The notes beneath the pieces were generated by a model that ran no database searches, had not been told where the DNA came from, and saw nothing but the letters and a program-made list of their open reading frames with translations. 64,000 nucleotides of DNA from Pseudomonas sp. St316 (GTDB lineage Bacteria; Pseudomonadota; Gammaproteobacteria; Pseudomonadales; Pseudomonadaceae), in contig NZ_AP021901.1 in the NCBI RefSeq assembly GCF_018325905.1, positions 868,001 through 932,000 on the forward strand. Direction: 5' to 3'. Both the position numbers and the translations under genes were made by a program. Of this stretch, positions 1 through 64,000 are shown piece by piece; position 1 is the stretch's first letter, and each line of letters starts with the position of its first letter.

Positions 1-1219
1 AGCGCGATTGCGGCCCGTGGTGGGAGCTGTCCCGCTGGGCATCCAGCATGCCAATCCCCTGTTGCCAGCCGGCATCCAGGTTAATGAACGCCGAGCCGAT
101 GCGCCGACCATGGTTGAGGTTCAATTGGGTCTCGGTGATGGTCACGCTCGAGGTGTCGATGAAGTTATCGTCCACGAAGTTGCGTGTGCGCAGTTGGCTG
201 AGGCCGAAACTGATGCCGGTCTTGCTCACGTTGTCGCGATGCAGCACGCGCTCGGCGCGCAATGCATGGTTCTTGCTGGTACCGTCATAACCGAATTTGT
301 AGCCTTGGGCGTTGCCGCTGGCGCGGTAGAAACTCTGGCTGTAGGCGTAATTGAAGGTCCACCAGCCGTAGGGCACGCTGTAATACAGGCTCTGATTGTC
401 GGAGTGACGCCAGTGATCGCTGACAGCGTCCTGATTGGCGCGCAGGCTCAATTGGTCGGCCAGGCCCAATGGGCTGTCCCAGTCCAGGCCCAGACCCATT
501 TGCTGTTGGCCAGTGCTGCGGTCGCCGTCGTTGTTACGCGTGGCCGATACGCGCCAGGGTTTTTCACGCTCGCCCTTGAGGCCGATACGGCTGCCACCGA
601 CCTGCTCGCCCGGTGCCAGTTCGAGCTGGGCCTGACGGGACGGCAAGCGGCTGAGCTGATCCACCAATTGCTCCAGTTCCCGCAGGTTCAGCGGCTCGCC
701 GGTCTGACCGGGGAAAGTCATTGCCAATTCGCGAGGGGTGGCCAGGGCGGAGCTGTCGAAACCTTCAAGTCGCCCTTCGACTACCACTATTTTCAACACG
801 CCGCCCGACAGATCCTGTTGCGGCAGATAGGCTCGCGTTGTGACGAAGCCGCGCTCGAGATAGTGATGGGTCAAGGCCTTGAGCAAAGTATTGATCTGTC
901 CGACCGACAGGCATTGGTTCTGATAGGGCTTGATCAACTGCTCGCGCATGCCTGCGTCAAGGTGGGCCGCGCCCTCAAGCTCAATGGTCTTTATGTCGAA
1001 GCAACGTTTGTCGTCGGGGGTGGCAGGGGCAGGCGCGGGCAAGGTATTGCCGGGCAGTTGTTGGAGTTCGTCGAGGCGTTTTTGTTGTTCCTGCAGCAGT
1101 TGCTGCTGACGATCACGAATCAGATCGCGGTCACCGGGTGTTTGGATGGGAGCGGCATGGACCAGGGATGTAAACACCGCACAAAAAGCCAAAACGTGCG
1201 TAATGCCAAAACGTGACAT
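1..1219 (-). CDS. TpsB-family (ShlB/FhaC/HecB) two-partner secretion transporter, 3' end beyond window
   Basis: Outer-membrane pore that exports a large TpsA exoprotein in two-partner secretion. The reverse strand reads without a stop from the ATG at 1219 to the window edge (406 codons), so the last part of the barrel and the stop are missing. A signal peptide spans residues 1-23 (hydrophobic stretch ending HAA). A Gln-rich linker follows (RDRQQQLLQEQQ), typical of the N-terminal plug helix of the family. Next comes a POTRA region (CFDIKTIELEGA; later GGVLKIVVVEGRLEG), then barrel strands rich in aromatic/Asn residues (LGLGLDWDSPLG, YYSVPYGWWTFNYAYSQS). No TpsA gene lies on the visible side; it is probably to the left. 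The family call is firm, the substrate is unknown. Confidence 0.9.
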   Translation of the reverse strand, partial: MSRFGITHVLAFCAVFTSLVHAAPIQTPGDRDLIRDRQQQLLQEQQKRLDELQQLPGNTLPAPAPATPDDKRCFDIKTIELEGAAHLDAGMREQLIKPYQNQCLSVGQINTLLKALTHHYLERGFVTTRAYLPQQDLSGGVLKIVVVEGRLEGFDSSALATPRELAMTFPGQTGEPLNLRELEQLVDQLSRLPSRQAQLELAPGEQVGGSRIGLKGEREKPWRVSATRNNDGDRSTGQQQMGLGLDWDSPLGLADQLSLRANQDAVSDHWRHSDNQSLYYSVPYGWWTFNYAYSQSFYRASGNAQGYKFGYDGTSKNHALRAERVLHRDNVSKTGISFGLSQLRTRNFVDDNFIDTSSVTITETQLNLNHGRRIGSAFINLDAGWQQGIGMLDAQRDSSHHGPQSR

Positions 1220-1552
1220 GCCTTCATTCCCTTGAATGGCTAACTGCGGCGGATGCCGGCGGTTGTTTCAGGCGAATAGGAAGTCCCTGTCGCCTGGCGA
1301 AAAACGGTGGGTATCTTAAATGGTAGTGCTTCTTATCTTGAAAAATTACTTGTGAATCCGACGAGCGGTAGTTGTCGGTTCGATTTTGATGATGGCACTT
1401 CGCCTTGGCTGATGTGGCCCTGCGCAAGGTGGTGGCCTGGTCGGGGGAAAGCAAATACCTGCGAAATAAACCCCGTGACTGATAATCTGTCGTAGAACCG
1501 GCCTGGGCTTTTCCAGTCTTACGATCAGGCCCCAACCGTTGTGAGGAATTTC
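1220..1552. other. Divergent intergenic region, no gene seen
   Basis: This 333-base stretch separates the divergent tpsB-like and DUF6515-like genes and must carry both promoters. It is locally AT-rich around 1315-1360. No convincing coding frame, hairpin terminator or recognisable operator was seen. Overlapping open frames here start poorly and have no family resemblance. Confidence 0.6.
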
Positions 1553-2563
1553 ATGAAGTCGCGCATCTGGCGTTTGGCAGGTGTTGGTCTGTTGTGGGCA
1601 AGTGTCAGTGCGCAGGGAATGGCCGATGATCAGCAAAACCGTGGCGGCCCGGACGGCGGTCGCGGGCAGGACGGGCGCGGTGGCAACGGCCAGGGTTACT
1701 CGGGCCAGCCGCGGGGGCAGAGCAATGAAATCATTCGGGGCGACAACAGTCGTCAGTTCGAGGTCAAGCCACAGCCGCAATACCAGGGCGGCCAGCACTA
1801 TGATCGCGGGCCCCAAGACCCCAACGACCATGGCCGCCCGCAACCGCAGCCCGGCAACAACTTGCCGATCCAGGGTCGGCCCGACAGCGTGACCCAGACC
1901 CGCGAACCGCAACCGGGGTATTACCGTGACATTCCACGTCGCAATGACGGTTATCCAAATGGCGGGCCCCGTCCGGGGCGCGACAACCGTCCCGAACAGC
2001 ATTGGTCCGGCCGGCCGGACGGCCATGGCAATGGCTGGGGCCCGGGGCCGCAATACCGTCCGGGTTATGTGATCGACCGTTTCCCGGATCGCAACTACCG
2101 TGTGCCTTATCGTGGCCAGGATTATTTCTACTCGGGCGGCTACTGGTATCGCCCTCAAGGGCCGCGTTACGTCGTGGTCGAGCCGCCGCGGGGCATTCGT
2201 ACCCGTTACCTGCCCGATTACGCCAGGGAAGTGTGGATCGGCAGCTCGCTGTTCTTCCTCGCCGCCGGCGCCTATTACATCTACGAAGCCAATACCCAGG
2301 ACTACGTGGTGGTCGAGCCGCCGGTGGCCAACCCGCAACCTCAGCCCCAGGGCAACAGCTTTGACGTGGTGGCCTACCCGGCCAACGGCCAGTCCCCCGA
2401 GCAGGTCAACCAGGATGGCTACGACTGCTATCGCTGGGCGGTGCAGCAGAGCGGTTTCGACCCGCGCAACTACACCTACCCTCCGGCACCGGAAGTGGTG
2501 CAGACCTATCGGCAGGCCCAAGGCAGTTGCTTGAGCAGTCGTGGGTATCAGGTGACGTACTGA
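1553..2563 (+). CDS. DUF6515-like secreted Gly/Pro/Gln/Arg-rich protein
   Basis: Predicted exported protein of 336 residues and unknown function. The ATG at 1553 follows GAGGAA at 1543-1548; a GTG at 1541 in frame would put the ribosome site inside the gene and is less likely. Residues 1-24 form a signal peptide (RIWRLAGVGLLWASVSAQGMA). Residues 25-170 are low complexity, rich in Gly, Gln, Pro, Arg and Asn. The C-terminal part has a hydrophobic segment (SSLFFLAAGAYYIYEAN), a valine-rich strand (DYVVVEPP), and a small domain ending in DGYDCYRWAVQQSGFDP that I associate with the DUF6515 family. It could be an envelope-attached protein; no function is inferred. Confidence 0.8.
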   Translation: MKSRIWRLAGVGLLWASVSAQGMADDQQNRGGPDGGRGQDGRGGNGQGYSGQPRGQSNEIIRGDNSRQFEVKPQPQYQGGQHYDRGPQDPNDHGRPQPQPGNNLPIQGRPDSVTQTREPQPGYYRDIPRRNDGYPNGGPRPGRDNRPEQHWSGRPDGHGNGWGPGPQYRPGYVIDRFPDRNYRVPYRGQDYFYSGGYWYRPQGPRYVVVEPPRGIRTRYLPDYAREVWIGSSLFFLAAGAYYIYEANTQDYVVVEPPVANPQPQPQGNSFDVVAYPANGQSPEQVNQDGYDCYRWAVQQSGFDPRNYTYPPAPEVVQTYRQAQGSCLSSRGYQVTY

Positions 2564-2608
2564 GGCGCGGTAAAGATCGTGCGGACGCCGCTTTTTGTGG
2601 CGAGGGGA

Positions 2609-3517
2609 TCAGGTACTCGCCGGGTTAGGCGTGGCGCCTCTCACCACTTCCGACGGATCGGCATGCACCAGCACTTCGGCCTTAGGATAAGCATGATGGA
2701 TCGCATCGGCGGCCTGGTCGCTGATGCCGTGGGCCACTGACAGGGTCAGTTCCCCCGGCAACTCCAGGTGCAGTTGCACGAACCAGTGGTTGCCGGAGAT
2801 CCGCGTGCGCAAATCATGGGCACCGAGTACGCCGGGCACGGCGCAGGCCAGTTCCAGCATGTGCTGGCTGACGTCGTGCGGCAGTTCCTCATCCATCAGC
2901 ACCGCGAAGCTTTCCCGGGCGATCTGGATGGCGCTCCACAGGATGTACGCCGCGATCCCCAGGCCGAACCAGGCGTCGAGTTGATACCAGCCGAATCCGG
3001 CCAGGACCAGCGCCACCAGGATGCTGCCGTTGAGCAACAAGTCGGAGCGATAGTGCAGCGAGTCGGCGCGCACGGCGTTGGAGCCGGTGGCGCGGATGAC
3101 CCGATGCTGCAACGCCAGTAACGCCAGGGTCAGCCCGAGGGAAAACACGATCACGCCGACGCTGAGCCAGGGTGCCTCCACGGGCACCGGGTTTTTCAGG
3201 CGCTCGAAGGCCTGCAAGGCGATCAATACCGCACTGCCGCCGATAAACAGCGCCTGGGCCATGCCGGCCAAGGATTCGGCCTTGCCGTGACCGTAGCGAT
3301 GGTCATCGTCGGCGGGACGCAGGGCGTAATGCACCGCCAGCAGATTGAGCAGCGAGGTGACGCCGTCCAGTGCCGAGTCGGTCAGCCCGGCGAGCATGCT
3401 CACCGAGCCGCTGAGCCACCAGGCCAACGCCTTGGCGACGACCAGGATAAGTGCCACGGCCACCGAGGCTCGGGTGGCCAGGCGTAGCAGACGAGCGTGT
3501 TCAGTGCTGACGGTCAT
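2609..3517 (-). CDS. fieF: Cation diffusion facilitator (FieF-type) metal exporter
   Basis: Inner-membrane divalent metal/proton antiporter (Fe, Zn or related ions) of 302 residues. It shows the six-helix CDF membrane domain with metal-site motifs TDSALDG in helix 2 and HYRSD in helix 5, plus the loop HRYGHGKAES typical of FieF. A cytoplasmic C-terminal domain carries late histidines (HHAYPKAEVLVHADPSEV). The ATG at 3517 is chosen because AAGGAACG precedes it; a longer frame upstream adds an Arg/His-rich stretch without ribosome site. It is separated by only 28 bases from the lipoprotein gene behind it, so the two may share a transcript. The exact metal is not decided by the sequence. Confidence 0.88.
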   Translation of the reverse strand: MTVSTEHARLLRLATRASVAVALILVVAKALAWWLSGSVSMLAGLTDSALDGVTSLLNLLAVHYALRPADDDHRYGHGKAESLAGMAQALFIGGSAVLIALQAFERLKNPVPVEAPWLSVGVIVFSLGLTLALLALQHRVIRATGSNAVRADSLHYRSDLLLNGSILVALVLAGFGWYQLDAWFGLGIAAYILWSAIQIARESFAVLMDEELPHDVSQHMLELACAVPGVLGAHDLRTRISGNHWFVQLHLELPGELTLSVAHGISDQAADAIHHAYPKAEVLVHADPSEVVRGATPNPAST

Positions 3518-3545
3518 GGCGCGATCGTTCCTTGTGTGGCGCCTG

Positions 3546-3965
3546 TCATGCGGCCGGTTTGAGACCAAGCGCGGCCAGTTGCTGTGCGCTGCCCTTGTGC
3601 TGGATCAGCCGTGGGTCGTCCAGCGGGAAGCTGCGGCCCAGTTCGCGTTCCAGGATCGCCTGCAACTTGTGGTTATTGACGGTGCCGTCGGGGTTGATGG
3701 CCGGTTTGAGTTTTTCTGGCTCGATCTGGACGCTTTTGCCCGGTTCGAAGTAAATGGCGCCGGTGGCAAAGTCCACGGCGAACGCGATCAGGCCGGGAAT
3801 GATGTAGAACAGCAGGCCGACGGCATCGAGCGCGGCAATTGCCGGGTCGATCTTGCCATCGATCTGGCCGCGACGGTCCGGGTAGAAGATCGAGCCGCAA
3901 GCGCTGATTTGAGTCAGCAGGGCGGCGACCAGGACGCCACCGATCACGCGAAAGGGAATACGCAT
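3546..3965 (-). CDS. YceK/YidQ-like small lipoprotein
   Basis: 139-residue predicted lipoprotein. The start at 3965 follows CAGGAGAT. A signal sequence ends with the lipobox ISAC at residues 20-23, followed by Gly-Ser. After it comes the motif FYPDRRGQIDGKIDPAIAALD and a hydrophobic stretch (VGLLFYIIPGLIAFAVDFATGAIYF) that could dip into the membrane, as in YidQ/YceK-like lipoproteins. Related Pseudomonas proteins are sometimes misnamed polyribonucleotide nucleotidyltransferase; nothing here supports that. It is divergent from hrpB (96 bases between starts) and upstream of the CDF gene on the same strand. Function unknown. Confidence 0.75.
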   Translation of the reverse strand: MRIPFRVIGGVLVAALLTQISACGSIFYPDRRGQIDGKIDPAIAALDAVGLLFYIIPGLIAFAVDFATGAIYFEPGKSVQIEPEKLKPAINPDGTVNNHKLQAILERELGRSFPLDDPRLIQHKGSAQQLAALGLKPAA

Positions 3966-4060
3966 AGCAATCTCCTGAACAGGTAAAGACGTTGCTGGTT
4001 GGAGTCCAGACCACGCTAAACAGTTCGCCGTTATACTCGGCCCTCTGTTTTGGAGCCAGC

Positions 4061-6577
4061 ATGATTTCTTTGCCGATTGATGAAGTTTTACCCGCCCTGC
4101 GTCAAGCCTTGGCGTCGCGCCACGAAGCCGTGCTCGAAGCGCCGCCCGGTGCCGGTAAAACCACCCGTGTTCCCCTGGCCTTGCTGAACGAGCCCTGGCT
4201 GGCCGGGCAGACCATCCTGATGCTCGAGCCCCGGCGCCTGGCGGCACGGGCGGCGGCCGAGCGACTGGCCAGTGAACTGGGGGAAAAGGTCGGGGAAACC
4301 GTCGGCTACCGGATTCGCCTCGACAGCAAGGTCGGCCCCAAGACCCGCATTGAAGTGGTCACCGAAGGCATCCTCACCCGTCGCTTGCAGGACGATCCGG
4401 CGCTGGAAGGCGTGGGGCTGCTGATTTTCGATGAATTCCACGAACGCAGCCTCGATGCCGACCTGGCCCTGGCCTTGAGCCTCAACGGCCGGGAGCTGTT
4501 TCGCGAAGACCAGCCACTGAAGATCCTGCTGATGTCCGCCACCCTGGAAGGTGAGCGCCTGGCCGAATTGCTGGACAATGCGCCGATCCTGCGCAGCGAA
4601 GGCCGCATGTTCCCGGTGACGGTGCGCTGGGGTCGGCCGTTCCAGCCCGGCGAGTTCATCGAACCGCGGCTGGTGCAGACCGTTCTGGAAGCATTGCACG
4701 ATGAAACCGGCAGCGTCTTGGTGTTCTTGCCCGGGCAGGCCGAGATTCGTCGGGTCCATCAGCAACTGGCCGAGGCCTTGGGCGAGGGCGGCAATGTGTT
4801 GCTCTGTCCGCTGCACGGTGAACTGGACCTCGCCGCCCAGCGCGCCGCCATCGACCCCGCGCCGCCCGGCCAGCGCAAAGTGGTGCTGGCCACCAACATC
4901 GCCGAAACCAGCCTGACCATCAATGGCGTACGCGTGGTGATCGACGCCGGACTGGCGCGGGTGCCGCGTTTCGACCCGGGCAGTGGCATGACCCGTCTCG
5001 ACACCCAACGCATTTCCCGAGCCAGCGCCACCCAGCGGGCCGGTCGGGCCGGGCGCCTGGAGCCGGGGGTGTGCTACCGGTTATGGTCCGAAGACCAGCA
5101 TGAACAATTGGCCGCTTACGCCAGCGCGGAGATTCTGTCGGCGGACCTGGCCGGGTTGGCCCTGCAATTGGGGCGCTGGGGCGTGACGCCGTCGCAACTG
5201 GTCTGGCTCGATGTTCCACCCTCCGCCGCGTATGCCCAGGCCCAGGACCTGCTGCAACGCCTCGGCGCGCTGGAGGGCGAGCAACTGACCCGCCACGGCC
5301 AGGCCATGGCCCAATTGCCGGCTCATCCGCGTATCGCTCATCTGCTGTTGCGCGGTCAGGCGCTGGGGCTGGCGGACATGGCCTGCAACGTCGCCGCACT
5401 GTTGGGCGAGCGCGATATTCTGCGTGGCGCCGGCGCGGATCTGCACAGCCGCCTGGCCTTGCTGTCCGGCGAAGAACGAGCAGCGCGCGGCGCCCAGGGC
5501 GGGGTGCAGCGGGCGCGACAACTGGCCCGGCAATATCGCGGTTACCTGCGAGGCAAGGCCGAAGAAGCCGTGGCCGATCCCGATCATCCGCGTTGGCTCG
5601 GCGCCTTGCTAGCGCTGGCCTACCCGGACCGCGTCGCCCAGCAGCGCCGGCCCGGCGGCGCTGAATATCGTCTGGCCAACGGCCGTGCGGCGCTGTTTGC
5701 CGAGGCTGACAGCCTGATGAAGCAAGCGTGGCTGGTGATCGCCGACCTGGGCAGCCGCCAGGGCCAGCGCGAAGAGCGGATCTACCTGGCGACGGATTTC
5801 GACCCGGCGCTGTTCGATTCGGTGCTGGCTGAGCAAGTGCGCACCGTGGACCAACTGGATTGGGATGAGCGCGAAGGCGTGCTGCGCGCCGAGCGCCAGC
5901 GCAAGGTCGGCGAACTGGTGCTCAGCCGCGAACCGCTGACCGGCCTGGATGAGTCGGCCCGTAGCCAGGCCCTGGTGAACCTGGTGCGGCGCAAGGGCCT
6001 GGAATTATTGCCCTGGACCCCGGAACTGCGGCAATGGCAGGCGCGGGTGGCGCTGCTGCGTCGCCTGGACCTGGACGCCAAGGGCGAGAGTGAGTGGCCG
6101 GACGTCAGCGATGGCGCATTGCTGGACAGTCTCGAGCATTGGTTGATGCCGTATCTGGGCCGCGTCTCGCGCCTCAGCCATTTCGCCAACCTGGACGTGT
6201 CGAGCTTCGTTCATAACCTGTTGCCCTGGCCCTTGCCGCAACGCTTGGATGAACTGGCGCCGCACCATTTGAGCGTGCCCTCGGGGTCGTCGATTCGCCT
6301 GGACTACAGCGAGCATCCGCCGATCCTGGCAGTGCGCCTGCAGGAACTCTTTGGCCTGGCCGACACCCCGCGTATTGCTGGCGGGCGGCAGGTGGTCAAG
6401 CTGCACCTGCTGTCCCCCGCACGGCGGCCGGTGCAGGTCACCCAGGACCTGGCGAACTTCTGGCGCAGCACCTACGCCGAGGTGAAGAAGGACCTCAAGG
6501 GGCGGTATCCCAAGCATTACTGGCCAGACGACCCACTGGTGGCGGAGGCGACGGCGCGGGTCAAGCCGCGCAAGTGA
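4061..6577 (+). CDS. hrpB: ATP-dependent RNA helicase HrpB
   Basis: DExH-box helicase of 838 residues, a normal HrpB length. The ATG at 4061 is preceded by TGGAGCC. Motifs in order: Walker A PPGAGKTT near residue 30, the DEFH box (IFDEFHERS), SATLEG, TNIAETSLTI, and motif VI QRAGRAGR, followed by the HrpB-specific C-terminal half ending in a Lys/Arg-rich tail (YPKHYWPDDP). HrpB is a DEAH/RHA-type helicase whose substrate in most bacteria is poorly defined. No operon partner: a REPIN follows directly and the upstream neighbour is divergent. Confidence 0.95.
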   Translation: MISLPIDEVLPALRQALASRHEAVLEAPPGAGKTTRVPLALLNEPWLAGQTILMLEPRRLAARAAAERLASELGEKVGETVGYRIRLDSKVGPKTRIEVVTEGILTRRLQDDPALEGVGLLIFDEFHERSLDADLALALSLNGRELFREDQPLKILLMSATLEGERLAELLDNAPILRSEGRMFPVTVRWGRPFQPGEFIEPRLVQTVLEALHDETGSVLVFLPGQAEIRRVHQQLAEALGEGGNVLLCPLHGELDLAAQRAAIDPAPPGQRKVVLATNIAETSLTINGVRVVIDAGLARVPRFDPGSGMTRLDTQRISRASATQRAGRAGRLEPGVCYRLWSEDQHEQLAAYASAEILSADLAGLALQLGRWGVTPSQLVWLDVPPSAAYAQAQDLLQRLGALEGEQLTRHGQAMAQLPAHPRIAHLLLRGQALGLADMACNVAALLGERDILRGAGADLHSRLALLSGEERAARGAQGGVQRARQLARQYRGYLRGKAEEAVADPDHPRWLGALLALAYPDRVAQQRRPGGAEYRLANGRAALFAEADSLMKQAWLVIADLGSRQGQREERIYLATDFDPALFDSVLAEQVRTVDQLDWDEREGVLRAERQRKVGELVLSREPLTGLDESARSQALVNLVRRKGLELLPWTPELRQWQARVALLRRLDLDAKGESEWPDVSDGALLDSLEHWLMPYLGRVSRLSHFANLDVSSFVHNLLPWPLPQRLDELAPHHLSVPSGSSIRLDYSEHPPILAVRLQELFGLADTPRIAGGRQVVKLHLLSPARRPVQVTQDLANFWRSTYAEVKKDLKGRYPKHYWPDDPLVAEATARVKPRK

Positions 6578-6603
6578 ACTGACTCCAATCCACCCCCCAA
6601 CCA

Positions 6604-6694
6604 CTGTGGGAGCGAGCTTGCTCGCGATAGCGGTGTGTCAGCCAATAGTCATGGTGCTGATCTAGCGCTATCGCGAGCAAGCTCGCTCCCACAG
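6604..6694. repeat. REPIN (inverted REP pair)
   Basis: Two inverted 29-base arms, CTGTGGGAGCGAGCTTGCTC... at 6604-6632 and its complement at 6666-6694, with a 33-base spacer, lie between hrpB and the convergent EEP-family gene. Each arm contains its own small palindrome (GCGAGCTTGCTCGC). This is the common family-A form in the window. Confidence 0.92.
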
Positions 6695-6716
6695 GTGTTC
6701 GGCGGCGATGCGCCGA

Positions 6717-7796
6717 TCACGGCGCTACCGGCAACAAAAACCGCGCAATCACCGGCAAATGGTCGGAGATGCGCAAGGTGTCGTCCTGCCTTACCCGGGC
6801 TTCGACCCGTTTGAGGCGCGGGCTGTAGAACTGGTAGTCGACGGTGCGGTCGGGGCCGTTGAGGCCGGGGTCGTTCGGGTAGTGGGTCAGCCAGTGTTCG
6901 CGGTCGATGCCGCTGGCCTCGTTGTTGGTGGGGATCATCGGGTATTTGTCCCACAGCAGGTGCAGGGGGCTGTCGGCGGAGTAGGGCTCGCGTTGCTCGG
7001 CCGGCAGGCGCCGGTACTGGCCCAGGGGCAGCAGGTTGAAGTCGCCGCCGATCAGCCAGGGTGTGCCAGCGGATTCGAATTTATCCAAGGCCTTGGCCAC
7101 GGCGGTGATTTGTTTGGGCAGGGTTTCGTCCGGCTCGCTGGCCCGTTCCAGGTGGGTGTTGAGCACCGCCAGTTGGCCGCCGCCGCTCAGCGGCAGATAG
7201 CTCACCAACAAGGCATTTTTCGGCTGGAACTGACGGCTGATGAAGTGGGTGTCGGCCACCGGCAGTTGTACCCGTTCGGCATGGTCGATGCGGTAGCGAC
7301 TCAGGGTCGCCAGTTGCCGGCCGACGCTGCCGAAGATGTGTGGATCGGGGACGAAATCGGCCTTCCAGTCGAAGGCACTGGTGCCGCACGGATAGAGGTC
7401 GGCCAGCCGCTCCTGCAACAGCTTGAGCTGGTCCTGGTAATCGCTGGCCTTGGCGCCCTTGTCCAGTTCCTGGAGCAGCACGACGTCCGGTTGCTCGTCG
7501 CGGATGACCCGTGCCACTTCGTCGAGGCTGAAGGCCATGTCTTCCAGGGTCGGGCTTTCATCGTTGCCCTGGGCCAGGTCGTGCCAGAACACGTAGCGTT
7601 TGCCGGCGAGGAACTGGACGTTCCAGGTCATCACCTTCAAGGCCTGGCCGGGCACCAGCGGTGCTGCGTTGGCGGTGCAACTGACCGGCACGGTTTCCCG
7701 AGGTTGTGGCCGCCAGGTCAGGCCGTAGATCGACAGGGCGGCCAGGCTGAGGATCAACAGCAGGCCCAGCAAGGTGTAGCGCAGTAGACGGGTCAT
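6717..7796 (-). CDS. Endonuclease/exonuclease/phosphatase (EEP) family protein
   Basis: 359-residue protein with an N-terminal membrane anchor or uncleaved signal (residues 1-22, LLRYTLLGLLLILSLAALSIYGL) followed by the EEP fold. Visible catalytic motifs are MTWNVQF (metal-binding Asn), LLQELD, GGDFNLLP and the C-terminal SDHLPV His-Asp pair. The family hydrolyses phosphodiester or phosphoester bonds in nucleic acids, inositol phosphates or sphingomyelin; the substrate cannot be named here. The domain should face the periplasm. The start at 7796 lacks a strong ribosome site; an upstream in-frame extension to 7862 puts charged residues before the hydrophobic stretch and is less likely. Confidence 0.82.
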   Translation of the reverse strand: MTRLLRYTLLGLLLILSLAALSIYGLTWRPQPRETVPVSCTANAAPLVPGQALKVMTWNVQFLAGKRYVFWHDLAQGNDESPTLEDMAFSLDEVARVIRDEQPDVVLLQELDKGAKASDYQDQLKLLQERLADLYPCGTSAFDWKADFVPDPHIFGSVGRQLATLSRYRIDHAERVQLPVADTHFISRQFQPKNALLVSYLPLSGGGQLAVLNTHLERASEPDETLPKQITAVAKALDKFESAGTPWLIGGDFNLLPLGQYRRLPAEQREPYSADSPLHLLWDKYPMIPTNNEASGIDREHWLTHYPNDPGLNGPDRTVDYQFYSPRLKRVEARVRQDDTLRISDHLPVIARFLLPVAP

Positions 7797-7886
7797 GGCT
7801 CGGCTTATGGGCGAAACGCGAAAGTGATCCCGAGCATAACCGAGAGCGGTTCTCAAGCCCAAGCCCGGGGCCTTCGCAATGTGCGA

Positions 7887-8549
7887 TCAGCGGTTGTCAG
7901 GCTTGGCTTCGATCAACATGAACAGGCGGAACAGCACCACGCTGGTGAACAGTTGCAGGAAACTGTGGACGCTGTCGATCAGCAGGCCGAGCACAGGGTT
8001 CTGAGGCGACGGATACACCGAGACGCTGACACCCTTGAGCAGCCACAGCGGGCCCATCACCGCCAGAATGCACAACAGCACCCGCCAGAAGTTGCCGCGG
8101 GACATGTTCAGGCTTTCCTTCATCGCCGCCAGGGGTGTCAGGCCCCTGAGGACCAACAGGTACTCACTGAAGGCCAGGGTCACCATCAGCCACAGGCCCG
8201 GCAGGAAGTACAACGACAGTCCCACCAGGATCAACAGCGTGTTGAGGGCCGTCAGCAAGGCAAAGCGAGGCCACAGGGTGAGGGCCGTGGCGAGCAGGTC
8301 ACGGGTGCGTGGTGCTTCACCGCGGCTGCGGGCGTCGAGAAACAGGATCAGCGCGGCGGTATACAAGGGGTACACCAAGAGCCCGACGATCACGCTGTAG
8401 CCGGGGAAGCCCTCGGGTCCGACGGCGCTGTCCACGCCTTGCTGCAGCACAGCCTCGAGTATGACCAGCGGCAGGCACAGCTGGGCGATCCGGCCCAGAT
8501 GGCGCTTGAAGAAATACAAAGAGTCGCGCAGCACGTCAAACGGATTCAT
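7887..8549 (-). CDS. YciC-family integral membrane protein
   Basis: 220-residue polytopic protein of the UPF0259/YciC family. The start MNPFDVLRDSLYFFKRHL at 8549 matches the family N-terminus, an amphipathic segment followed by about six membrane helices (for example VIVGLLVYPLYTAALILFL and ALLTALNTLLILVGLSLYFLPGLWL). A conserved turn MKESLNMSRGNFWRV lies between helices. Role unknown. It sits 90 bases upstream of the EEP gene on the same strand and could be co-transcribed with it. Confidence 0.78.
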   Translation of the reverse strand: MNPFDVLRDSLYFFKRHLGRIAQLCLPLVILEAVLQQGVDSAVGPEGFPGYSVIVGLLVYPLYTAALILFLDARSRGEAPRTRDLLATALTLWPRFALLTALNTLLILVGLSLYFLPGLWLMVTLAFSEYLLVLRGLTPLAAMKESLNMSRGNFWRVLLCILAVMGPLWLLKGVSVSVYPSPQNPVLGLLIDSVHSFLQLFTSVVLFRLFMLIEAKPDNR

Positions 8550-8672
8550 GAGTCGGTATCGCAGTTCAAAAGCGGTCCGACACTTTAACCGATCAGGTGC
8601 CCGCACAAGCAAACGTAAACATCAGGTAAAGACCATTGAAACCTTTGCGGCGAGCCCCATTACTGGTGGGCA

Positions 8673-8689
8673 CCGGTCGTAAGGACCGG
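8673..8689 (+). other. Stem-loop in the leader of the DUF2076-like gene
   Basis: CCGGTC at 8673-8678 and GACCGG at 8684-8689 form a perfect 6-bp stem with the loop GTAAG, 34 bases before the start codon. The following bases, GGTTTCTACCCGGC at 8693-8706, could compete for pairing with the stem. It may be a structured leader; nothing more is shown by the sequence. Confidence 0.4.
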
Positions 8690-8723
8690 AATGGTTTCTA
8701 CCCGGCAATCTAATGAGGTCGCC

Positions 8724-9482
8724 ATGAACAGCGAAGAACAAACCCTGATCGATGGACTGTTTTCACGGCTGCAACAGGCCGAAAAGGATTCAGCCCCGCG
8801 TGACGTCCAGGCCGAGGCGCGGATCAAGGAACACCTGGCCAGCCAGCCAGCGGCGGGCTATTTCATGGCCCAGGCGATTCTGGTGCAAGAGGCCGCGATC
8901 AAGCACCTCGATGAACAGAACAAGCAACTCACCCAGCAAGTCGATCAATTGCAGGCCGATCTGCAACGGGCCCGTTCCCAGCCATCGGCACCCAGCGGTG
9001 GCGGAGGCTTTCTCTCAAGCATTTTTGGTGGCAGTGCCCGGGATTCACGCCCGGCAAGCGCACCGACGTCCAGTGGGGGAGGCTGGCGCGAACCGGCACA
9101 GCCGTCCTTCAATGCTCAGCCCCAGCAGGGCTTCGGCGCGCCGCCCGGCAATTATGCTGCACCGCAGCAGCAGGCCCCGGCAGCGGGCAGCTTCCTCGGC
9201 GGTGCCCTGAAAACCGCGGCGGGCGTGGCCGGCGGCGTGATGCTGGCCCAAGGCATCAGCAGCCTGTTTCACAGCAGCCAGCAACCCCAGGAAATCGTCG
9301 AGGTCATCAAGGAGGAGCCGGCCCAACCGGTCAACGACACCGCCAACAGCGGCGACAGCGGTTGGGGCGATGACCAACGGGTGGCCGATAACGACAGCTA
9401 TGGCAACGACCCGGGCGGTTTCAGCGACGCGGACTACAGCGACGATTCTTCTTCCTTCGGCGACGACGACTCCTTCGTCTGA
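8724..9482 (+). CDS. DUF2076-domain protein
   Basis: 252-residue protein. ATG at 8724 with TGAGGT seven bases before. The N-terminus MNSEEQTLIDGLFSRLQQAE, the conserved AGYFMAQAILVQEAAIKHLDEQ and the coiled-coil-like EQNKQLTQQVDQLQADLQRA (about residues 65-90) are characteristic of DUF2076. The middle is Gly/Ser/Pro/Gln-rich, with a glycine-zipper-like segment GGALKTAAGVAGGVMLAQGISSLF (about residues 163-186) that could insert in a membrane. The last 45 residues are very acidic (DADYSDDSSSFGDDDSF). Described in the family as possible periplasmic sensors, but no clear signal peptide is visible here. It stands alone, ahead of the NYN gene. Confidence 0.82.
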   Translation: MNSEEQTLIDGLFSRLQQAEKDSAPRDVQAEARIKEHLASQPAAGYFMAQAILVQEAAIKHLDEQNKQLTQQVDQLQADLQRARSQPSAPSGGGGFLSSIFGGSARDSRPASAPTSSGGGWREPAQPSFNAQPQQGFGAPPGNYAAPQQQAPAAGSFLGGALKTAAGVAGGVMLAQGISSLFHSSQQPQEIVEVIKEEPAQPVNDTANSGDSGWGDDQRVADNDSYGNDPGGFSDADYSDDSSSFGDDDSFV

Positions 9483-9610
9483 CCCGCCATTCGTCCGGGG
9501 CGCCCTGGCGCCTCGGGCCGATTATTCGCGGAACAATCCTTCGGGCTGGCATACTGGGCGACTTTTCGGCCCTGGTGGCCTGTGTGCGTGTGCATCCAAG
9601 AGGAAACGCG

Positions 9611-10090
9611 GTGAAAAAAATTGCAGTGTTCGCCGATGTCCAGAACCTCTACTACACCGTGCGCCAAGCCTACGGTTGCCATTTCAACTACGCCGCGCTG
9701 TGGGCTGATGTCAGCAAGCAGGGGCAGATCGTCGAGGCCTATGCCTACGCGATCGATCGCGGTGACAGCAAGCAGCAGCAATTCCAGCAGATCCTGCGCA
9801 ACCTGGGCTTTGTCGTGAAGCTCAAGCCCTACATCCAGCGCAGCGACGGCTCGGCCAAGGGCGACTGGGACGTGGGCATCACGCTGGACATCATGGACGC
9901 CGCCGACCACGTCGACGAAGTGGTGCTGGCCTCCGGCGATGGCGATTTCGACATGCTGCTCGAACGCATCATCCAAAAGCACGGTGTACAGGCCGTGGCC
10001 TATGGCGTGCCGGGGTTGACCGCCAATTCGCTGATCCGCGCCGCCAGCCGCTACGTGCCCATCGAAGGCGCCTTGCTGCTCAAGAATTGA
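9611..10090 (+). CDS. NYN-domain (LabA/PIN-like) putative ribonuclease
   Basis: 159-residue NYN-domain protein. The GTG start at 9611 is preceded by AGAGGAAACG; an upstream frame to 9575 lacks a site. Conserved acidic residues of the PIN-like fold are visible: FADVQNLYYTV (first Asp and Asn), KGDWDVGITLDIM (middle Asp) and ASGDGDFDMLL (C-terminal Asp cluster), so the metal centre looks intact. The family is related to eukaryotic NYN nucleases and is thought to cleave RNA. Only 22 bases separate it from a DEDDh exonuclease gene, and the two are probably translated from one message. No target is known. Confidence 0.87.
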   Translation: MKKIAVFADVQNLYYTVRQAYGCHFNYAALWADVSKQGQIVEAYAYAIDRGDSKQQQFQQILRNLGFVVKLKPYIQRSDGSAKGDWDVGITLDIMDAADHVDEVVLASGDGDFDMLLERIIQKHGVQAVAYGVPGLTANSLIRAASRYVPIEGALLLKN

Positions 10091-10112
10091 TTTTTACGGA
10101 GCTCAGACAGGT

Positions 10113-10724
10113 TTGGAACGCATCGCAGTCATCGACTTTGAAACCACCGGCATCACGCCAAGCAGCAGTTGCCGGGCCACCGAAATTGCCGTGGTGATCC
10201 TTGAACAGGGTCGGATCGTCGACCGCTACCAGAGCCTGATGAATGCCGGTGTGCGCGTCCCTGCATTTATCGAGCAACTGACCGGCATCAGCAATGCCAT
10301 GCTGCGCAGCGCCCCGTCGGCGGAAAAAGTGATGAACGAGGTCAACGAGTTCGTCGGCATCACGCCGCTGCTGGCGCACAACGCCGCGTTCGACCAGAAG
10401 TTCTGGGATTTTGAGCTGGGGCGAATCAAGCGCACCCGCTTGCAGAATTTTGCCTGCTCACTGTTGCTGGCCCGGCGCCTGATGCCGGCGGCGCCGAACC
10501 ACAAGCTCGGCACACTCAACGCGTTCGCCGGCCTGCCCCATACCGGCCAGGCTCACCGGGCCATGGCCGACGCCGAAATGGCCGCCAACCTCACTGCGCA
10601 CCTGGCCTCGGAACTGCGGCAAAAGCACGGGTTGCGGGAGTTGTCCCATGATTTGCTGTGCAGCTTGCAGAAAGTGCCGGCGGCGAAGATCAACGAGCAC
10701 CTCAAGCGCCATCGCGGATTCTGA
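10113..10724 (+). CDS. DEDDh 3'-5' exonuclease (DnaQ/epsilon-like)
   Basis: 203-residue DnaQ-superfamily exonuclease. Motif ExoI is IDFETTGI (Asp, Glu), ExoII lies around LAHNAAFDQKF, and ExoIII is HRAMADAEM (His, Asp), so all four DEDDh acids and the histidine are present. The start appears to be TTG at 10113 with GGAG about 14 bases upstream; no better start precedes the core. Unlike PolC or the true epsilon subunit it is stand-alone with a short Lys/His-rich C-terminus. Tight spacing to the NYN gene suggests a shared role in RNA or DNA end processing, which is inference only. Confidence 0.87.
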   Translation: MERIAVIDFETTGITPSSSCRATEIAVVILEQGRIVDRYQSLMNAGVRVPAFIEQLTGISNAMLRSAPSAEKVMNEVNEFVGITPLLAHNAAFDQKFWDFELGRIKRTRLQNFACSLLLARRLMPAAPNHKLGTLNAFAGLPHTGQAHRAMADAEMAANLTAHLASELRQKHGLRELSHDLLCSLQKVPAAKINEHLKRHRGF

Positions 10725-10769
10725 ACACACTACAAAACAAAAACACAGTTTTGATTTGTGTTGGGTCGA

Positions 10770-11258
10770 TTATTTCCCATTGCCTTCCAATTGCCCCAAC
10801 GGCACGCGCTTCTCAATGGCGCTGGACAGCACGATCGAGGTCTTGCTGAAGCCGAACTTGGCGATGCGGTTGATCAACTCCTCCAGTTCCGGCATTGAGC
10901 CAACCGCCGCTTGCATGATCACGCAGGGATCCCCGGTGACCCGGTGGCACTCGGTCAGTTGTGGGATCTTGCACAGTTCGTCGTAGGTCTTCTGGTTGCC
11001 GTGCTGGTTCATCCGCAGTTCGATGACGCACTGAACCGGCAGGCCGATTTTCGCCATGTCGACTTTGGCTTGATAACCGGTGATGACGCCGCTGGCTTCC
11101 AGTTTGCTGACCCGCTCGGCCACGGCGGGGGCTGAGAGGTTCACTTTGCGGGCCAGTTCGGCGTAGGACGCACGACCGTTTTCCAACAGGGCGCTGAGCA
11201 ACATGCGGTCGTATTTATCCACAGGAGGGGTTCCAAATGACGTGGCTTTCGAAAGCAT
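10770..11258 (-). CDS. Lrp/AsnC-family transcriptional regulator
   Basis: 162-residue feast/famine regulator. N-terminal winged helix-turn-helix at about residues 14-75 (DKYDRMLLSALLENGRASYAELARKVNLSAPAVAERV), then the RAM effector domain (VQCVIELRMN, ECHRVTGDPCVIMQAAV, LEELINRIAKFGFSKTSIVLS). It is divergent from the yedA-like exporter (125 bases between starts), so the exporter is its most likely target. In similar pairs the effector is an amino acid. GGAGATC lies 14-20 bases before the ATG at 11258, slightly far; an internal GTG at residue 13 has no ribosome site. Confidence 0.9.
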   Translation of the reverse strand: MLSKATSFGTPPVDKYDRMLLSALLENGRASYAELARKVNLSAPAVAERVSKLEASGVITGYQAKVDMAKIGLPVQCVIELRMNQHGNQKTYDELCKIPQLTECHRVTGDPCVIMQAAVGSMPELEELINRIAKFGFSKTSIVLSSAIEKRVPLGQLEGNGK

Positions 11259-11383
11259 GGTTTATAGCGCTGATCTCCGTGTTTTGAAAAGTGTACGGCT
11301 CGGATAAACAGGTTTTGTAACTTATTTTCCGTCTGTCGCCTTTCTAGAATAGCGTCTCTCATTGTCCTGACTTCGAGCCGACC

Positions 11384-12286
11384 ATGCCTGGCCCACGCCG
11401 TTTTCCCTTGCCATTGATCGCAGCCTTTTTTGCCTTGTACGTCATCTGGGGGTCGACCTACCTGGTGATTCGCATCGGGGTGGAGCATTGGCCGCCGTTG
11501 TTGCTGGCCGGGATTCGTTTTGTGCTGGCCGGTTCACTGATGTATGGCTTCCTGCGCTGGCGCGGGGCACCGGCGCCGACTTGGGCGCAATGGAAGGCCG
11601 GGGCCATCATCGGCGTGCTGTTGCTCAGTTTCGGTAACGGTGCGGTCAGTGTGGCCGAGCACACGGGCGTGGCGTCCGGGGTTGCGGCCCTGGCGGTGGC
11701 GACGGTGCCTTTGTTTACCTTGCTCTGCGGTTATTTCTGGGGCGCGCGTAATACCCGTCTGGAATGGGCGGGGATTGTGCTGGGGTTGATTGGCATCGCG
11801 ATGCTCAACCTGGGCTCCAACCTGCAGTCCAGCCCGTTGGGTGCGACCTTGCTGGTATTCGCGGCGGCCTCCTGGGCCTTCGGTTCGGTGCTGAGCAAGC
11901 ACGTGCCGTTGCCGGCCGGGGCGATGGCCAGTGCCGTGGAAATGCTCGTGGGCGGTGTGGTGCTGTTGCTCGGCAGTTTTGCCAGCGGCGAACACCTGGA
12001 GCGTGTCCCGCCGTTTGAAGGTTGGTTTGCGCTGGCTTACTTGACCTTCTTCGGTTCGATCATCGCCTTCAACGCCTATATGTACCTGCTCAAGCATGTG
12101 CGCCCGGCGGCGGCCACCAGCTATGCCTACGTCAACCCGGCCGTGGCGGTGTTGCTGGGGATCGTGTTCGCGGGTGAAACCATTGGCGCTGAAGAAAGTA
12201 TGGCGATGTTGGTGATCATCAGTGCCGTGGTGTTGATCGGTTTGCCGCAGTGGCGTAAACCCAAGCCTGCGCCGGCCGCTTCCTGA
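11384..12286 (+). CDS. yedA: EamA/DMT-superfamily exporter, YedA-like
   Basis: 300-residue inner-membrane exporter with two EamA repeats and about ten helices (AAFFALYVIWGSTYLVIRIGVEHW at the start, TSYAYVNPAVAVLLGIVFAGETIG in the second repeat). The WGSTYLVIRIGVE and AYVNPAVAVLLG motifs are typical of YedA-type drug/metabolite exporters. Its position opposite an Lrp-type regulator suggests efflux of an amino acid or related metabolite, under control of that regulator. The substrate is not shown by the sequence. Confidence 0.85.
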   Translation: MPGPRRFPLPLIAAFFALYVIWGSTYLVIRIGVEHWPPLLLAGIRFVLAGSLMYGFLRWRGAPAPTWAQWKAGAIIGVLLLSFGNGAVSVAEHTGVASGVAALAVATVPLFTLLCGYFWGARNTRLEWAGIVLGLIGIAMLNLGSNLQSSPLGATLLVFAAASWAFGSVLSKHVPLPAGAMASAVEMLVGGVVLLLGSFASGEHLERVPPFEGWFALAYLTFFGSIIAFNAYMYLLKHVRPAAATSYAYVNPAVAVLLGIVFAGETIGAEESMAMLVIISAVVLIGLPQWRKPKPAPAAS

Positions 12287-12344
12287 TTTAGGGTAAACTG
12301 CCGCGCATTGCACACCTTGCGCTGATTTTTCCTACGGTACTTCC

Positions 12345-13682
12345 ATGACTTTCGCCACCCTTGGCCTGATCGAACCCTTGCTGCGCGCCCTCGAGACGCT
12401 CGGCTACCAGACCCCGACCCCGGTGCAGGCCCAAGCCATGCCGGCGGTGCTGGCCGGTCGCGACCTGATGGCCGCGGCCCAGACCGGCACCGGCAAGACC
12501 GCCGGTTTCGCCGTGCCGCTGTTGCAGTTGCTGACCACCGAAGGGCCGAAGGTCGCCGCCAACTCGGTGCGGGCGCTGATCCTCGTGCCGACCCGTGAGC
12601 TGGCTGAGCAGGTCCATGAAAGCGTGCGTCAGTACGCGCAAAACCTGCCGCTGAGCACCTACGCCGTGTACGGCGGTGTCAGCATCAACCCGCAGATGAT
12701 GAAGTTGCGCAAAGGCGTCGATCTGCTGGTCGCCACGCCGGGTCGCTTGCTCGACTTGTTCCGCCAGAATGCGCTGAAGTTCAACCAGTTGCAGACCCTG
12801 GTGCTGGACGAAGCCGACCGCATGCTAGACCTGGGCTTCTCCGAGGAGTTGGCGAATATCTACAAGGCCCTGCCGAAGAAGCGCCAGACCCTATTGTTCT
12901 CGGCGACCTTTTCCGATGCGATCCGCTTGTTGGCCGGGCAGATGCTCAATGATCCGCTGAGCATCGAAGTGAGCCCGCGCAACGTCGCCGCCAACACCGT
13001 CAAGCAATGGGTGGTGACGGTTGATAAGAAGCGCAAGCCGGAATTGTTCGTGCACCTGATGCGCAAGAACAAGTGGAAGCAGGTGCTGGTCTTTGCCAAG
13101 ACCCGCAACGGTGTCGATGCACTGGTGGAAAAACTCCAGGGCCTGGGCGTCAACGCCGACGGCATCCACGGTGACAAACCCCAGGCCACCCGCCAGCGGG
13201 CACTGGACCGCTTCAAGGCCAGCGAAGTGCAGATCCTTGTGGCGACCGACGTCGCTGCCCGTGGCTTGGATATCGAAGATTTGCCGTTGGTGGTGAACTT
13301 CGACCTGCCGATCGTCGCCGAGGACTACATCCACCGCATCGGCCGTACCGGTCGGGCGGGCTCGACCGGGGAAGCGATTTCCCTGGTCTGCGCCGACGAA
13401 GTGAACCTGCTGTCGGCCATCGAGATGCTGACGCGCCAGGCGCTGACTCGTCAGATGGAACAGGACTTCGAGCCTGAACATCGGGTACCGGACACCGATG
13501 CCAGCGGACAGGTAATCAAGAAACCGAAAAAGCCGAAGAAACCGAAAACCTCCGGTAGCGGCGGCAAGCGCAACCTGGGCAAGTGGGTGGACAGCGGCGA
13601 CGCTGGGCCTGTGGAACCTTCGGTCAAGCCTGTGCGCAAGGTGCCGGTGTTCAATACCGGGCCGCGTAAGCGTAAGCCTTGA
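12345..13682 (+). CDS. rhlE: DEAD-box RNA helicase, RhlE subfamily
   Basis: 445-residue ATP-dependent RNA helicase. Motifs: Q motif region GYQTPTPVQAQAMP, Walker A AQTGTGKT, PTRELAEQV, TPGRLLDL, DEADRMLDLGF, SATF, ARGLDIEDLP, and HRIGRTGRAG. The C-terminal tail from about residue 385 is Lys/Pro-rich (KKPKKPKKPK) and ends in PRKRKP, a basic RNA-contacting extension as in RhlE. Pseudomonas carries several RhlE paralogues, so the symbol marks the subfamily, not a one-to-one orthologue. A REP pair follows the stop. Confidence 0.92.
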   Translation: MTFATLGLIEPLLRALETLGYQTPTPVQAQAMPAVLAGRDLMAAAQTGTGKTAGFAVPLLQLLTTEGPKVAANSVRALILVPTRELAEQVHESVRQYAQNLPLSTYAVYGGVSINPQMMKLRKGVDLLVATPGRLLDLFRQNALKFNQLQTLVLDEADRMLDLGFSEELANIYKALPKKRQTLLFSATFSDAIRLLAGQMLNDPLSIEVSPRNVAANTVKQWVVTVDKKRKPELFVHLMRKNKWKQVLVFAKTRNGVDALVEKLQGLGVNADGIHGDKPQATRQRALDRFKASEVQILVATDVAARGLDIEDLPLVVNFDLPIVAEDYIHRIGRTGRAGSTGEAISLVCADEVNLLSAIEMLTRQALTRQMEQDFEPEHRVPDTDASGQVIKKPKKPKKPKTSGSGGKRNLGKWVDSGDAGPVEPSVKPVRKVPVFNTGPRKRKP

Positions 13683-13703
13683 GGATCCGTTGCGCCTGAT
13701 ACA

Positions 13704-13803
13704 CCGCTATCGCGAGCAAGCTCGCTCCCACAGTGGTGTTCAGGTGTTCACAAATCCGGTGTCCATGCAGATATCCTGTGGGAGCGAGCTTGCTCGCGAT
13801 GGG
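13704..13803. repeat. REP pair, outward-inverted arrangement
   Basis: Arms at 13704-13733 and 13776-13803, each family A, placed in the opposite order to the REPIN at 6604: the conserved CTGTGGGAG ends face each other across a 42-base spacer. It lies between rhlE and the convergent flavoprotein gene. Confidence 0.88.
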
Positions 13804-13816
13804 TGCGCTTGGGTCT

Positions 13817-15058
13817 TCAATCCAGGCGCTGCAACCACTCCAGAATTCCTAAACCCGCCGCCCGGCCACTGGCAAAGCACGCCGTGAGCAGGTAACCACC
13901 GGTCGGCGCTTCCCAATCGAGCATTTCCCCGGCGCAGAAAACGCCGGGCAATTGCTTGAGCATCAAGCGTTCATCCAAGGCTTCGAACGTCACGCCTCCA
14001 GCGCTGCTGATGGCTTCGTCCAGGGGGCGGGTCTTCACCAGCGTGAGCGGCAGGGCCTTGAGCGCCTGGGCCAGTTGCGCCGGGTCAGTGAAACTCTCGG
14101 CTGGCGCAAGCTCGCGCAACAGCGCAGCCTTGACCCCGTCGATCCCCAACTGGCTGTGCAAGTGCTTGGCCATTGAGCGCGATCCGCGAGGCTTGTTCAG
14201 GGCTTGCTGGATTTTATCCACAGGCCGGCCCGGCAGCAGATCCAGGTGAAGGGTCGCGCGGCCGTGTTGGTTGATCGCTTCGCGGATAGCTGCCGAAAGC
14301 GCGTAGATCAGGCTGCCTTCGATGCCGGTGGCGGTGATCACGCACTCGCCGAGGCGCGGCTTATCGTCGTTCAAACCAATGGCGATATTTTTCAGCGGGG
14401 CGCCAGCGAATTTGCTGATCATCAGGTCGCTCCAGGCCTCTACCTCGAACCCACAGTTGCTCGGTTGCAATGGCGCCAGGGCCACACCGCATTGTTCCAG
14501 CGCCAGCATCCAGGCACCGTCAGAGCCCAGGCGCGACCAACTGCCGCCGCCCAGGGCCAGCAGTGTCGCGTCGGGGCGTAGCGTTTTCTCGCCTTCCGGA
14601 CTCGCTATTCGCAAGCTGTCATCGGGGTTCCAGCCGAGCCAGCGATGGCGAGTGTGGATCATCACGCCGGCATCGCGCAGGCGCTTGAGCCAGGCGCGCA
14701 GCAACGGCGCGGCTTTCATGTCGGTAGGAAATACCCGTCCGGAGCTGCCGATAAACGTGTCGATGCCCAGTCCGTGAATCCAATCGCACAATTGCTCGGC
14801 GCCGAATGCCCGCAGCAGCGGGGCAATGTTCGGCGCCCGTTCACCGTAGCGGGAGAGGAAGGCCGGGAAGGCTTCTGAGTGGGTGATGTTCATGCCGCCC
14901 ACGCCGGCCAGCAGGAATTTGCGGCCCACCGATGGCATGCCGTCGTACAGGTCGACCCGCAGGCCGGCCTGGCTCAACACCTCTGCCGCCATCAGGCCGG
15001 CGGGGCCGCCGCCGATGATGGCGATGTTGGGGGCGGAAGGCTTGGGGGCTTGGGTCAT
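13817..15058 (-). CDS. TIGR03862-type HI0933-like flavoprotein
   Basis: 413-residue NAD(P)/FAD-dependent oxidoreductase-like protein. The FAD-binding Rossmann motif IIGGGPAGLMAAEVL lies at residues 14-28; GVGGMNITHSEAF and the C-terminal GVFCAGEMLDWEAPTGGYLL are hallmark segments of the HI0933/YhiN group, the latter binding flavin. The reaction is unknown; relatives have been described as flavoproteins without an assigned substrate. It stands alone between two REP elements. The ATG at 15058 lacks a strong ribosome site but is the only start that keeps the Rossmann motif near the N-terminus. Confidence 0.88.
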   Translation of the reverse strand: MTQAPKPSAPNIAIIGGGPAGLMAAEVLSQAGLRVDLYDGMPSVGRKFLLAGVGGMNITHSEAFPAFLSRYGERAPNIAPLLRAFGAEQLCDWIHGLGIDTFIGSSGRVFPTDMKAAPLLRAWLKRLRDAGVMIHTRHRWLGWNPDDSLRIASPEGEKTLRPDATLLALGGGSWSRLGSDGAWMLALEQCGVALAPLQPSNCGFEVEAWSDLMISKFAGAPLKNIAIGLNDDKPRLGECVITATGIEGSLIYALSAAIREAINQHGRATLHLDLLPGRPVDKIQQALNKPRGSRSMAKHLHSQLGIDGVKAALLRELAPAESFTDPAQLAQALKALPLTLVKTRPLDEAISSAGGVTFEALDERLMLKQLPGVFCAGEMLDWEAPTGGYLLTACFASGRAAGLGILEWLQRLD

Positions 15059-15111
15059 GGCGAGCTGCGAGGGGTAAGGAAGAAGCCGGGCATTCTACCA
15101 GCACAACTCTT

Positions 15112-15199
15112 TGTGGGAGCGAGCTTGCTCGCGATAGCGGAAGGTCAGCTACATGAATGACACTGACACACCGCTATCGCGAGCAAGCTCGCTCCCACA
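15112..15199. repeat. REPIN
   Basis: TGTGGGAGCGAGCTTGCTCGC at the left end (from 15112) and its complement ending at 15199, family A, spacer about 30 bases. It lies in the gap between the flavoprotein promoter side and the downstream end of the HDAC-like gene. Confidence 0.9.
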
Positions 15200-15335
15200 G
15201 GGTGGGGTGGTGCTTTCCAAGAAGTGATCAAAAAACAGCCAAGCCTCTGCAGGCTATATGCGCCATAGCCTGTAAGCCGTTTCGCTCAGGTTATCCACAG
15301 GCCGCTCCACAGGCATTGTGGGTAAAGCCCAGGTT

Positions 15336-16256
15336 TCAGTGACAACCTGATGACGTCCAGACCTTTTGTGCGCTGTGGTGCAGGATCCCATGGCGGCGGG
15401 CCAGGGCCTTGCGGTCCTTGCTATAGCCGCCACCGATCACGCCGACCACCGGGATGTCGCGTCCCAGGCAATGGCGCATGACGCTCTCGTCCCGGGCGGC
15501 GAGGCCTTCGTCTGTCAGCTTCAGGTAACCGAGGGCGTCATCCTTGTGTACGTCGACGCCAGCGTCATACAGCACCAGGTCTGGCTGATAGAGTGGCAGC
15601 AAGTAGTTGAGCGCATCGTCCACCACTTTCAAATAAGCCGCGTCTTCCATGCCCATCGGTAGGGGGATGTCCCAATCGCTTTGCGCCTTGCGTGCAGGAA
15701 AATTCTTTTCGCAGTGCAGGGAAACTGTCACGGCGTCCTGGGTGTCATGGAGTATTCGGGCGGTGCCGTCGCCCTGATGGACATCGCAGTCGAAAATCAG
15801 CACCCGCGAAACTCGGCCGCTGGCCAGGAAATAGCGGCTGATCACCGCCAGGTCGTTGAAGATGCAGAACCCGGCCGGGTGGTCGTAGTGGGCGTGATGG
15901 GTGCCGCCGGCCAGGTGGCAGGCCAGGCCGTGCTCGAGGGCTTGTTCGGCGGCCAGGAGCGAGCCGCCCACGGCGCGCACCGTTCGGCGGGCCAGGGCTT
16001 CGCTCCAGGGCAGGCCAAGTCGCCGTTGGTCTTCGCGGGACAACTCGCCGCCCATGTAGCGTTCGATATAGGCTCGGTCGTGGGCCAGGGCGAGAATGTC
16101 CGGTGGGCACAGCGCTGGGCGCAACAGGTCGGCGTCGCGGGTCAGGCCGCTGTCCACCAGGTGATCGCGCAACAGGCGAAACTTGTCCATGGGGAAACGG
16201 TGTTCCGCCGGGAATTCGGGACTGTAGTCTTCGTGATAGATCAGCGGCAGCGACAT
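15336..16256 (-). CDS. Histone-deacetylase-family (AcuC/amidohydrolase-like) protein
   Basis: 306-residue zinc hydrolase of the HDAC superfamily, which in bacteria removes acyl groups from small molecules or proteins. Catalytic elements are visible: GGTHHAHYDHPAGFCIFNDLA (tandem His), FDCDVHQGDGTA (zinc Asp and His) and LYDAGVDVHKDD (third zinc ligand). The family N-terminus LIYHEDYSPEFPAEHRFPMDKF supports the ATG at 16256. No strong ribosome site precedes it. Divergent from the GNAT gene by 73 bases, an interesting pairing of a putative deacylase and an acyltransferase, though a functional link is not shown. Confidence 0.88.
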   Translation of the reverse strand: MSLPLIYHEDYSPEFPAEHRFPMDKFRLLRDHLVDSGLTRDADLLRPALCPPDILALAHDRAYIERYMGGELSREDQRRLGLPWSEALARRTVRAVGGSLLAAEQALEHGLACHLAGGTHHAHYDHPAGFCIFNDLAVISRYFLASGRVSRVLIFDCDVHQGDGTARILHDTQDAVTVSLHCEKNFPARKAQSDWDIPLPMGMEDAAYLKVVDDALNYLLPLYQPDLVLYDAGVDVHKDDALGYLKLTDEGLAARDESVMRHCLGRDIPVVGVIGGGYSKDRKALARRHGILHHSAQKVWTSSGCH

Positions 16257-16329
16257 GGTGTTTTCAGTAGTGATTGAGTGACGGATCCTACCAGCGATGT
16301 AGACTCTGGGGCATGGAAGGGGAGTGAAT

Positions 16330-16899
16330 ATGGAGCCGATACTGGAACTGGAAAGCGCACGGCTGCTCTTGCGGCAGTGGCGCGATGATGACTTGCCGGA
16401 ATTTGCCGCCATGTGCGCAGACCCGCAGGTGATGCGTTATTTTCCGGCGCCCCTGAGCCGCCTGGAAAGCGCCGCCCTGATCGGTCGCGTACGGGGGCAT
16501 TTCGCCGAGCATGGTTTTGGTTTGTGGGCCCTGGAACGCAAGGACACAGGCGCTTTCATTGGTTTCACCGGGCTGGGTGTGGTCGGGTTCGATGCGCCTT
16601 TCACACCGGCTATCGAGATCGGTTGGCGCCTGGCCCGGGAGCACTGGGGCCTGGGGTATGCCAGCGAAGCGGCGTGGACCGCCCTGCGTTGTGCCTTCGA
16701 CCAATTGACGCTGGACGAAGTGGTGGCGTTCACTGCCGTCGATAACCTGCCCTCGCAAAAGGTCATGCAGGCCATTGGCATGCAGCACGACCCGGCTGAC
16801 GACTTCGAACACCCGACACTCGCCGTCGGTCATCCATTGCGTCACCATGTGCTCTATCGCATCAATCGTGAGCAGTGGTTGCAGACCCTGCACGGTTAG
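16330..16899 (+). CDS. GNAT-family N-acetyltransferase (RimJ/RimL-like)
   Basis: 189-residue acetyltransferase using acetyl-CoA. It begins with LELESARLLLRQWRDDDLPEFAAMCADPQVMRYFP, the RimJ/L-type opening, and has the acetyl-CoA loop EHWGLGYASEAAWTALRCAF (about residues 103-122) and VDNLPSQKVMQAIGM. ATG at 16330 follows GGGGAG; an in-frame GTG at 16324 overlaps that site. The acceptor could be an amine of a small molecule or a protein N-terminus. Confidence 0.85.
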   Translation: MEPILELESARLLLRQWRDDDLPEFAAMCADPQVMRYFPAPLSRLESAALIGRVRGHFAEHGFGLWALERKDTGAFIGFTGLGVVGFDAPFTPAIEIGWRLAREHWGLGYASEAAWTALRCAFDQLTLDEVVAFTAVDNLPSQKVMQAIGMQHDPADDFEHPTLAVGHPLRHHVLYRINREQWLQTLHG

Positions 16900-17003
16900 C
16901 CGACACGGACGTTTACAATGCCCGCCAGAGTGGCCCGGGCCAACAATCGATCCACCGCCGCAGCGTAGACTGCGCGGTATTGCGCTGTGTGAGGAAAGTC
17001 TGA

Positions 17004-17873
17004 ATGAGCCACGTGTTGGAAGATCTGGTCGACCTGCTGACCCTGGAACCGATCGAAGAGAACCTGTTTCGCGGGCGTAGCCAGGATTTGGGGTTTCGCC
17101 AGTTGTTCGGCGGCCAGGTACTGGGCCAGTCGTTGTCGGCGGCCAGCCAGACCGTGGAAGAGGCGCGCCATGTGCATTCGATGCACGGTTACTTCCTGCG
17201 TCCGGGTGACGCGGCATTGCCGGTGGTCTACCAGGTGGACCGGGTGCGTGACGGTGGCAGCTTCAGCACTCGCCGGGTGACGGCGATCCAGAAGGGCAAC
17301 CCGATTTTCACTTGCAGTGCGTCGTTCCAGTACGACGAAGAGGGCTTTGAGCACCAGAGCAGCATGCCGCAAGTCGTCGGGCCGGAGAACCTGCCGTCCG
17401 AGCTGGAACTGACCCAGCAACGTGCGCACTTGCTGCCTGAGCACATGCGCGAAAAACTGCTGTGCCCCAAGCCGATCGAAGTGCGCCCGGTCACCGAAAA
17501 AGACCCTTACAACCCGCAGCCGGCCGATCCGGTCAAATACGTGTGGTTCCGTGCCGATGGCGCCCTGGCGGATTCGCCGGCCTTGCACAAATACCTGCTG
17601 GCCTACGCGTCGGACTTCGGCCTGTTGACCACTTCGCTGCTGCCCCACGGCAAATCGGTTTGGCACAAGGACATGCAGGTCGCCAGCCTCGATCACGCCT
17701 TGTGGTTCCATGCCGACCTGCGCGCCGATGACTGGTTGCTCTACGCCATGGACAGCCCGTGGGCCGGCAATTCCCGCGGGTTCTCCCGTGGCAGCGTGTT
17801 CAACCGCGCCGGGCAACTGGTGGCCTCGGTGACCCAGGAAGGCCTGATTCGCCATCGCAAGGACTGGGCATGA
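17004..17873 (+). CDS. tesB: Acyl-CoA thioesterase II
   Basis: 289-residue TesB, a double-hotdog enzyme that hydrolyses medium- and long-chain acyl-CoA. Recognisable segments are LEPIEENLFRGRSQDLGFRQLFGGQVLGQSL, HGYFLRPGD, GGSFSTRRV in the first hotdog, and the catalytic-region LDHALWFHADLRADDWLLY and SVTQEGLIR in the second. Normal length. The start codon of the HAD gene overlaps its stop (ATGA), so the two form an operon. Confidence 0.95.
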   Translation: MSHVLEDLVDLLTLEPIEENLFRGRSQDLGFRQLFGGQVLGQSLSAASQTVEEARHVHSMHGYFLRPGDAALPVVYQVDRVRDGGSFSTRRVTAIQKGNPIFTCSASFQYDEEGFEHQSSMPQVVGPENLPSELELTQQRAHLLPEHMREKLLCPKPIEVRPVTEKDPYNPQPADPVKYVWFRADGALADSPALHKYLLAYASDFGLLTTSLLPHGKSVWHKDMQVASLDHALWFHADLRADDWLLYAMDSPWAGNSRGFSRGSVFNRAGQLVASVTQEGLIRHRKDWA

Positions 17874-18463
17874 GCCTGGCCGAGGTTCGTCACTGGGTGT
17901 TCGACATGGATGGCACGCTGACCATCGCCGTGCATGACTTCGCGGCGATCCGCGTGGCCCTGGCGATTCCGGCCGAAGACGACATCCTCACCCATCTGGC
18001 GGCGTTGCCGGCTGATGAAGCCGCGACCAAGCATGCCTGGCTGCTGGAGCACGAACGGGACCTGGCGTTGGGCTCCAAGCCTGCACCGGGGGCGGTCGAG
18101 TTGGTGCGTGAACTGGCGAGGCGCGGTTATCGCCTGGGCATCCTCACCCGCAACGCCCGCGAACTGGCCCACGTGACCCTTGAGGCCATCGGCCTGGCGG
18201 ACTGTTTCGCCGTGGAAGATGTGCTGGGGCGCGACGAGGCTCCGCCCAAGCCGCATCCCGGTGGCCTGTTGAAACTGGCCGAGGCCTGGAACGTGGCGCC
18301 CGAGGCGATGGTGATGGTGGGTGATTACCGCTTTGACCTGGACTGCGGTCGCGCGGCGGGGGCGCGGACGGTGCTGGTGAACCTGCCGGACAATCCGTGG
18401 CCGGAGCTGACGGATTGGCATGCGCGCGATTGTGCCGAGTTGCGGCGGATGCTGTTGGCTTGA
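17870..18463 (+). CDS. HAD-IA family hydrolase
   Basis: 197-residue haloacid-dehalogenase-type phosphatase. Motif I FDMDGTLT (nucleophile and acid Asp), motif II LTRNARE, motif III Lys in PPKPHPGG, motif IV VGDYRFDLDCG; all four are intact, with an alpha-helical cap inserted after motif I. The ATG overlaps the tesB stop by four bases, implying coupled translation. Phosphoglycolate phosphatase-like or a broad small-phosphatase role is possible; the substrate is not evident. Confidence 0.88.
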   Translation: MSLAEVRHWVFDMDGTLTIAVHDFAAIRVALAIPAEDDILTHLAALPADEAATKHAWLLEHERDLALGSKPAPGAVELVRELARRGYRLGILTRNARELAHVTLEAIGLADCFAVEDVLGRDEAPPKPHPGGLLKLAEAWNVAPEAMVMVGDYRFDLDCGRAAGARTVLVNLPDNPWPELTDWHARDCAELRRMLLA

Positions 18464-18482
18464 GAGTGATAGCGGCTGGCTA

Positions 18483-18583
18483 GCCGCTATCGCGAGCAAG
18501 CTCGCTCCCACAGTGATTTGTGGGTGAGCACAGATTCTTTAATCGACAGAGAACCCCTGTGGGAGCGAGCTTGCTCGCGATGA
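18483..18583. repeat. REP pair, outward-inverted arrangement
   Basis: Family A arms at 18483-18513 and 18557-18583 with CACAG/CTGTG ends facing each other, the same order as the element at 13704. It lies between the convergent HAD and alpha/beta hydrolase genes. Confidence 0.88.
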
Positions 18584-18606
18584 GGCCCTGTCAGGCAACA
18601 CAAGGC

Positions 18607-19554
18607 TTACTGACCAAACAACGCCTTCAACCCCTCAGGCGAAGTCAACATCCCATCCCCGTTATGCCCCACCCCGGGCACCTCGATCAGCCGCTGGTTC
18701 AACCCGACGGGGTGACGCCGGCTCAGGTAGTCGAAAAAGAAGTGCCCGCGCAGTAACCGATACGCCCCCTGGGTCTGCGCTTCGCAGCCCTTATCCAGCG
18801 CCGGGTGCTCCGGGTCGATGTCCTGTTGCCCGAGCAGATAGACGATATCGCGCCTGACGTAGTTTTCTTCTAACTGAGCGGGTGTTTGCCCGGCGGCATA
18901 GGCGGGCAAGTGCTGCAGGCCGTACTTCCAGTGATTGAAGCCAGGGCAACTGGCGAGGTCGAAGGCCATGGGCCGTTGCGCATCGAAATAGGCGTAGGAC
19001 GACGGGTTGGCAATGACAAACCGCGGGCTGATCCGGTACTGGCCGTGGGCGAGCAAGGCATAGCGCTGCACTACCTGGGCGCCACCGGAATGGCCGGCGA
19101 TGACGATCTCCTTCACTTCGGGAAACTGCTGCCGGTCACTGACGCGTGCAACGATGTCGTCCAGTACTTGGAAGGAACTGACTGGGTTGGGCCCTGTGGA
19201 CAGGCCTCCGGCCATCCAGTCGTTGCCTTGCCAGCGCAGGATGTCATTGGGCAATTGATGGCGCGCCACGTCCTGTTCGTTGAGAAACTGCGGGGCGATG
19301 ATCAGGGTGGTGTCCAGTTGCCCGGCCTGCCCGGCAGCCTTTTCGGCGCTGTGCAGGTAGGTGTCGGCATTGCGCAGCCGACCGTGGAGGATGATCAACA
19401 CGCGCTGGATGGACGCCGGGGGCGGGCTTACGGCGACGGCCATGGCGCCGCCCTTGAACTGCAGTCGTCCTTGGGCGACGACGTTGACGCCATGTTCCTC
19501 GGCCTGGGCAACGGCGCAGCACAGCACCAACCCGATCAGCGCCCCCCACTTCAT
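18607..19554 (-). CDS. Exported alpha/beta hydrolase
   Basis: 315-residue predicted periplasmic hydrolase. Signal peptide residues 1-18 (KWGALIGLVLCCAVAQA). The fold is indicated by the oxyanion-region VLIILHGRLRNADTY, the nucleophile elbow GHSGG with Ser156, the acid region YLLGQQDIDPEH, and the catalytic His in VPGVGHNGDGML near the C-terminus. Its ATG lies immediately after the stop of the metallopeptidase gene on the same strand, so both are one operon. The natural substrate is unknown. Confidence 0.82.
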   Translation of the reverse strand: MKWGALIGLVLCCAVAQAEEHGVNVVAQGRLQFKGGAMAVAVSPPPASIQRVLIILHGRLRNADTYLHSAEKAAGQAGQLDTTLIIAPQFLNEQDVARHQLPNDILRWQGNDWMAGGLSTGPNPVSSFQVLDDIVARVSDRQQFPEVKEIVIAGHSGGAQVVQRYALLAHGQYRISPRFVIANPSSYAYFDAQRPMAFDLASCPGFNHWKYGLQHLPAYAAGQTPAQLEENYVRRDIVYLLGQQDIDPEHPALDKGCEAQTQGAYRLLRGHFFFDYLSRRHPVGLNQRLIEVPGVGHNGDGMLTSPEGLKALFGQ

Positions 19555-20445
19555 CTACAGGTTTTTCGCCGCGAACGTGTCGCACTGGCTGACCTGGCCC
19601 TGGGCGAACCCGGTCTTGAACCAGCGCACTCGCTGCGCCGACGTGCCGTGGGTGAAGGAATCCGGTACCACACGGCCCTGGCCTTGTTGCTGCAAGCGGT
19701 CATCGCCGATGGCATTGGCGGCGTTCAAGGCTTCCTCGATGTCTCCCGGCTCCAGCCAGTTCAGGCGTTTTTGCGCGTGATTGGCCCACACACCCGCCAG
19801 GCAATCGGCCTGTAACTCCTGGCGTACCAACAAGCCGCCATCGCCTTCCATCTGCCGGCCTTGCTGGCGCGCTTCCTGGATTTTCGCCGACACGCCGAGC
19901 AGCGTCTGTACGTGGTGTCCGACTTCGTGGGCAATGACGTAGGCCTGGGCGAAGTCCCCGGCGGCGGAGAAGCGTTGGGACATTTCCTTGAAGAAACTCA
20001 TGTCCAGGTAGACTTGCCGGTCTGCCGGGCAATAGAACGGACCGGTCGCCGACGAGGCAAGGCCGCAGGCCGAGTTGACCCGACCGCTGAACAACACCAG
20101 TTTGGGTTGCTGGTATTGGCGTCCGGCTTGCTGGAAGACCTGGCCCCAGGTGTCTTCGGTATCGCCGAGAATCGAGCGCACGAACTCGGCCTGTTCATCG
20201 TTGGCCGGTGGCGCCTGGCGGGTTTGTGACGTGGCGGGCGCGGACTGGTCCATCTGCCCGGCCAGTTGCCCGAGAATCTGCATCGGGTCCTGGCCGGTGA
20301 TCCAGCCGATGCCGACGATCAGGAGGATGGCCGTCAGGCTCAGTCCCTTGCCGCCGCCGAAGCGCATCCCGCCACCGCCACCGCCCCCACCGTCGTCGCG
20401 GGCGTCCACCACGTTGTCACTGCGGCGACCTTTTTTCCATAGCAT
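19555..20445 (-). CDS. YpfJ/KPN_02809-family neutral zinc metallopeptidase
   Basis: 296-residue predicted membrane-anchored metallopeptidase. The ATG at 20445 is preceded by AGAGGAACG. The N-terminal tail contains a run of glycines (residues 19-26), followed by one membrane helix (residues 35-49), and a periplasmic domain with the zinc motif HEVGHH at residues 173-178. The C-terminal FTHGTSAQRVRWFKTGFAQGQVSQCDTF is typical of the YpfJ family. Target unknown. Directly followed by the exported hydrolase with no gap, suggesting a shared envelope role. Confidence 0.88.
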   Translation of the reverse strand: MLWKKGRRSDNVVDARDDGGGGGGGGMRFGGGKGLSLTAILLIVGIGWITGQDPMQILGQLAGQMDQSAPATSQTRQAPPANDEQAEFVRSILGDTEDTWGQVFQQAGRQYQQPKLVLFSGRVNSACGLASSATGPFYCPADRQVYLDMSFFKEMSQRFSAAGDFAQAYVIAHEVGHHVQTLLGVSAKIQEARQQGRQMEGDGGLLVRQELQADCLAGVWANHAQKRLNWLEPGDIEEALNAANAIGDDRLQQQGQGRVVPDSFTHGTSAQRVRWFKTGFAQGQVSQCDTFAAKNL

Positions 20446-20616
20446 GTGGGCGTTCCTCTGGTTGACCGGGGTGTCACTGTACTGCCGTTGCGGTGAGTCT
20501 AGCTTTTGGGGCGTCAGGATGCGCGTGTCGCCTGAGCTTTCAGGCAATCGTCGTGGGGTTTGGTTCATCAGGGCATGAATGAAGGGCTCATTGGTTCCAG
20601 AATTTGCATTACACTT

Positions 20617-20638
20617 TGCATATTCTAGAATCGATGCA
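20617..20638. promoter_or_regulatory. Imperfect palindrome upstream of the IclR gene
   Basis: TGCAT and ATGCA flank the perfect 10-base palindrome ATTCTAGAAT in a 22-base stretch, 18 bases before the IclR-type start codon. Its position suits an autoregulatory operator, but it does not match the PcaR-like sites found further right. Inference only. Confidence 0.4.
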
Positions 20639-20656
20639 CTTGTCTTTGGATCGCTC

Positions 20657-21433
20657 ATGGCCGGCAGTCAAATCGAACGGGTTTTCAATGTGCTGGAAAG
20701 CCTCGCCAGCGACCCACGCGGGTGGCCGCTGCTAGGCTTGGCCGAACAGCTGCAGATTCCCAAGAGTGCCACCCACCGTTTGCTCGCCGAACTGATGCGC
20801 CTGGGCTATGTACGCCAGAATCCCGAGAACCTGCGTTATCACTTGTCGACCCGACTGGTTGCCATGGGCTTTCGCTATTTGTCGCGAAGCGGTGCTGACA
20901 TCGTGCAGCCCGTGCTCGATCGCCTGGCACAGGAAACGGGTGAACTGGTGCGCCTGGGTGTCATCGAAGGGGAGTGCCAGACCTGGATCGCCAAGTCTCA
21001 GGGGGCCCGTTCCGGCTTGCGTTACGACCCGGACATGGGGCGTGAGACGCCGTTGTCCTATACCGCGTCGGGCCATGCCTGGCTGGCTTGCATGAGTGAC
21101 GCCGAGGCGTTGGCCCTGGTGGCGCGCCAGGCCGTGCAAGTGCCGGAGGACGCCGGGCCAAACGCACCACGCAGCCCGGCTGAACTGCTCCAGTACCTGC
21201 ACCAGGCCCGCGAACAAGGCTATGCCTGTGTCGAGGAAAGCTCGGCGATCGGCACGTCGGCCATTGCCGCTGTGGTCCGTCATCCATTGGATGGCCGAGT
21301 CATCGGTGTGTTGAGTGTTGCCGGCCCCAGCGCACGGATGACGCGGGCGCGGTTGCATGAGCTGGCACCGACCTTGCTGGCGTTTGCCGAGGAGTTATCG
21401 CAAGCCAGCCAGGCCTCGGAGTTGTTCAGCTGA
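20657..21433 (+). CDS. IclR-family transcriptional regulator
   Basis: 258-residue regulator. Winged helix-turn-helix at residues 1-65 (QIERVFNVLESLASDPRGWPLLGLAEQLQIPKSATHRLLAELMRLGYV), then the IclR effector domain with RYDPDMGRETPLSYTASGHAWLA and EESSAIGTSAIAAVVRHPLDGRVIGVLSVAGP. ATG at 20657. Its neighbours to the right are a permease and the dehydroshikimate cluster, so it is a natural candidate for their regulator; IclR proteins such as PcaR often control aromatic-acid genes. The effector is unproven. Confidence 0.9.
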   Translation: MAGSQIERVFNVLESLASDPRGWPLLGLAEQLQIPKSATHRLLAELMRLGYVRQNPENLRYHLSTRLVAMGFRYLSRSGADIVQPVLDRLAQETGELVRLGVIEGECQTWIAKSQGARSGLRYDPDMGRETPLSYTASGHAWLACMSDAEALALVARQAVQVPEDAGPNAPRSPAELLQYLHQAREQGYACVEESSAIGTSAIAAVVRHPLDGRVIGVLSVAGPSARMTRARLHELAPTLLAFAEELSQASQASELFS

Positions 21434-21494
21434 ATGCGGTCTCATCCGTCACAGCAAGCCTTGCTCCCTACATCACGCAACGCAGGATTCCTAC

Positions 21495-22373
21495 ATGACC
21501 GTTAGCACTCCGCTTTCCGGCGTCAATCAGGCTTTCAAGGGCATCCTGCTTATTCTGGTGGCGACGTTTCTGTTTTCCAGTCATGACGCCTTGGCGAAAT
21601 ATCTCTCGGGTTTCTACCCGATCATCATGGTGGTCTGGGCACGCTACGTGGTGCACACATTGTTGATGGCGGGTATTTTCCTGCCGCGCTCGGGGCTGCG
21701 GGTCCTGCGTACCAAGCGCCCTTTGTGGCAACTGGCCCGGGCGCTGTGCCTGCTGGGTACCAGCCTGTTCTTCACCACGGCGCTGTTGTATATCCCGTTG
21801 GCCGAGGCGACGGCGGTCAACTTTCTCGCGCCCGTGCTGGTCACCGCGTTGTCGGTGCCATTGCTGGGTGAACACGTGACACGCGGCCAATGGATCGCGG
21901 TGATCTTCGGCTTTATCGGGGTGTTGATCATCGTCCATCCGGGCGGTGATCTGTTCACCCCGGCGGTGATATTGCCGTTCTGTTCGGCGCTGTTCTTCTG
22001 TTTCTACCAACTGCTCACGCGCAAGCTCAGCGAGATCGACAGCCCGACCACCAGCAACTTCTTCGCCGGCCTGTGCAACACCTTGGTGATGAGCGCGCTG
22101 GTGCCGTTCTTCTGGCAAGTGCCGAGCTTTTTGCACGGCGCGATGATGCTGGCGCTGGGCGCCTGCGGGATGACGGCGCACCTGATGCTGACCCAGGCCT
22201 TCCGTTTTGCCGCTCCGGCGCTGCTCGCACCGTTCGGGTACTGCCAGATCGTGTTTGCCGGGCTGCTGGGCTGGTTGTTGTTCAACCATACGCCGACGCT
22301 GACCACGGTGGTGGGCATCGCTCTGATTTGCTTGAGTGGGCTGGCGGCGGCGTGGCAACAGCGGCGGGGGTAA
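21495..22373 (+). CDS. DMT-superfamily (EamA) permease
   Basis: 292-residue inner-membrane protein with two EamA repeats and about ten helices (FKGILLILVATFLFSSHDALAKYLSGFYPIIMVVWARYVVHTLL at the start). The ATG at 21495 has AGGA eight bases upstream. It lies 61 bases behind the IclR gene in the same direction and may belong to its regulon. S-adenosylmethionine-uptake-type EamA proteins have a similar opening, but the substrate is not identifiable. Confidence 0.82.
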   Translation: MTVSTPLSGVNQAFKGILLILVATFLFSSHDALAKYLSGFYPIIMVVWARYVVHTLLMAGIFLPRSGLRVLRTKRPLWQLARALCLLGTSLFFTTALLYIPLAEATAVNFLAPVLVTALSVPLLGEHVTRGQWIAVIFGFIGVLIIVHPGGDLFTPAVILPFCSALFFCFYQLLTRKLSEIDSPTTSNFFAGLCNTLVMSALVPFFWQVPSFLHGAMMLALGACGMTAHLMLTQAFRFAAPALLAPFGYCQIVFAGLLGWLLFNHTPTLTTVVGIALICLSGLAAAWQQRRG

Positions 22374-22392
22374 CACGGATTGTGGAGAGTTG

Positions 22393-22483
22393 ATTGTGGG
22401 AGCAAGGCTTGCCCGCGATGAAGACGATGCGGTCCCAAGTGAACCGAGGCGCCTGCATCGCGGGCAAGCCTTGCTCCCACAAT
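22393..22483. repeat. REPIN, family B
   Basis: ATTGTGGGAGCAAGGCTTGC from 22393 and its complement ending at 22483, spacer about 35 bases. The inner core is GCAAGGCTTGCCCGCGATG rather than the GCGAGCTTGCTCGCGAT of family A. It lies between the convergent DMT and MFS genes. Confidence 0.9.
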
Positions 22484-22508
22484 CGGGATGAATCCCGGGC
22501 GACTGGAA

Positions 22509-23846
22509 TCAGCTTTCCAGCGTAGGCACCTTGCGCGGCGCCATGAAGTACAACCAGGTCAGGGCAATGAAGTACATCGCCGGGATCAAGGTGAACAGCA
22601 CGGTGTAATTGTTGTTGGTAACGGTGAGGATGTGGCCGACCAACTGGGTCATGAACATCCCGCCGATGGCCGCGCACATGCCGCCGAAGCCAAACACCGT
22701 ACTCATCATGTGCTTGGGCGTGTAGTCCATGACCAGGCTCCAGATATTGGCGGTCCAGGCCTGGTGTGCGCCGATGGCCAGGGAAATGGCGAACACCGCT
22801 ATCCACAGGCTGCTGGAGCCTGCGGCCATGATCACGCCGATGATGCAGCAGGCGAACAGCAGCATGGACACCAGTCGTGCCTTGATCGGATCAAGGCCGC
22901 GGCCGATCAGGAATGAAGACAGGATGCCGCCACCCACGCTGCCGAAGTCGGCGGTGAGGTAGATGATGATCAGCGGGATACCCATCTGGGTCACATTGAT
23001 GCCCAGGTTGTATTGCTGGTTCAGGAACGGCGGCAGCCAGTAGAGGTAGAACCAGAACACCGGCGCGGTGATCGAGTAGGCCAGGGCGAAGGCCCAGGTG
23101 CCGCGCATGCGCAGGATACGGGAGAAAGGCACGCGGACCTGGTCCGGTTCGTCCTGGGCCTGGATGTAGTCCAGTTCCGACTGTTTGACGCTGGGATGGT
23201 CTTCGGGGTTGAAGTATTTCAGGCCCCAGAACAGCAGCCAGATCCCGCCCAGCGCGGCCATGCACAGGAACGCGGCTTGCCAGCCCCACACGTGCAGGAC
23301 CAACGGCAGCAGCATCGGGGTGAACATCGCGCCGACGTTGGTCCCGGCGTTGAAGATACCGGTGGCCACGGCCCGCTCGCCTGCCGGGAACCACAGCCGT
23401 GTGGTCTTCACGCAGGCCGGGTAGTTGGCGGCTTCGGTGAGGCCGAGGATGAAGCGGCAGACCATGAAGCCCAGCGCCGAGGTGGCCAGGCCGTGGGCAC
23501 CGGTCGCCACGCTCCAGAGCAGCACGGCGCAGAAGAACACGCGCTTGACGCCGATCCGGTCAATCAGCCGCCCTTGCAACACGAAACCGACGGCATAACC
23601 GACCTGGAACCAGAAGTTGATGTTGGCGTAGTCCATCGCCGTCCAGCTCATTTCCTTGGCCAGGATAGGCTGCATGACGCCCAGGGCGGCGCGGTCGATG
23701 TAGTTCAGCGTGGTGGCAAAAAACACCAGGGCGAGCATGCCCCAACGGGTCTTGCCCACGGCCATGGCGCCGCGAATCTTGTCACCGATGCCGCCGGAGG
23801 AGACACCCAGGCCGGGGGCCAGGCGGGAACTTTGGGAAGGGATCAT
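22509..23846 (-). CDS. MFS transporter (ACS-type), likely importer of quinate/shikimate or dehydroshikimate
   Basis: 445-residue major facilitator with twelve helices. ALVFFATTLNYIDRAALGVMQPIL in helix 1, the loop RLIDRIGVKRVFF after helix 2, and TEAANYPACVKTTRLWFP place it in the anion:cation symporter group that imports organic acids. An internal ATG at 23765 (MAVGKTRW) is an alternative start closer to the first helix; neither start has a strong ribosome site. It is divergent from quiC, with a PcaR-like sequence between them, so it probably feeds the dehydroshikimate pathway. The exact substrate is inferred from context. Confidence 0.85.
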   Translation of the reverse strand: MIPSQSSRLAPGLGVSSGGIGDKIRGAMAVGKTRWGMLALVFFATTLNYIDRAALGVMQPILAKEMSWTAMDYANINFWFQVGYAVGFVLQGRLIDRIGVKRVFFCAVLLWSVATGAHGLATSALGFMVCRFILGLTEAANYPACVKTTRLWFPAGERAVATGIFNAGTNVGAMFTPMLLPLVLHVWGWQAAFLCMAALGGIWLLFWGLKYFNPEDHPSVKQSELDYIQAQDEPDQVRVPFSRILRMRGTWAFALAYSITAPVFWFYLYWLPPFLNQQYNLGINVTQMGIPLIIIYLTADFGSVGGGILSSFLIGRGLDPIKARLVSMLLFACCIIGVIMAAGSSSLWIAVFAISLAIGAHQAWTANIWSLVMDYTPKHMMSTVFGFGGMCAAIGGMFMTQLVGHILTVTNNNYTVLFTLIPAMYFIALTWLYFMAPRKVPTLES

Positions 23847-23980
23847 AGCTTGTACCCGTTTTTGAAATTCTTATGGTTGGTCTGGGTCTGTCCATTGATG
23901 CCGGCGGCCAGGGCCTGCGTCAATGTGGAAGCGATGGTGCGCAGTGAGCAAAAAATCGTCAATTCAGCAATCGGCATATT

Positions 23981-23995
23981 GTTCGATAATCGCCC
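23981..23995. promoter_or_regulatory. PcaR-like operator between MFS gene and quiC
   Basis: GTTCGATAATCGCCC differs at one position from GTTCGATAATCGCAC, the sequence I recall for PcaR binding at the P. putida pcaIJ and pcaR promoters. It lies in the 271-base divergent region, 135 bases from the MFS start and 122 from quiC. An IclR-family protein is the expected binder. Confidence 0.6.
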
Positions 23996-24117
23996 AAAAA
24001 ACTAACCGAATGGTACATATTAAATTGCTGAAAGAAACCGGCAGCTCAATAATCGGCTGACTCTTTAAAAAGCGGCGCACCTTTTTGTAGCCGATGCCTG
24101 TCCCGGGAGCCGAAGTC

Positions 24118-26019
24118 ATGCAGCGTTCCATTGCCACCGTATCCTTGAGCGGTACCTTGCCGGAAAAACTCGAAGCCATTGCCGCCGCCGGTTTTGACGG
24201 GGTGGAAATCTTCGAGAACGACCTTCTCTATTACGATGGCAGCCCTCGGGAAATCAGGCAGATGTGCGCCGACCTGGGCATCGCCATCACGTTATTCCAA
24301 CCGTTTCGCGACTTCGAAGGCTGCCGCCGCGACCGCCTGGCGCGCAATCTGGAGCGCGCCGAGCGCAAGTTCGACTTGATGCAGGAGCTGGGCACCGACC
24401 TGGTGCTGGTGTGCAGCAACGCCTCGGCCGACAGCGTCGGCGATGAGCAGATCCTGGTCGATGACCTGCGGTTGCTCGCCGAACGTGCCGGTGCGCGGGG
24501 CTTGCGTATCGGTTACGAAGCGCTGGCCTGGGGTCGGCACGTGAATACGTATCAACAGGTCTGGAACATCGTGCGCCAGGCCGATCACCCCAGCCTCGGC
24601 GTGTTGCTCGACAGCTTCCATACCTTGTCCCTCAAGGGCGATCCGAGCGCGATCGCCGAGATTCCCGGCGACAAGATCTTCTTCGTGCAAATGGCCGACG
24701 CGCCGATCCTGGCCATGGATGTCCTGGAGTGGAGCCGGCATTTCCGTTGTTTCCCGGGGCAGGGCGAGTTCGACTTGCCGGGTTTCCTGGCACCGATCAT
24801 CAAGAGTGGCTACACCGGACCGCTGTCGCTGGAAATCTTCAACGACGGTTTCCGCGCCGCGCCGCCACGGGCCAATGCCGCCGACGGCCTGCGCTCGCTG
24901 CTGTACCTGGAAGAAAAGACCCGCCAGCGCCTGGCTGAAGAAGCGCCGGCCGCCAGCAATGCCGATATTCTTTTCGCCACGCCGCCGGCCAGTGAATACA
25001 ACGGCATCGAATTCCTCGAGTTCGCCGTGGACGATAACCTCGGTGCCAAGCTGTCCCATTGGCTGGAACGGCTGGGGTTCGTCAAGGCCGGCCAGCATCG
25101 CTCCAAGAATGTGAGCCTGCTGCGCCAGGGCGATATCAACCTGATCCTCAACAGCGAACCGTACTCGTTCGCCCACAGTTTTTTCGAAGCCCACGGACCT
25201 TCGTTGTGCGCCACCGCCGTGCGCGTGAAAAACAGCGCCAGCGCCCTGGAACGGGCCGTTGCCTACAAAGGCCAGCCTTATCGTGGGTTGGTGGGCCCCA
25301 ATGAACTGGAGCTGGCGGCGGTGCGCGCACCGGACGGTAGCCTGATTTACCTGGTGGACCAGCAGGCCGATGTCTATGGCACCGATTTCAATCTGCAGCC
25401 GGGTGCGGTCATTGGGGCCGGGCTCAAGCGCATCGACCACATGGCGATGGCGCTACCGGCCGACAGCCTCGACAGTTGGGTGCTGTTCTACAAGAGCCTG
25501 CTGGATTTCGAGGCCGACGACGAAGTCGTCCTGCCCGATCCTTATGGCCTGGTCAAAAGCCGCGCGCTGCGCAGCCGCTGCAGTTCGATCCGCTTGCCGC
25601 TGAACATTTCCGAGAACCGCAACACTGCAATCTCACACGCCTTGTCGAGTTATCGCGGCTCTGGCGTGCATCATATCGCCTTCGACTGCGACGATATCTT
25701 CGCTCAGGTCAGTCGTGCCAAAGAGGCGGGCGTACCGTTGCTGGACATCCCGCTCAATTACTACGACGACCTGGCGGCGCGGTTCGATTTCGACGACGAG
25801 TTTCTCAGCGAACTGGCCTACTTCAACGTGTTGTACGACCGTGACGCCCAGGGTGGCGAGCTGTTCCACGTCTACACCGAGCCGTTCGAAGGGCGGTTTT
25901 TCTTCGAGATCATCCAGCGCAAGAACGGCTATGCCGGTTATGGCGCTGCCAATGTCGCGGTGCGCCTGGCGGCCATGGCCAAGTCCCGCAGCGGTGGTTT
26001 GCGGCACGCCAAGTTGTAG
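24118..26019 (+). CDS. quiC: 3-Dehydroshikimate dehydratase, two-domain (QuiC1-type)
   Basis: 633-residue enzyme that dehydrates 3-dehydroshikimate to protocatechuate. The N-terminal half (residues 1-290) is a TIM barrel of the sugar-isomerase-like type; with the ATG at 24118 the metal ligands recalled for P. putida QuiC1 fall at the same numbers: Glu134 (IGYEALAWG), Asp165 (LLDSFH), Gln191 (FFVQMAD) and Glu239 (LSLEIF). That and GGGAG eight bases upstream decide for 24118 over an in-frame ATG at 24094. The C-terminal half (about residues 300-620) resembles 4-hydroxyphenylpyruvate dioxygenase (IDHMAMALP, GSGVHHIAFDCDDI, GRFFFEIIQR). The domain's own activity in this fusion is unclear; relatives are often misannotated as HPPD. 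Confidence 0.93.
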   Translation: MQRSIATVSLSGTLPEKLEAIAAAGFDGVEIFENDLLYYDGSPREIRQMCADLGIAITLFQPFRDFEGCRRDRLARNLERAERKFDLMQELGTDLVLVCSNASADSVGDEQILVDDLRLLAERAGARGLRIGYEALAWGRHVNTYQQVWNIVRQADHPSLGVLLDSFHTLSLKGDPSAIAEIPGDKIFFVQMADAPILAMDVLEWSRHFRCFPGQGEFDLPGFLAPIIKSGYTGPLSLEIFNDGFRAAPPRANAADGLRSLLYLEEKTRQRLAEEAPAASNADILFATPPASEYNGIEFLEFAVDDNLGAKLSHWLERLGFVKAGQHRSKNVSLLRQGDINLILNSEPYSFAHSFFEAHGPSLCATAVRVKNSASALERAVAYKGQPYRGLVGPNELELAAVRAPDGSLIYLVDQQADVYGTDFNLQPGAVIGAGLKRIDHMAMALPADSLDSWVLFYKSLLDFEADDEVVLPDPYGLVKSRALRSRCSSIRLPLNISENRNTAISHALSSYRGSGVHHIAFDCDDIFAQVSRAKEAGVPLLDIPLNYYDDLAARFDFDDEFLSELAYFNVLYDRDAQGGELFHVYTEPFEGRFFFEIIQRKNGYAGYGAANVAVRLAAMAKSRSGGLRHAKL

Positions 26020-26122
26020 GGAAATCGTAAACGTGGCGGTAAAGGGCAATGTCGTGGCTTCCTTCACTGCACGGTGCGGCCCATAATCGCCGATCTGTGC
26101 AGTGATGGCCGTGAGCCCCGCA

Positions 26123-26800
26123 ATGACCATGAATCCAGAGCTTTCCGCAACGCTCGACGAACCCGTCGCCGCGCCGCGCAAGAGTCGCAAGAACAACCCG
26201 GAGAAGACCCGGGAGAACATTCTTCAGGAAGCCATCGTCGAGTTCGTCCAGCAAGGCCTGGCCGGTGCCCGGGTCGACGCCATCGCCGAGCGCATCCACA
26301 CCTCCAAGCGCATGATCTACTACTACTTCGGCAGCAAGGAGCAGTTGTACGTCGAGGTGCTGGAAAAACTCTATGGAGATATCCGCACCACCGAGAGCCG
26401 CCTGCACCTGGCGGAACTGGCCCCGGTCGATGCGATCCGGCGCCTGGTGGAGTTCACCTTCGATCACCACGATCGTAATGTGGATTTCGTGCGCATCGTC
26501 TGCATCGAGAACATCCACAACGCCGAGTACGTGAAGCAGTCAGGTGCGATCAAGGCGATGACCAATACCATCCTCGATTCCCTGGGCGTGATCCTGCGGC
26601 GCGGCGCTGAAGAGGGCGTGTTCCGTGCCGGCCTCGAGCCGCTGGATGTGCATCTGCTGATCAGTTCGTTCTGTTTTTACCGCGTGTCCAATCGCCAGAC
26701 ATTTGGTGAGATCTTTCAGATCGACCTGTCGGATGATGCGATCAAGCAGCGGCATCGCGCGATGGTCTGTGAGTCGGTGCTGCGGTATCTGCAGCCCTGA
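26123..26800 (+). CDS. TetR-family transcriptional regulator
   Basis: About 225 residues. N-terminal helix-turn-helix NPEKTRENILQEAIVEFVQQGLAGARVDAIAERIHTSKRMIYYYFGSKEQLYVEVL, then a helical ligand domain (TetR_C type with VCIENIHNAEYVKQSG). Several in-frame starts lie close together (26102, 26105, 26123, 26129) and none has a clear ribosome site; 26123 is a compromise. It follows quiC by 103 bases on the same strand and probably regulates the same cluster, giving two regulators of different families in one island. Confidence 0.88.
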   Translation: MTMNPELSATLDEPVAAPRKSRKNNPEKTRENILQEAIVEFVQQGLAGARVDAIAERIHTSKRMIYYYFGSKEQLYVEVLEKLYGDIRTTESRLHLAELAPVDAIRRLVEFTFDHHDRNVDFVRIVCIENIHNAEYVKQSGAIKAMTNTILDSLGVILRRGAEEGVFRAGLEPLDVHLLISSFCFYRVSNRQTFGEIFQIDLSDDAIKQRHRAMVCESVLRYLQP

Positions 26801-26825
26801 CACCGAACCCTGACTCTGAAACCTT

Positions 26826-26914
26826 TGTGGGCGCGAGCTTGCTCGCGATGACGGTGTTTCAGTCAACATTGATGCTGACTGATCCAACGCTATCGCGAGC
26901 AAGCTTGCTCCCAC
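26826..26914. repeat. REPIN with mutated left arm
   Basis: TGTGGGCGCGAGCTTGCTCGC from 26826 and TATCGCGAGCAAGCTTGCTCCCACA ending at 26914. Both arms differ from the family A consensus at single bases (A to C, and C to T). It separates the convergent TetR and aroE-type genes. Confidence 0.85.
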
Positions 26915-26933
26915 AGGGGATTGTCACCAGGCT

Positions 26934-27791
26934 TTAGTGATTCATGCTTTGGAAATGCGCCAGCATCCGCTGCGCATCTGGCGCCACGCCGCTGAACAGT
27001 TCGAAGGCCTTCACCGCCTGGAACACGGCCATGTTGCCGCCATCCAGGGTGCGGCAGCCGACCGCGCGGGCGTTGCGCAGCAGTTCGGTTTCCAGTGGGA
27101 AGTAGACGATTTCCGCGACCCACAAAGTGCCGCGCAACAGTTCGACCGGCACCGGCATGCCCGGTAATTTTGCCATGCCCATGGGCGTGGTGTTCACCAG
27201 GCCGTCGGCCTCGGCCATGGCGGTGGGCAGGTCATGCCCGGCACGGGCGCGGCCAGCGCCGAAGTGTTGATTCAAGTTGTTGGCCAGCGCCTCGGCACGG
27301 CTGACCTCGACGTCAAAAATGCTCAGGGTTTCTACGCCTTCCATCAACAGCGCGTGGGCCACCGCCGCGCCGGCGCCACCAGCGCCCATCTGGACCACAC
27401 GCTTGCGCGCCACATCCCCCAGGCCGCGACGAAAACCTTCGGCGAACCCCAGGCAGTCGGTGTTGTGGCCGATGCGCTTGCCGTCCTTGAGCACGACGGT
27501 ATTGACCGCGCCGATACCGCGGGCCTCGGGTGACAATTCATCGAGCAGCGGGATGATCGCCTGCTTGCAGGGGAAGGTGATGTTCAGGCCGGTGAAGTCC
27601 ATGCGCTCGGCTGCTACCAGTAGATCGGCCAGGGCGCCGCTGTCGAGTTTCAGCACGTCGAGGTCGATCAGGCGATACAGGTAACGCATGCCCTGGGCAT
27701 CGCCTTCGCGCTCATGCATCGCAGGCGTGCGAGAGGCCTGGATGCCCGCGCCGATTAGGCCGGCCAGCACAGTGATATTCGACATGCTCAT
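26934..27791 (-). CDS. Shikimate/quinate dehydrogenase paralogue, probably NAD-dependent
   Basis: 285-residue AroE-family enzyme oxidising shikimate (or quinate) to the 3-dehydro compound. The substrate Lys76 (LNITFPCKQ) and Asp112 (NTDCLGF) are kept, and the dinucleotide loop is MGAGGAGAAVA. After the second strand the sequence is IFDVEVSRAEAL: an Asp (160) replaces the Asn-Arg pair of NADP-dependent AroE, which points to NAD as cofactor and a catabolic role. The start ATG at 27791 overlaps the aroQ stop by one base (TGATG) and is preceded by GAAGGG. The biosynthetic aroE is expected elsewhere. Confidence 0.88.
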   Translation of the reverse strand: MSMSNITVLAGLIGAGIQASRTPAMHEREGDAQGMRYLYRLIDLDVLKLDSGALADLLVAAERMDFTGLNITFPCKQAIIPLLDELSPEARGIGAVNTVVLKDGKRIGHNTDCLGFAEGFRRGLGDVARKRVVQMGAGGAGAAVAHALLMEGVETLSIFDVEVSRAEALANNLNQHFGAGRARAGHDLPTAMAEADGLVNTTPMGMAKLPGMPVPVELLRGTLWVAEIVYFPLETELLRNARAVGCRTLDGGNMAVFQAVKAFELFSGVAPDAQRMLAHFQSMNH

Positions 27792-28231
27792 CAACCCTTC
27801 AACCGCTGACTGAAATGTTCCAGGGCCAGGCGATAACCGTGGCTGCCAAACCCGCACATCACGCCAATGGCAACGGATGAGACGAAGGAGTGATGGCGGA
27901 AGGTTTCGCGGGCGTGGACGTTGGACAGGTGGACTTCGATGACCGGTACTTCGCTGGCCACCAGGGCATCGCGGATCGCCACGGAGGTGTGGGTCCAGGC
28001 CGCCGGGTTGATGACGATACCGGCGCATCGGCCACGGGCGCCGTGAATCCAGTCCAGCAGTTCGCCCTCCTGGTTGGTCTGGCGAAACTCCACCGCCAGG
28101 CCGAATTCTTCAGCGGTGCGGCCGCACAGTGCCGAGATGTCAGCCAGGGTTTCATGGCCATAGGTCGCCGGCTCGCGGGTGCCGAGCAGGTTCAGGTTCG
28201 GGCCGTTGAGCACCAGAACGATCGGAGGCAT
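27791..28231 (-). CDS. aroQ: Type II 3-dehydroquinate dehydratase
   Basis: 146-residue AroQ, converting 3-dehydroquinate to 3-dehydroshikimate. Hallmarks: [20 protein letters not shown] with catalytic Tyr24, [32 protein letters not shown] and [11 protein letters not shown] with catalytic His. First gene of a two-gene unit with the dehydrogenase; translation is coupled through TGATG. With quiC and the MFS gene this would convert quinate or shikimate to protocatechuate. A second aroQ next to accB/accC is usual in Pseudomonas, so this copy is probably the catabolic one. Confidence 0.93.
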
Positions 28232-28343
28232 CGCAATTTCTCCACATTTTTATTGTTGGTGTCGGCGGGGTTTCAGCCGCTGCAGATAAATTGTACTAGA
28301 TGGTTAATTTGGTCAAATAAAGCAGCCGACATCGGCCAATAAG

Positions 28344-28360
28344 TGTTCGATGATCGAACA
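28344..28360. promoter_or_regulatory. PcaR-like palindromic operator upstream of aroQ
   Basis: TGTTCGATGATCGAACA is a perfect inverted repeat of two 8-base arms around a single G. The inner 15 bases agree with the recalled PcaR sequence at 13 positions. It is 113 bases before the aroQ start and close in sequence to the site at 23981, so the same regulator may control both units. Confidence 0.6.
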
Positions 28361-28406
28361 TGACTCTCAATCGAGGCAGGGATGGAATTGTGGCGAGGGT
28401 ATTTAT

Positions 28407-28433
28407 CTGTGGGAGCAAGCCTTGCTCCCACAG
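28407..28433. repeat. Single REP hairpin, family B
   Basis: CTGTGGGAGCAAG and its exact complement around one C, a 27-base palindrome. A solitary short unit made of the two conserved ends joined directly, as if the inner part of a REPIN had been deleted. It follows a fragment of the GTGGCGAGGG repeat at 28390-28400. Confidence 0.85.
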
Positions 28434-28475
28434 CGCTTTGTCCAGTCCCGCCCAGAGGGGAGGACGCCCCGGCGG

Positions 28476-29555
28476 TTAACGCCGAGTCAATAACACCCCG
28501 GACTCCATATGCTGGGTCCAAGGAAATTGATCGAACAACGCGCAGCGCGTGATGCGGTGGGTGTCGTTCAGTTGCGCGATATTCGCGGCGAGGGTTTCCG
28601 GGTTGCAGGAGATGTAGAGGATGTTGTCAAAACGCCGGGTCAACTCGCAGGTATCCGGGTCCATGCCCGCGCGAGGCGGGTCGACGAAGACACTGCCGAA
28701 TTCGTAGCTTTTCAGGTCGATGCCGTGCAGGCGGCGGAACGGCCGGACTTCGTTCAGGGCTTCGGTCAGTTCTTCGGCGGACAGGCGCACCAGCGTGACG
28801 TTATCCACCGCGTTTTCGCTAAGGTTGCTCAGCGCGGCGTTCACCGAGGTCTTGCTGATTTCGGTGGCCAGCACTTTGCGCACGCGGGTGGCCAGGGGCA
28901 GGGTGAAGTTGCCGTTGCCGCAGTACAACTCCAGCAGATCGTCGCTGCGATCGCCCAGTGCGTCATAAGCCCAGTTGAGCATCTTCTGGTTCACTGTGCC
29001 GTTGGGCTGGGTGAAGGCGCCTTCGGGTTGGCGATAACTGAAGGTACGACCGCCCACTTCGAGTTTCTCCACCACGTAGTCATGGCCGATCACTTCGCGT
29101 TTGCCCTTGGAGCGGCCAATGATGCTCACGCCCAGGTCAGCCGCCAGTTTCGAGGCGGCCGCGTGCCAGTGCTCATCCAGCGGACGGTGATAACACAGGG
29201 TGATCATCGCATCGCCCGCCAAGGTAGTCAGGAACTCCACCTGGAACAGCTTGTGGCTCAGGGGCGCGCTGGCTTGCCAGGCGGCCTTGAGTTGCGGCAT
29301 CAACTGGTTGATGCGCAGGCTGGCAATGGGAAACGCCTCAATGAGGATCGGTGTGCGCTTGTCGTCCTGGGAGAACATTGCGTAGTGCCGTTCGCCGGCC
29401 TCGCGCCAGAGACGGAATTCGGCGCGCAGGCGGAAGTTCTCCAGCGGCGAATCGAACACCGCAGGTTGCGGTGCATCGAACGGCGCCAACAGGTCACGCA
29501 AGCGGGTGACCTTGTCCTGGAGCTGAGTGGCGTAGGCTTGGGAATCAAAAGTCAT
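28476..29555 (-). CDS. trmA: tRNA (uracil-5-)-methyltransferase
   Basis: 359-residue TrmA, making 5-methyluridine at position 54 of tRNAs with S-adenosylmethionine. Sequence signs: [13 protein letters not shown] (SAM motif), [20 protein letters not shown] and the catalytic Cys in [16 protein letters not shown]. Standard length and normal start (ATG at 29555). The upstream permease stop overlaps this ATG by four bases (ATGA), so trmA is the second gene of an operon with a purine transporter, an unusual but plausible RNA/nucleobase association. Confidence 0.95.
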
Positions 29556-30847
29556 GCGTTGAACCAACCCAACTTGATCACGAACAGAATGGACAGAATG
29601 ACCAGCGCCGGGTTCAGCTCACGACCACGGCCAGAGACCAGTTTGATGGCGGTCCAGGCGATGAAGCCGAAAGCGATGCCGTTGGCGATGGAATAGGTGA
29701 ACGGCATTGCCAGGGCGGTCACCACCACTGGCGCGGCGACGGTGATGTCATCCCAGTCGATCTCCGCCAGGCCCGAGGTCATCAGCACGGCGACGAACAA
29801 CAGGGCTGGGGCGGTGGCGAAGGGCGGCACGCTGGCGGCCAGTGGCGAGAAAAACAGCGCCAGCAGGAACAGGACCGCCACCACGATGGCGGTCAGGCCG
29901 GTGCGGCCGCCGGCGCTGACGCCCGCCGCCGATTCGATGTAGCTGGTGGTGGTGGAGGTGCCCAGCAGCGAGCCGGCCATGGCGGCGGTGCTGTCGGCGA
30001 TCAGCGCACGGCCCATCTTCGGCATGTGGCCGTCCTTGCCCATCAAGCCGGCGCGCTTGGCAACGCCGATCAAGGTGCCAGAGTTGTCGAACAGGTCGAC
30101 GAACAGGAAGGCGAAGATCACGCTCACCAGGCCGATGTCCAGGGCGCCCTTGATGTCCAGTTGCAGGAAGGTTGGGGCCAGGGAAGGCGGCATCGATATC
30201 ACGCCGCCGAACGAGGTGAAGCCCATCAGGATCGAGACGATGGTCACCGCGAGGATGCCGATCAGCACCGCGCCGCGTACTTTCAAGGCTTCGAGGGCAA
30301 CGATCAGGACAAAGCCGAGGGTCGCGAGGATCGGCGCCGGTTGTTTCAAGTCGCCGAGGCCGACCATGGTCGCCGGGTTCTTCACCACGATGCCGGCATT
30401 GTTCAGGGCGATCAGCGCCAGGAACAGGCCGATACCGGCGGCAATGGCCGAGCGCAGCGGCAGCGGGATGCTGTTGATGATCCACTCGCGGATGCGAAAG
30501 ATCGACAGCAGGAAGAACAGCACGGCGGAGATGAACACTGCGCCCAGCGCCACTTGCCAGGTGTGGCCCATGTGCAGGACCACGGTGTAGGTAAAGAAGG
30601 CATTCAGGCCCATGCCCGGTGCGAGGGCGATCGGGTAGTTGGCGATCAGGCCCATGACCGTGGAGCCAATGGCCGCTGCCAGGCAGGTGGCGACGAACAC
30701 CGCACCCTTGTCCATGCCGGTTTCGCCGAGGATGCTCGGGTTGACGAACAGGATGTAGGCCATGGCCAGGAACGTTGTGACGCCCGCCAGGATCTCGGTC
30801 CGCACGTTGGTGTTATGTGCCTTGAGTTGAAACAGCCTTTCCAGCAT
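29552..30847 (-). CDS. NCS2-family purine (adenine/guanine/hypoxanthine) permease
   Basis: 431-residue inner-membrane nucleobase transporter of the AzgA/AdeQ/GhxP group. Start at 30847 with GGGGAG in front; [40 protein letters not shown] is the group's typical opening. Further marks: [39 protein letters not shown] and [27 protein letters not shown]. About 12-14 helices. It overlaps trmA by four bases. A promoter-like extended -10 lies about 110 bases upstream, implying a fairly long untranslated leader. Confidence 0.92.
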
Positions 30848-30955
30848 GTCTGCTCCCCGTGGCGCGCCCGGCGCCGTGAATGTATCGACCTCAACAGCAA
30901 AGCACAGGTCGCCAGCGGCGCCCGGGAATTTTCTGCGGGTCGGAAAAAGCCGCGC

Positions 30956-30961
30956 ATCATA
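30956..30961 (-). promoter_or_regulatory. Candidate -10 element of the purine permease operon
   Basis: On the minus strand the bases TGGTATGAT form an extended -10 hexamer TATGAT preceded by TG. No good -35 is visible. Transcription from here would leave a leader of roughly 100 bases before the ATG at 30847. Confidence 0.35.
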
Positions 30962-31051
30962 CCAGCAGCGTAGCGTTGTGGCTGCGATCGTCGTCGATGT
31001 TTTGCCAACGCGCCAAGTGGGCCATACTGCGCGCGGTTCCTGGAGATCTCT

Positions 31052-31507
31052 ATGTATTGCATGAATAAAAAGCGGCTGGCGGCGGTGGGCTGCATGCTGG
31101 GCTGGTGGTTGTCCGGCCAGGCAGCGAATGCCGCGTCGGCACCGCCGTTGAGCGAGGTCAAGGTGCTCAAGGTCGAGTCGCCGGCCTGTGGCTTCGAGGA
31201 CATCGTCCCGGGGCAGGCGCAGACGCGTTGCGATCACAGTGGCCCGAATATCAAGGTCTACGTGCTGGAGGTTGGCTATGGCCATCAACCGCATGTCACC
31301 CTGGACGGCTTTGAAGTCGACGGCACCCGCTCGCCGGTGTGCGCGTTCAGCAACGGCAATCTCAATGACTGCTCCGTGCGGACCAAAGTCGTCGGCTATT
31401 TGTACATCTTCGACCTGAAGGGCAAGCAAGAGGGCACCTTCAGCTTCAGCAACCAGTCGATCAACGCACCGGGCAACCGGATGTCGACCCAGCTGTACAT
31501 CAAATAA
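31052..31507 (+). CDS. Small exported protein, DUF4879/YolA-like
   Basis: 151-residue predicted secreted protein. GGAG lies seven bases before ATG 31052. Signal peptide residues 1-28 (KKRLAAVGCMLGWWLSGQAANA). The mature part has four cysteines (ACGFED, TRCDHSG, PVCAFS, DCSVRT), which would make two disulfides, and beta-rich segments (IKVYVLEVGYGHQPHVTLDGFEVDG, VVGYLYIFDLKGKQEGTFSF). I associate it with DUF4879, found in B. subtilis YolA, from memory. Function unknown. Confidence 0.68.
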   Translation: MYCMNKKRLAAVGCMLGWWLSGQAANAASAPPLSEVKVLKVESPACGFEDIVPGQAQTRCDHSGPNIKVYVLEVGYGHQPHVTLDGFEVDGTRSPVCAFSNGNLNDCSVRTKVVGYLYIFDLKGKQEGTFSFSNQSINAPGNRMSTQLYIK

Positions 31508-31519
31508 CCGCTGTCCCCC

Positions 31520-31615
31520 GTAGGCGCTGTCGAGCGAAGCGCGGCTGCAATCTTTTCCCTGACGCTTGAATCCCAAGCGCCTATCAAAGGATCGCAGCCT
31601 TGGGCAGCTCCTACA
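31520..31615. repeat. REP-like element of a different family
   Basis: GTAGGCGCTGTCGAGCGAAG at the left and GCAGCCTTGGGCAGCTCCTAC at the right form a degenerate inverted repeat of the GTAGGAGCTG type common in Pseudomonas intergenic DNA (with TGCGATCTTTT-like parts at 31546-31556 and GATCGCAGCC at 31590-31599). It fills the gap between the DUF4879-like and DJ-1-like genes. Confidence 0.7.
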
Positions 31616-31646
31616 CTATAGGTATCAGCCAGTGGAGAGCGCGCCC

Positions 31647-32213
31647 ATGATTCCAGGAACCAAGATCCCCCGAGCCCTGATCGTTGTCGCCGAAGGTGTC
31701 GATGACCTGCAGACCGTTACCCTGATCGATGTGCTGCGTCGAGCGCAGATCGAAACCGTGGTGGCGAGTATCGAAGGGCGGCGGATGCTCACCTGCGCCC
31801 GCGGCACGCGCTTGACGGCCGATGGCATGCTGGTGGACATGCTTGTGCAGGATTTCGACCTGATCGTCTTGCCCGGCGGCATCATTGGCGCCCAACACCT
31901 GGCGGCCCATCAGCCGCTGCAACAACTGATCAAGGGCCAGGCCGCCGCCGGACGTTTTTTTGCCGCCATCGCTGAAGCCCCGGCCCTGGCCTTGCAGGCA
32001 TTCGGCGTTCTGCGCCAGCGGCGCATGACCTGCCTGCCCGCCGTGAGCCAGCAGTTGTCCGGGTGCAGTTTTGTCGATCAGCCCGTGGTGGTGGATGGCA
32101 ACTGCATCACGGCCCAAGGTTCGGCCGCCGCCCTGGCGTTTGCCCTGGCGTTGGTGGAACAACTCAGCGGCAAGGGTGTGAGGAGCGTGGTGGCGGCGGA
32201 GTTGCTGGTCTGA
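31647..32213 (+). CDS. DJ-1/PfpI-like protein lacking the nucleophilic Cys
   Basis: 188-residue protein with the DJ-1/YajL fold: RALIVVAEGVDDLQTVTLIDVLRRA, FDLIVLPGGIIGAQHLAAHQPLQQLI, and a C-terminal VVDGNCITAQGSAAALAFALALVEQLSG matching the YajL ending. The nucleophile elbow is AAIAEAPALAL where YajL and DJ-1 read AAIC followed by small residues and Pro, so the reactive Cys is replaced by Ala109. The conserved supporting Glu is also changed (GVDDLQ). It should lack the usual chaperone/glyoxalase-type chemistry of the Cys. ATG at 31647 follows GTGGAGAG. Confidence 0.85.
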   Translation: MIPGTKIPRALIVVAEGVDDLQTVTLIDVLRRAQIETVVASIEGRRMLTCARGTRLTADGMLVDMLVQDFDLIVLPGGIIGAQHLAAHQPLQQLIKGQAAAGRFFAAIAEAPALALQAFGVLRQRRMTCLPAVSQQLSGCSFVDQPVVVDGNCITAQGSAAALAFALALVEQLSGKGVRSVVAAELLV

Positions 32214-32219
32214 CAGGTA

Positions 32220-32507
32220 TCAAGCGTGTTGTGGGAACGGTTCAATCACAGGCTGCACGCGCTGCTCGGCTTGCCACAAATCATAGTCGGTCTGGACGCC
32301 CAGCCAGACCCTGGCCTTGCCGATCCCGGCACGCTCCAGGCGCACGGCCAGGTCGGGGCTGATGGGCGCATGACCGTGCAAGACCCGGGAAAGATGAGGC
32401 CGGGCGAAACCCAGGTGCCGCGCCAGTTCGGTGACCGTGATACCCAGTTCGGGTAACACGTCCAGCCGCAAGGTTTCGCCAGGGTGTGGCGGATTGTGCA
32501 TGGGCAT
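32220..32507 (-). CDS. higA: HigA-type antitoxin
   Basis: 95-residue HTH_XRE antitoxin of the HigA/VapI group. The opening MHNPPHPGETLRLDVLPELGITVTELARHLGFARPHLSRVLHGHAPISPDLAVRLERAG and AAVWLGVQTDYDLW-type motif (here ARVWLGVQTDYDLWQ) are diagnostic. The start at 32507 has AGGAGG seven bases upstream; ATG 32501 is a second option. It follows higB by 15 bases, the inverted toxin-first order typical of hig loci. It should neutralise the toxin and repress the shared promoter. Confidence 0.92.
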   Translation of the reverse strand: MPMHNPPHPGETLRLDVLPELGITVTELARHLGFARPHLSRVLHGHAPISPDLAVRLERAGIGKARVWLGVQTDYDLWQAEQRVQPVIEPFPQHA

Positions 32508-32522
32508 GTTCCAGCCTCCTGA

Positions 32523-32801
32523 TCAGTGGTAGTCCAGATAATCGACCTGTTCGATATCGGACCCGATGAAACGAAAAATACCCCGCCAGTTTCCCGAAAC
32601 CCCCAGCGACCAGCAGCCATCCAGCTCACCCGTGAGCGGATGCAATCGCCATCCGGGAATATCCAAGTCGTTGGCGACCTGCGCCCTGTCCATGAACTGG
32701 AGCATGCGGGCCAGGCGTTTTCCGTGGTCCGACCGGATACCACGGGTCGACCCCGTCTCATAAAAGAGCCTGAGGCCTTTGTGCTGGAAGGATTTAATCA
32801 T
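32523..32801 (-). CDS. higB: HigB-type RelE-superfamily toxin
   Basis: 92-residue ribosome-dependent mRNA interferase of the HigB/RelE group. MIKSFQHKGLRLFYETGSTRGIRSDHGKRLARMLQFMDRA and the C-terminal PGWRLHPLTGELDGCWSLGVSGNWRGIFRF are characteristic; the Arg/Lys-rich surface and final HDYH-like tail (here DYLDYH) are present. Start at 32801 chosen by family length; an in-frame extension to 32855 would run through the operator. First gene of the higBA unit, directly downstream of a palindromic operator. Confidence 0.92.
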   Translation of the reverse strand: MIKSFQHKGLRLFYETGSTRGIRSDHGKRLARMLQFMDRAQVANDLDIPGWRLHPLTGELDGCWSLGVSGNWRGIFRFIGSDIEQVDYLDYH

Positions 32802-32833
32802 GGATAAGAGTGTAAGGCGATACATTACAGTCG

Positions 32834-32855
32834 GTGCGGTATATATGTACCGCAC
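32834..32855. promoter_or_regulatory. Palindromic operator of higBA
   Basis: GTGCGGTA (32834-32841) and TACCGCAC (32848-32855) are perfect arms around TATATG. The site lies 33 bases before the higB start, with a TGTAAT hexamer on the minus strand beside it as a possible -10. This arrangement suits autorepression by HigA dimers. Confidence 0.75.
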
Positions 32856-32991
32856 AGGTCACTTGAATCCGTGCTTCTTGCGTGGTCACGGCATCGCAAT
32901 TGCCTTGAACGCTCACCCCACCCAGAAGTCGTACCCCTTATGACGGCGGTTTCCCAAAACGCCGCGAGTACGACCAACCGTGAGGTGTTCC

Positions 32992-33516
32992 ATGAGCGCG
33001 ACTCTGTCCGAAGCGACGTCGACGTCCTTCGTCCGTCATCCGATCCGTCTGACCCTCAATGGCCAAGTGCGAGAGTTGCAAGTGCTGGCCTGGACCACGT
33101 TGCTGGACCTGCTGCGTGAGCAACTGGACCTGGTGGGCAGCAAGAAAGGCTGCGACCACGGCCAGTGTGGCGCCTGTACGGTGCTGCGCGATGGCAAACG
33201 GATCAATGCCTGCCTGACCCTGGCGGTCATGTGCGACGGCACCGAATTGACCACCATCGAAGGCTTGGCCGGTGATGACGTATTGCATCCCATACAGCAG
33301 GCGTTCATCACCCATGACGCATTCCAGTGCGGTTACTGCACGCCGGGGCAGATCTGTTCCGCGGTGGGGCTGGCCAACGAGGGCAGGGCGCAGACCCGCG
33401 CGCAAATCAGTGAACTGATGAGCGGTAACCTGTGCCGCTGCGGGGCCTACACCCACATTTGTGATGCCATCGAAGAGGCATTGCCGCTCTGCCGGCAACC
33501 GGGAGGTGATCAATGA
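32992..33516 (+). CDS. Aldehyde oxidoreductase [2Fe-2S] subunit (PaoA/YagT-like)
   Basis: 174-residue iron-sulfur subunit of a xanthine-oxidase-family enzyme. Plant-ferredoxin-type cluster: GCDHGQCGACTVL with the fourth Cys in INACL; second cluster: FQCGYCTPGQ and LSGNLCRCG-type motif (here SGNLCRCGAY). ATG at 32992 follows TGAGGT. E. coli PaoA carries a long twin-arginine signal; this protein starts only about 20 residues before the ferredoxin fold and shows no RR motif, so the complex is probably cytoplasmic. It overlaps the next gene by four bases (ATGA). Confidence 0.9.
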   Translation: MSATLSEATSTSFVRHPIRLTLNGQVRELQVLAWTTLLDLLREQLDLVGSKKGCDHGQCGACTVLRDGKRINACLTLAVMCDGTELTTIEGLAGDDVLHPIQQAFITHDAFQCGYCTPGQICSAVGLANEGRAQTRAQISELMSGNLCRCGAYTHICDAIEEALPLCRQPGGDQ

Positions 33517-34514
33517 ATCCCTTCCAGTACAGCAAGCCCGACACCGTGCAGGCGGCCGTCGATTTATCGAGCCCGGTTTCTCGCTTCATCGCCGGAGGCA
33601 CCAACCTGCTGGACCTGATGAAGGAAAACCTCACCCGCCCCGAGCACCTGATCGACATCACCGGCTTGCCCCTGGCGGACCTCAGTGAAACCCCGTCGGG
33701 TGGGGTGATGATCGGCGCATTGGTGAGCAATGCCGACCTGGCCTGGCACCCTTGGATCGAGCGCCGCTATCCGCTGCTGGCCCAGGCGATCCTGGCGGGC
33801 GCCTCGCCGCAACTGCGCAACATGGCCAGCACCGGCGGCAACCTGCTGCAGCGTACCCGCTGCTATTACTTCTACGACGCGAGCGTCGTGTGCAACAAAC
33901 GCCGGCCTGGCAGCGGTTGTCCGGCTCGGAACGGTTTGAACCGGATCCACGCGATTTTCGGTGCCAGCGATCAATGCGTCGCCACCCATCCCTCCGACAT
34001 GTGTGTGGCCTTGGCCGCTCTGGAGGCGGTGGTCCATGTTCTGGGGCGGGGCGGGGCGCGGACCATCGAGTTCGCCGACTTTCATCGCCTGCCCGGCGAC
34101 ACCCCGGAACGGGACAATCAACTGGCCGACGACGAGCTGATCACCGCCATCGAGTTGCCTGCCGCCGGTTTTGCCGACCATAGCCATTACTTGAAGATCC
34201 GTGACCGCGCCTCTTACGCGTTTGCGCTGGTCTCGGTGGCGGCGGCGCTGGAACTGGATGGGCCGGTGATTCGCCAGGCGCGCCTGGCCCTGGGTGGCGT
34301 GGCGCACAAACCATGGCGTGACCGGGCGGTGGAGAGCTGGCTGGTTGGACAGACCGTCAGCCGTGAAACCTTCACCGCCGCCGCTGATGCACTGCTGCAA
34401 TACGCCGAGCCGTTGGCGCACAACGGCTTCAAGATCCGATTGGCGCGCCGGGCAATTGTCCGCGCCTTGAGCGATGCCGCGCTGGGTTGCGCACCGCAGG
34501 GAGGACAAGCCTGA
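33513..34514 (+). CDS. Aldehyde oxidoreductase FAD subunit with extra 4Fe-4S site (PaoB/YagS-like)
   Basis: 333-residue FAD-binding subunit. FAD pyrophosphate loops IAGGTNLLDLM and ASTGGNLLQRTRC are visible. Four cysteines at 117, 127, 136 and 155 (RTRCYYFY, VVCNKRRPGSGC, SDQC) fit the insertion that binds an additional [4Fe-4S] cluster in E. coli PaoB, which sets this group apart from ordinary xanthine dehydrogenases. Starts inside the paoA-like stop and ends at a TGATG overlap with the next gene, so all three are translationally coupled. Confidence 0.9.
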   Translation: MNPFQYSKPDTVQAAVDLSSPVSRFIAGGTNLLDLMKENLTRPEHLIDITGLPLADLSETPSGGVMIGALVSNADLAWHPWIERRYPLLAQAILAGASPQLRNMASTGGNLLQRTRCYYFYDASVVCNKRRPGSGCPARNGLNRIHAIFGASDQCVATHPSDMCVALAALEAVVHVLGRGGARTIEFADFHRLPGDTPERDNQLADDELITAIELPAAGFADHSHYLKIRDRASYAFALVSVAAALELDGPVIRQARLALGGVAHKPWRDRAVESWLVGQTVSRETFTAAADALLQYAEPLAHNGFKIRLARRAIVRALSDAALGCAPQGGQA

Positions 34515-36715
34515 TGAACGCTCCGAGCAAATCCATAGGGCAACCCCTCGACCGGGTCGACGGCCTGCTCAAGGTGACGGGCCAGGCCCGTTATGCCGGC
34601 GAATACCCCGAGGACGGTTTGCTGCACGGCAGTGTCGTCTCCGGTGCGGTCGCCCGTGGTCGCGTGCTGCGCATCGATGCTTCCCGCGCCCTGGCGCTGC
34701 CTGGCGTGGTCGCGGTCATCGACCACACCAACCGACCAAGGATTGCCAGCTACGACGAACCCTACCAGGATGCCGATGCGGCGGACGGCTCGCCGTTCCG
34801 GCCGCTGTACAACGACCAAGTGCTTTACAGCGGCCAGCCCCTGGCCTTGGTGGTGGCGGAAAATCTTGAGTTGGCCCGGTATGCCGGTTCGCTGATAGAA
34901 ATCGAATACGCGGCCGAGGAGCATCAGACCGATCTGGTAACCCTGCAAAACGACGCCCATCCGGCACCGGCCGAACTGCCCAAGCCCCGTGGGAATTTTC
35001 AGGGCGAGTACGCCAGCTCCGCCCTCAGCGTGGATGTGTCCTACAGCACGCCGATTGAACACCACAACCCCATGGAGCCACATGCATCCACCGTGCTGTA
35101 TCAGCCCGATGGCAGCCTGCACATCCACGACAAGACCCAAGGCACGCAGAACGGCCAGGCCTACGTGCAAAAAGTCTTTGGGCTTGAGAAAGAGCAAGTG
35201 CGAGTGTTTGCCGCGTTTGTCGGCGGCGCCTTCGGTTCCGGGCTGCGCCCGCAATATCAATTGCCGTTGGCGGTGATGGCGGCACTGGCCCTCAAGCGTT
35301 CCGTGCGGGTCAGCCTGACGCGCCAGCAGATGTTTACCTTTGGCTACCGGCCGCGAACCCTCCAGCGCGTGCAACTGGGGGCGGCGGCCAATGGTCGTTT
35401 GCTGGCCGTGGCGCACAGCGCCGTCGGCCAGACCTCGCGCTTCGAGGATTTCACCGAGCATGTGGTGGAGTGGAGCGGCATGCTCTATCACTGCGACAAC
35501 GTCGAGTTGACTTACAAACTGGTACCACTGGACGTCTACACGCCTTTGGACATGCGCGCCCCCGGTGCCGCCCTCGGCTTGATTGGCCTGGAGTGCGCCA
35601 TGGATGAACTGGCCTGTGCCCTGGCGATCGATCCGGTCCAATTGCGGTTGATCAACTACGCCGAACGCAACGAGAACGAAGGCAAGCCGTATTCCAGCAA
35701 GGAACTGCGTGAGTGCTATGCCCAAGGTGCCCGTCGTTTCGGCTGGGACAAGCGCAACCCGGAACCGCGCAGCATGCGTGAAGGCCGGCAACTGGTGGGT
35801 TGGGGCATGGCCGGTGGTGTGTGGGAGGCCATGCAGCAGAAGGCCAGCGCCCGGGCGTCGCTGGATACCCATGGCAAGCTGACCGTCAGCAGCGCCACCA
35901 CTGACATCGGCACCGGGACTTACACGGTCATGACCCAGATCGCTGCGCAGGCGTCAGGCGTTTCCCTTGAGGACGTCACGTTTGTCCTGGGGGATTCGTC
36001 GCTGCCCACCGCGCCGCTGCAGGGCGGCTCATTCACCGTATCGTCGGTGGGCACCGCCGTGCAGCAGGCTTGTGAAGCGCTGAAGGAAAAACTCCTGGCC
36101 GTGGCCCGTCAGGCATGTCCGGCCTTCAGTGGCGCGACCCTTGAGCAAGTGACGTTCATGGAGGGGCAGTTGCGGCTGGGCGAAGCGAGTGTTGCATTGG
36201 CGGAGCTGGCGCAAAAAAGCGGCGAGACACCGTTGCAGGCCCAGGTCACGGCCGAGCCGGATGCAAAACGCCAGGCCTACGCCACAGCCACACACTCGGC
36301 GGTGTTCGTCGAAGTACTGGTGGACGAAGACCTGGGGACGGTGAAGGTCAATCGCGTGGTCAGCGCCATCGCCGCTGGCCGGGTCGTCAACCCGAAAACC
36401 GCCCGCAGCCAGATTCTCGGTGGCGTGGTGTGGGGCGTCGGCATGGCCTTGCATGAAGAAACCCTGACCGACCACGCCCTGGGTCGTCACATGAACCACA
36501 GCCTGGCCGAGTATCACCTACCGGTTAATGCCGACATCGGCGACATTGAGGTGATTTTCGTCGAGGAACAGGACGAGATCGTCAATGCGCTGGGGTCCAA
36601 GGGCGTGGGTGAAATCGGTATCGTCGGGGTGGCAGCGGCGGTGGCCAATGCGATTTACCATGCCACCGGCAAGCGGGTGCGGGACTTCCCCATCACCCTC
36701 GACAAGTTGCTCTAG
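34514..36715 (+). CDS. Aldehyde oxidoreductase molybdenum subunit (PaoC/YagR-like)
   Basis: 733-residue large subunit that binds the molybdenum-pterin cofactor and oxidises aldehydes to acids. Segments: IGQPLDRVDGLLKVTGQARYAGEY at the N-terminus, QGTQNGQAYVQKVFGL, FVGGAFGSGLRPQ (Mo-site loop), DMRAPGAALGLIGLECAMDELA, and the catalytic Glu700 in SKGVGEIGIVGVAAAVANA. The cofactor-maturation partner PaoD (XdhC family) is not adjacent. Its TAG stop shares a CTAG with the stop of the convergent MFS gene (36712-36715). Natural substrate unknown; broad aromatic aldehydes are the family's usual targets. Confidence 0.92.
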   Translation: MNAPSKSIGQPLDRVDGLLKVTGQARYAGEYPEDGLLHGSVVSGAVARGRVLRIDASRALALPGVVAVIDHTNRPRIASYDEPYQDADAADGSPFRPLYNDQVLYSGQPLALVVAENLELARYAGSLIEIEYAAEEHQTDLVTLQNDAHPAPAELPKPRGNFQGEYASSALSVDVSYSTPIEHHNPMEPHASTVLYQPDGSLHIHDKTQGTQNGQAYVQKVFGLEKEQVRVFAAFVGGAFGSGLRPQYQLPLAVMAALALKRSVRVSLTRQQMFTFGYRPRTLQRVQLGAAANGRLLAVAHSAVGQTSRFEDFTEHVVEWSGMLYHCDNVELTYKLVPLDVYTPLDMRAPGAALGLIGLECAMDELACALAIDPVQLRLINYAERNENEGKPYSSKELRECYAQGARRFGWDKRNPEPRSMREGRQLVGWGMAGGVWEAMQQKASARASLDTHGKLTVSSATTDIGTGTYTVMTQIAAQASGVSLEDVTFVLGDSSLPTAPLQGGSFTVSSVGTAVQQACEALKEKLLAVARQACPAFSGATLEQVTFMEGQLRLGEASVALAELAQKSGETPLQAQVTAEPDAKRQAYATATHSAVFVEVLVDEDLGTVKVNRVVSAIAAGRVVNPKTARSQILGGVVWGVGMALHEETLTDHALGRHMNHSLAEYHLPVNADIGDIEVIFVEEQDEIVNALGSKGVGEIGIVGVAAAVANAIYHATGKRVRDFPITLDKLL

Positions 36716-37950
36716 GCTTTTGCTTCAACCACCGGTTCGTGCATCCGGTCACGGTTGGCCAGGGTCGGGAACAGTTTGATCCAGGTTCCGGTGACCAGCA
36801 GCGTGCCGACGCCGCCCATGACCACCGCCGGCACGGTGCCGAACCAGTGGGCGGTGAGGCCGGACTCGAACTCGCCCAACTGGTTCGAGGCGCCGATGAA
36901 CAGCCCATTCACCGCGCTGACCCGGCCGCGCATTTCATCCGGTGTTTCCAGTTGTACGAAGGAGGCGCGGATCACCATGCTGATCATGTCTGCCGCGCCC
37001 AGCACCACCAGCACCGCCAGGGAAAACCAGAACGAGGTGGAAAGGCCGAACGCAATGGTGGCGACGCCGAACACGCCCACCGCCGTGAACATCACCCGGC
37101 CGACCTTGCGCTCCACGGCAAACCGCGCCAGCCACAGCGACATCAGCAAGGCCCCGACCGCCGGTGCCGACCGTAACAGGCCCAGGCCCCAGGGGCCGGT
37201 GAGCAGGATGTCCTTGGCAAACACCGGCAGCAGCGCCGTCGCGCCGCCGAGCAAGACCGCGAACAGGTCCAGGGAGATTGCGCCGAGAATGTCCGGGCGA
37301 CTGCGAATGAAGCGAATCCCGGCGAGCAACGAATCCAGGGTCGCCTTGCCTTTGTTCAGCGGCGTCTGGCGGGCGGGCAGGTTGAGCATCAGGCCGCAGG
37401 CGATGATGTACAGCAGCACCGTCGGCCCGTAGACCCAGACACTGCCGAAGGCGTAGAGCAAGCCGCCCAGTGCGGGGGCGACGATGGTGGCCGATTGCTG
37501 GGCCGATTGCGCGGCGGCCACGGCACGGGGAAACAGCGCAGCCGGCACGATGCTCGGCAGCAGCGCCTGGGTGGTGGGCATTTCGAAGGAGCGGGCGGCG
37601 CCGAGCAGGAAGGCGAGGATGAAGATCATCTCCCGCGTGACGTTGTCGGTGGCGCTGCCGATCACCAGCGCCAGGGCGATCATCGCCTGCAACGACTGGC
37701 AGATGGCCGCGACCTTGCGCCGGTCATAACGGTCAGCCACATGCCCGGTGTGGAGCATGAACAGCACGCGCGGGGCAAATTCCACCAGCCCCACCAGGCC
37801 AAGGTCCAGGACGTTGCCGGTCAGTTGATAGAGGTTCCAGCCAATGGCCACGGTGAGCATCTGGAAGCCACTGGCGGTGAATACCCGGGCCAGCCAGAAG
37901 GCGATGAAGGGACGATGGTGACGGAGCAGCAGCGGCGCTTGGCTGGGCAT
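36712..37950 (-). CDS. MFS exporter, EntS/TMEM-like (MFS_3)
   Basis: 412-residue twelve-helix transporter. FIAFWLARVFTASGFQMLTVAIGWNLYQLTGNVLDLGLVGLVEFAPRVLF and HVADRYDRRKVAAICQSLQ after helix 2, plus VQLETPDEMRGRVSAVNGLFIGASNQLGEFESGL, are typical of the MFS_3 group that includes enterobactin exporter EntS. Substrate unknown. The last codon overlaps the convergent paoC-like stop in the palindrome CTAG. A REPIN and the cio promoter lie on its upstream side. Confidence 0.88.
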   Translation of the reverse strand: MPSQAPLLLRHHRPFIAFWLARVFTASGFQMLTVAIGWNLYQLTGNVLDLGLVGLVEFAPRVLFMLHTGHVADRYDRRKVAAICQSLQAMIALALVIGSATDNVTREMIFILAFLLGAARSFEMPTTQALLPSIVPAALFPRAVAAAQSAQQSATIVAPALGGLLYAFGSVWVYGPTVLLYIIACGLMLNLPARQTPLNKGKATLDSLLAGIRFIRSRPDILGAISLDLFAVLLGGATALLPVFAKDILLTGPWGLGLLRSAPAVGALLMSLWLARFAVERKVGRVMFTAVGVFGVATIAFGLSTSFWFSLAVLVVLGAADMISMVIRASFVQLETPDEMRGRVSAVNGLFIGASNQLGEFESGLTAHWFGTVPAVVMGGVGTLLVTGTWIKLFPTLANRDRMHEPVVEAKA

Positions 37951-38082
37951 CTATGACGGATCCGGTGATGAAGGCATCGAGATTATCACCGAGCTGTAAC
38001 TGGAAGTTGCGGTGGCGGAAAAAATAGTTAGCCAAACATCGATCTCGGCCCGGATCATCCTGTGCGAGGGAATTCATACCCA

Positions 38083-38176
38083 CTCTGTGGGAGCAAAGCT
38101 TGCTCGCGAAACAGTCACCGCCGATCTCAGCAAGGCCGCGTCGCCTTCGTCGCGGGCAAGCCTTGCTCCCACAGAG
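38083..38176. repeat. REPIN, mixed arms
   Basis: CTCTGTGGGAGCAAAGCTTG from 38083 and CGCGGGCAAGCCTTGCTCCC with ACAGAG ending at 38176. The left arm core reads GCAAAGCTTGCTCGCGAA, the right arm is family B, so the two arms belong to different subtypes. Confidence 0.85.
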
Positions 38177-38308
38177 CGGGGATAGATCCCCTCGCCACAA
38201 GAGGTTTGCGCCGGCGCCCAGCGCTTGCGTGCGCACTGAGACAACCTGTCACGCGACAAAAGACCACGCCGTCCATCGGCAATAATGCGGCTACTCTTTG
38301 ATCATTGC

Positions 38309-38322
38309 TTGATCCAGATCAA
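38309..38322. promoter_or_regulatory. ANR/FNR box upstream of cioA
   Basis: TTGATCCAGATCAA fits the ANR/FNR consensus TTGAT-N4-ATCAA exactly. It lies 155 bases before cioA. In P. aeruginosa ANR represses cioAB at low oxygen, and the site is consistent with that. Confidence 0.8.
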
Positions 38323-38476
38323 TGCCTTTCGGGGTGTTGGGCTGGCGGCCATCCGGCCAGAGTCCTGCGTTGTGACGGTTATAAAAGAACGATTTGAAAA
38401 GCATCGCACTCCATATCCCTGGGGCTTGTGATGCAGGCCCCGCCCGCAGCCGGTTTTACCTGACAGAGGAAGACTT

Positions 38477-39916
38477 ATGTTCGGTTTGGAGGCGCTCGAT
38501 CTCGCCCGAATCCAGTTCGCGTTCACCATCTCGTTCCACATCCTGTTCCCGGCCATCACCATTGGCCTGGCGAGTTACCTGGCGGTACTCGAAGGCTTGT
38601 GGCTCAAGACCCGCGATGACACCTACCGCGACCTGTACCATTTCTGGTCGAAGATCTTTGCCGTCAACTTCGGCATGGGCGTGGTGTCCGGATTGGTCAT
38701 GGCCTATCAGTTCGGGACCAACTGGAGCCGTTTCTCGGACTTCGCCGGTGCAGTGACCGGGCCGCTGCTGACCTACGAGGTGCTCACGGCGTTTTTCCTC
38801 GAGGCGGGTTTCCTGGGCGTGATGCTGTTTGGCTGGAATCGCGTCGGCCGCGGCCTGCATTTCTTTTCCACGGTCATGGTGGCGATCGGCACCCTGATCT
38901 CGACCTTCTGGATATTGTCCTCCAACAGTTGGATGCAAACCCCCCAGGGTTACGAAATCATTGATGGCCGGGTCATCCCGGTGGACTGGCTGGCGGTGGT
39001 GTTCAACCCCTCGTTCCCTTATCGGTTGCTGCACATGTCCACCGCGGCGTTTGTCGCCACGGCGTTCTTCGTCGGCTCGTCGGCGGCCTGGCATTTGCTG
39101 CGCGGCCGTGACAACCCAGCCATCCGCCGGATGTTGTCGATGGCGATGTGGATGGCGTTGCTGGTGGCGCCGATACAGGCGGTCATCGGCGACTTCCATG
39201 GCCTGAACACCCTCAAGCATCAACCGGCGAAAATCGCCGCCATCGAGGGCCACTGGGAAAATGTCGGCAATGAACCGACCCCGCTGATCCTGTTCGGTCT
39301 GCCGGACATGAAGGCCGAGAAGACCCGGTTCGCCGTGGAAGTCCCGTACCTGGGAAGCCTGATCCTGACCCACAGCCTGGACAAGCAGGTGCCTGCCCTC
39401 AAGGAATTCCCGCCTGAGGACCGTCCGAACTCGACCATCGTGTTCTGGTCGTTCCGGGTCATGGTCGGCCTTGGGTTGCTGATGATTTTCACCGGCCTTT
39501 GCAGCCTGTGGCTGCGCCGCAACGATCGTATCTACCAATCGCGGCCATTCCTCTACATGGTGCTGTGGATGGGGCCGTCCGGACTGGTCGCGATCCTGGC
39601 CGGCTGGTTTACCACTGAGATCGGCCGCCAGCCCTGGGTGGTCTACGGCCTGATGCGCACGGCCGATGCTTCGTCCGGTCACAGCTTCGCCCAGATGAGC
39701 ATCACCCTGGTGCTGTTCGTCGTGGTGTATTTCGCGCTGTTCGGCGCCGGCCTGAGCTACATGATGCGCCTGGTGCGCAAAGGGCCGGAGGCCCACGAAG
39801 CCGAGCCGAGCGATGGCGGCCCGGGCCAGAAACGCACGCCGGCCCGGCCATTGTCGGCCGCCGATGACGGCGACGACATGGACGACCATAACGAACGCTC
39901 GAACAAGGGGAATTGA
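38477..39916 (+). CDS. cioA: Cyanide-insensitive bd-type ubiquinol oxidase subunit I
   Basis: 479-residue inner-membrane oxidase subunit that takes electrons from ubiquinol to oxygen. Haem ligands are seen as His21 (ISFHILFPA), His in QAVIGDFHGLN and Met in SFRVMVGLG; GWFTTEIGRQPWVVYG is the conserved quinol-side region. The loop between helices 6 and 7 is short, the form called CIO rather than the long-Q-loop CydA of E. coli. The last 40 residues are a charged tail (SAADDGDDMDDHNERSNKGN). RBS CAGAGGAAG precedes ATG 38477. It leads a cioAB operon with a small third gene. Confidence 0.95.
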   Translation: MFGLEALDLARIQFAFTISFHILFPAITIGLASYLAVLEGLWLKTRDDTYRDLYHFWSKIFAVNFGMGVVSGLVMAYQFGTNWSRFSDFAGAVTGPLLTYEVLTAFFLEAGFLGVMLFGWNRVGRGLHFFSTVMVAIGTLISTFWILSSNSWMQTPQGYEIIDGRVIPVDWLAVVFNPSFPYRLLHMSTAAFVATAFFVGSSAAWHLLRGRDNPAIRRMLSMAMWMALLVAPIQAVIGDFHGLNTLKHQPAKIAAIEGHWENVGNEPTPLILFGLPDMKAEKTRFAVEVPYLGSLILTHSLDKQVPALKEFPPEDRPNSTIVFWSFRVMVGLGLLMIFTGLCSLWLRRNDRIYQSRPFLYMVLWMGPSGLVAILAGWFTTEIGRQPWVVYGLMRTADASSGHSFAQMSITLVLFVVVYFALFGAGLSYMMRLVRKGPEAHEAEPSDGGPGQKRTPARPLSAADDGDDMDDHNERSNKGN

Positions 39917-39919
39917 ATC

Positions 39920-40927
39920 ATGGGTATTGATCTTCCGCTGATCTGGGCCGTGGTCATCATCTTCGGCATCATGATGTACGTGATCATGGACGGCTTCGAC
40001 CTGGGGATCGGCATTCTCTTCCCCTTCGTCAAGGGCGAGCGCGACCGCGACGTGATGATGAACACCGTGGCACCGGTCTGGGACGGTAACGAAACCTGGC
40101 TGGTGCTGGGCGGTGCCGGGCTGTTCGGAGCGTTTCCGCTGGCTTATTCGGTGGTGCTTTCGGCGCTGTACCTGCCGCTGATCCTGATGCTCATCGGCTT
40201 GATCTTCCGCGGCGTGGCCTTCGAATTCCGCTTCAAGGCCAAGGCTGAGAAACGCCACCTCTGGGACAAGGCATTCATTGGCGGCTCGCTGACGGCCACT
40301 TTCTTCCAGGGTGTGGCGCTGGGGGCGTTCATCGACGGCTTCGAGGTGGTCAATCGCCAGTTCGCCGGCGGCTCCCTAGATTGGTTCACGCCGTTCACGA
40401 TGTTCTGCGGCCTGGCGTTGATCGCGGCCTATGCGTTGCTCGGCTGCACCTGGCTGATCATGAAGACCGAGGGCAAGTTGCAAGAGCAGATGCATGACCT
40501 GGCCCGGCCCCTGGCGTTCGTGGTGCTGGCCGTGATCGGTATCGTCAGCATCTGGACGCCACTGGCCCACGCGGACATCGCAGCCCGCTGGTTCACCTTG
40601 CCGAACCTGTTCTGGTTCCTGCCAGTGCCGATCCTGGTGCTGGTGACCATGTACGGATTGTTCCGCGCAGTGGCGCGCAATGCCAACTACACGCCTTTCA
40701 TCCTGACCCTGGTGCTGATCTTCCTGGGCTACAGCGGCTTGGGCATCAGCCTGTGGCCGAACATCGTGCCGCCGTCCATCTCGATCTGGGACGCCTCGTC
40801 ACCGCCCCAGAGCCAAGGCTTCATGTTGGTCGGTACGCTGTTCATCATTCCGTTGATCCTGGTGTACACCTTCTGGAGCTACTACGTGTTCCGTGGCAAG
40901 GTGACCCATGACGACGGTTACCATTGA
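39920..40927 (+). CDS. cioB: Cyanide-insensitive ubiquinol oxidase subunit II
   Basis: 335-residue partner of CioA with about eight helices. IMMYVIMDGFDLGIGILFPFVKGERDRDVMMNTVAPVWDGNETWLVLGGAGLFGAFPLAYS is the diagnostic CydB opening. Starts three bases after cioA stops, with AGGGGAAT as ribosome site inside the end of cioA. Length is usual for the family. Confidence 0.95.
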   Translation: MGIDLPLIWAVVIIFGIMMYVIMDGFDLGIGILFPFVKGERDRDVMMNTVAPVWDGNETWLVLGGAGLFGAFPLAYSVVLSALYLPLILMLIGLIFRGVAFEFRFKAKAEKRHLWDKAFIGGSLTATFFQGVALGAFIDGFEVVNRQFAGGSLDWFTPFTMFCGLALIAAYALLGCTWLIMKTEGKLQEQMHDLARPLAFVVLAVIGIVSIWTPLAHADIAARWFTLPNLFWFLPVPILVLVTMYGLFRAVARNANYTPFILTLVLIFLGYSGLGISLWPNIVPPSISIWDASSPPQSQGFMLVGTLFIIPLILVYTFWSYYVFRGKVTHDDGYH

Positions 40928-40938
40928 GGACGTCGAGC

Positions 40939-41103
40939 ATGGCCAAACCTGACTTGAAAGACATCGAGGCCGCCGAACGCAAGCCACTCTGGCAGCGGCT
41001 CGGCTGGCTGGCACTGATCTGGGCCGGCAGTGTGCTGGCGCTGTTCATCGTCGCCAGCCTGATGCGGATGTTCATGAATGCCGCGGGCCTGACCACGCAC
41101 TGA
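40939..41103 (+). CDS. 54-residue single-helix protein of the cio operon (DUF2474-like)
   Basis: A short gene starting with ATG at 40939 after GAGGA and ending TGA at 41101-41103. The product has a charged N-terminus (MAKPDLKDIEAAERKPLWQR) and one membrane helix (LGWLALIWAGSVLALFIVASLMRMF). Its place 11 bases behind cioB and its size match the DUF2474/CydX-like small subunits found with bd oxidases; a stabilising role in the oxidase is inferred from position. Codon usage is like its neighbours. Confidence 0.82.
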   Translation: MAKPDLKDIEAAERKPLWQRLGWLALIWAGSVLALFIVASLMRMFMNAAGLTTH

Positions 41104-41109
41104 CGCCCT

Positions 41110-41152
41110 TGTGGGAGCCGAGGTGCTTGCATCGCGAGCAAGCGCTCCCACA
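41110..41152. repeat. Degenerate REP hairpin
   Basis: TGTGGGAGC (41110-41118) and GCTCCCACA (41144-41152) are the only exact arms; the inside (GAGGTGCTTGCATCGCGAGCA) is scrambled. It lies between the cio operon and the convergent rlmG and may end transcription on both strands. Confidence 0.7.
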
Positions 41153-41158
41153 GGCGAT

Positions 41159-42298
41159 TTATTTGCGGGCTTTGAGGATCACGAACTTCGGCGTGGCGGC
41201 CACTTGCTCGACACCCCGGAACAACCGCGCCAGTTTGCTGTGGTAGCCCAGGTGCCGGTTGCCGACGATGTACAGCGCGCCACCCACCACCAAGGCTTCA
41301 CGTGCCTGTTGAAACATACGCCAGGCGAGGAAATCGCCCACCACTTGCTGCTGGTGGAAGGGCGGATTGCACAGCACCACATCCAGCGACTGCGCCTCTT
41401 GCCCGGCCAGGCCATCGCCGGCCCGAATCGACACTTCGCGTTCGCCCAGGGCCGCACGCCAATTCTCGGCGGCCGATTGCACGGCCATGTATGACTCGTC
41501 CACCAGGGTGTAACGGGCCTCGGGATTTTGCAGGGCACTGGCGATGGCCAGCACGCCATTGCCGCAGCCCAGGTCCGCGACCCGGGCTGTCCCGAGGTTT
41601 TTCGGCAGATGTGGCAGGAACGCGCGGGTGCCTATGTCCAGGCCTTCGCGGCAGAACACGTTGGCATGGTTGAGCAGTTCGATCTTCGGTTCGTCCAGCC
41701 AGTAGCGAGTGGGGTAGGGCGATACGGCCGGCGCACTGCCTTGTAAAGTGCTGGCCTGTGGCGTGGCAATCAACAACCGCGCTTTTTTCACCGCCAGGGA
41801 GGCCTGCACCGGGCCGATATACCGCTCCAACAAATCGCCAGCGGCCCGGGGCAGGTGCTTGACCATGGCTCCGGCAATCACCTGGGCGCCTGGCGCCAGT
41901 TGGCCTTGCAGGCGAATCAGCTGTTCCTCCAGCAGGGCCAGGGTTTTCGGTACTTTGACCAGGACACGATCGAATGGGCCCGTCAGTAACTCGCTGGCGG
42001 GCAACGTCGGCACCGCATCGAAGGGGAGGCCGTTGCGCACCAGGTTTTTCTCCAGTGCCTGCAACGCGAGGAAGGAGTCACCGCTGCTGGTGACATCGAC
42101 CTTGCCGGCCAGGCTGGCCGCCAGGGCACCGAAGCCATCATTGAGCACCAGGACCCGAGTCTGCTCGCCAGGCTGTTGTTCTGCCAGGTACGCGAGCAGG
42201 TATTCATCGGCCGCATCGAAGGCTTGCAGCGGCTCGTTCGGCTGTTCGGGTTGGCGGATCAGGTCGAGTTGGGCGAAGGGGCTGTCGAGCAGGGGCAT
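41159..42298 (-). CDS. rlmG: 23S rRNA (guanine-N2) methyltransferase RlmG
   Basis: 379-residue methyltransferase for m2G1835 of 23S rRNA. Two Rossmann-like halves: a degenerate N-terminal one (TRVLVLNDGFGALAASL) and the catalytic C-terminal one with VADLGCGNGVLAIASAL, VDESYMAVQSAAENW and the NPPFHQ active-site motif. Length is as in E. coli RlmG. The ATG at 42298 begins MPLLDSPFAQLDLIRQPEQPNEPLQAFDAADEYLL. Stands alone. Confidence 0.9.
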   Translation of the reverse strand: MPLLDSPFAQLDLIRQPEQPNEPLQAFDAADEYLLAYLAEQQPGEQTRVLVLNDGFGALAASLAGKVDVTSSGDSFLALQALEKNLVRNGLPFDAVPTLPASELLTGPFDRVLVKVPKTLALLEEQLIRLQGQLAPGAQVIAGAMVKHLPRAAGDLLERYIGPVQASLAVKKARLLIATPQASTLQGSAPAVSPYPTRYWLDEPKIELLNHANVFCREGLDIGTRAFLPHLPKNLGTARVADLGCGNGVLAIASALQNPEARYTLVDESYMAVQSAAENWRAALGEREVSIRAGDGLAGQEAQSLDVVLCNPPFHQQQVVGDFLAWRMFQQAREALVVGGALYIVGNRHLGYHSKLARLFRGVEQVAATPKFVILKARK

Positions 42299-42481
42299 GG
42301 CTGGGGACTCTGGAGATCAACGAATGTCCCGCTGCCTGGAGGTAGGTGTCTGTGCGGGACCGCCTGAATGAACTGCGTCGCGTGCAAGAAGCGGCATCAT
42401 TCAAGTGGGACCGTAAATGGTACGTTTTTTTGTTGCACATTACTCGCGGGTTTTTTCAGCCGGGTGGTGTCACTCCACTGT

Positions 42482-43195
42482 TCAGATCACATGGATTTGG
42501 GCTGCTTTTGCCACCGCTGAAATTTTATTGCTGACGTTCAGCTTTCGCATGCAACTGCACACATGGAAATTCACGGTTCGTTCGGAAAGACAGAGAATCC
42601 TGCCCACTTCCGACGCTGTCTTGCCTTCGGCAGACCACCTCAACACTTCGATCTCCCTGGGTGACAGGTGGCATTTGGGCTGGTCTGCCAGGGCGTCAGA
42701 CAATTTTTTGCTGGCGAGTGCGTGCAGCTTTTGACTGGCGAAGATGGCGTAGCCGAGATTTGCATAGTGCTCCTCGATATCAATGGGGCAATGGGACCGA
42801 GCCAGGCTGAACAGGCTGCAACGTACCCCTTGGTCATCATGAACGGCTTGGGTCCAGCCATACTTGAGGCCCTGTCGATTAAGTTCTCGCCATAACTTGG
42901 GGGCGTGAGCAAAAACAGTCTCATCCCACAAGATGGGGAGCGGTGATTGATTGCAATGTGCTACTAACGGATCATTCGACGCATAGCCATTTTGTTCATA
43001 AAGTCTGTCCCATCCATAAGGGTAGTTATTCAGGTTCACCTTGTTGGTGTGTTTGTCGGGGCTTCCGAGATAGGCTGCAAAGGCGCAATATTCAAACCCT
43101 TGATTATTAAAGAAATTCAGGGCCAGACGATAGGCCGTCTGCAGGTCTTTTTCACAAGACAACTCTCTCAATAGTAAGTCCTTCCACTTTTTCAT
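42482..43195 (-). CDS. LuxR-family AHL-type quorum-sensing receptor (orphan)
   Basis: 237-residue regulator with an N-terminal autoinducer-binding domain and a C-terminal LuxR helix-turn-helix (LSPREIEVLRWSAEGKTASEVGRILCLSERTVNFHVCSCMRKL). The six residues conserved in AHL receptors are present: Trp62, Tyr66, Asp75, Pro76, Trp90 and Gly113. AGGAGAG precedes the start at 43195. No luxI-type synthase is in the window, so it looks like a LuxR solo. The gene is less GC-rich than its neighbours and has an AT-rich upstream region, suggesting recent acquisition. Confidence 0.9.
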   Translation of the reverse strand: MKKWKDLLLRELSCEKDLQTAYRLALNFFNNQGFEYCAFAAYLGSPDKHTNKVNLNNYPYGWDRLYEQNGYASNDPLVAHCNQSPLPILWDETVFAHAPKLWRELNRQGLKYGWTQAVHDDQGVRCSLFSLARSHCPIDIEEHYANLGYAIFASQKLHALASKKLSDALADQPKCHLSPREIEVLRWSAEGKTASEVGRILCLSERTVNFHVCSCMRKLNVSNKISAVAKAAQIHVI

Positions 43196-43485
43196 CGCTC
43201 TCTCCTGGCTTGATTCGTCCCTGCGGATCCAATCCATGATGCGAGATTTGAGTGTAGGACTATTCTTAATTTGTAGTAAGTTTTTTTAGTTTGCTTACAG
43301 TATGAAATGTTTAAGAAATAAACTTTTTAATTGATTGTTTTTACGGTGTCTGTGAGTTTGTATAAGTTTGGTAGAGGTTTTGGCCTGGAGGGTGGAAACT
43401 ATGGCTAAAGTGCCATTATTCGCCGTTGGTGGTGAAGATGCTCGCTTTGCGGGACACTGTAAGTCTTGTTCCATTGGAGTGGCCC
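43196..43485. other. AT-rich intergenic patch between luxR-type gene and fpr
   Basis: The section 43250-43370 is strikingly AT-rich for this genome, with runs such as AAGTTTTTTTAGTTTG and AATAAACTTTTTAATTG. It contains the divergent promoters of the LuxR-type regulator and fpr. No lux-box-like inverted repeat or coding frame could be assigned with confidence. Confidence 0.55.
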
Positions 43486-44262
43486 ATGACCGACAGTGCA
43501 GAGAAGTTCACCCGCCAGACCCTGCTCGATGTCCAGCCGTTGACACCTCATTTGTTTACTTTGCGTACGACCCGGGATCGCGGCTTTCGCTTCCGGGCGG
43601 GGCAGTTTGCCCGGCTGGGGGTTGTCAAGGCGGACGGGAACACCGTCTGGCGGGCGTATTCCATGGTGTCTTCGCCGTTCGACGAGTTCCTCGAGTTCTT
43701 TTCCATCGTGGTTCCCGATGGCGAGTTCACCAGTGAGCTCAGCCGCCTGCAGCCGGGTGACGAACTGTTGGTGGAGCGGCAGGCTGTCGGCTACCTGACG
43801 CTGGATCGCTTTGTCGATGGTCGGGATTTGTGGCTGCTGTCTACCGGGACGGGGGTGGCGCCGTTTCTTTCAATCCTGCAGGATTTTGAGGTCTGGGAAA
43901 AATTCGAGCGGATCATCCTGGTGTACAGCGTGCGCGAGGCCCGCGAGTTGGCATACCAGGAGCTGATCAAGGAGCTGCCCCAGCGCGACTACCTGGCCGA
44001 ATATGCTCACAAGTTTCGTTTCATTGCGACCGTCACCCGTGAGCAGCATCCGGGGGCGCTCAGTGGGCGGATCACCACGCTGATCGAAAATGGCGAGCTG
44101 GAGCGGGCGGCCGGCGTAGCGCTGACGCCGGAACATTCGCGAGTGATGCTGTGCGGCAACCCGCAAATGATCGACGACACGCGCAAGTTGCTCAAGGCCA
44201 GGGGGCTGCAACTGAGCCTGACCCGTCGGCCAGGCCAGGTGGCGGTGGAAAACTACTGGTAG
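43486..44262 (+). CDS. fpr: Ferredoxin--NADP+ reductase (Fpr-type)
   Basis: 258-residue FAD enzyme exchanging electrons between NADPH and ferredoxin or flavodoxin. FAD site R56-A-Y58-S59 (WRAYSMVS), NADP-binding GTGVAPFLS near residue 115, and the C-terminal ENYW with terminal Trp, typical for the bacterial Fpr subclass. ATG 43486 follows TTGGAG. Pseudomonas has two such enzymes; this one's opening (FTRQTLLDVQPLTPHLFTLRTTRD) looks more like the second, FprB-type copy, which is a judgement from memory. Convergent with mscL. Confidence 0.88.
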   Translation: MTDSAEKFTRQTLLDVQPLTPHLFTLRTTRDRGFRFRAGQFARLGVVKADGNTVWRAYSMVSSPFDEFLEFFSIVVPDGEFTSELSRLQPGDELLVERQAVGYLTLDRFVDGRDLWLLSTGTGVAPFLSILQDFEVWEKFERIILVYSVREARELAYQELIKELPQRDYLAEYAHKFRFIATVTREQHPGALSGRITTLIENGELERAAGVALTPEHSRVMLCGNPQMIDDTRKLLKARGLQLSLTRRPGQVAVENYW

Positions 44263-44296
44263 AACTCAATCAGGGTCATGTCAGTGACCGACTTCC

Positions 44297-44710
44297 TCAG
44301 GGCCTTTCGTTTTGGGCCTTGAGCAGGTCGCGAATTTCGGTGAGCAGCAGTTCTTCCTTGGTCGGAACCGGTGGCGCGCTGGGGGCTACGGCCTCTTCGC
44401 GCTTGAGACGGTTGATCGCCTTGACGCCCATGAAAATGGCGAACGCCACGATGATGAAGTCGATGGTGCTCTGGATGAATTTACCGTACGCCAGTACCAC
44501 GGCAGGCGCATCGCCCTGGGCAGCCTTGAGGGTGATGGCCAGGTCACTGAAGTCCACCCCACCAATCAGCAGGCCGATGGGAGGCATGACCACGTCGCCA
44601 ACGAATGACGAAACGATTTTGCCGAAAGCGGCACCGATGATGATCCCGACGGCCATGTCGACGACATTGCCTTTGACCGCGAAGGCCTTGAACTCGCTTA
44701 GCACGCCCAT
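44297..44710 (-). CDS. mscL: Large-conductance mechanosensitive channel
   Basis: 137-residue pentameric channel that opens under membrane tension during osmotic downshock. [51 protein letters not shown] is helix 1 with its N-terminal S1 segment; [22 protein letters not shown] is helix 2. Cytoplasmic C-terminal helix [19 protein letters not shown]. Normal length. Single gene, convergent with fpr. Confidence 0.96.
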
Positions 44711-44992
44711 GAGCTATTCCTTGTAACAGATGAAAGATGAGTGGCAGTGTAAGTCAGCACAACGCGTCCTGCTCGAAACGTCTGCTCACAAAGCTTGAGT
44801 TATCGACCTAGTCCTGGGTGAAAAGTTTTCAAAGTGCCATCAATCGCGCGTGATACGCGGTTTCAGCCTGGCGCCCTACAACGTTTTTTCTATCGACGCG
44901 GTACGGCATTTCTATTTAGGTTTTCCTTTTTCGAGCACTAGCCTCTGCATGGCGCACATGGATGCGCTCTATAACATCAGAGGAACACGCCT
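44711..44992. other. mscL/katB promoter region
   Basis: A 282-base region between divergent mscL and katB. Two CTAT tetranucleotides at 44890-44893 and 44912-44915 are spaced by 22 bases, which is the spacing between like half-sites in an OxyR box, but the ATAG partners are absent, so an OxyR site is only a weak possibility. No small gene seen. Confidence 0.35.
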
Positions 44993-46534
44993 ATGAACAC
45001 TTCCCTTGGCCACGGGGCTTATTCCCATCGCCGCGCTTTTTTGGTGCTGACAGCGAGTCTTTTGTCCTTGTCTGTCAACGCGGCCACCCTGACCCGGGAC
45101 AACGGTGCGGCTGTCGGCGACAACCAGAACTCGCAAACGGCAGGCCCCGACGGCCCGACCTTGCTGCAAGACGTGCAGTTGATCCAGAAGCTCCAGCGCT
45201 TTGACCGTGAGCGCATCCCCGAGCGCGTGGTGCATGCCCGTGGGACCGGTGCCCACGGTACCTTTACGGTTTCCGAGGATCTCAGCGACCTGACCAAGGC
45301 CAAGGTCTTTGCCGCCGGCCAGGTCACACCGGTGTTCGTGCGTTTTTCTGCCGTGGTGCACGGCAATCATTCACCGGAAACCCTGCGCGACCCCCGTGGT
45401 TTCGCCACGAAGTTCTACACCGCCGACGGTAATTGGGACTTGGTGGGTAACAACTTCCCGACGTTCTTCATTCGCGATGCCATCAAGTTTCCGGACATGG
45501 TCCACGCCTTCAAACCCGACCCACGGACCAATCTGGACGACGATTCACGCCGCTTCGATTTCTTCTCCCATGTACCAGAGTCGACCCGCACCCTGACCGA
45601 GTTGTATTCCAACTCCGGGACACCGGCCAGTTACCGTGAGATGGATGGTAACGGTGTACATGCCTACAAACTGGTTAACGCCAAGGGTGAAGTTCATTAC
45701 GTGAAGTTTCATTGGAAAAGTTTGCAGGGCTTGAAAAATCTCGATCCGAAAGAAGTTGTGAAAGTTCAGGGTCAAGATTACAGCCACATGACAAATGATC
45801 TGGTGAGTCATATTAATAAAGGCGACTTCCCGAAGTGGGACTTGTACGTCCAGGTGCTCAATCCACAGGACCTTGCAAAGTTTGACTTCGACCCGCTGGA
45901 CGCGACCAAGATCTGGCCGGGTGTGCCTGAGCGCAAAGTCGGGCAAATGGTCTTGAACCGCAATCCGGCGAATGTCTTCCAGGAAACCGAGCAAGTGGCC
46001 ATGGCGCCGGCCAATCTTGTGCCGGGTATCGAACCTTCCGAGGATCGTTTGCTCCAGGGACGAGTATTTTCCTACGCCGACACGCAGATGTACCGCTTGG
46101 GTGCCAATGCCCTGCAACTGCCGATCAACGCCCCCAAGGTGGCGGTGAACAACGGTAACCAGGACGGCGCGATGAACCCAGGCAGCACCAGCACCGGGGT
46201 GAATTATCAGCCGAGCCGCCTGATGCCGCGTGAAGAACCGCAAGCGGCACGCTACAGCCAGGCCACGCTGAGCGGCAGCACCCAGCAGGCGAAGATCCAG
46301 CGTGAGCAGAACTTCAAGCAGGCCGGTGATTTGTATCGTTCGTTCAGCAAGAAAGAGCGTGATGACCTGATCGACAGCTTCGGCGGCTCGTTGGCGACCA
46401 CCGATGATGAGAGCAAGCACATCATCCTGTCGTTCCTCTACAAGGCTGACCCGGAGTACGGTACTGGCGTGGCGCGTGTCGCCAAAGGTGACTTGGCCCG
46501 GGTCAAGGCGCTGGCGGAAAAACTGAGCGACTGA
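44993..46534 (+). CDS. katB: Exported monofunctional catalase KatB
   Basis: 513-residue haem catalase with a signal peptide (residues 1-30, ending SLSVNA), so it acts in the periplasm. Active-site His81 (RVVHARGTGAHG), Asn154 (VGNNFPTFF) and the proximal Tyr in RVFSYADTQMYRLG are intact. Start at 44993 with GAGGAAC ahead. As in P. aeruginosa it is followed by the ankyrin gene ankB, which supports its activity there. It is probably peroxide-induced. Confidence 0.95.
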   Translation: MNTSLGHGAYSHRRAFLVLTASLLSLSVNAATLTRDNGAAVGDNQNSQTAGPDGPTLLQDVQLIQKLQRFDRERIPERVVHARGTGAHGTFTVSEDLSDLTKAKVFAAGQVTPVFVRFSAVVHGNHSPETLRDPRGFATKFYTADGNWDLVGNNFPTFFIRDAIKFPDMVHAFKPDPRTNLDDDSRRFDFFSHVPESTRTLTELYSNSGTPASYREMDGNGVHAYKLVNAKGEVHYVKFHWKSLQGLKNLDPKEVVKVQGQDYSHMTNDLVSHINKGDFPKWDLYVQVLNPQDLAKFDFDPLDATKIWPGVPERKVGQMVLNRNPANVFQETEQVAMAPANLVPGIEPSEDRLLQGRVFSYADTQMYRLGANALQLPINAPKVAVNNGNQDGAMNPGSTSTGVNYQPSRLMPREEPQAARYSQATLSGSTQQAKIQREQNFKQAGDLYRSFSKKERDDLIDSFGGSLATTDDESKHIILSFLYKADPEYGTGVARVAKGDLARVKALAEKLSD

Positions 46535-46558
46535 TCCACAGTTCGCAAGTGCATGGCC

Positions 46559-46646
46559 TGTGGGAGCAAAGCTTGCTCGCGAAGCAGTCGCTGCGGTCTG
46601 AAGCCAGACCGAGTTGTCTGCATCGCGGGCAAGCCTTGCTCCCACA
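46559..46646. repeat. REPIN, mixed arms
   Basis: TGTGGGAGCAAAGCTTGCTC from 46559 and GCGGGCAAGCCTTGCTCCCA with CA ending at 46646. Same arm combination as the element at 38083. It lies between katB and ankB. Confidence 0.88.
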
Positions 46647-46682
46647 ACCATGCCTCCACAGTCATCTGCCAGAGGAGACGTC

Positions 46683-47234
46683 ATGATGCGCAGATTGCTT
46701 TTATCGATGCTCGCGGCGTGGTCGGTGGGCGTACTGGCCGATCAGCCAATACCCACCGAACCGGCTGCGGTCCGGGAACAGTTGCAAAACTATTACTTCG
46801 ACGCCGCTCGCCGCGGCAACGTGCCGATGCTCGATACGTTTATCGAGGCCGGTTATTCGCTGGACACCCGGGATGAGAAGGGCTACACCGCGCTGATCCT
46901 GGCCGCCTATCACGGACACGGCCCAGCGGTAGATCGGCTGCTGGCGGCGGGTGCCGATGCCTGTGCCCAGGACAAACGTGGCAACACGGCGCTGATGGGC
47001 GCGATTTTCAAGGGCGAAGTGCAGATCGCCCGGCGTTTGCTGTCCACCGATTGCAGTCCGGACCAACGCAACGGCGCCGGGCAGACCGCGGCGATGTATG
47101 CCGGTCTGTTCAAGCGTGATGAATTGCTCGATGCCTTGAAGGCCAAGGGCGCCGACCTGGAGGCCAAGGATCCGCTGGGCAATAGCGCGACGGACCTCGC
47201 GCGCGGTGAAATCAGAATGCCGGCCCCGCGCTGA
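46683..47234 (+). CDS. ankB: Ankyrin-repeat protein AnkB
   Basis: 183-residue predicted periplasmic protein: signal peptide residues 1-20 (RRLLLSMLAAWSVGVLA) then about four ankyrin repeats (NYYFDAARRGNVPMLDTFIEAGYSL, KGYTALILAAYHGHGPAVDRLLAAGAD, RGNTALMGAIFKGEVQIARRLL, AGQTAAMYAGLFKRDELLDALKAKGAD). AGAGGAGAC precedes ATG 46683. In P. aeruginosa AnkB is needed for full KatB activity, perhaps as a scaffold. Here a REPIN lies between katB and ankB, so co-transcription is not assured. Confidence 0.92.
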   Translation: MMRRLLLSMLAAWSVGVLADQPIPTEPAAVREQLQNYYFDAARRGNVPMLDTFIEAGYSLDTRDEKGYTALILAAYHGHGPAVDRLLAAGADACAQDKRGNTALMGAIFKGEVQIARRLLSTDCSPDQRNGAGQTAAMYAGLFKRDELLDALKAKGADLEAKDPLGNSATDLARGEIRMPAPR

Positions 47235-47277
47235 TGCCCGCCTGAGCTATCATCGCGGTTTTACCCCCGGAGTTCAG

Positions 47278-48645
47278 ATGGCCAAGGCTAAGCGCATGTA
47301 CGGCTGCACCGAGTGCGGCTCGACCTTTCCCAAATGGGCCGGCCAATGCAGCGAATGCGGGGCCTGGAACACCCTGACCGAAACCATGGTCGAGAGCGGC
47401 GGCGCGGCGGCGCCCACCGGTCGCACTGGCTGGGCCGGCCAGCAGGCGCAGATCAAGACCCTGGCCGAAGTCAGCGTCGAAGAAATCCCGCGTTTCTCCA
47501 CCGCCTCCGGTGAACTGGACCGCGTGCTCGGCGGCGGCCTGGTGGACGGTTCGGTGGTGCTGATCGGCGGCGATCCGGGCATCGGCAAATCCACCATCTT
47601 GTTGCAAACCTTGTGCAACCTCGCCACCCGCATGCCAGCGCTGTACGTCACTGGCGAAGAATCCCAGCAGCAGGTCGCCATGCGCGCCCGGCGCCTGGGC
47701 TTGCCCCAGGACCAGTTGCGGGTCATGACCGAAACCTGCATCGAGACCATCATCGCCACGGCGCGCCTGGAAAAACCCAAGGTGATGGTGATCGACTCGA
47801 TCCAGACGATTTTCACCGAACAACTGCAATCGGCCCCGGGCGGCGTGTCCCAGGTGCGCGAAAGCGCGGCGTTGCTGGTGCGCTACGCCAAGCAGAGCGG
47901 CACGGCGATTTTCCTGGTGGGCCACGTCACCAAGGAGGGCGCACTGGCGGGGCCGCGGGTGCTGGAGCACATGGTCGATACCGTGTTGTATTTCGAAGGC
48001 GAGTCCGACGGGCGCCTGCGTTTGCTGCGGGCGGTGAAGAACCGCTTTGGCGCTGTCAACGAACTGGGTGTGTTTGGCATGACCGACAGGGGCCTGAAAG
48101 AAGTCTCGAACCCTTCGGCGATCTTTCTGACGCGAGCCCAGGAAGAAGTCCCCGGTAGCGTGGTCATGGCAACGTGGGAAGGCACCCGGCCGATGCTGGT
48201 CGAGGTGCAAGCGCTGGTGGACGACAGCCACCTGGCGAACCCGCGCCGTGTCACCCTGGGCCTGGATCAGAATCGGTTGGCCATGTTGCTGGCGGTGTTG
48301 CATCGACACGGCGGGATTCCGACTCACGACCAGGACGTGTTCCTCAACGTCGTGGGCGGGGTCAAGGTGCTGGAAACCGCGTCCGACCTGGCGTTGATGG
48401 CCGCGGTCATGTCGAGCCTGCGCAACCGGCCGCTGCCCCACGACCTGTTGGTGTTCGGCGAAGTGGGGCTGTCGGGTGAAGTGCGGCCGGTACCCAGTGG
48501 CCAGGAGCGGCTCAAGGAAGCGGCCAAGCACGGCTTCAAACGCGCCATCGTGCCCAAGGGTAACGCGCCGAAGGAAGCGCCGGCGGGGTTGCGGATCATC
48601 GCGGTGACGCGCCTGGAACAGGCGCTGGATGCGCTGTTCGAATAG
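47278..48645 (+). CDS. radA: DNA repair protein RadA
   Basis: 455-residue RecA-like protein that promotes branch migration in recombinational repair. Zinc finger CTECGSTFPKWAGQCSECGAWNT (residues 10-31), Walker A GGDPGIGKST, the KNRFG motif (VKNRFGAVNELG) and a Lon-like C-terminal domain (GGVKVLETASDLALMAAVMSSL, GEVGLSGEVRPV). ATG 47278 follows CCGGAG. Usual length. Confidence 0.97.
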   Translation: MAKAKRMYGCTECGSTFPKWAGQCSECGAWNTLTETMVESGGAAAPTGRTGWAGQQAQIKTLAEVSVEEIPRFSTASGELDRVLGGGLVDGSVVLIGGDPGIGKSTILLQTLCNLATRMPALYVTGEESQQQVAMRARRLGLPQDQLRVMTETCIETIIATARLEKPKVMVIDSIQTIFTEQLQSAPGGVSQVRESAALLVRYAKQSGTAIFLVGHVTKEGALAGPRVLEHMVDTVLYFEGESDGRLRLLRAVKNRFGAVNELGVFGMTDRGLKEVSNPSAIFLTRAQEEVPGSVVMATWEGTRPMLVEVQALVDDSHLANPRRVTLGLDQNRLAMLLAVLHRHGGIPTHDQDVFLNVVGGVKVLETASDLALMAAVMSSLRNRPLPHDLLVFGEVGLSGEVRPVPSGQERLKEAAKHGFKRAIVPKGNAPKEAPAGLRIIAVTRLEQALDALFE

Positions 48646-48669
48646 CACTGGCAATTGCGGAAGGAATGT

Positions 48670-48758
48670 ATGTGGGAGCAAAGCTTGCTCGCGAGGCAGG
48701 CGACTCGATTTTTTAAGGACCGCATCGCCCCTATCGCGGGCAAGCCTTGCTCCCACAT
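48670..48758. repeat. REPIN, mixed arms
   Basis: ATGTGGGAGCAAAGCTTGCT from 48670 and CGGGCAAGCCTTGCTCCCAC with AT ending at 48758, spacer about 37 bases. Third copy of this arm combination. Between convergent radA and the PilZ gene. Confidence 0.88.
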
Positions 48759-48792
48759 GGAACTCCTCGCCAAAGGGACGGGGTAGCTCAAA

Positions 48793-49149
48793 TCAAATCT
48801 GGATCAACGCCGCCAACTCCCGCTCCAGCTCATTATGGTCGGCCAGGTTCAGCTCCACCAGCCGGCGCAGGTGGGCGATGGAGTCCAGGTCGATATGCTC
48901 GCAGACGAAACCCAGGTGGCCGTGGTCGTCGTGGGTCAATCGAACCTCCATCCTCACTTCCACCTCATTGCTCAGGTGAATGTCGGCGATAAAGGTTTTC
49001 TCGGGGTTACCCAGCCAGGGTTCGGGCTTTTCGATCAGCAGGCCCTTGAGGGACAGGTCCAGCAATTTCACCGGCCAGGTGAATGGACCCTGGGTCAGCT
49101 CAGTCCTGGCATGGAATTCAATTCGTACGAAGCGGCGACGTTCGCTCAT
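48793..49149 (-). CDS. PilZ-domain c-di-GMP receptor, MapZ-like
   Basis: 118-residue single-domain PilZ protein. Cyclic-di-GMP motifs: Arg5-x-x-x-Arg9 (RRFVR) at the N-terminus and Asp31-x-Ser33-x-x-Gly36 (DLSLKG). The C-terminus CEHIDLDSIAHLRRLVELNL closely matches my recollection of P. aeruginosa PA4608 (MapZ), which binds the chemotaxis methyltransferase CheR1 when loaded with c-di-GMP. AAGGAA lies before the chosen start at 49149. Same place relative to radA and cstA as PA4608. Confidence 0.88.
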   Translation of the reverse strand: MSERRRFVRIEFHARTELTQGPFTWPVKLLDLSLKGLLIEKPEPWLGNPEKTFIADIHLSNEVEVRMEVRLTHDDHGHLGFVCEHIDLDSIAHLRRLVELNLADHNELERELAALIQI

Positions 49150-49308
49150 TACGCATTCCTTCTGGAGATTCACTGAACTATAGACCCAACTGAGAGGTGA
49201 TCGTCACCGTTCGGCCGCCGACAGACGAATGTCGAGTATGGCCTTTGCCTGGGTTAGCGCTAAACTCCAATGGCTGCCTTTCTTGTCCACCCTGGCTGGA
49301 ATATAAAA

Positions 49309-51375
49309 ATGAAAAACAATAATAGCCTGCTGCGCCATCTACCCTGGCTACTGCTGGCCGTCGTAGGAGCGTGCGCCCTGGGCGTCGTGGCATTGCGTCG
49401 AGGCGAGGCGATCAACGCCTTATGGATCGTCGTCGCAGCCGTGGCCATCTACCTGGTCGCCTACCGCTACTACAGCCTCTTCATCGCCAACAACGTGATG
49501 CAACTCGATGCGCGCCGGGCCACCCCTGCCGTGCTCAACAACGATGGCCTGGACTACGTCCCGACCAACAAACACATTCTCTTCGGCCACCACTTCGCAG
49601 CCATTGCCGGCGCGGGGCCGCTGGTCGGGCCGGTGCTGGCGGCGCAAATGGGCTACTTGCCCGGTACGCTGTGGCTGATTGCCGGCGTGGTGCTGGCAGG
49701 GGCGGTGCAGGACTTCATGATCCTGTTCCTGTCCACCCGCCGCAACGGTCGCTCCCTGGGCGACATGGTGCGCGAGGAAATGGGCCGCATCCCCGGCACC
49801 ATCGCGCTGTTCGGCTGCTTCCTGATCATGATCATCATCCTCGCGGTGCTGGCGCTGATCGTGGTCAAGGCCCTGGCCGAGAGCCCATGGGGCATCTTCA
49901 CGGTGATGGCGACCATCCCGATCGCGATGTTCATGGGCATCTACATGCGCTACATCCGCCCGGGCCGCATCGGTGAGATCTCGCTCATCGGCGTGCTGTT
50001 GCTGCTGGGCTCGATCTGGCTGGGCGGGCAGATCGCCGCCGACCCGGTCTGGGCCAAGGCCTTTTCCTTCACCGGGATCCAGATCACCTGGATGCTGATC
50101 GGCTATGGTTTTGTCGCGGCGGTGCTGCCGGTGTGGCTGATCCTGGCCCCGCGCGACTACCTGTCGACCTTCCTCAAGATCGGCACCATCGTCGCCCTGG
50201 CCATCGGCATCCTGGTGACCATGCCCGAGCTGAAAATGCCGGCGCTGACCCAGTTCACCAACGGCTTGGGCCCGGTATGGAAGGGCGGGTTGTTCCCGTT
50301 CCTGTTCATCACCATCGCCTGCGGCGCGGTCTCGGGTTTCCACGCGCTGATCGCCTCGGGTACCACGCCCAAGCTGCTGGATAACGAAACCAACGCCCGC
50401 TACATCGGTTACGGCGGCATGCTGATGGAGTCCTTCGTGGCGATCATGGCGATGGTTGCCGCGTCGGTGATCGAGCCAGGCGTGTACTTCGCTATGAACA
50501 GCCCGGCGGCGATCGTCGGCGGTGACGTGGTGGCCGTGGCCCAGACCGTCAGCAGCTGGGGTTTTGCAATCACCCCCGAGGCGCTGCAAGCGGTGGCCAA
50601 GGACATCGGCGAGACCACCGTGCTGGCTCGTGCCGGCGGTGCGCCGACCCTGGCGGTCGGGATCGCGCAGATCCTGCACTCGGTGCTGCCGGGTGAAAAC
50701 ACCATGGCGTTCTGGTACCACTTCGCGATCCTGTTCGAAGCGCTGTTCATCCTCACCGCCGTGGACGCCGGCACCCGTGCCGGGCGGTTCATGCTGCAGG
50801 ATTTGCTGGGTTCGTTCGTGCCTTCGCTCAAGCGCACTGAATCCTGGACCGCCAACCTGATCGCCACCGCCGGTTGCGTGGCACTGTGGGGCTACCTGCT
50901 GTATCAGGGCGTGATCGATCCGCTGGGTGGCATCAACACCTTGTGGCCGCTGTTCGGCATCTCCAACCAGATGCTGGCCGGCATTGCCCTGATGCTCGCC
51001 ACCGTGGTGCTGATCAAGATGAAGCGCCAGCGCTACGTCTGGGTGACCATGCTGCCAGCGGCCTGGCTGCTGATCTGCACCACCACGGCGGGCCTGATCA
51101 AGCTGTTCGACGCCAACCCGGCGATCGGCTTTCTGGCCCTGGCCCGCAAATACAACGAGGCCCTGGCCGCGGGGCAAGTCCTGGCGCCGGCCAAGAACAT
51201 CGACCAGATGCAGCACGTGGTGCTCAACGCCTACACCAACGCGACGCTGACGGCGCTGTTCCTGTTCGTGGTCTTAAGCATCCTGTTCTACGCGCTCAAG
51301 GTCGGCATCGCCGCCTGGGGCACAAAAGAACGCACGGATAAAGAAGCGCCATTCCAGGCCCTGCCGGACGCTTGA
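49309..51375 (+). CDS. cstA: Carbon starvation protein A
   Basis: 688-residue polytopic protein with about 16-18 helices. [43 protein letters not shown] is the signature N-terminal region; [21 protein letters not shown] motif (here [17 protein letters not shown]) and [30 protein letters not shown] follow. CstA is a peptide or pyruvate transporter in enterobacteria, working with the small YbdD protein, which is the next gene. ATG 49309 chosen over an in-frame ATG at 49270, which adds a stretch unlike the family. Confidence 0.95.
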
Positions 51376-51391
51376 AGCGAGGATTGCAACG

Positions 51392-51589
51392 ATGTTCAAT
51401 GACTTGAGTCGCCTGGGTAAATACCTCGGTCAGGCCGCCCGCCTGATGGTCGGCATGCCCGACTACGACAACTACGTCGAGCACATGCAAACCAAACACC
51501 CGGACAAACCGCTGATGGACTACGAGGCGTTCTTTCGCGAACGCCAGGAGGCCCGTTACGGTGGCAAGGGTGGGCCCAAGTGCTGTTGA
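51392..51589 (+). CDS. ybdD: YbdD/YjiX-family small protein
   Basis: 65-residue protein: [37 protein letters not shown], then [16 protein letters not shown] and a final CC. GAGGATTG precedes the start, 16 bases after cstA. The family (DUF466) always accompanies CstA-type transporters and is required for pyruvate uptake by CstA in E. coli. Same operon as cstA. Confidence 0.93.
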
Positions 51590-51617
51590 AGCACCGCTTG
51601 GGTTGAGGTAACCCTCT

Positions 51618-51707
51618 TGTGGGAGCGAGCTTGCTCGCGATAGCGGTGGGTCAGTTAGTGATGATGTTGGCTGACCCGGCGCTATCGCGAGCAAGCTCGC
51701 TCCCACA
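51618..51707. repeat. REPIN, family A (left twin)
   Basis: TGTGGGAGCGAGCTTGCTCGC from 51618 and its complement ending at 51707. The spacer (TCAGTTAGTGATGATGTTGG...) is almost the same as in the element 211 bases further on. Confidence 0.92.
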
Positions 51708-51723
51708 GTTGTTTTTGGGTGAT

Positions 51724-51822
51724 CTCAGGATTTGCATACACCACAGTTGTTTTGGGGGGGCTCTCAGGATTTGCATACACCACAGTTGTTTTGGGGGCTC
51801 TCAGGATTTGCATACACCACAG
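51724..51822. repeat. Tandem repeat, 2.6 copies of a 37-39-base unit
   Basis: Units begin with CTCAGGATTTGCATACACCA at 51724, 51763 and 51800; each full unit continues CAGTTGTTTTGGGGG with a G-run of variable length and ends GCT. The third copy stops after CACAG at 51822. A partial copy (CACAGTTGTTTTTGGGTGAT) joins the left REPIN. Confidence 0.88.
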
Positions 51823-51828
51823 ATCCCC

Positions 51829-51918
51829 TGTGGGAGCGAGCTTGCTCGCGATAGCGGAGTGTCAGTTAGTAATGATGTTGGCTGACCCGGCGCTATCGCG
51901 AGCAAGCTCGCTCCCACA
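51829..51918. repeat. REPIN, family A (right twin)
   Basis: Same arms as the left twin; spacer TCAGTTAGTAATGATGTTGG differs at one base in this stretch. The likeness of the non-palindromic spacer indicates a local duplication rather than two independent insertions. Confidence 0.92.
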
Positions 51919-51962
51919 AGGAGTGTGTGGTCTTCTTTTAATTTTGAAACAGGAGAACCCTG

Positions 51963-52934
51963 TTGTCCTCTCCCATCCCGGTTACCATCCTCAGCGGCTT
52001 CCTCGGCGCCGGAAAGACCACGCTGTTGCGCCATCTGCTCAAGGCCGAGCACGGCCTGAAAATCGCCGTGATCGAGAACGAATTCAGCGATGCCGGCATT
52101 GACACCCAACTGCTGGGCGACGAGCCGGTGCAAGTCATGACCCTGGCCAACGGTTGCGTGTGCTGCACCATCCACACCGACCTGACCAAGGCCCTGTACC
52201 TGTTGCTCGAGCGGCTGGACAGCGGCGAGATCGCCTTCGACCGCCTGGTGATCGAATGCACCGGCCTGGCTGATCCGGCCCCGGTGGCGCAGACGTTCTT
52301 CATCGACGAGGACCTGCGCGAGCGCTACATCCTCGATGGCATTCTGACCCTGGTGGACGCCGCGCACGCCGAGACCCACCTGACCCAAGCCATCGCCCAG
52401 GCCCAGGTTGGGTTTGCCGACCGCTTGCTCCTGAGCAAGACCGATTTGGTGGAGGCCGTTCATGTCCAGGCCCTGAGCGAGCGCCTGACGCGTATCAACC
52501 GGCGGGCGCCGATCAGGGTGGTCGAGCACGGCCAGATCGACCTGGCCGAACTGCTCGACATCCGTGGTTTCAATCTCAATGCCGACCTGGGCGCTGGGTT
52601 CAGCCTGCGGCCGGTGAGCAAGGTAACCACCGCCGACCGCATCAGCAGTCTGGTCCTGCGCACCGATCAGCCGCTGGATATCGACAGGCTCAGCGAGTTC
52701 ATGAACCAATTGCTGGAGGAGCATGGTAAGCAATTGCTGCGCTACAAGGGCGTGTTGAACATCGCGGGCGAACCCCGTCGGCTGGTGTTCCAGGGGGTGC
52801 TCAAGCTGTACGGTTTCGATTGGGACACCGAGTGGGCCCCAGAAGAACACCGCGAAAGCGTGATTGTGTTCATTGCCGACGAGTTGCCCGAAGAGAAGAT
52901 TCGTGCAGGCTTCGACGCTGTCCTCCTGCGATGA
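51963..52934 (+). CDS. yjiA: CobW/COG0523-family GTPase, YjiA-like
   Basis: 323-residue metal-linked GTPase. P-loop GFLGAGKTT (residues 12-20), the metal-binding CxCC motif C65-V-C67-C68 (NGCVCCTI), ECTGLADPAPV, SKTD for guanine recognition, and the C-terminal CobW_C domain (LLRYKGVLNIAGEPRRLVFQGVLKLYGFDW). TTG start at 51963 with AGGAG nine bases ahead; no ATG/GTG alternative is close enough. Family members deliver or buffer zinc or other metals. No Zur-type site was recognised upstream. Confidence 0.88.
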   Translation: MSSPIPVTILSGFLGAGKTTLLRHLLKAEHGLKIAVIENEFSDAGIDTQLLGDEPVQVMTLANGCVCCTIHTDLTKALYLLLERLDSGEIAFDRLVIECTGLADPAPVAQTFFIDEDLRERYILDGILTLVDAAHAETHLTQAIAQAQVGFADRLLLSKTDLVEAVHVQALSERLTRINRRAPIRVVEHGQIDLAELLDIRGFNLNADLGAGFSLRPVSKVTTADRISSLVLRTDQPLDIDRLSEFMNQLLEEHGKQLLRYKGVLNIAGEPRRLVFQGVLKLYGFDWDTEWAPEEHRESVIVFIADELPEEKIRAGFDAVLLR

Positions 52935-52997
52935 ATCGCCCTGGGGCAAGGGATAGATCCCCTCACCACATTCTCTGTGATTCGTTATTCCCGGCAT

Positions 52998-53528
52998 TCA
53001 GAGCAGGCTGAGAATAAACATCACCTTTGACCGTTCTTCTGTCTCGGCAAGATAGAGATAAGGTGAGCCTCGTAGCCTTAATCCTCCTACAGGTTTTTTA
53101 TGATCTGTCATGAGCGAGATGGGGGTGTGACTGGAAGTGATTTTTTCTCGTGTAATGAGGTTGTTCTGAGGATCGGCAAGGGTGAAAAGCGTCGGGTTCC
53201 TAGTGTTCTGATCTCTTGCGCCAAGCACTTCGAACCAATGTTTGCCCAACTGTTTGTTGTAGTGTTCGCCGCTATTTTTCAGGGTCAGGATATAGCCGTC
53301 GGCGGTATAGCCAAAGTGCAGCCGCAACGGCTCGCTGCGTACGTCATGCCCGTCAGGGCGCATGCCCAGCAGATCCGAGTGGTCGTGGGTCTGCGGCCTG
53401 CCAGTAAAGAACCCCCCGCTGAATGAACTGATGGTCGCCATCGCAGGTTTGCCATGCAGACTTTCCAGTAGATTGACGTGAGTCTTGAACATGCCGAGTG
53501 TTGCATAAAAAGATTGTTCACGGTCCAT
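52998..53528 (-). CDS. Unrecognised 176-residue protein
   Basis: I do not recognise this gene. The product begins MDREQSFYATLGMFKTHVNLLESLHGKPAMATIS, lacks a signal peptide or membrane helix, and is rich in short beta-type segments with His, Gly and aromatic residues (GGFFTGRPQTHDHSDLLGM, RLHFGYTADGYILTLKNSGEHYNKQLGKHWFEVLGA, LFTLADPQNNLITREKI, GSPYLYLAETEERSKVMFILSLL). Repeated F/Y-T-(A)D and G-x-x-L turns could mean a beta-trefoil or similar all-beta fold, which is only a guess. Base composition is more AT-rich than the flanking yjiA and glyA, and it is inserted in an otherwise conserved gene order, so it is probably acquired. AGGA lies about 12 bases before ATG 53528. Confidence 0.7.
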   Translation of the reverse strand: MDREQSFYATLGMFKTHVNLLESLHGKPAMATISSFSGGFFTGRPQTHDHSDLLGMRPDGHDVRSEPLRLHFGYTADGYILTLKNSGEHYNKQLGKHWFEVLGARDQNTRNPTLFTLADPQNNLITREKITSSHTPISLMTDHKKPVGGLRLRGSPYLYLAETEERSKVMFILSLL

Positions 53529-53678
53529 GTGAATATGAGTCCTGTCTTGAATGATTAAGTTTGGGGTGGCGCGAACGGGATCTTATTAACTTACTAATGG
53601 TGCGTGGGGTTTTCTATATTGCAGGACATTAAGTACTGGCTTGCCTGGGTTATTTGATTTTGCTTTTACAAGACCCAT

Positions 53679-53711
53679 AAAAAAGGCCCGCATCTTTCGA
53701 TGCGGGCCTTT
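53679..53711 (-). terminator. Rho-independent terminator of glyA
   Basis: On the minus strand AAAGGCCCGCATC, loop GAAA, GATGCGGGCCTTT followed by further T residues (the A-run 53679-53684 on the plus strand). It begins 21 bases after the glyA stop. Confidence 0.93.
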
Positions 53712-53731
53712 CAGCGACGCTGGTGAGCGGA

Positions 53732-54985
53732 TTAAGCGCCGTAGACCGGCAGCTTCTTGCAGATGGCCTTGACCTTCTCACGTACGGCGTCGATGACCGC
53801 TTCGTTGTTCAGGTCCGCCAGGATGTCGCAGATCCAGCCGGCCAGTTCCTTGCACTCGGCTTCCTTGAAACCGCGAGTGGTCACCGCAGGGGTGCCGAAG
53901 CGCAGGCCCGAGGTCACGAACGGAGAGCGCGGGTCGTTTGGCACCGAGTTCTTGTTGACGGTGATGAACGCCTTGCCCAACGCCGCGTCGGCGTCTTTGC
54001 CGGAGATCTCTTGCTTGATCAGCGAGAGCAGGAACAGGTGGTTTTCAGTACCGCCGGACACCACGTCGAAACCGCGCTCGATGAACACGCCGGCCATGGC
54101 CTTGGCATTCTTCACCACTTGTTGCTGGTAGGTCTTGAACTCAGGTTGCAGCGCTTCCTTGAAGCAGATCGCCTTGGCGGCGATCACGTGTTCCAGCGGG
54201 CCACCTTGGGCGCCCGGGAAGACGGCGGAGTTCAGCTTCTTCTCGATGTCAGCGTTGGCGCGAGCCAGGATCAGGCCGCCACGTGGACCGCGCAGGGTCT
54301 TGTGCGTGGTGGTGGTGACCACGTCGGCGAATGGCACCGGGTTCGGGTAGACGCCAGCGGCGACCAGGCCGGCAACGTGGGCCATGTCGACGAACAGGTA
54401 GGCACCGACCTTGTCGGCGATCTCGCGGAAACGCGGGAAGTCGAGGACTTGCGAGTAGGCGGAGAAACCGGCCACGATCATTTTCGGCTTGTGCTCGAGG
54501 GCCAGGCGCTCGACTTCGTCGTAGTCGATCAGGCCGTTGCCGTCGATGCCGTACTGGACGGCGTTGTACAGCTTGCCGGAGGAGGAAACGCTGGCGCCGT
54601 GGGTCAGGTGGCCGCCGTGGGCCAGGCTCATACCCAGGATGGTGTCACCGGCCGACAGCAGCGCCAGGTACACAGCGGCGTTGGCTTGGGAGCCTGCGTG
54701 TGGCTGGACGTTGGCATAGTCGGCACCGAACAGTTGCTTGGCGCGGTCGATGGCCAGTTGCTCGACCACGTCGACGTACTCGCAACCACCGTAGTAACGC
54801 TTGCCCGGGTAGCCTTCGGCGTACTTGTTGGTCAGTACCGAGCCTTGAGCTTCCATCACCGCGGGGCTGGTGTAGTTTTCCGAAGCGATCAGCTCAATGT
54901 GCTCTTCCTGGCGCTGAGCTTCTTGCTCCATGGCGGCAAAGAGATCGGCGTCGTACTTGGCAATAGTCAAATCACGGCTGAACAT
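53732..54985 (-). CDS. glyA: Serine hydroxymethyltransferase
   Basis: 417-residue PLP enzyme converting serine and tetrahydrofolate to glycine and methylene-tetrahydrofolate. [28 protein letters not shown], and the PLP lysine in [14 protein letters not shown] are intact. ATG at 54985 ([12 protein letters not shown]) is the family start; GAGGAC precedes it. A strong terminator follows. Corresponds in position to glyA3 (PA4602) of P. aeruginosa, one of several SHMT copies in the genus. Confidence 0.96.
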
Positions 54986-55108
54986 GGCGGTCCTCAAGGA
55001 TCGGGGCAGAAAAGGGGGGCATTCTACCTCAACCGGTTTTGGAAGGCATATGAAAGGGCGTCATGTCGCGGACGAATGGGTTTCACCTATGAGGAGGGTC
55101 GCCCATGC

Positions 55109-55187
55109 CGGCCTCATCGCGGGCAAGCCTTGCTCCCACGCAAGCCTGCATTCCCCAGTGGGAGCAAGGCTTGCCCGCGAGAGGCCG
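55109..55187. repeat. REP pair, family B, outward-inverted
   Basis: TCGCGGGCAAGCCTTGCTCC at 55117-55136 and GGAGCAAGGCTTGCCCGCGA at 55161-55180, flanked by GGCCTC and GAGGCC. CCCAC/GTGGG ends face each other across 18 bases. Lies in the gap between the glyA promoter and the end of morA. Confidence 0.88.
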
Positions 55188-55206
55188 GCCCAGAGGGTAC
55201 AAGGCT

Positions 55207-58200
55207 TTAGTCGAGCATGAACAACGCATCATTGCTGAACTGCGCTTCAAACCGGGTGGCCGGCATCGGCCGGCCGAACAGGTAGCCCTGGACTTCGTCG
55301 CAACCGTGTTCGCGCAAGAAGTCCAGTTGCTCGTGGGTCTCGACACCCTCGGCGATCACCGCCAGGTTGAGGCTGTGGGCCATGGCGATGATCGCCCGGG
55401 CAATCTGCGCATCCTGCTCGCCGGACGGCAAGCCGTCGACGAAGGTGCGGTCGATCTTCAGCACGTCGATGGGGAATTGCTTGAGGTAGTTGAGCGACGA
55501 ATAACCGGTGCCGAAGTCATCCACGGCGATGCTCAGGCCCAGGTTTTTCAACCCGGCCAGGATCTGCATCGCTTCGCTGACTTCGCGCATCAGGATACTT
55601 TCGGTCAGTTCCAGCTCCAGGCAGGCCGGCGGCAGGCCGGTGCTGCGCAGGATATCGGCGATGCGCGTACCCAACTGGCCGTCGGAGAACTGCCGGGCCG
55701 AAATGTTGACCGAGACCTTCGGCACCCGGACCTTGGCCTGGTGCCACGTCCTGAGCTGCCGACAGGCTTCGGTGATGACCCAGTCGCCGACGTCTACCAC
55801 CAAGCCGAGCTCTTCGAGTACCGGGATGAAATCTCCCGGCGGCACCAACCCGCGTCGCGGATGGCGCCAGCGCAGCAGGGCCTCGGCGCCGGTCAAACGT
55901 TTGCCATCGCCGCTGAACTGCGGTTGGTAATACAGCACGAACTCGTTCTGTTCCAAGGCGTGGCGCAAATCGCTTTCCAGCTCCAGGCGCTCCAGGGCGC
56001 TGGCGTTCATGTCGGCCTGATAGAACTGGAAGTTGTTCTTGCCGCGTTCCTTGGCGTGATACATGGCCGTGTCGGCGTTCTTCATCAACTGGCTCAGTTC
56101 GTTGCCGTCCTGGGGGCTCAGGGCGATACCGATACTGGCGGTGACGAAGAACTCCCGGCCTTCGAGCACGAATGGCCGGACCAGGCTGGCGAGGATCTGC
56201 TCGGCCACGGTAATGGCCCGGTTCAACGCCATCTCGCGGCTGGCGCGTGGTTGCAGCAGCAGGGTGAATTCGTCGCCGCCCATGCGCGCCACGGTGTCGT
56301 CGTCGGCGACGCAACCGAGCAGCCGCGTGGCCATTTCCTTGAGCATCCGGTCGCCGGCGGCATGGCCCAGGGAGTCGTTGATCGGCTTGAAACGGTCGAG
56401 GTCAAGGAACATCAGCACGACCCAGCTCTTCTGCCGCTCGGCCGCTTGCAGCGCGGTGTGCAGGCGGTCCTGGAACAAGGTGCGGTTGGGCAGGTGGGTC
56501 AGGGCGTCGTAGTAGGCCAGGCGATGGATGCGCTGCTCGCTGGCCTTGCGTTCGCTGATGTCACTGAAAAAGCACACGTAGCTGGCCAGGTCGCCTTCGT
56601 CATCCAGCACCGCGGTGATACCGACCCAGGCCGGGTAATGCTCGCCATTGCGACGCTTGAGCCAGACTTCGCCTTCCCAGGTGCTGTGCTGTTGCAGCTG
56701 CTTGAGCACGTAGCGCAAGTGGGCTTCCTGCTGTTCGTCCACGGTCAGCATGTTGGGCAACTGGTCCAGCACCTGCGACACGGCATAACCGCTGACGCGA
56801 CTGAAGGCTTCGTTGGCCTGGACGATATAGCCCGCCGGGTCGGTGATCAGGATTGCCGAAGTCGAATGCTCGAAGACCGTGGCGGCCATGCGCAGGTCTT
56901 TTTCCGCGCGCCGCTGTTGGCTGATGTCGCGGCCGACGCCAAGCACGCCTTCGAACGTGCCGCTTTCATCCCACACCAGCACCAGCCGCAGTTCGATGGG
57001 GATCTTGCGCCCGTCGGCACGCAGGCAGTCGAACAGGAACAGCTGGGTCTGCATCTGGTTGCGCAGCTCGGCCAGTTGTTCGGGTTTGTCGAGGGCCTTG
57101 CTGACCCGGTCCATCAGGCTGTAGATGCCGGTCAGTTGTTGCGGATTGGCGATGATCGATTGCCAGCCGTTCTGGAAGATCCAGTCGGCGGTGTAGCCCA
57201 GCACCGCTTGTACCGACGGGCTGACGTAGTTGAGCGAAAGCTTGTTGTCGGTGGAGAAAATCACGTCACTGATGCTTTCGGCGAGCATCCGGTAGCGTTG
57301 CTCGCTGTCACGCAGCGATTCGCTGGCCTCGATCTGCTCGGTGACATCCTTGGCCACGCCGATGATTCGTGTCACCTGGTTATCCCGGTCCCGGGCCAGG
57401 GCCTGTTCGCGGATGTCGAAGCAGCGCCATTTGCCGTTGCGATGGCGAAAGCGCAGTTGGCATTGCAACAATTGCGTGTACCCGCCCCGCCGTTGTGCCT
57501 GGCGCAGGCTGTGGTAGTGATCGGCATCGTCGCTGTGCAGCAGGATTTCCCAGAAGTACTCGCCCATCTGGTGCAGTTCGGTGCGGTCGTACCCCAGGGT
57601 CTGGCCCAGGTGGTGGTTGCTGAAGATCATCCGCTGGCTGATGACGTCCTGCACATAGAGATGATCCGGCACGGTGCGCACCACGTCGGACCAGAAACCC
57701 TCGCGTTCGAGCAGCGAGAGCTCGATCAGCTTGCGGCTGGTGATGTCACTGATGCTCAGGATGACCGCGTTATGGTCTTGCTGTTTTTCCGGCAGGCGCA
57801 GCACCAGCCACAGGTGCTGGTCGCGGCCGTGAGCGTCCTGGAGCTTGATTTCCAGTTCCAGTTGCTTGTGTTGATCGAGCAGCGCCTCGAGCAGCTTCGA
57901 GCCAACGGGGTTGTTGTCCTGCGCACCCTTGCCGACCAGCAGTTGCCAGGCCTGATCGCAGGAATCGACGTTGAGCAGTTTCAACGCCATCTGGTTGACT
58001 TCGGTGACGTGAACTTCCTGGCGCAATTGCTCGAGTAGATGGGAGGTTTTCGTCCAGGCGCGCAATTGATCGCCCGTGTGCAGGCCGGTCCGCTCAAAAA
58101 AGGCCTTGAGCCCCGACAGGTCGAGCACGCACAGGGCCACGCCAGTGCCTTCGAAAATATCCTGGTAGCGTCGCCGACCCTCATGCAACTGCCGCTGACG

Positions 58201-59055
58201 TCGGCGCATGTTCAAGAGCGCAATCACCGGCAACAACGAAAACGCCAGGCCCAGCAGGCATTTGCCAATGAAGGCCGGCAGCAGTTGTTCGATCACCTGG
58301 CGACGGTCGAACAGCCCCCGCAGTTGCCAGTCGCTGCTGCTCAAGGGCACGGTCAGTACGGTGTTCTCCAGGTCATCCGGGGATAAATGGGTAGGGCTGC
58401 TCGAGGGCAGGCTTTCGTCGCGGCTGATGATCTGCTGGTTGAGACGGTTCTCCACCAGCCACAGCGGGCGCAACCCCATATCGGTCTGCTTGGTCAGGGT
58501 GGCGAAAAAGGTCGGGTCCAGGCGCAAGGCCCAGTAGCCACGGCTGCTACCGCTGGCCTGGTGCAGCAGTAGATGCACGACGGAGCCGTCTTCGGCATTG
58601 CTGAAATAATGGGCCTGGGCCCGGCTGCGCCGCACCAGTTCACCCAGGTAATCGGCGTCAAGGCTGTCGGGGTCGCTGTCGCTGAGTACCCGGCCGGAAG
58701 GGCTCAGCAGTGCCAGGCTGCGCAATTGGGGTAGCGATTGCTGGAGTTTGCGCACCAGGGCCTGCTGTTCGTCGGCGGTCTGTGGTTGTTCGACGATTGG
58801 TAGCAAGTTGAGTGCGATTTGCGCGTTCAGGGCCATGTTCAGGCTGACCTGCGACGCGAGATCGGCGGTGTAGTCGATGGTGTATTGGCGCTGTTGCTGT
58901 TGGGTTTCGCGCAGTTGGTCGAGCAATTGCCAGAACAGCAAGCCCAGCAATAGCAGCACCAGCGTCGCCAGCGCGCCCTTCAATGTCCCGCGCAGGGGCG
59001 AGCCGGGCACGACAGCGGGTGCGCGAGGGGACAGGGGCGGCGTGACGTTGGACAA
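55207..59055 (-). CDS. morA: Membrane-bound diguanylate cyclase/phosphodiesterase MorA
   Basis: 1282-residue c-di-GMP enzyme. Membrane helix at about residues 27-46, periplasmic sensor region, second helix near 262-282, a run of PAS domains (about 300-830), GGDEF domain ([12 protein letters not shown], about 840-1005) and EAL domain ([46 protein letters not shown]; about 1020-1270). Catalytic motifs of both domains are intact; the GGDEF inhibitory RxxD motif is not evident at its usual distance. Position next to glyA and the domain order match P. aeruginosa MorA (PA4601), which controls flagellar timing and biofilm formation. Confidence 0.93.
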
Positions 59056-59326
59056 GCTGTAATCCTGCGGTTTGCTGGACTGGCGCGACGTGCACTATAA
59101 GCCGGACGCCCGAAGGGCGGCTAGCATGCCTTGACTTGTGGCAAAGTGCCAGTCCTTGGCGGCTGGACCTTGACCGACGGTTGAGGTAGCTTTGCCGGTC
59201 AAACAAGAGCGTTCCAGCTCCAGATTCCCAGGCTCTATCCGCGCGCAGGCATTGATGACCGTCAAGTGCCGGCGCCGCGCATGGCCTGGCTCGTTCTTTT
59301 CACCTGTCACTGACGCTAGGTTCACC
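59056..59326. other. Divergent morA/ettA promoter region
   Basis: 271 bases with no credible gene. TTGACT at 59132 and TTGACC near 59169 could serve as -35 elements for ettA, but no good -10 partner is seen. Confidence 0.4.
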
Positions 59327-60991
59327 ATGGCTCAATACGTCTTCACCATGCATCGGCTGAGCAAAGTTGTTCCGCCGAAGCGGGAAATCCTGAAAAATAT
59401 TTCACTGTCCTTCTTTCCCGGCGCCAAGATCGGCGTACTGGGTCTCAACGGTTCGGGTAAATCCACGCTGTTGAAAATCATGGCTGGCGTCGATAACGAA
59501 TTCGACGGCGAAGCCCGCCCGATGCCGGACCTGAACATCGGCTACCTGCCCCAGGAACCTCAGCTGGATCCGACCAAGACCGTCCGTGAAGTGGTCGAGG
59601 AAGCGGTCAGCGTGATCAAGGACGCCCAGGCGCGCCTCGACGAGGTCTATGCCGCCTACGCCGATCCGGATGCCGACTTCGACAAGCTGGCTGCCGAACA
59701 GGCCAAGCTCGAAGCGATCCTGCAAGCCAGCGACGGCCACAACCTGGACCGCCAGCTGGAAGTCGCCGCCGATGCGTTGCGCCTGCCGGCCTGGGACGCG
59801 AAGGTCGAACACCTGTCCGGTGGTGAGAAGCGCCGCGTGGCCCTGTGCCGCCTGCTGCTGTCGGCCCCGGACATGCTGCTGCTCGACGAACCGACCAACC
59901 ACTTGGACGCCGATTCCGTCGCCTGGCTCGAACACTTCCTGCACGACTTCCCAGGCACCGTGGTGGCGATCACGCACGACCGTTACTTCCTGGACAACGT
60001 CGCCGGCTGGATCCTGGAACTGGACCGCGGCGCGGGCATTCCGTACGAAGGCAACTATTCGGGCTGGCTGGAAGCCAAGTCCGATCGTCTGGCCCAGGAA
60101 TCCAAGCAGCAGTCGGCCCATGAAAAAGCCATGAAGGAAGAACTGGAATGGGTGCGCAAAGGCGCCAAGGCCCGCCAGTCCAAATCCAAGGCACGTCTGC
60201 AACGCTTCGAGGAAATGCAATCCCAGGAATTCCAGAAGCGCAGCGAAACCAACGAGATCTACATCCCGGCCGGTCCGCGCCTGGGTGACAAGGTCATCGA
60301 GTTCAAGAACGTCACCAAGGGCTATGGCGACCGCGTGCTGATCGACAACCTGTCGTTCTCCATGCCCAAAGGTGCCATCGTCGGTGTCATCGGTGGTAAC
60401 GGCGCGGGTAAATCCACGCTGTTTCGCATGTTGATGGGCAAGGAAACGCCGGATTCGGGCAGCATCGAAATCGGTGAAACCGTGCAACTGGCCTGCGTCG
60501 ACCAGAGCCGCGAAGACCTGGACGGCAGCAAGACCGTGTTCCAGCAGATCTCCGACGGTTCCGACCAGATCCGCATCGGCAACTATGAAATCCCGTCGCG
60601 CACTTATGTGGGCCGCTTCAACTTCAAGGGCGGCGACCAGCAGAAGTTCGTCAAGGACTTGTCCGGTGGTGAGCGCGGTCGCTTGCACCTGGCGCTGACC
60701 CTGAAGGAGGGCGGCAACGTCCTGCTGCTCGACGAACCGTCCAACGACCTCGACGTCGAAACCCTGCGTTCCCTGGAGGAAGCCTTGCTGGACTTCCCGG
60801 GCGCCGCCATTGTGATCTCCCACGATCGGTGGTTCCTCGACCGCGTGGCGACCCACATCCTGGCGTACGAAGACGACTCGCAAGCGGTGTTCTTCGAAGG
60901 CAACTACACCGAGTACGAAGCCGATCGCAAGAAACGCCTTGGCGAGGCGGCTGCCCAGCCGCATCGCGTACGGCACAAGAAACTGGCCTGA
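59327..60991 (+). CDS. ettA: Energy-dependent translational throttle protein EttA
   Basis: 554-residue ABC-F ATPase that binds the ribosomal E site and restrains translation when ADP is high. Two ATPase domains: Walker A GLNGSGKST and GGNGAGKST, signatures LSGGEKRRVALCRLLL and LSGGERGRLHLALTL, Walker B LLLDEPTNHLD and LLLDEPSNDLD. The P-site-contacting linker is the basic helix EKAMKEELEWVRKGAKARQSKSKARLQRF. ATG 59327 (MAQYVFTMHRLSKVVPPKREIL) is the conserved start. A strong terminator follows. Confidence 0.97.
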   Translation: MAQYVFTMHRLSKVVPPKREILKNISLSFFPGAKIGVLGLNGSGKSTLLKIMAGVDNEFDGEARPMPDLNIGYLPQEPQLDPTKTVREVVEEAVSVIKDAQARLDEVYAAYADPDADFDKLAAEQAKLEAILQASDGHNLDRQLEVAADALRLPAWDAKVEHLSGGEKRRVALCRLLLSAPDMLLLDEPTNHLDADSVAWLEHFLHDFPGTVVAITHDRYFLDNVAGWILELDRGAGIPYEGNYSGWLEAKSDRLAQESKQQSAHEKAMKEELEWVRKGAKARQSKSKARLQRFEEMQSQEFQKRSETNEIYIPAGPRLGDKVIEFKNVTKGYGDRVLIDNLSFSMPKGAIVGVIGGNGAGKSTLFRMLMGKETPDSGSIEIGETVQLACVDQSREDLDGSKTVFQQISDGSDQIRIGNYEIPSRTYVGRFNFKGGDQQKFVKDLSGGERGRLHLALTLKEGGNVLLLDEPSNDLDVETLRSLEEALLDFPGAAIVISHDRWFLDRVATHILAYEDDSQAVFFEGNYTEYEADRKKRLGEAAAQPHRVRHKKLA

Positions 60992-61007
60992 TTCGGTCAG
61001 TTGCATG

Positions 61008-61038
61008 AAAAACGGAGCCCTTGAAGGCTCCGTTTTTT
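61008..61038 (+). terminator. Rho-independent terminator of ettA
   Basis: AAAAACGGAGCC, loop CTTGAA, GGCTCCGTTTTTT, 16 bases after the ettA stop. The A-run on the left would also allow use from the minus strand. Confidence 0.92.
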
Positions 61039-61056
61039 ATGGAGGGCGCAATTCCT

Positions 61057-61146
61057 TGTGGGAGCGAGCCTGCTCGCGATGGCGGTGGGTCTGCCTGCAT
61101 CAATGTTAAATGTGCCGCCGTCATCGCGAGCAAGCTCGCTCCCACA
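61057..61146. repeat. REPIN, family A variant
   Basis: TGTGGGAGCGAGCCTGCTCG from 61057 (one T-to-C change in the left core) and ATCGCGAGCAAGCTCGCTCC with CACA ending at 61146. It lies between convergent ettA and lanM. Confidence 0.9.
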
Positions 61147-61160
61147 GGTTTTTTGGCTGT

Positions 61161-64000
61161 CTATGCTGGTGTCGCGAAATCAAGGGAGAGGACGTTGGGG
61201 ATTGTCGGATCCATCTGGTACAGCAAGGCATAGCCCGCCCCCGCGATTCCAGTCAGCAAGCTGACGTCGGGCACCCGATCACTGTCGAGTAATGGCCCTT
61301 CGAAAAACCGCTGGGCGACTTCCCCAAGTGCCTTTCTGACCCTGCTGATGCCCTCCGGATTATCCGAGTGCCGATACAAGTCATACAGGCAGAGCAGATT
61401 GCCGAAATCGCCATGGCAAAGGTTGTAGCCATCGCCAAGCCCGTGTTGCCAGAGATTGTTCTCGCATCGCTGTATATCGTCGAGCACTGTCTGCCGGGTC
61501 GCTTCGTCCAGGGCATCTCCCATCGATGCCATGAGCTGACGCCTGGCGATGAGGATGCCTCCATCACCGTGGCACCACTTGGACGCATGGTCCACCGGCC
61601 CGAGGTTGCGCAGGTCCAGCCAGAAACCCTCCCGACTCAAGCGGTTTTCGCCCTCCAGCACCTGGATGACCAAGGGCACCAGGGCCGAATCGCCGGTCAC
61701 GTCGTAGGCTTTGCACAATGCATGGATGACGCCTGAGAGGCCATGGGACAAACCCGTCAAAATGACAGAGCGATCGTCGCGTCGCAGAAGCTGGCCGTCT
61801 TCAATCAGGATTTGGTCTTTTATGTAGTCGACCATGCGTCGGATGGCCGGCAGCACATCCTCTTGCGCAGAGAGTGCGTAGATATTGGCCAGCAGCGTCA
61901 CGGCGCCACAACAACCTCCCAGGAAGTCGAAATCATAGTCTTCAGGAGGTACTTCAATCAGTTGGGTCAGCAGGTCGGCAATTTTCTCGTCATGGCGGGC
62001 GTCTCCGGTGACCTGGCGACGATTGATGAGCAGATAAAGGTAAGCCCCCAGCCCGTGATAGGCACTGACCGTCAGGTCGGTCTTGAAAAAACCGAAGCGC
62101 TGTTCCAGTGAGTACAGGACCTGATCCATACGCGACAGAAAGTGCGGATTGCCGCTCACCTTGAACAGGCCCAGATAGAACAAGCCAATCCCGGCGATGC
62201 CGGAGTACAGCCCGTGATCCATTGGCGACGGGTACTTTCTTTGAGTCTTGGGGTGCGTATGGAAAGACAGCCAGCTTACATCCTGTGCCGTGCCCACTAT
62301 CGCGAGTTCTTCGAGGCGGGAACTGATGCTCAGGATCGCGTCGAGGGGCTTGTTTTCAAGGTTTGCCAACGTCGGCTTGATACGGGAGGGGGGATGTCCA
62401 TTCGGTTCCGGGAACAAACAGATTTCGAGCAAGGTGCGTTGCAAGGCCCAGTCTTTCCAGGACAGGTTGGCTATTTTCTGCAGGCAGCTTTCTAGTGGGG
62501 GCTCCACGGCTGCCATTTCTATCGTTTCACCTTGCGCGCTCGTGAAATAGTTGGCGTTCAGCGGCATGGTAAAGCATGGAATGCTGGATCTTTGCAGGTC
62601 GGCTATTTCATAGCGGGGAATGCCTTTTTTCCGATAGGGTTCTTTCAGGTCTTTCCACAAGGTCGCGAGCAGAAGTTCTCTGTCGAGCATGTTTTGCATG
62701 AAGCGTGGATGACGGATCAGCGCGATAAAGTCAGCGTAGCGCTGGGAGTTCTTGAGCAATACGCGGGTCGACAGTTCGCCTGCGGATTGTTCAAGCAGCT
62801 GCATGATCGCGCGCCGATGAACCATGAGCTCGCCGTAGGCATATTCAAAGCCTTGGAGAAGCGCTGCTTTATAAGCTTCGGGCCCCTTGCGCTCATCCCG
62901 CAAAAGCGGCAGGTGTTTTTGCATCAGGTGGTGTTCGAATTCAACTTTTCGCAGATGGTAAAAGCCACCATCGAAAACCAGGGACGGGCGCGTCGAGATG
63001 AATAGCGCTTGCCGGGTCAGACCGCTTTGGTCGTTATTGGGTTGTTGTGAAAAGGGTACGAAGCCACTGGAGCATATTGACTGCTGGAGCAATTTGAAAC
63101 CATTGGCCAGTGCGCAGCCAGCGGGCAGGTCAGTGAGCAGATCGCTGGTGGACGCCGTGAACAAACACTCAAGGTCAATCATGATCGGGCTGTTGCCGCA
63201 CGCGATAATATTTTCGTAGTGAAAGTCGATCCCATTCAACGCATGAATGACGGCTATCTGTGCCCCCATTTTTTGATAGAACAGTTCAACGTCCGCTTCG
63301 CTGTCACAAGGGAGGTTGTCGACTTTCTCTACCCAGCTATGGCGCTCGCGGCTGAGAATCCTTGGGCTATGGATAGAAAAGCAATCTGCGCCTGTCCACT
63401 CATGCAATTGACCAAGAAGACAATAGAAGAAAAGTGCCTCCCGGTTTGCTCTTGGCTTGTAGACTAATGAAGTCGTGCTGATTGTGACTTGGCAGACCGT
63501 TTCGCCGCGACCGTGGGGGTCACCCAGGCCGAGCTCGATAGCCTCGATTTTCCGGGATGAAATCGAAAACTCTCTCTCCAGCGCTTCCGCATCGTCGGCG
63601 AAGTTGTGAATGACTGCATAAAGGTAATGGAGGGTGTCTTCCAGCAGATCAAGCAACAGTGTTGCCAGCACGGGGTAGGATTCGAAAAACGTCAGCAACG
63701 GCAATGTGCGCAACTGCTCATTGAACCCGTTCAGGTCAATGGCATCGCCGTGCGCAATCCGCGTGTTCAAATAATGAACCAGGCTTTGTTCTGCCGTGCG
63801 CCCGACTCGGATCAGGACATAGCGTTCAAGGCTTGCAAACAAGGCGGGTTCATCAATGTGCGTTGACGCATTCAAATAGCGCTCATCTGCCTTGAAGGTG
63901 TCGACGAAATAAAGAAAAAAACGATAGCTGAACCAATAAAAATTATCCGTGCCGCCTGAGCTTTCTTTTGTTTCGACATTAATGTTGTCGAGGCGAGCAA
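61161..64000 (-). CDS. lanM: Class II lanthipeptide synthetase LanM, 5' end beyond window
   Basis: Bifunctional enzyme that dehydrates Ser/Thr of a precursor peptide and closes thioether rings. The frame stays open to the right edge (ARLDNINVETKESSGG... continues upstream of residue 1 of the shorter TTG-started frame), so the N-terminus is missing; about 946 codons are visible. Dehydratase half: LVYKPRANREALF (ATP-site Lys), LNGIDFHYENIIACG and MIDLECLF (kinase-like His, Asn, Asp, Glu known from CylM). Cyclase half: zinc ligands in SKWCHGDGGIL and NLCHGDFGNL, with GLYSGIAGIGLFYLGLF and GCCGAVTLLAN of the LanC toroid. GC is lower than in flanking genes. No precursor, protease or ABC transporter gene is visible; they should lie to the right. 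Confidence 0.93.
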   Translation of the reverse strand, partial: ARLDNINVETKESSGGTDNFYWFSYRFFLYFVDTFKADERYLNASTHIDEPALFASLERYVLIRVGRTAEQSLVHYLNTRIAHGDAIDLNGFNEQLRTLPLLTFFESYPVLATLLLDLLEDTLHYLYAVIHNFADDAEALEREFSISSRKIEAIELGLGDPHGRGETVCQVTISTTSLVYKPRANREALFFYCLLGQLHEWTGADCFSIHSPRILSRERHSWVEKVDNLPCDSEADVELFYQKMGAQIAVIHALNGIDFHYENIIACGNSPIMIDLECLFTASTSDLLTDLPAGCALANGFKLLQQSICSSGFVPFSQQPNNDQSGLTRQALFISTRPSLVFDGGFYHLRKVEFEHHLMQKHLPLLRDERKGPEAYKAALLQGFEYAYGELMVHRRAIMQLLEQSAGELSTRVLLKNSQRYADFIALIRHPRFMQNMLDRELLLATLWKDLKEPYRKKGIPRYEIADLQRSSIPCFTMPLNANYFTSAQGETIEMAAVEPPLESCLQKIANLSWKDWALQRTLLEICLFPEPNGHPPSRIKPTLANLENKPLDAILSISSRLEELAIVGTAQDVSWLSFHTHPKTQRKYPSPMDHGLYSGIAGIGLFYLGLFKVSGNPHFLSRMDQVLYSLEQRFGFFKTDLTVSAYHGLGAYLYLLINRRQVTGDARHDEKIADLLTQLIEVPPEDYDFDFLGGCCGAVTLLANIYALSAQEDVLPAIRRMVDYIKDQILIEDGQLLRRDDRSVILTGLSHGLSGVIHALCKAYDVTGDSALVPLVIQVLEGENRLSREGFWLDLRNLGPVDHASKWCHGDGGILIARRQLMASMGDALDEATRQTVLDDIQRCENNLWQHGLGDGYNLCHGDFGNLLCLYDLYRHSDNPEGISRVRKALGEVAQRFFEGPLLDSDRVPDVSLLTGIAGAGYALLYQMDPTIPNVLSLDFATPA

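Follow-up and report, generated by a model that had tools for sequence, protein, structure and literature searches.

The lanthipeptide synthetase gene at the right end of the stretch studied here (64,000 nucleotides, bases 868001–932000 of the Pseudomonas sp. St316 genome, hereafter the window) raises two questions: does it belong to a working biosynthetic operon, and where is the peptide that it would modify? A sequence-only reading had placed this lanM gene just after ettA, with no precursor gene in a gap of 120 bases, and had named an interrupted lanM N-terminus beyond the edge as a refuting result. The sequence was extended to the right of the window, to base 965000 of the genome (a single contig of 6.78 Mb); positions beyond the edge are given in window numbering (position in the extension, L002, plus 57000). 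lanM is on the minus strand and open at the window edge. Its 945 C-terminal whole codons and its stop, defined by the ORF and profile matches, occupy 61161..64000 (coding sequence 61161–63998), and 77 whole codons plus part of the 78th are outside. The completed gene (L002:4161–7232, reaching 64232) encodes 1023 amino acids from an ATG preceded by a Shine–Dalgarno-like CAGGAG; it is intact, and an interrupted N-terminus was rejected.

The left neighbour of lanM, and the border of the insertion described below, is ettA (59192..60991, plus strand). Its name is our reading of the gene, for which the ABC domains and the ABC_tran_Xtn domain provide the computed support, and its true start is probably downstream of the first ORF start. 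lanM does adjoin ettA, but the two genes do not run in the same direction: they lie tail to tail on opposite strands, so that the lanM 5' end and the precursor genes fall beyond the window edge. An outside precursor had been rightly expected; the gap between the convergent stops (60992..61160), however, is 169 bases long and contains no precursor, and we rejected it as a site for lanA because it is at the wrong end of lanM. By reading of the letters, this gap carries a pair of REP-like inverted sequences (GTGGGAGCGAGC...GCTCGCTCCCAC) as well as a GC-rich inverted repeat with T's at its end; a terminator scan of the gap found none at the scan threshold. A similar REP-like pair was seen at the empty site of another genome (G010).

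Beyond the window edge, on the minus strand, lanM is preceded by a spacer with a 9-bp hairpin (64233–64317), by lanA2 (64318–64476; 52 amino acids, four Cys) and by lanA1 (64638–64781; 47 amino acids, three Cys), these genes being 85 and 405 bases upstream of lanM, respectively, and then by a conserved block (64782–64930). The lanA1-lanA2-lanM cassette includes no exporter, protease, immunity or regulator gene. A larger island to its right was rejected, as that region holds gre-like, lipoprotein-like, Lnb_N/DUF7840, DUF3015 and Lon-like genes (the lipoprotein-like and Lon-like names are readings of the sequence, made with no family call).

All the LanM motifs named earlier from the window were present in the translation, and the protein matched TIGR03897 with 543.9 bits (cut-off 304) over profile positions 19–932 of 932, almost the entire LanM subfamily model, as is required of a class II synthetase; it also matched Pfam DUF4135 and LANC_like. 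Its best PDB sequence matches were LicM2 (260 bits) and CylM (170 bits). Similarly, the AlphaFold model (mean pLDDT 74, pTM 0.60) had LicM2 (E 4e-29) and CylM (E 4e-28) as top PDB folds, with TM-scores of 0.50–0.58 for the predicted model and a loose whole-model fit (rmsd 11.6 A with LicM2, 12.2 A with CylM). The St316 LanM thus has in common with CylM and LicM2 (PDB 5dzt, 6st5) the dehydratase and LanC-like cyclase domains, the active-site and zinc residues and the predicted fold; the structural alignment gives identities of 22% (LicM2) and 18% (CylM).

The dehydratase active-site residues and the three zinc ligands were kept in 15/15 intact LanMs of clade A, to which the St316 protein belongs, and in 6/6 of clades B/C (see below for the clades); the dehydratase and zinc site labels in this alignment are what we take to be the CylM positions. 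The aligned elimination position, presumably CylM Thr512, is Ser in clade A (15/15) and Thr in clade B/C. In two short LanM-like proteins, of G440 and G160 (L065:9257–13677 and L066:6627–11036; 899 and 801 amino acids), Ala takes the place of the first zinc Cys, which shows that the residue table is able to reveal a degenerate LanM. These two proteins are possibly non-cyclising LanM relatives, and an ABC transporter gene adjoins each of the two genes. In a LanM tree, clades A, B and C grouped together with support 100/100; their place among other LanMs is unsure because of long branches. There is good support for a function as class II lanthipeptide synthetase and, as had been proposed, the enzyme is likely to be active.

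The lanA1 product ends TIVECGTAECTALLC and the lanA2 product ends ECNTFGTCTNIGCSTLGC. Both are precursors linked to lanM, with Cys and Ser/Thr in a C-terminal core, and they share a leader, MSE-IL-MSGDF...YQ (M-S-E-x-I-L-x-M-S-G-D-F...F-x-x-Y). A precursor profile built from 12 rows matched the two of them in the St316 genome (E 1.3e-25 and 2.4e-24), the next match having E 1.24, and a Pfam/NCBIfam scan of three precursors (two from St316, one from G058) gave no precursor family and two unrelated matches (E 0.05, 0.28). In the 14 LanA1 sequences from intact loci, Thr/Ser is found 4, 3 and 4 residues ahead of the three core Cys, and in the 15 LanA2 sequences from intact loci it is found 4 residues ahead of each of the four core Cys; this count leaves out clade B precursors, which have extra Cys. 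The core is strongly conserved between species. The aligned leaders contain no conserved double glycine (GG/GA/GS), contrary to the GG-type leader that had been anticipated, and the leader–core junction is the variable part.

Both LanA1 and LanA2 are present at 14/16 clade A loci. The P. frederiksbergensis locus has LanA1 and a degenerate ORF in place of a full LanA2, and the P. citri locus has LanA2 and no LanA1. One genome (G395) has two LanA2 copies. In P. fluorescens ISL-33 (G368), an extra precursor was observed downstream of lanM (L051:13024–13173); precursor copies therefore vary. The lanM of G443 is broken up over three reading frames (L064:8421–11498), and LanA1 of this genome lacks the middle core Cys, LanA2 being intact, which is likely to reflect loss of function of this operon. 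The one-precursor loci and the broken lanM of G443 indicate that the operon is dispensable.

Conservation extends to the non-coding parts of the cassette. A stretch of about 110 bases ahead of lanA1 is conserved in the alignment of 13 of 15 LanA1 loci; it includes TGCTACTGTTTT, with the presumed start just after it, about 40 bases before lanA1, and then a small stem of five pairs (93.8% of cells are paired, and two of the pairs have changes on both sides). A consensus scan upstream of lanA1 returned no sigma-70 promoter at the scan threshold, so the promoter is placed from conservation. At every clade A locus (16/16) the lanA2–lanM spacer forms a stem of 9 bp whose triloop varies; a single compensatory change was seen, in sp. 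K18, and the St316 spacer has a folding z of -2.5. Five of the six clade B/C spacers fold as one stem of 9–12 pairs, different in sequence from that of clade A (z of -3.1 to -3.3 in G058, G426 and G186, -1.9 in G266, -3.5 in G314); the sixth, in G355, has a different fold (z -3.0). In lantibiotic operons, a hairpin commonly separates the precursor gene from the enzyme gene. The St316 hairpin was rejected as a REP element, since its pattern occurs at one place in the genome.

That the gene is uncommon in the genus was borne out: TIGR03897 at E 1e-20 matched 24 of 398 sampled Pseudomonas genomes (St316 included), 19 of them above the family cut-off. Assigned by neighbourhood and similarity, these comprise 12 genomes with clade A LanM at the ettA/gre-like site (11 intact, and G443 broken), five with clade B near glyA, gltP or cobW (LanM 41–45% identical to that of St316), G314 with a LanM 40% identical at a third site, and six with unlike LanM-type genes. 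Among these six, the neighbourhood was read for four, and G224 and G259 were classed from the profile match alone, which in both contains in-frame stops. A second, unlike LanM type was observed in G006 and G368, where the adjacent precursor starts with MQID and its core, PCTSCCTQCWNxCC, is rich in Cys (L063:7936–8118, L062, L067), and G286 has a LanM-like gene apparently of the same sort. The precursor profile, run on a genus sample of equal size whose listed genomes agree with those of the LanM scan, matched 18 of 398 genomes, exactly the 18 with LanM clades A, B or C; as five of them (G000, G039, G058, G265, G314) had given profile rows, 13 are independent.

A contig profile scan gave eight loci (P. 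kilonensis, P. zanjanensis, P. thivervalensis, P. fluorescens ISL-33, P. frederiksbergensis, sp. RGM2987, P. citri and sp. K18). Pooled with the genus sample, and with four overlaps (G039, G265, G368 and G352) counted once, this made 16 distinct clade A loci, all with ettA and a gre-like gene beside lanM. Among 20 loci compared over the GGDEF-type flanking gene (55207–59055 in St316), the nearest to St316 was P. kilonensis (94.7% nucleotide identity), and the strain is presumably in or near the P. kilonensis group. We rejected a close LanM relative elsewhere in the class, since only St316 itself was found at E 1e-60 in a thin sample of 369 class genomes, and also a plasmid source, as the 19 plasmid records matched at E 1e-40 were 23–26% identical and none was from Pseudomonas.

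The origin of the cassette was examined in 19 relatives that have the gre-like gene and no clade A LanM. In 7/19, ettA lies about 84–385 bases from the gre-like gene (measured from match ends), and in the other 12 ettA was absent within the 1.5 kb examined at the gre-like gene. The same empty arrangement, with 100 bases between the genes, is present in G058, which carries clade B elsewhere. Given these empty sites, lanA1-lanA2-lanM looks like a self-contained insertion; of the acquired biosynthetic island proposed earlier, acquisition by insertion holds, and the island shrinks to these three genes. The lower GC content was confirmed, at 0.53 for the cassette and 0.540 for lanM versus 0.618 for window positions 1–60991, and lanM GC was below that of the flanking gene in 19/19 tabulated loci.

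lanM is under purifying selection: dN/dS was 0.11–0.18 in five pairs that include St316 and 0.13–0.19 in four other pairs. It is less constrained than the GGDEF-type flank (about 0.05–0.08 in the five St316 pairs). At silent sites, lanM was more diverged than the flank in 7/9 pairs, about equal in G000–G395 and less diverged in G039–G208. Distances of lanM and of the flanking gene were partly matched (Mantel r 0.52, p 0.004, 15 loci; r 0.50 with 14 loci), which suits inheritance at the site with some allele exchange and leaves the insertion undated.

A transporter of the LanT type had also been expected nearby. No match to a C39-ABC exporter was obtained within 33 kb on the right side of the window. 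When 16 clade A and six clade B/C loci were searched by tblastn with three peptidase-ABC exporters (16–23 kb per locus, only 1.6 kb on one side in G058, best match per reference), only EttA ABC domains were returned (25–29%). In the St316 genome, the sole C39 peptidase over the cut-off was FapD, encoded in a fap locus; a type I secretion ATPase scored below the cut-off. FapD was rejected as the missing LanT because it is the amyloid-fibre peptidase of the fap locus, a second role still being possible. A FapD-sized protein was present in 17/17 further genomes with LanM clades A, B or C; strong exporter-sized C39 matches occurred in G265 and G058, on contigs other than that of lanM, and weak ones (21–31 bits, starting after the first 12–17 profile positions) in long frames of 13/17 genomes, family identity having been established for the St316 proteins only. 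As the leaders are without a conserved double glycine and LanT gave no match, the locus does not look like a LanT-containing class II cluster. The two kinds of feature that had been set to refute the finding if missing are therefore split: precursors are there, and a transporter was not found in the regions searched.

A peptidase-ABC transporter adjoins LanM in 3/3 plasmid loci opened (of 19 matched). These class II clusters, from Bacillus velezensis, Priestia megaterium and Trichormus variabilis, likewise have a small precursor near LanM; unlike the St316 locus, they have the adjacent peptidase-domain transporter and precursors named for described lantibiotic families, and their LanMs are 23–25% identical to that of St316. 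At other proteobacterial LanM loci (seven opened of nine, partial phylum matches G921 and G1016 left out), 6/7 had no PCAT match within about 8 kb (L133–L138) and 1/7 had one. Exporter-less LanM loci may thus be common in Gram-negatives, and the absent exporter need not mark decay. Cinnamycin-type class II systems also have a leader with no double-glycine site, like the Pseudomonas LanA leaders, but they possess an AxA-type site and other tailoring genes, neither of which was seen at the Pseudomonas locus.

Taken together, these data lead us to propose, with a probability of roughly 85%, that lanA1, lanA2 and lanM form a class II lanthipeptide operon of three genes, which was inserted between ettA and a greA/B-like gene and follows the modification scheme below. 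Gene content, co-occurrence, selection, catalytic residues and the Thr/Ser–Cys spacing are observed; from them we infer ring formation and transcription as an operon. The operon very probably yields two thioether-ringed, lantibiotic-type peptides. By homology, LanM would recognize the short leader common to LanA1 and LanA2, phosphorylate core Thr/Ser and then eliminate the phosphate. The zinc cyclase domain would add each Cys to a dehydrated residue 3–4 positions ahead, giving three small methyllanthionine rings in LanA1 (T33–C37, T39–C42, T43–C47) and four in LanA2 (T32/33–C36, T38/41–C42, T43–C47, S48/T49–C52). The lanA2–lanM hairpin may hold precursor mRNA above enzyme mRNA. Given that the search beside the operon yielded no C39 exporter, leader removal and release might, more tentatively, go through a non-dedicated host protease and transport.

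Other explanations have to be weighed against this one. That the small ORFs arose by chance and LanM modifies something else is hardly credible: they are short and belong to no described family, but precursor and LanM clade occur in the same 18/398 genomes and position, spacing and the Cys/Thr pattern are conserved, so this reading is already contradicted. A second possibility, which we consider improbable, is that the locus is the remnant of a larger lantibiotic cluster that has lost LanT, protease and immunity, so that peptides are perhaps modified and nothing leaves the cell. Decay would agree with the lack of any exporter match beyond EttA ABC domains at the 16 clade A and six clade B/C loci, with the transporter adjacent to LanM in all three plasmid loci opened of 19, with the broken lanM of G443 and the two loci with a single full precursor, and with the weaker constraint on lanM than on the flank. 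It is at odds with the recurrence of the compact set over 16 loci, with a lanM dN/dS of 0.11–0.19 in nine pairs, with the conserved upstream block and hairpin and with the gain of precursor copies (G395, G368); moreover, six of the seven proteobacterial loci opened (of nine) also have no PCAT match within about 8 kb.

The lack of a nearby C39-type exporter match and of a conserved double glycine is compatible with a working system that makes its products not for export but for use within the producer cell or at its own envelope (as signal, regulator or defence). Conservation of the core across species, unlike what is expected of a diversifying toxin, points the same way; we nevertheless judge this reading unlikely. 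A working minimal operon, with an undescribed leader that has no conserved double glycine and with non-dedicated trimming and release, is the most likely explanation. More speculatively, the locus could represent a lineage of minimal systems in Pseudomonas with one LanM, two co-conserved peptides and a new leader, in which the peptides are matured and released without a dedicated protease-exporter, or act in the cell, and in which their role (as a signal, a self-directed regulator or a two-part antibacterial) holds the core almost invariant between species.

Lanthipeptide clusters have been called in Pseudomonas before. A putative precursor beside a TIGR03897 LanM is described in P. fluorescens strains (PMC8719888), and lanthipeptide clusters, some putatively class II, in Q2-87, 1M1-96, MVP1-4, F113 and Ph11C2 (PMC9059233). 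Class II clusters were listed in 2/37 Pseudomonas genomes, and five in a P. fluorescens set (PMC8704066). The cluster reported in P. thivervalensis NFX104 is 27% identical to a protein of the haloduracin beta entry (PMC13074693), and a sea-roach gut Pseudomonas has a lanthipeptide region whose class is not given in the accessible text (PMC9720083). C39 and ABC families are generally over-represented near class II synthetases, according to the portion of the study available (PMC12715929). P. thivervalensis carries a clade A locus, and some of the published clusters, detected by antiSMASH or TIGR03897, probably represent loci of this kind. The available portions of this open-access literature give type calls, with no precursor sequences, locus anatomy, missing exporter or product. 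A new product, as suggested earlier, is thus anticipated in print as far as lanthipeptide calls go, and no precursor or product is described in those portions.

In conclusion, the enzyme is ordinary; the precursor family and the exporter-less minimal form are new. Our analysis raises the question of how a lanthipeptide of a Gram-negative bacterium loses its leader and leaves the cell if the operon encodes no exporter. It also supplies precursor sequences for Pseudomonas class II clusters, which the type calls, in the published text available, do not include; with these in hand, the product is directly testable, since two peptides of 47–52 amino acids and one enzyme are easily co-expressed.
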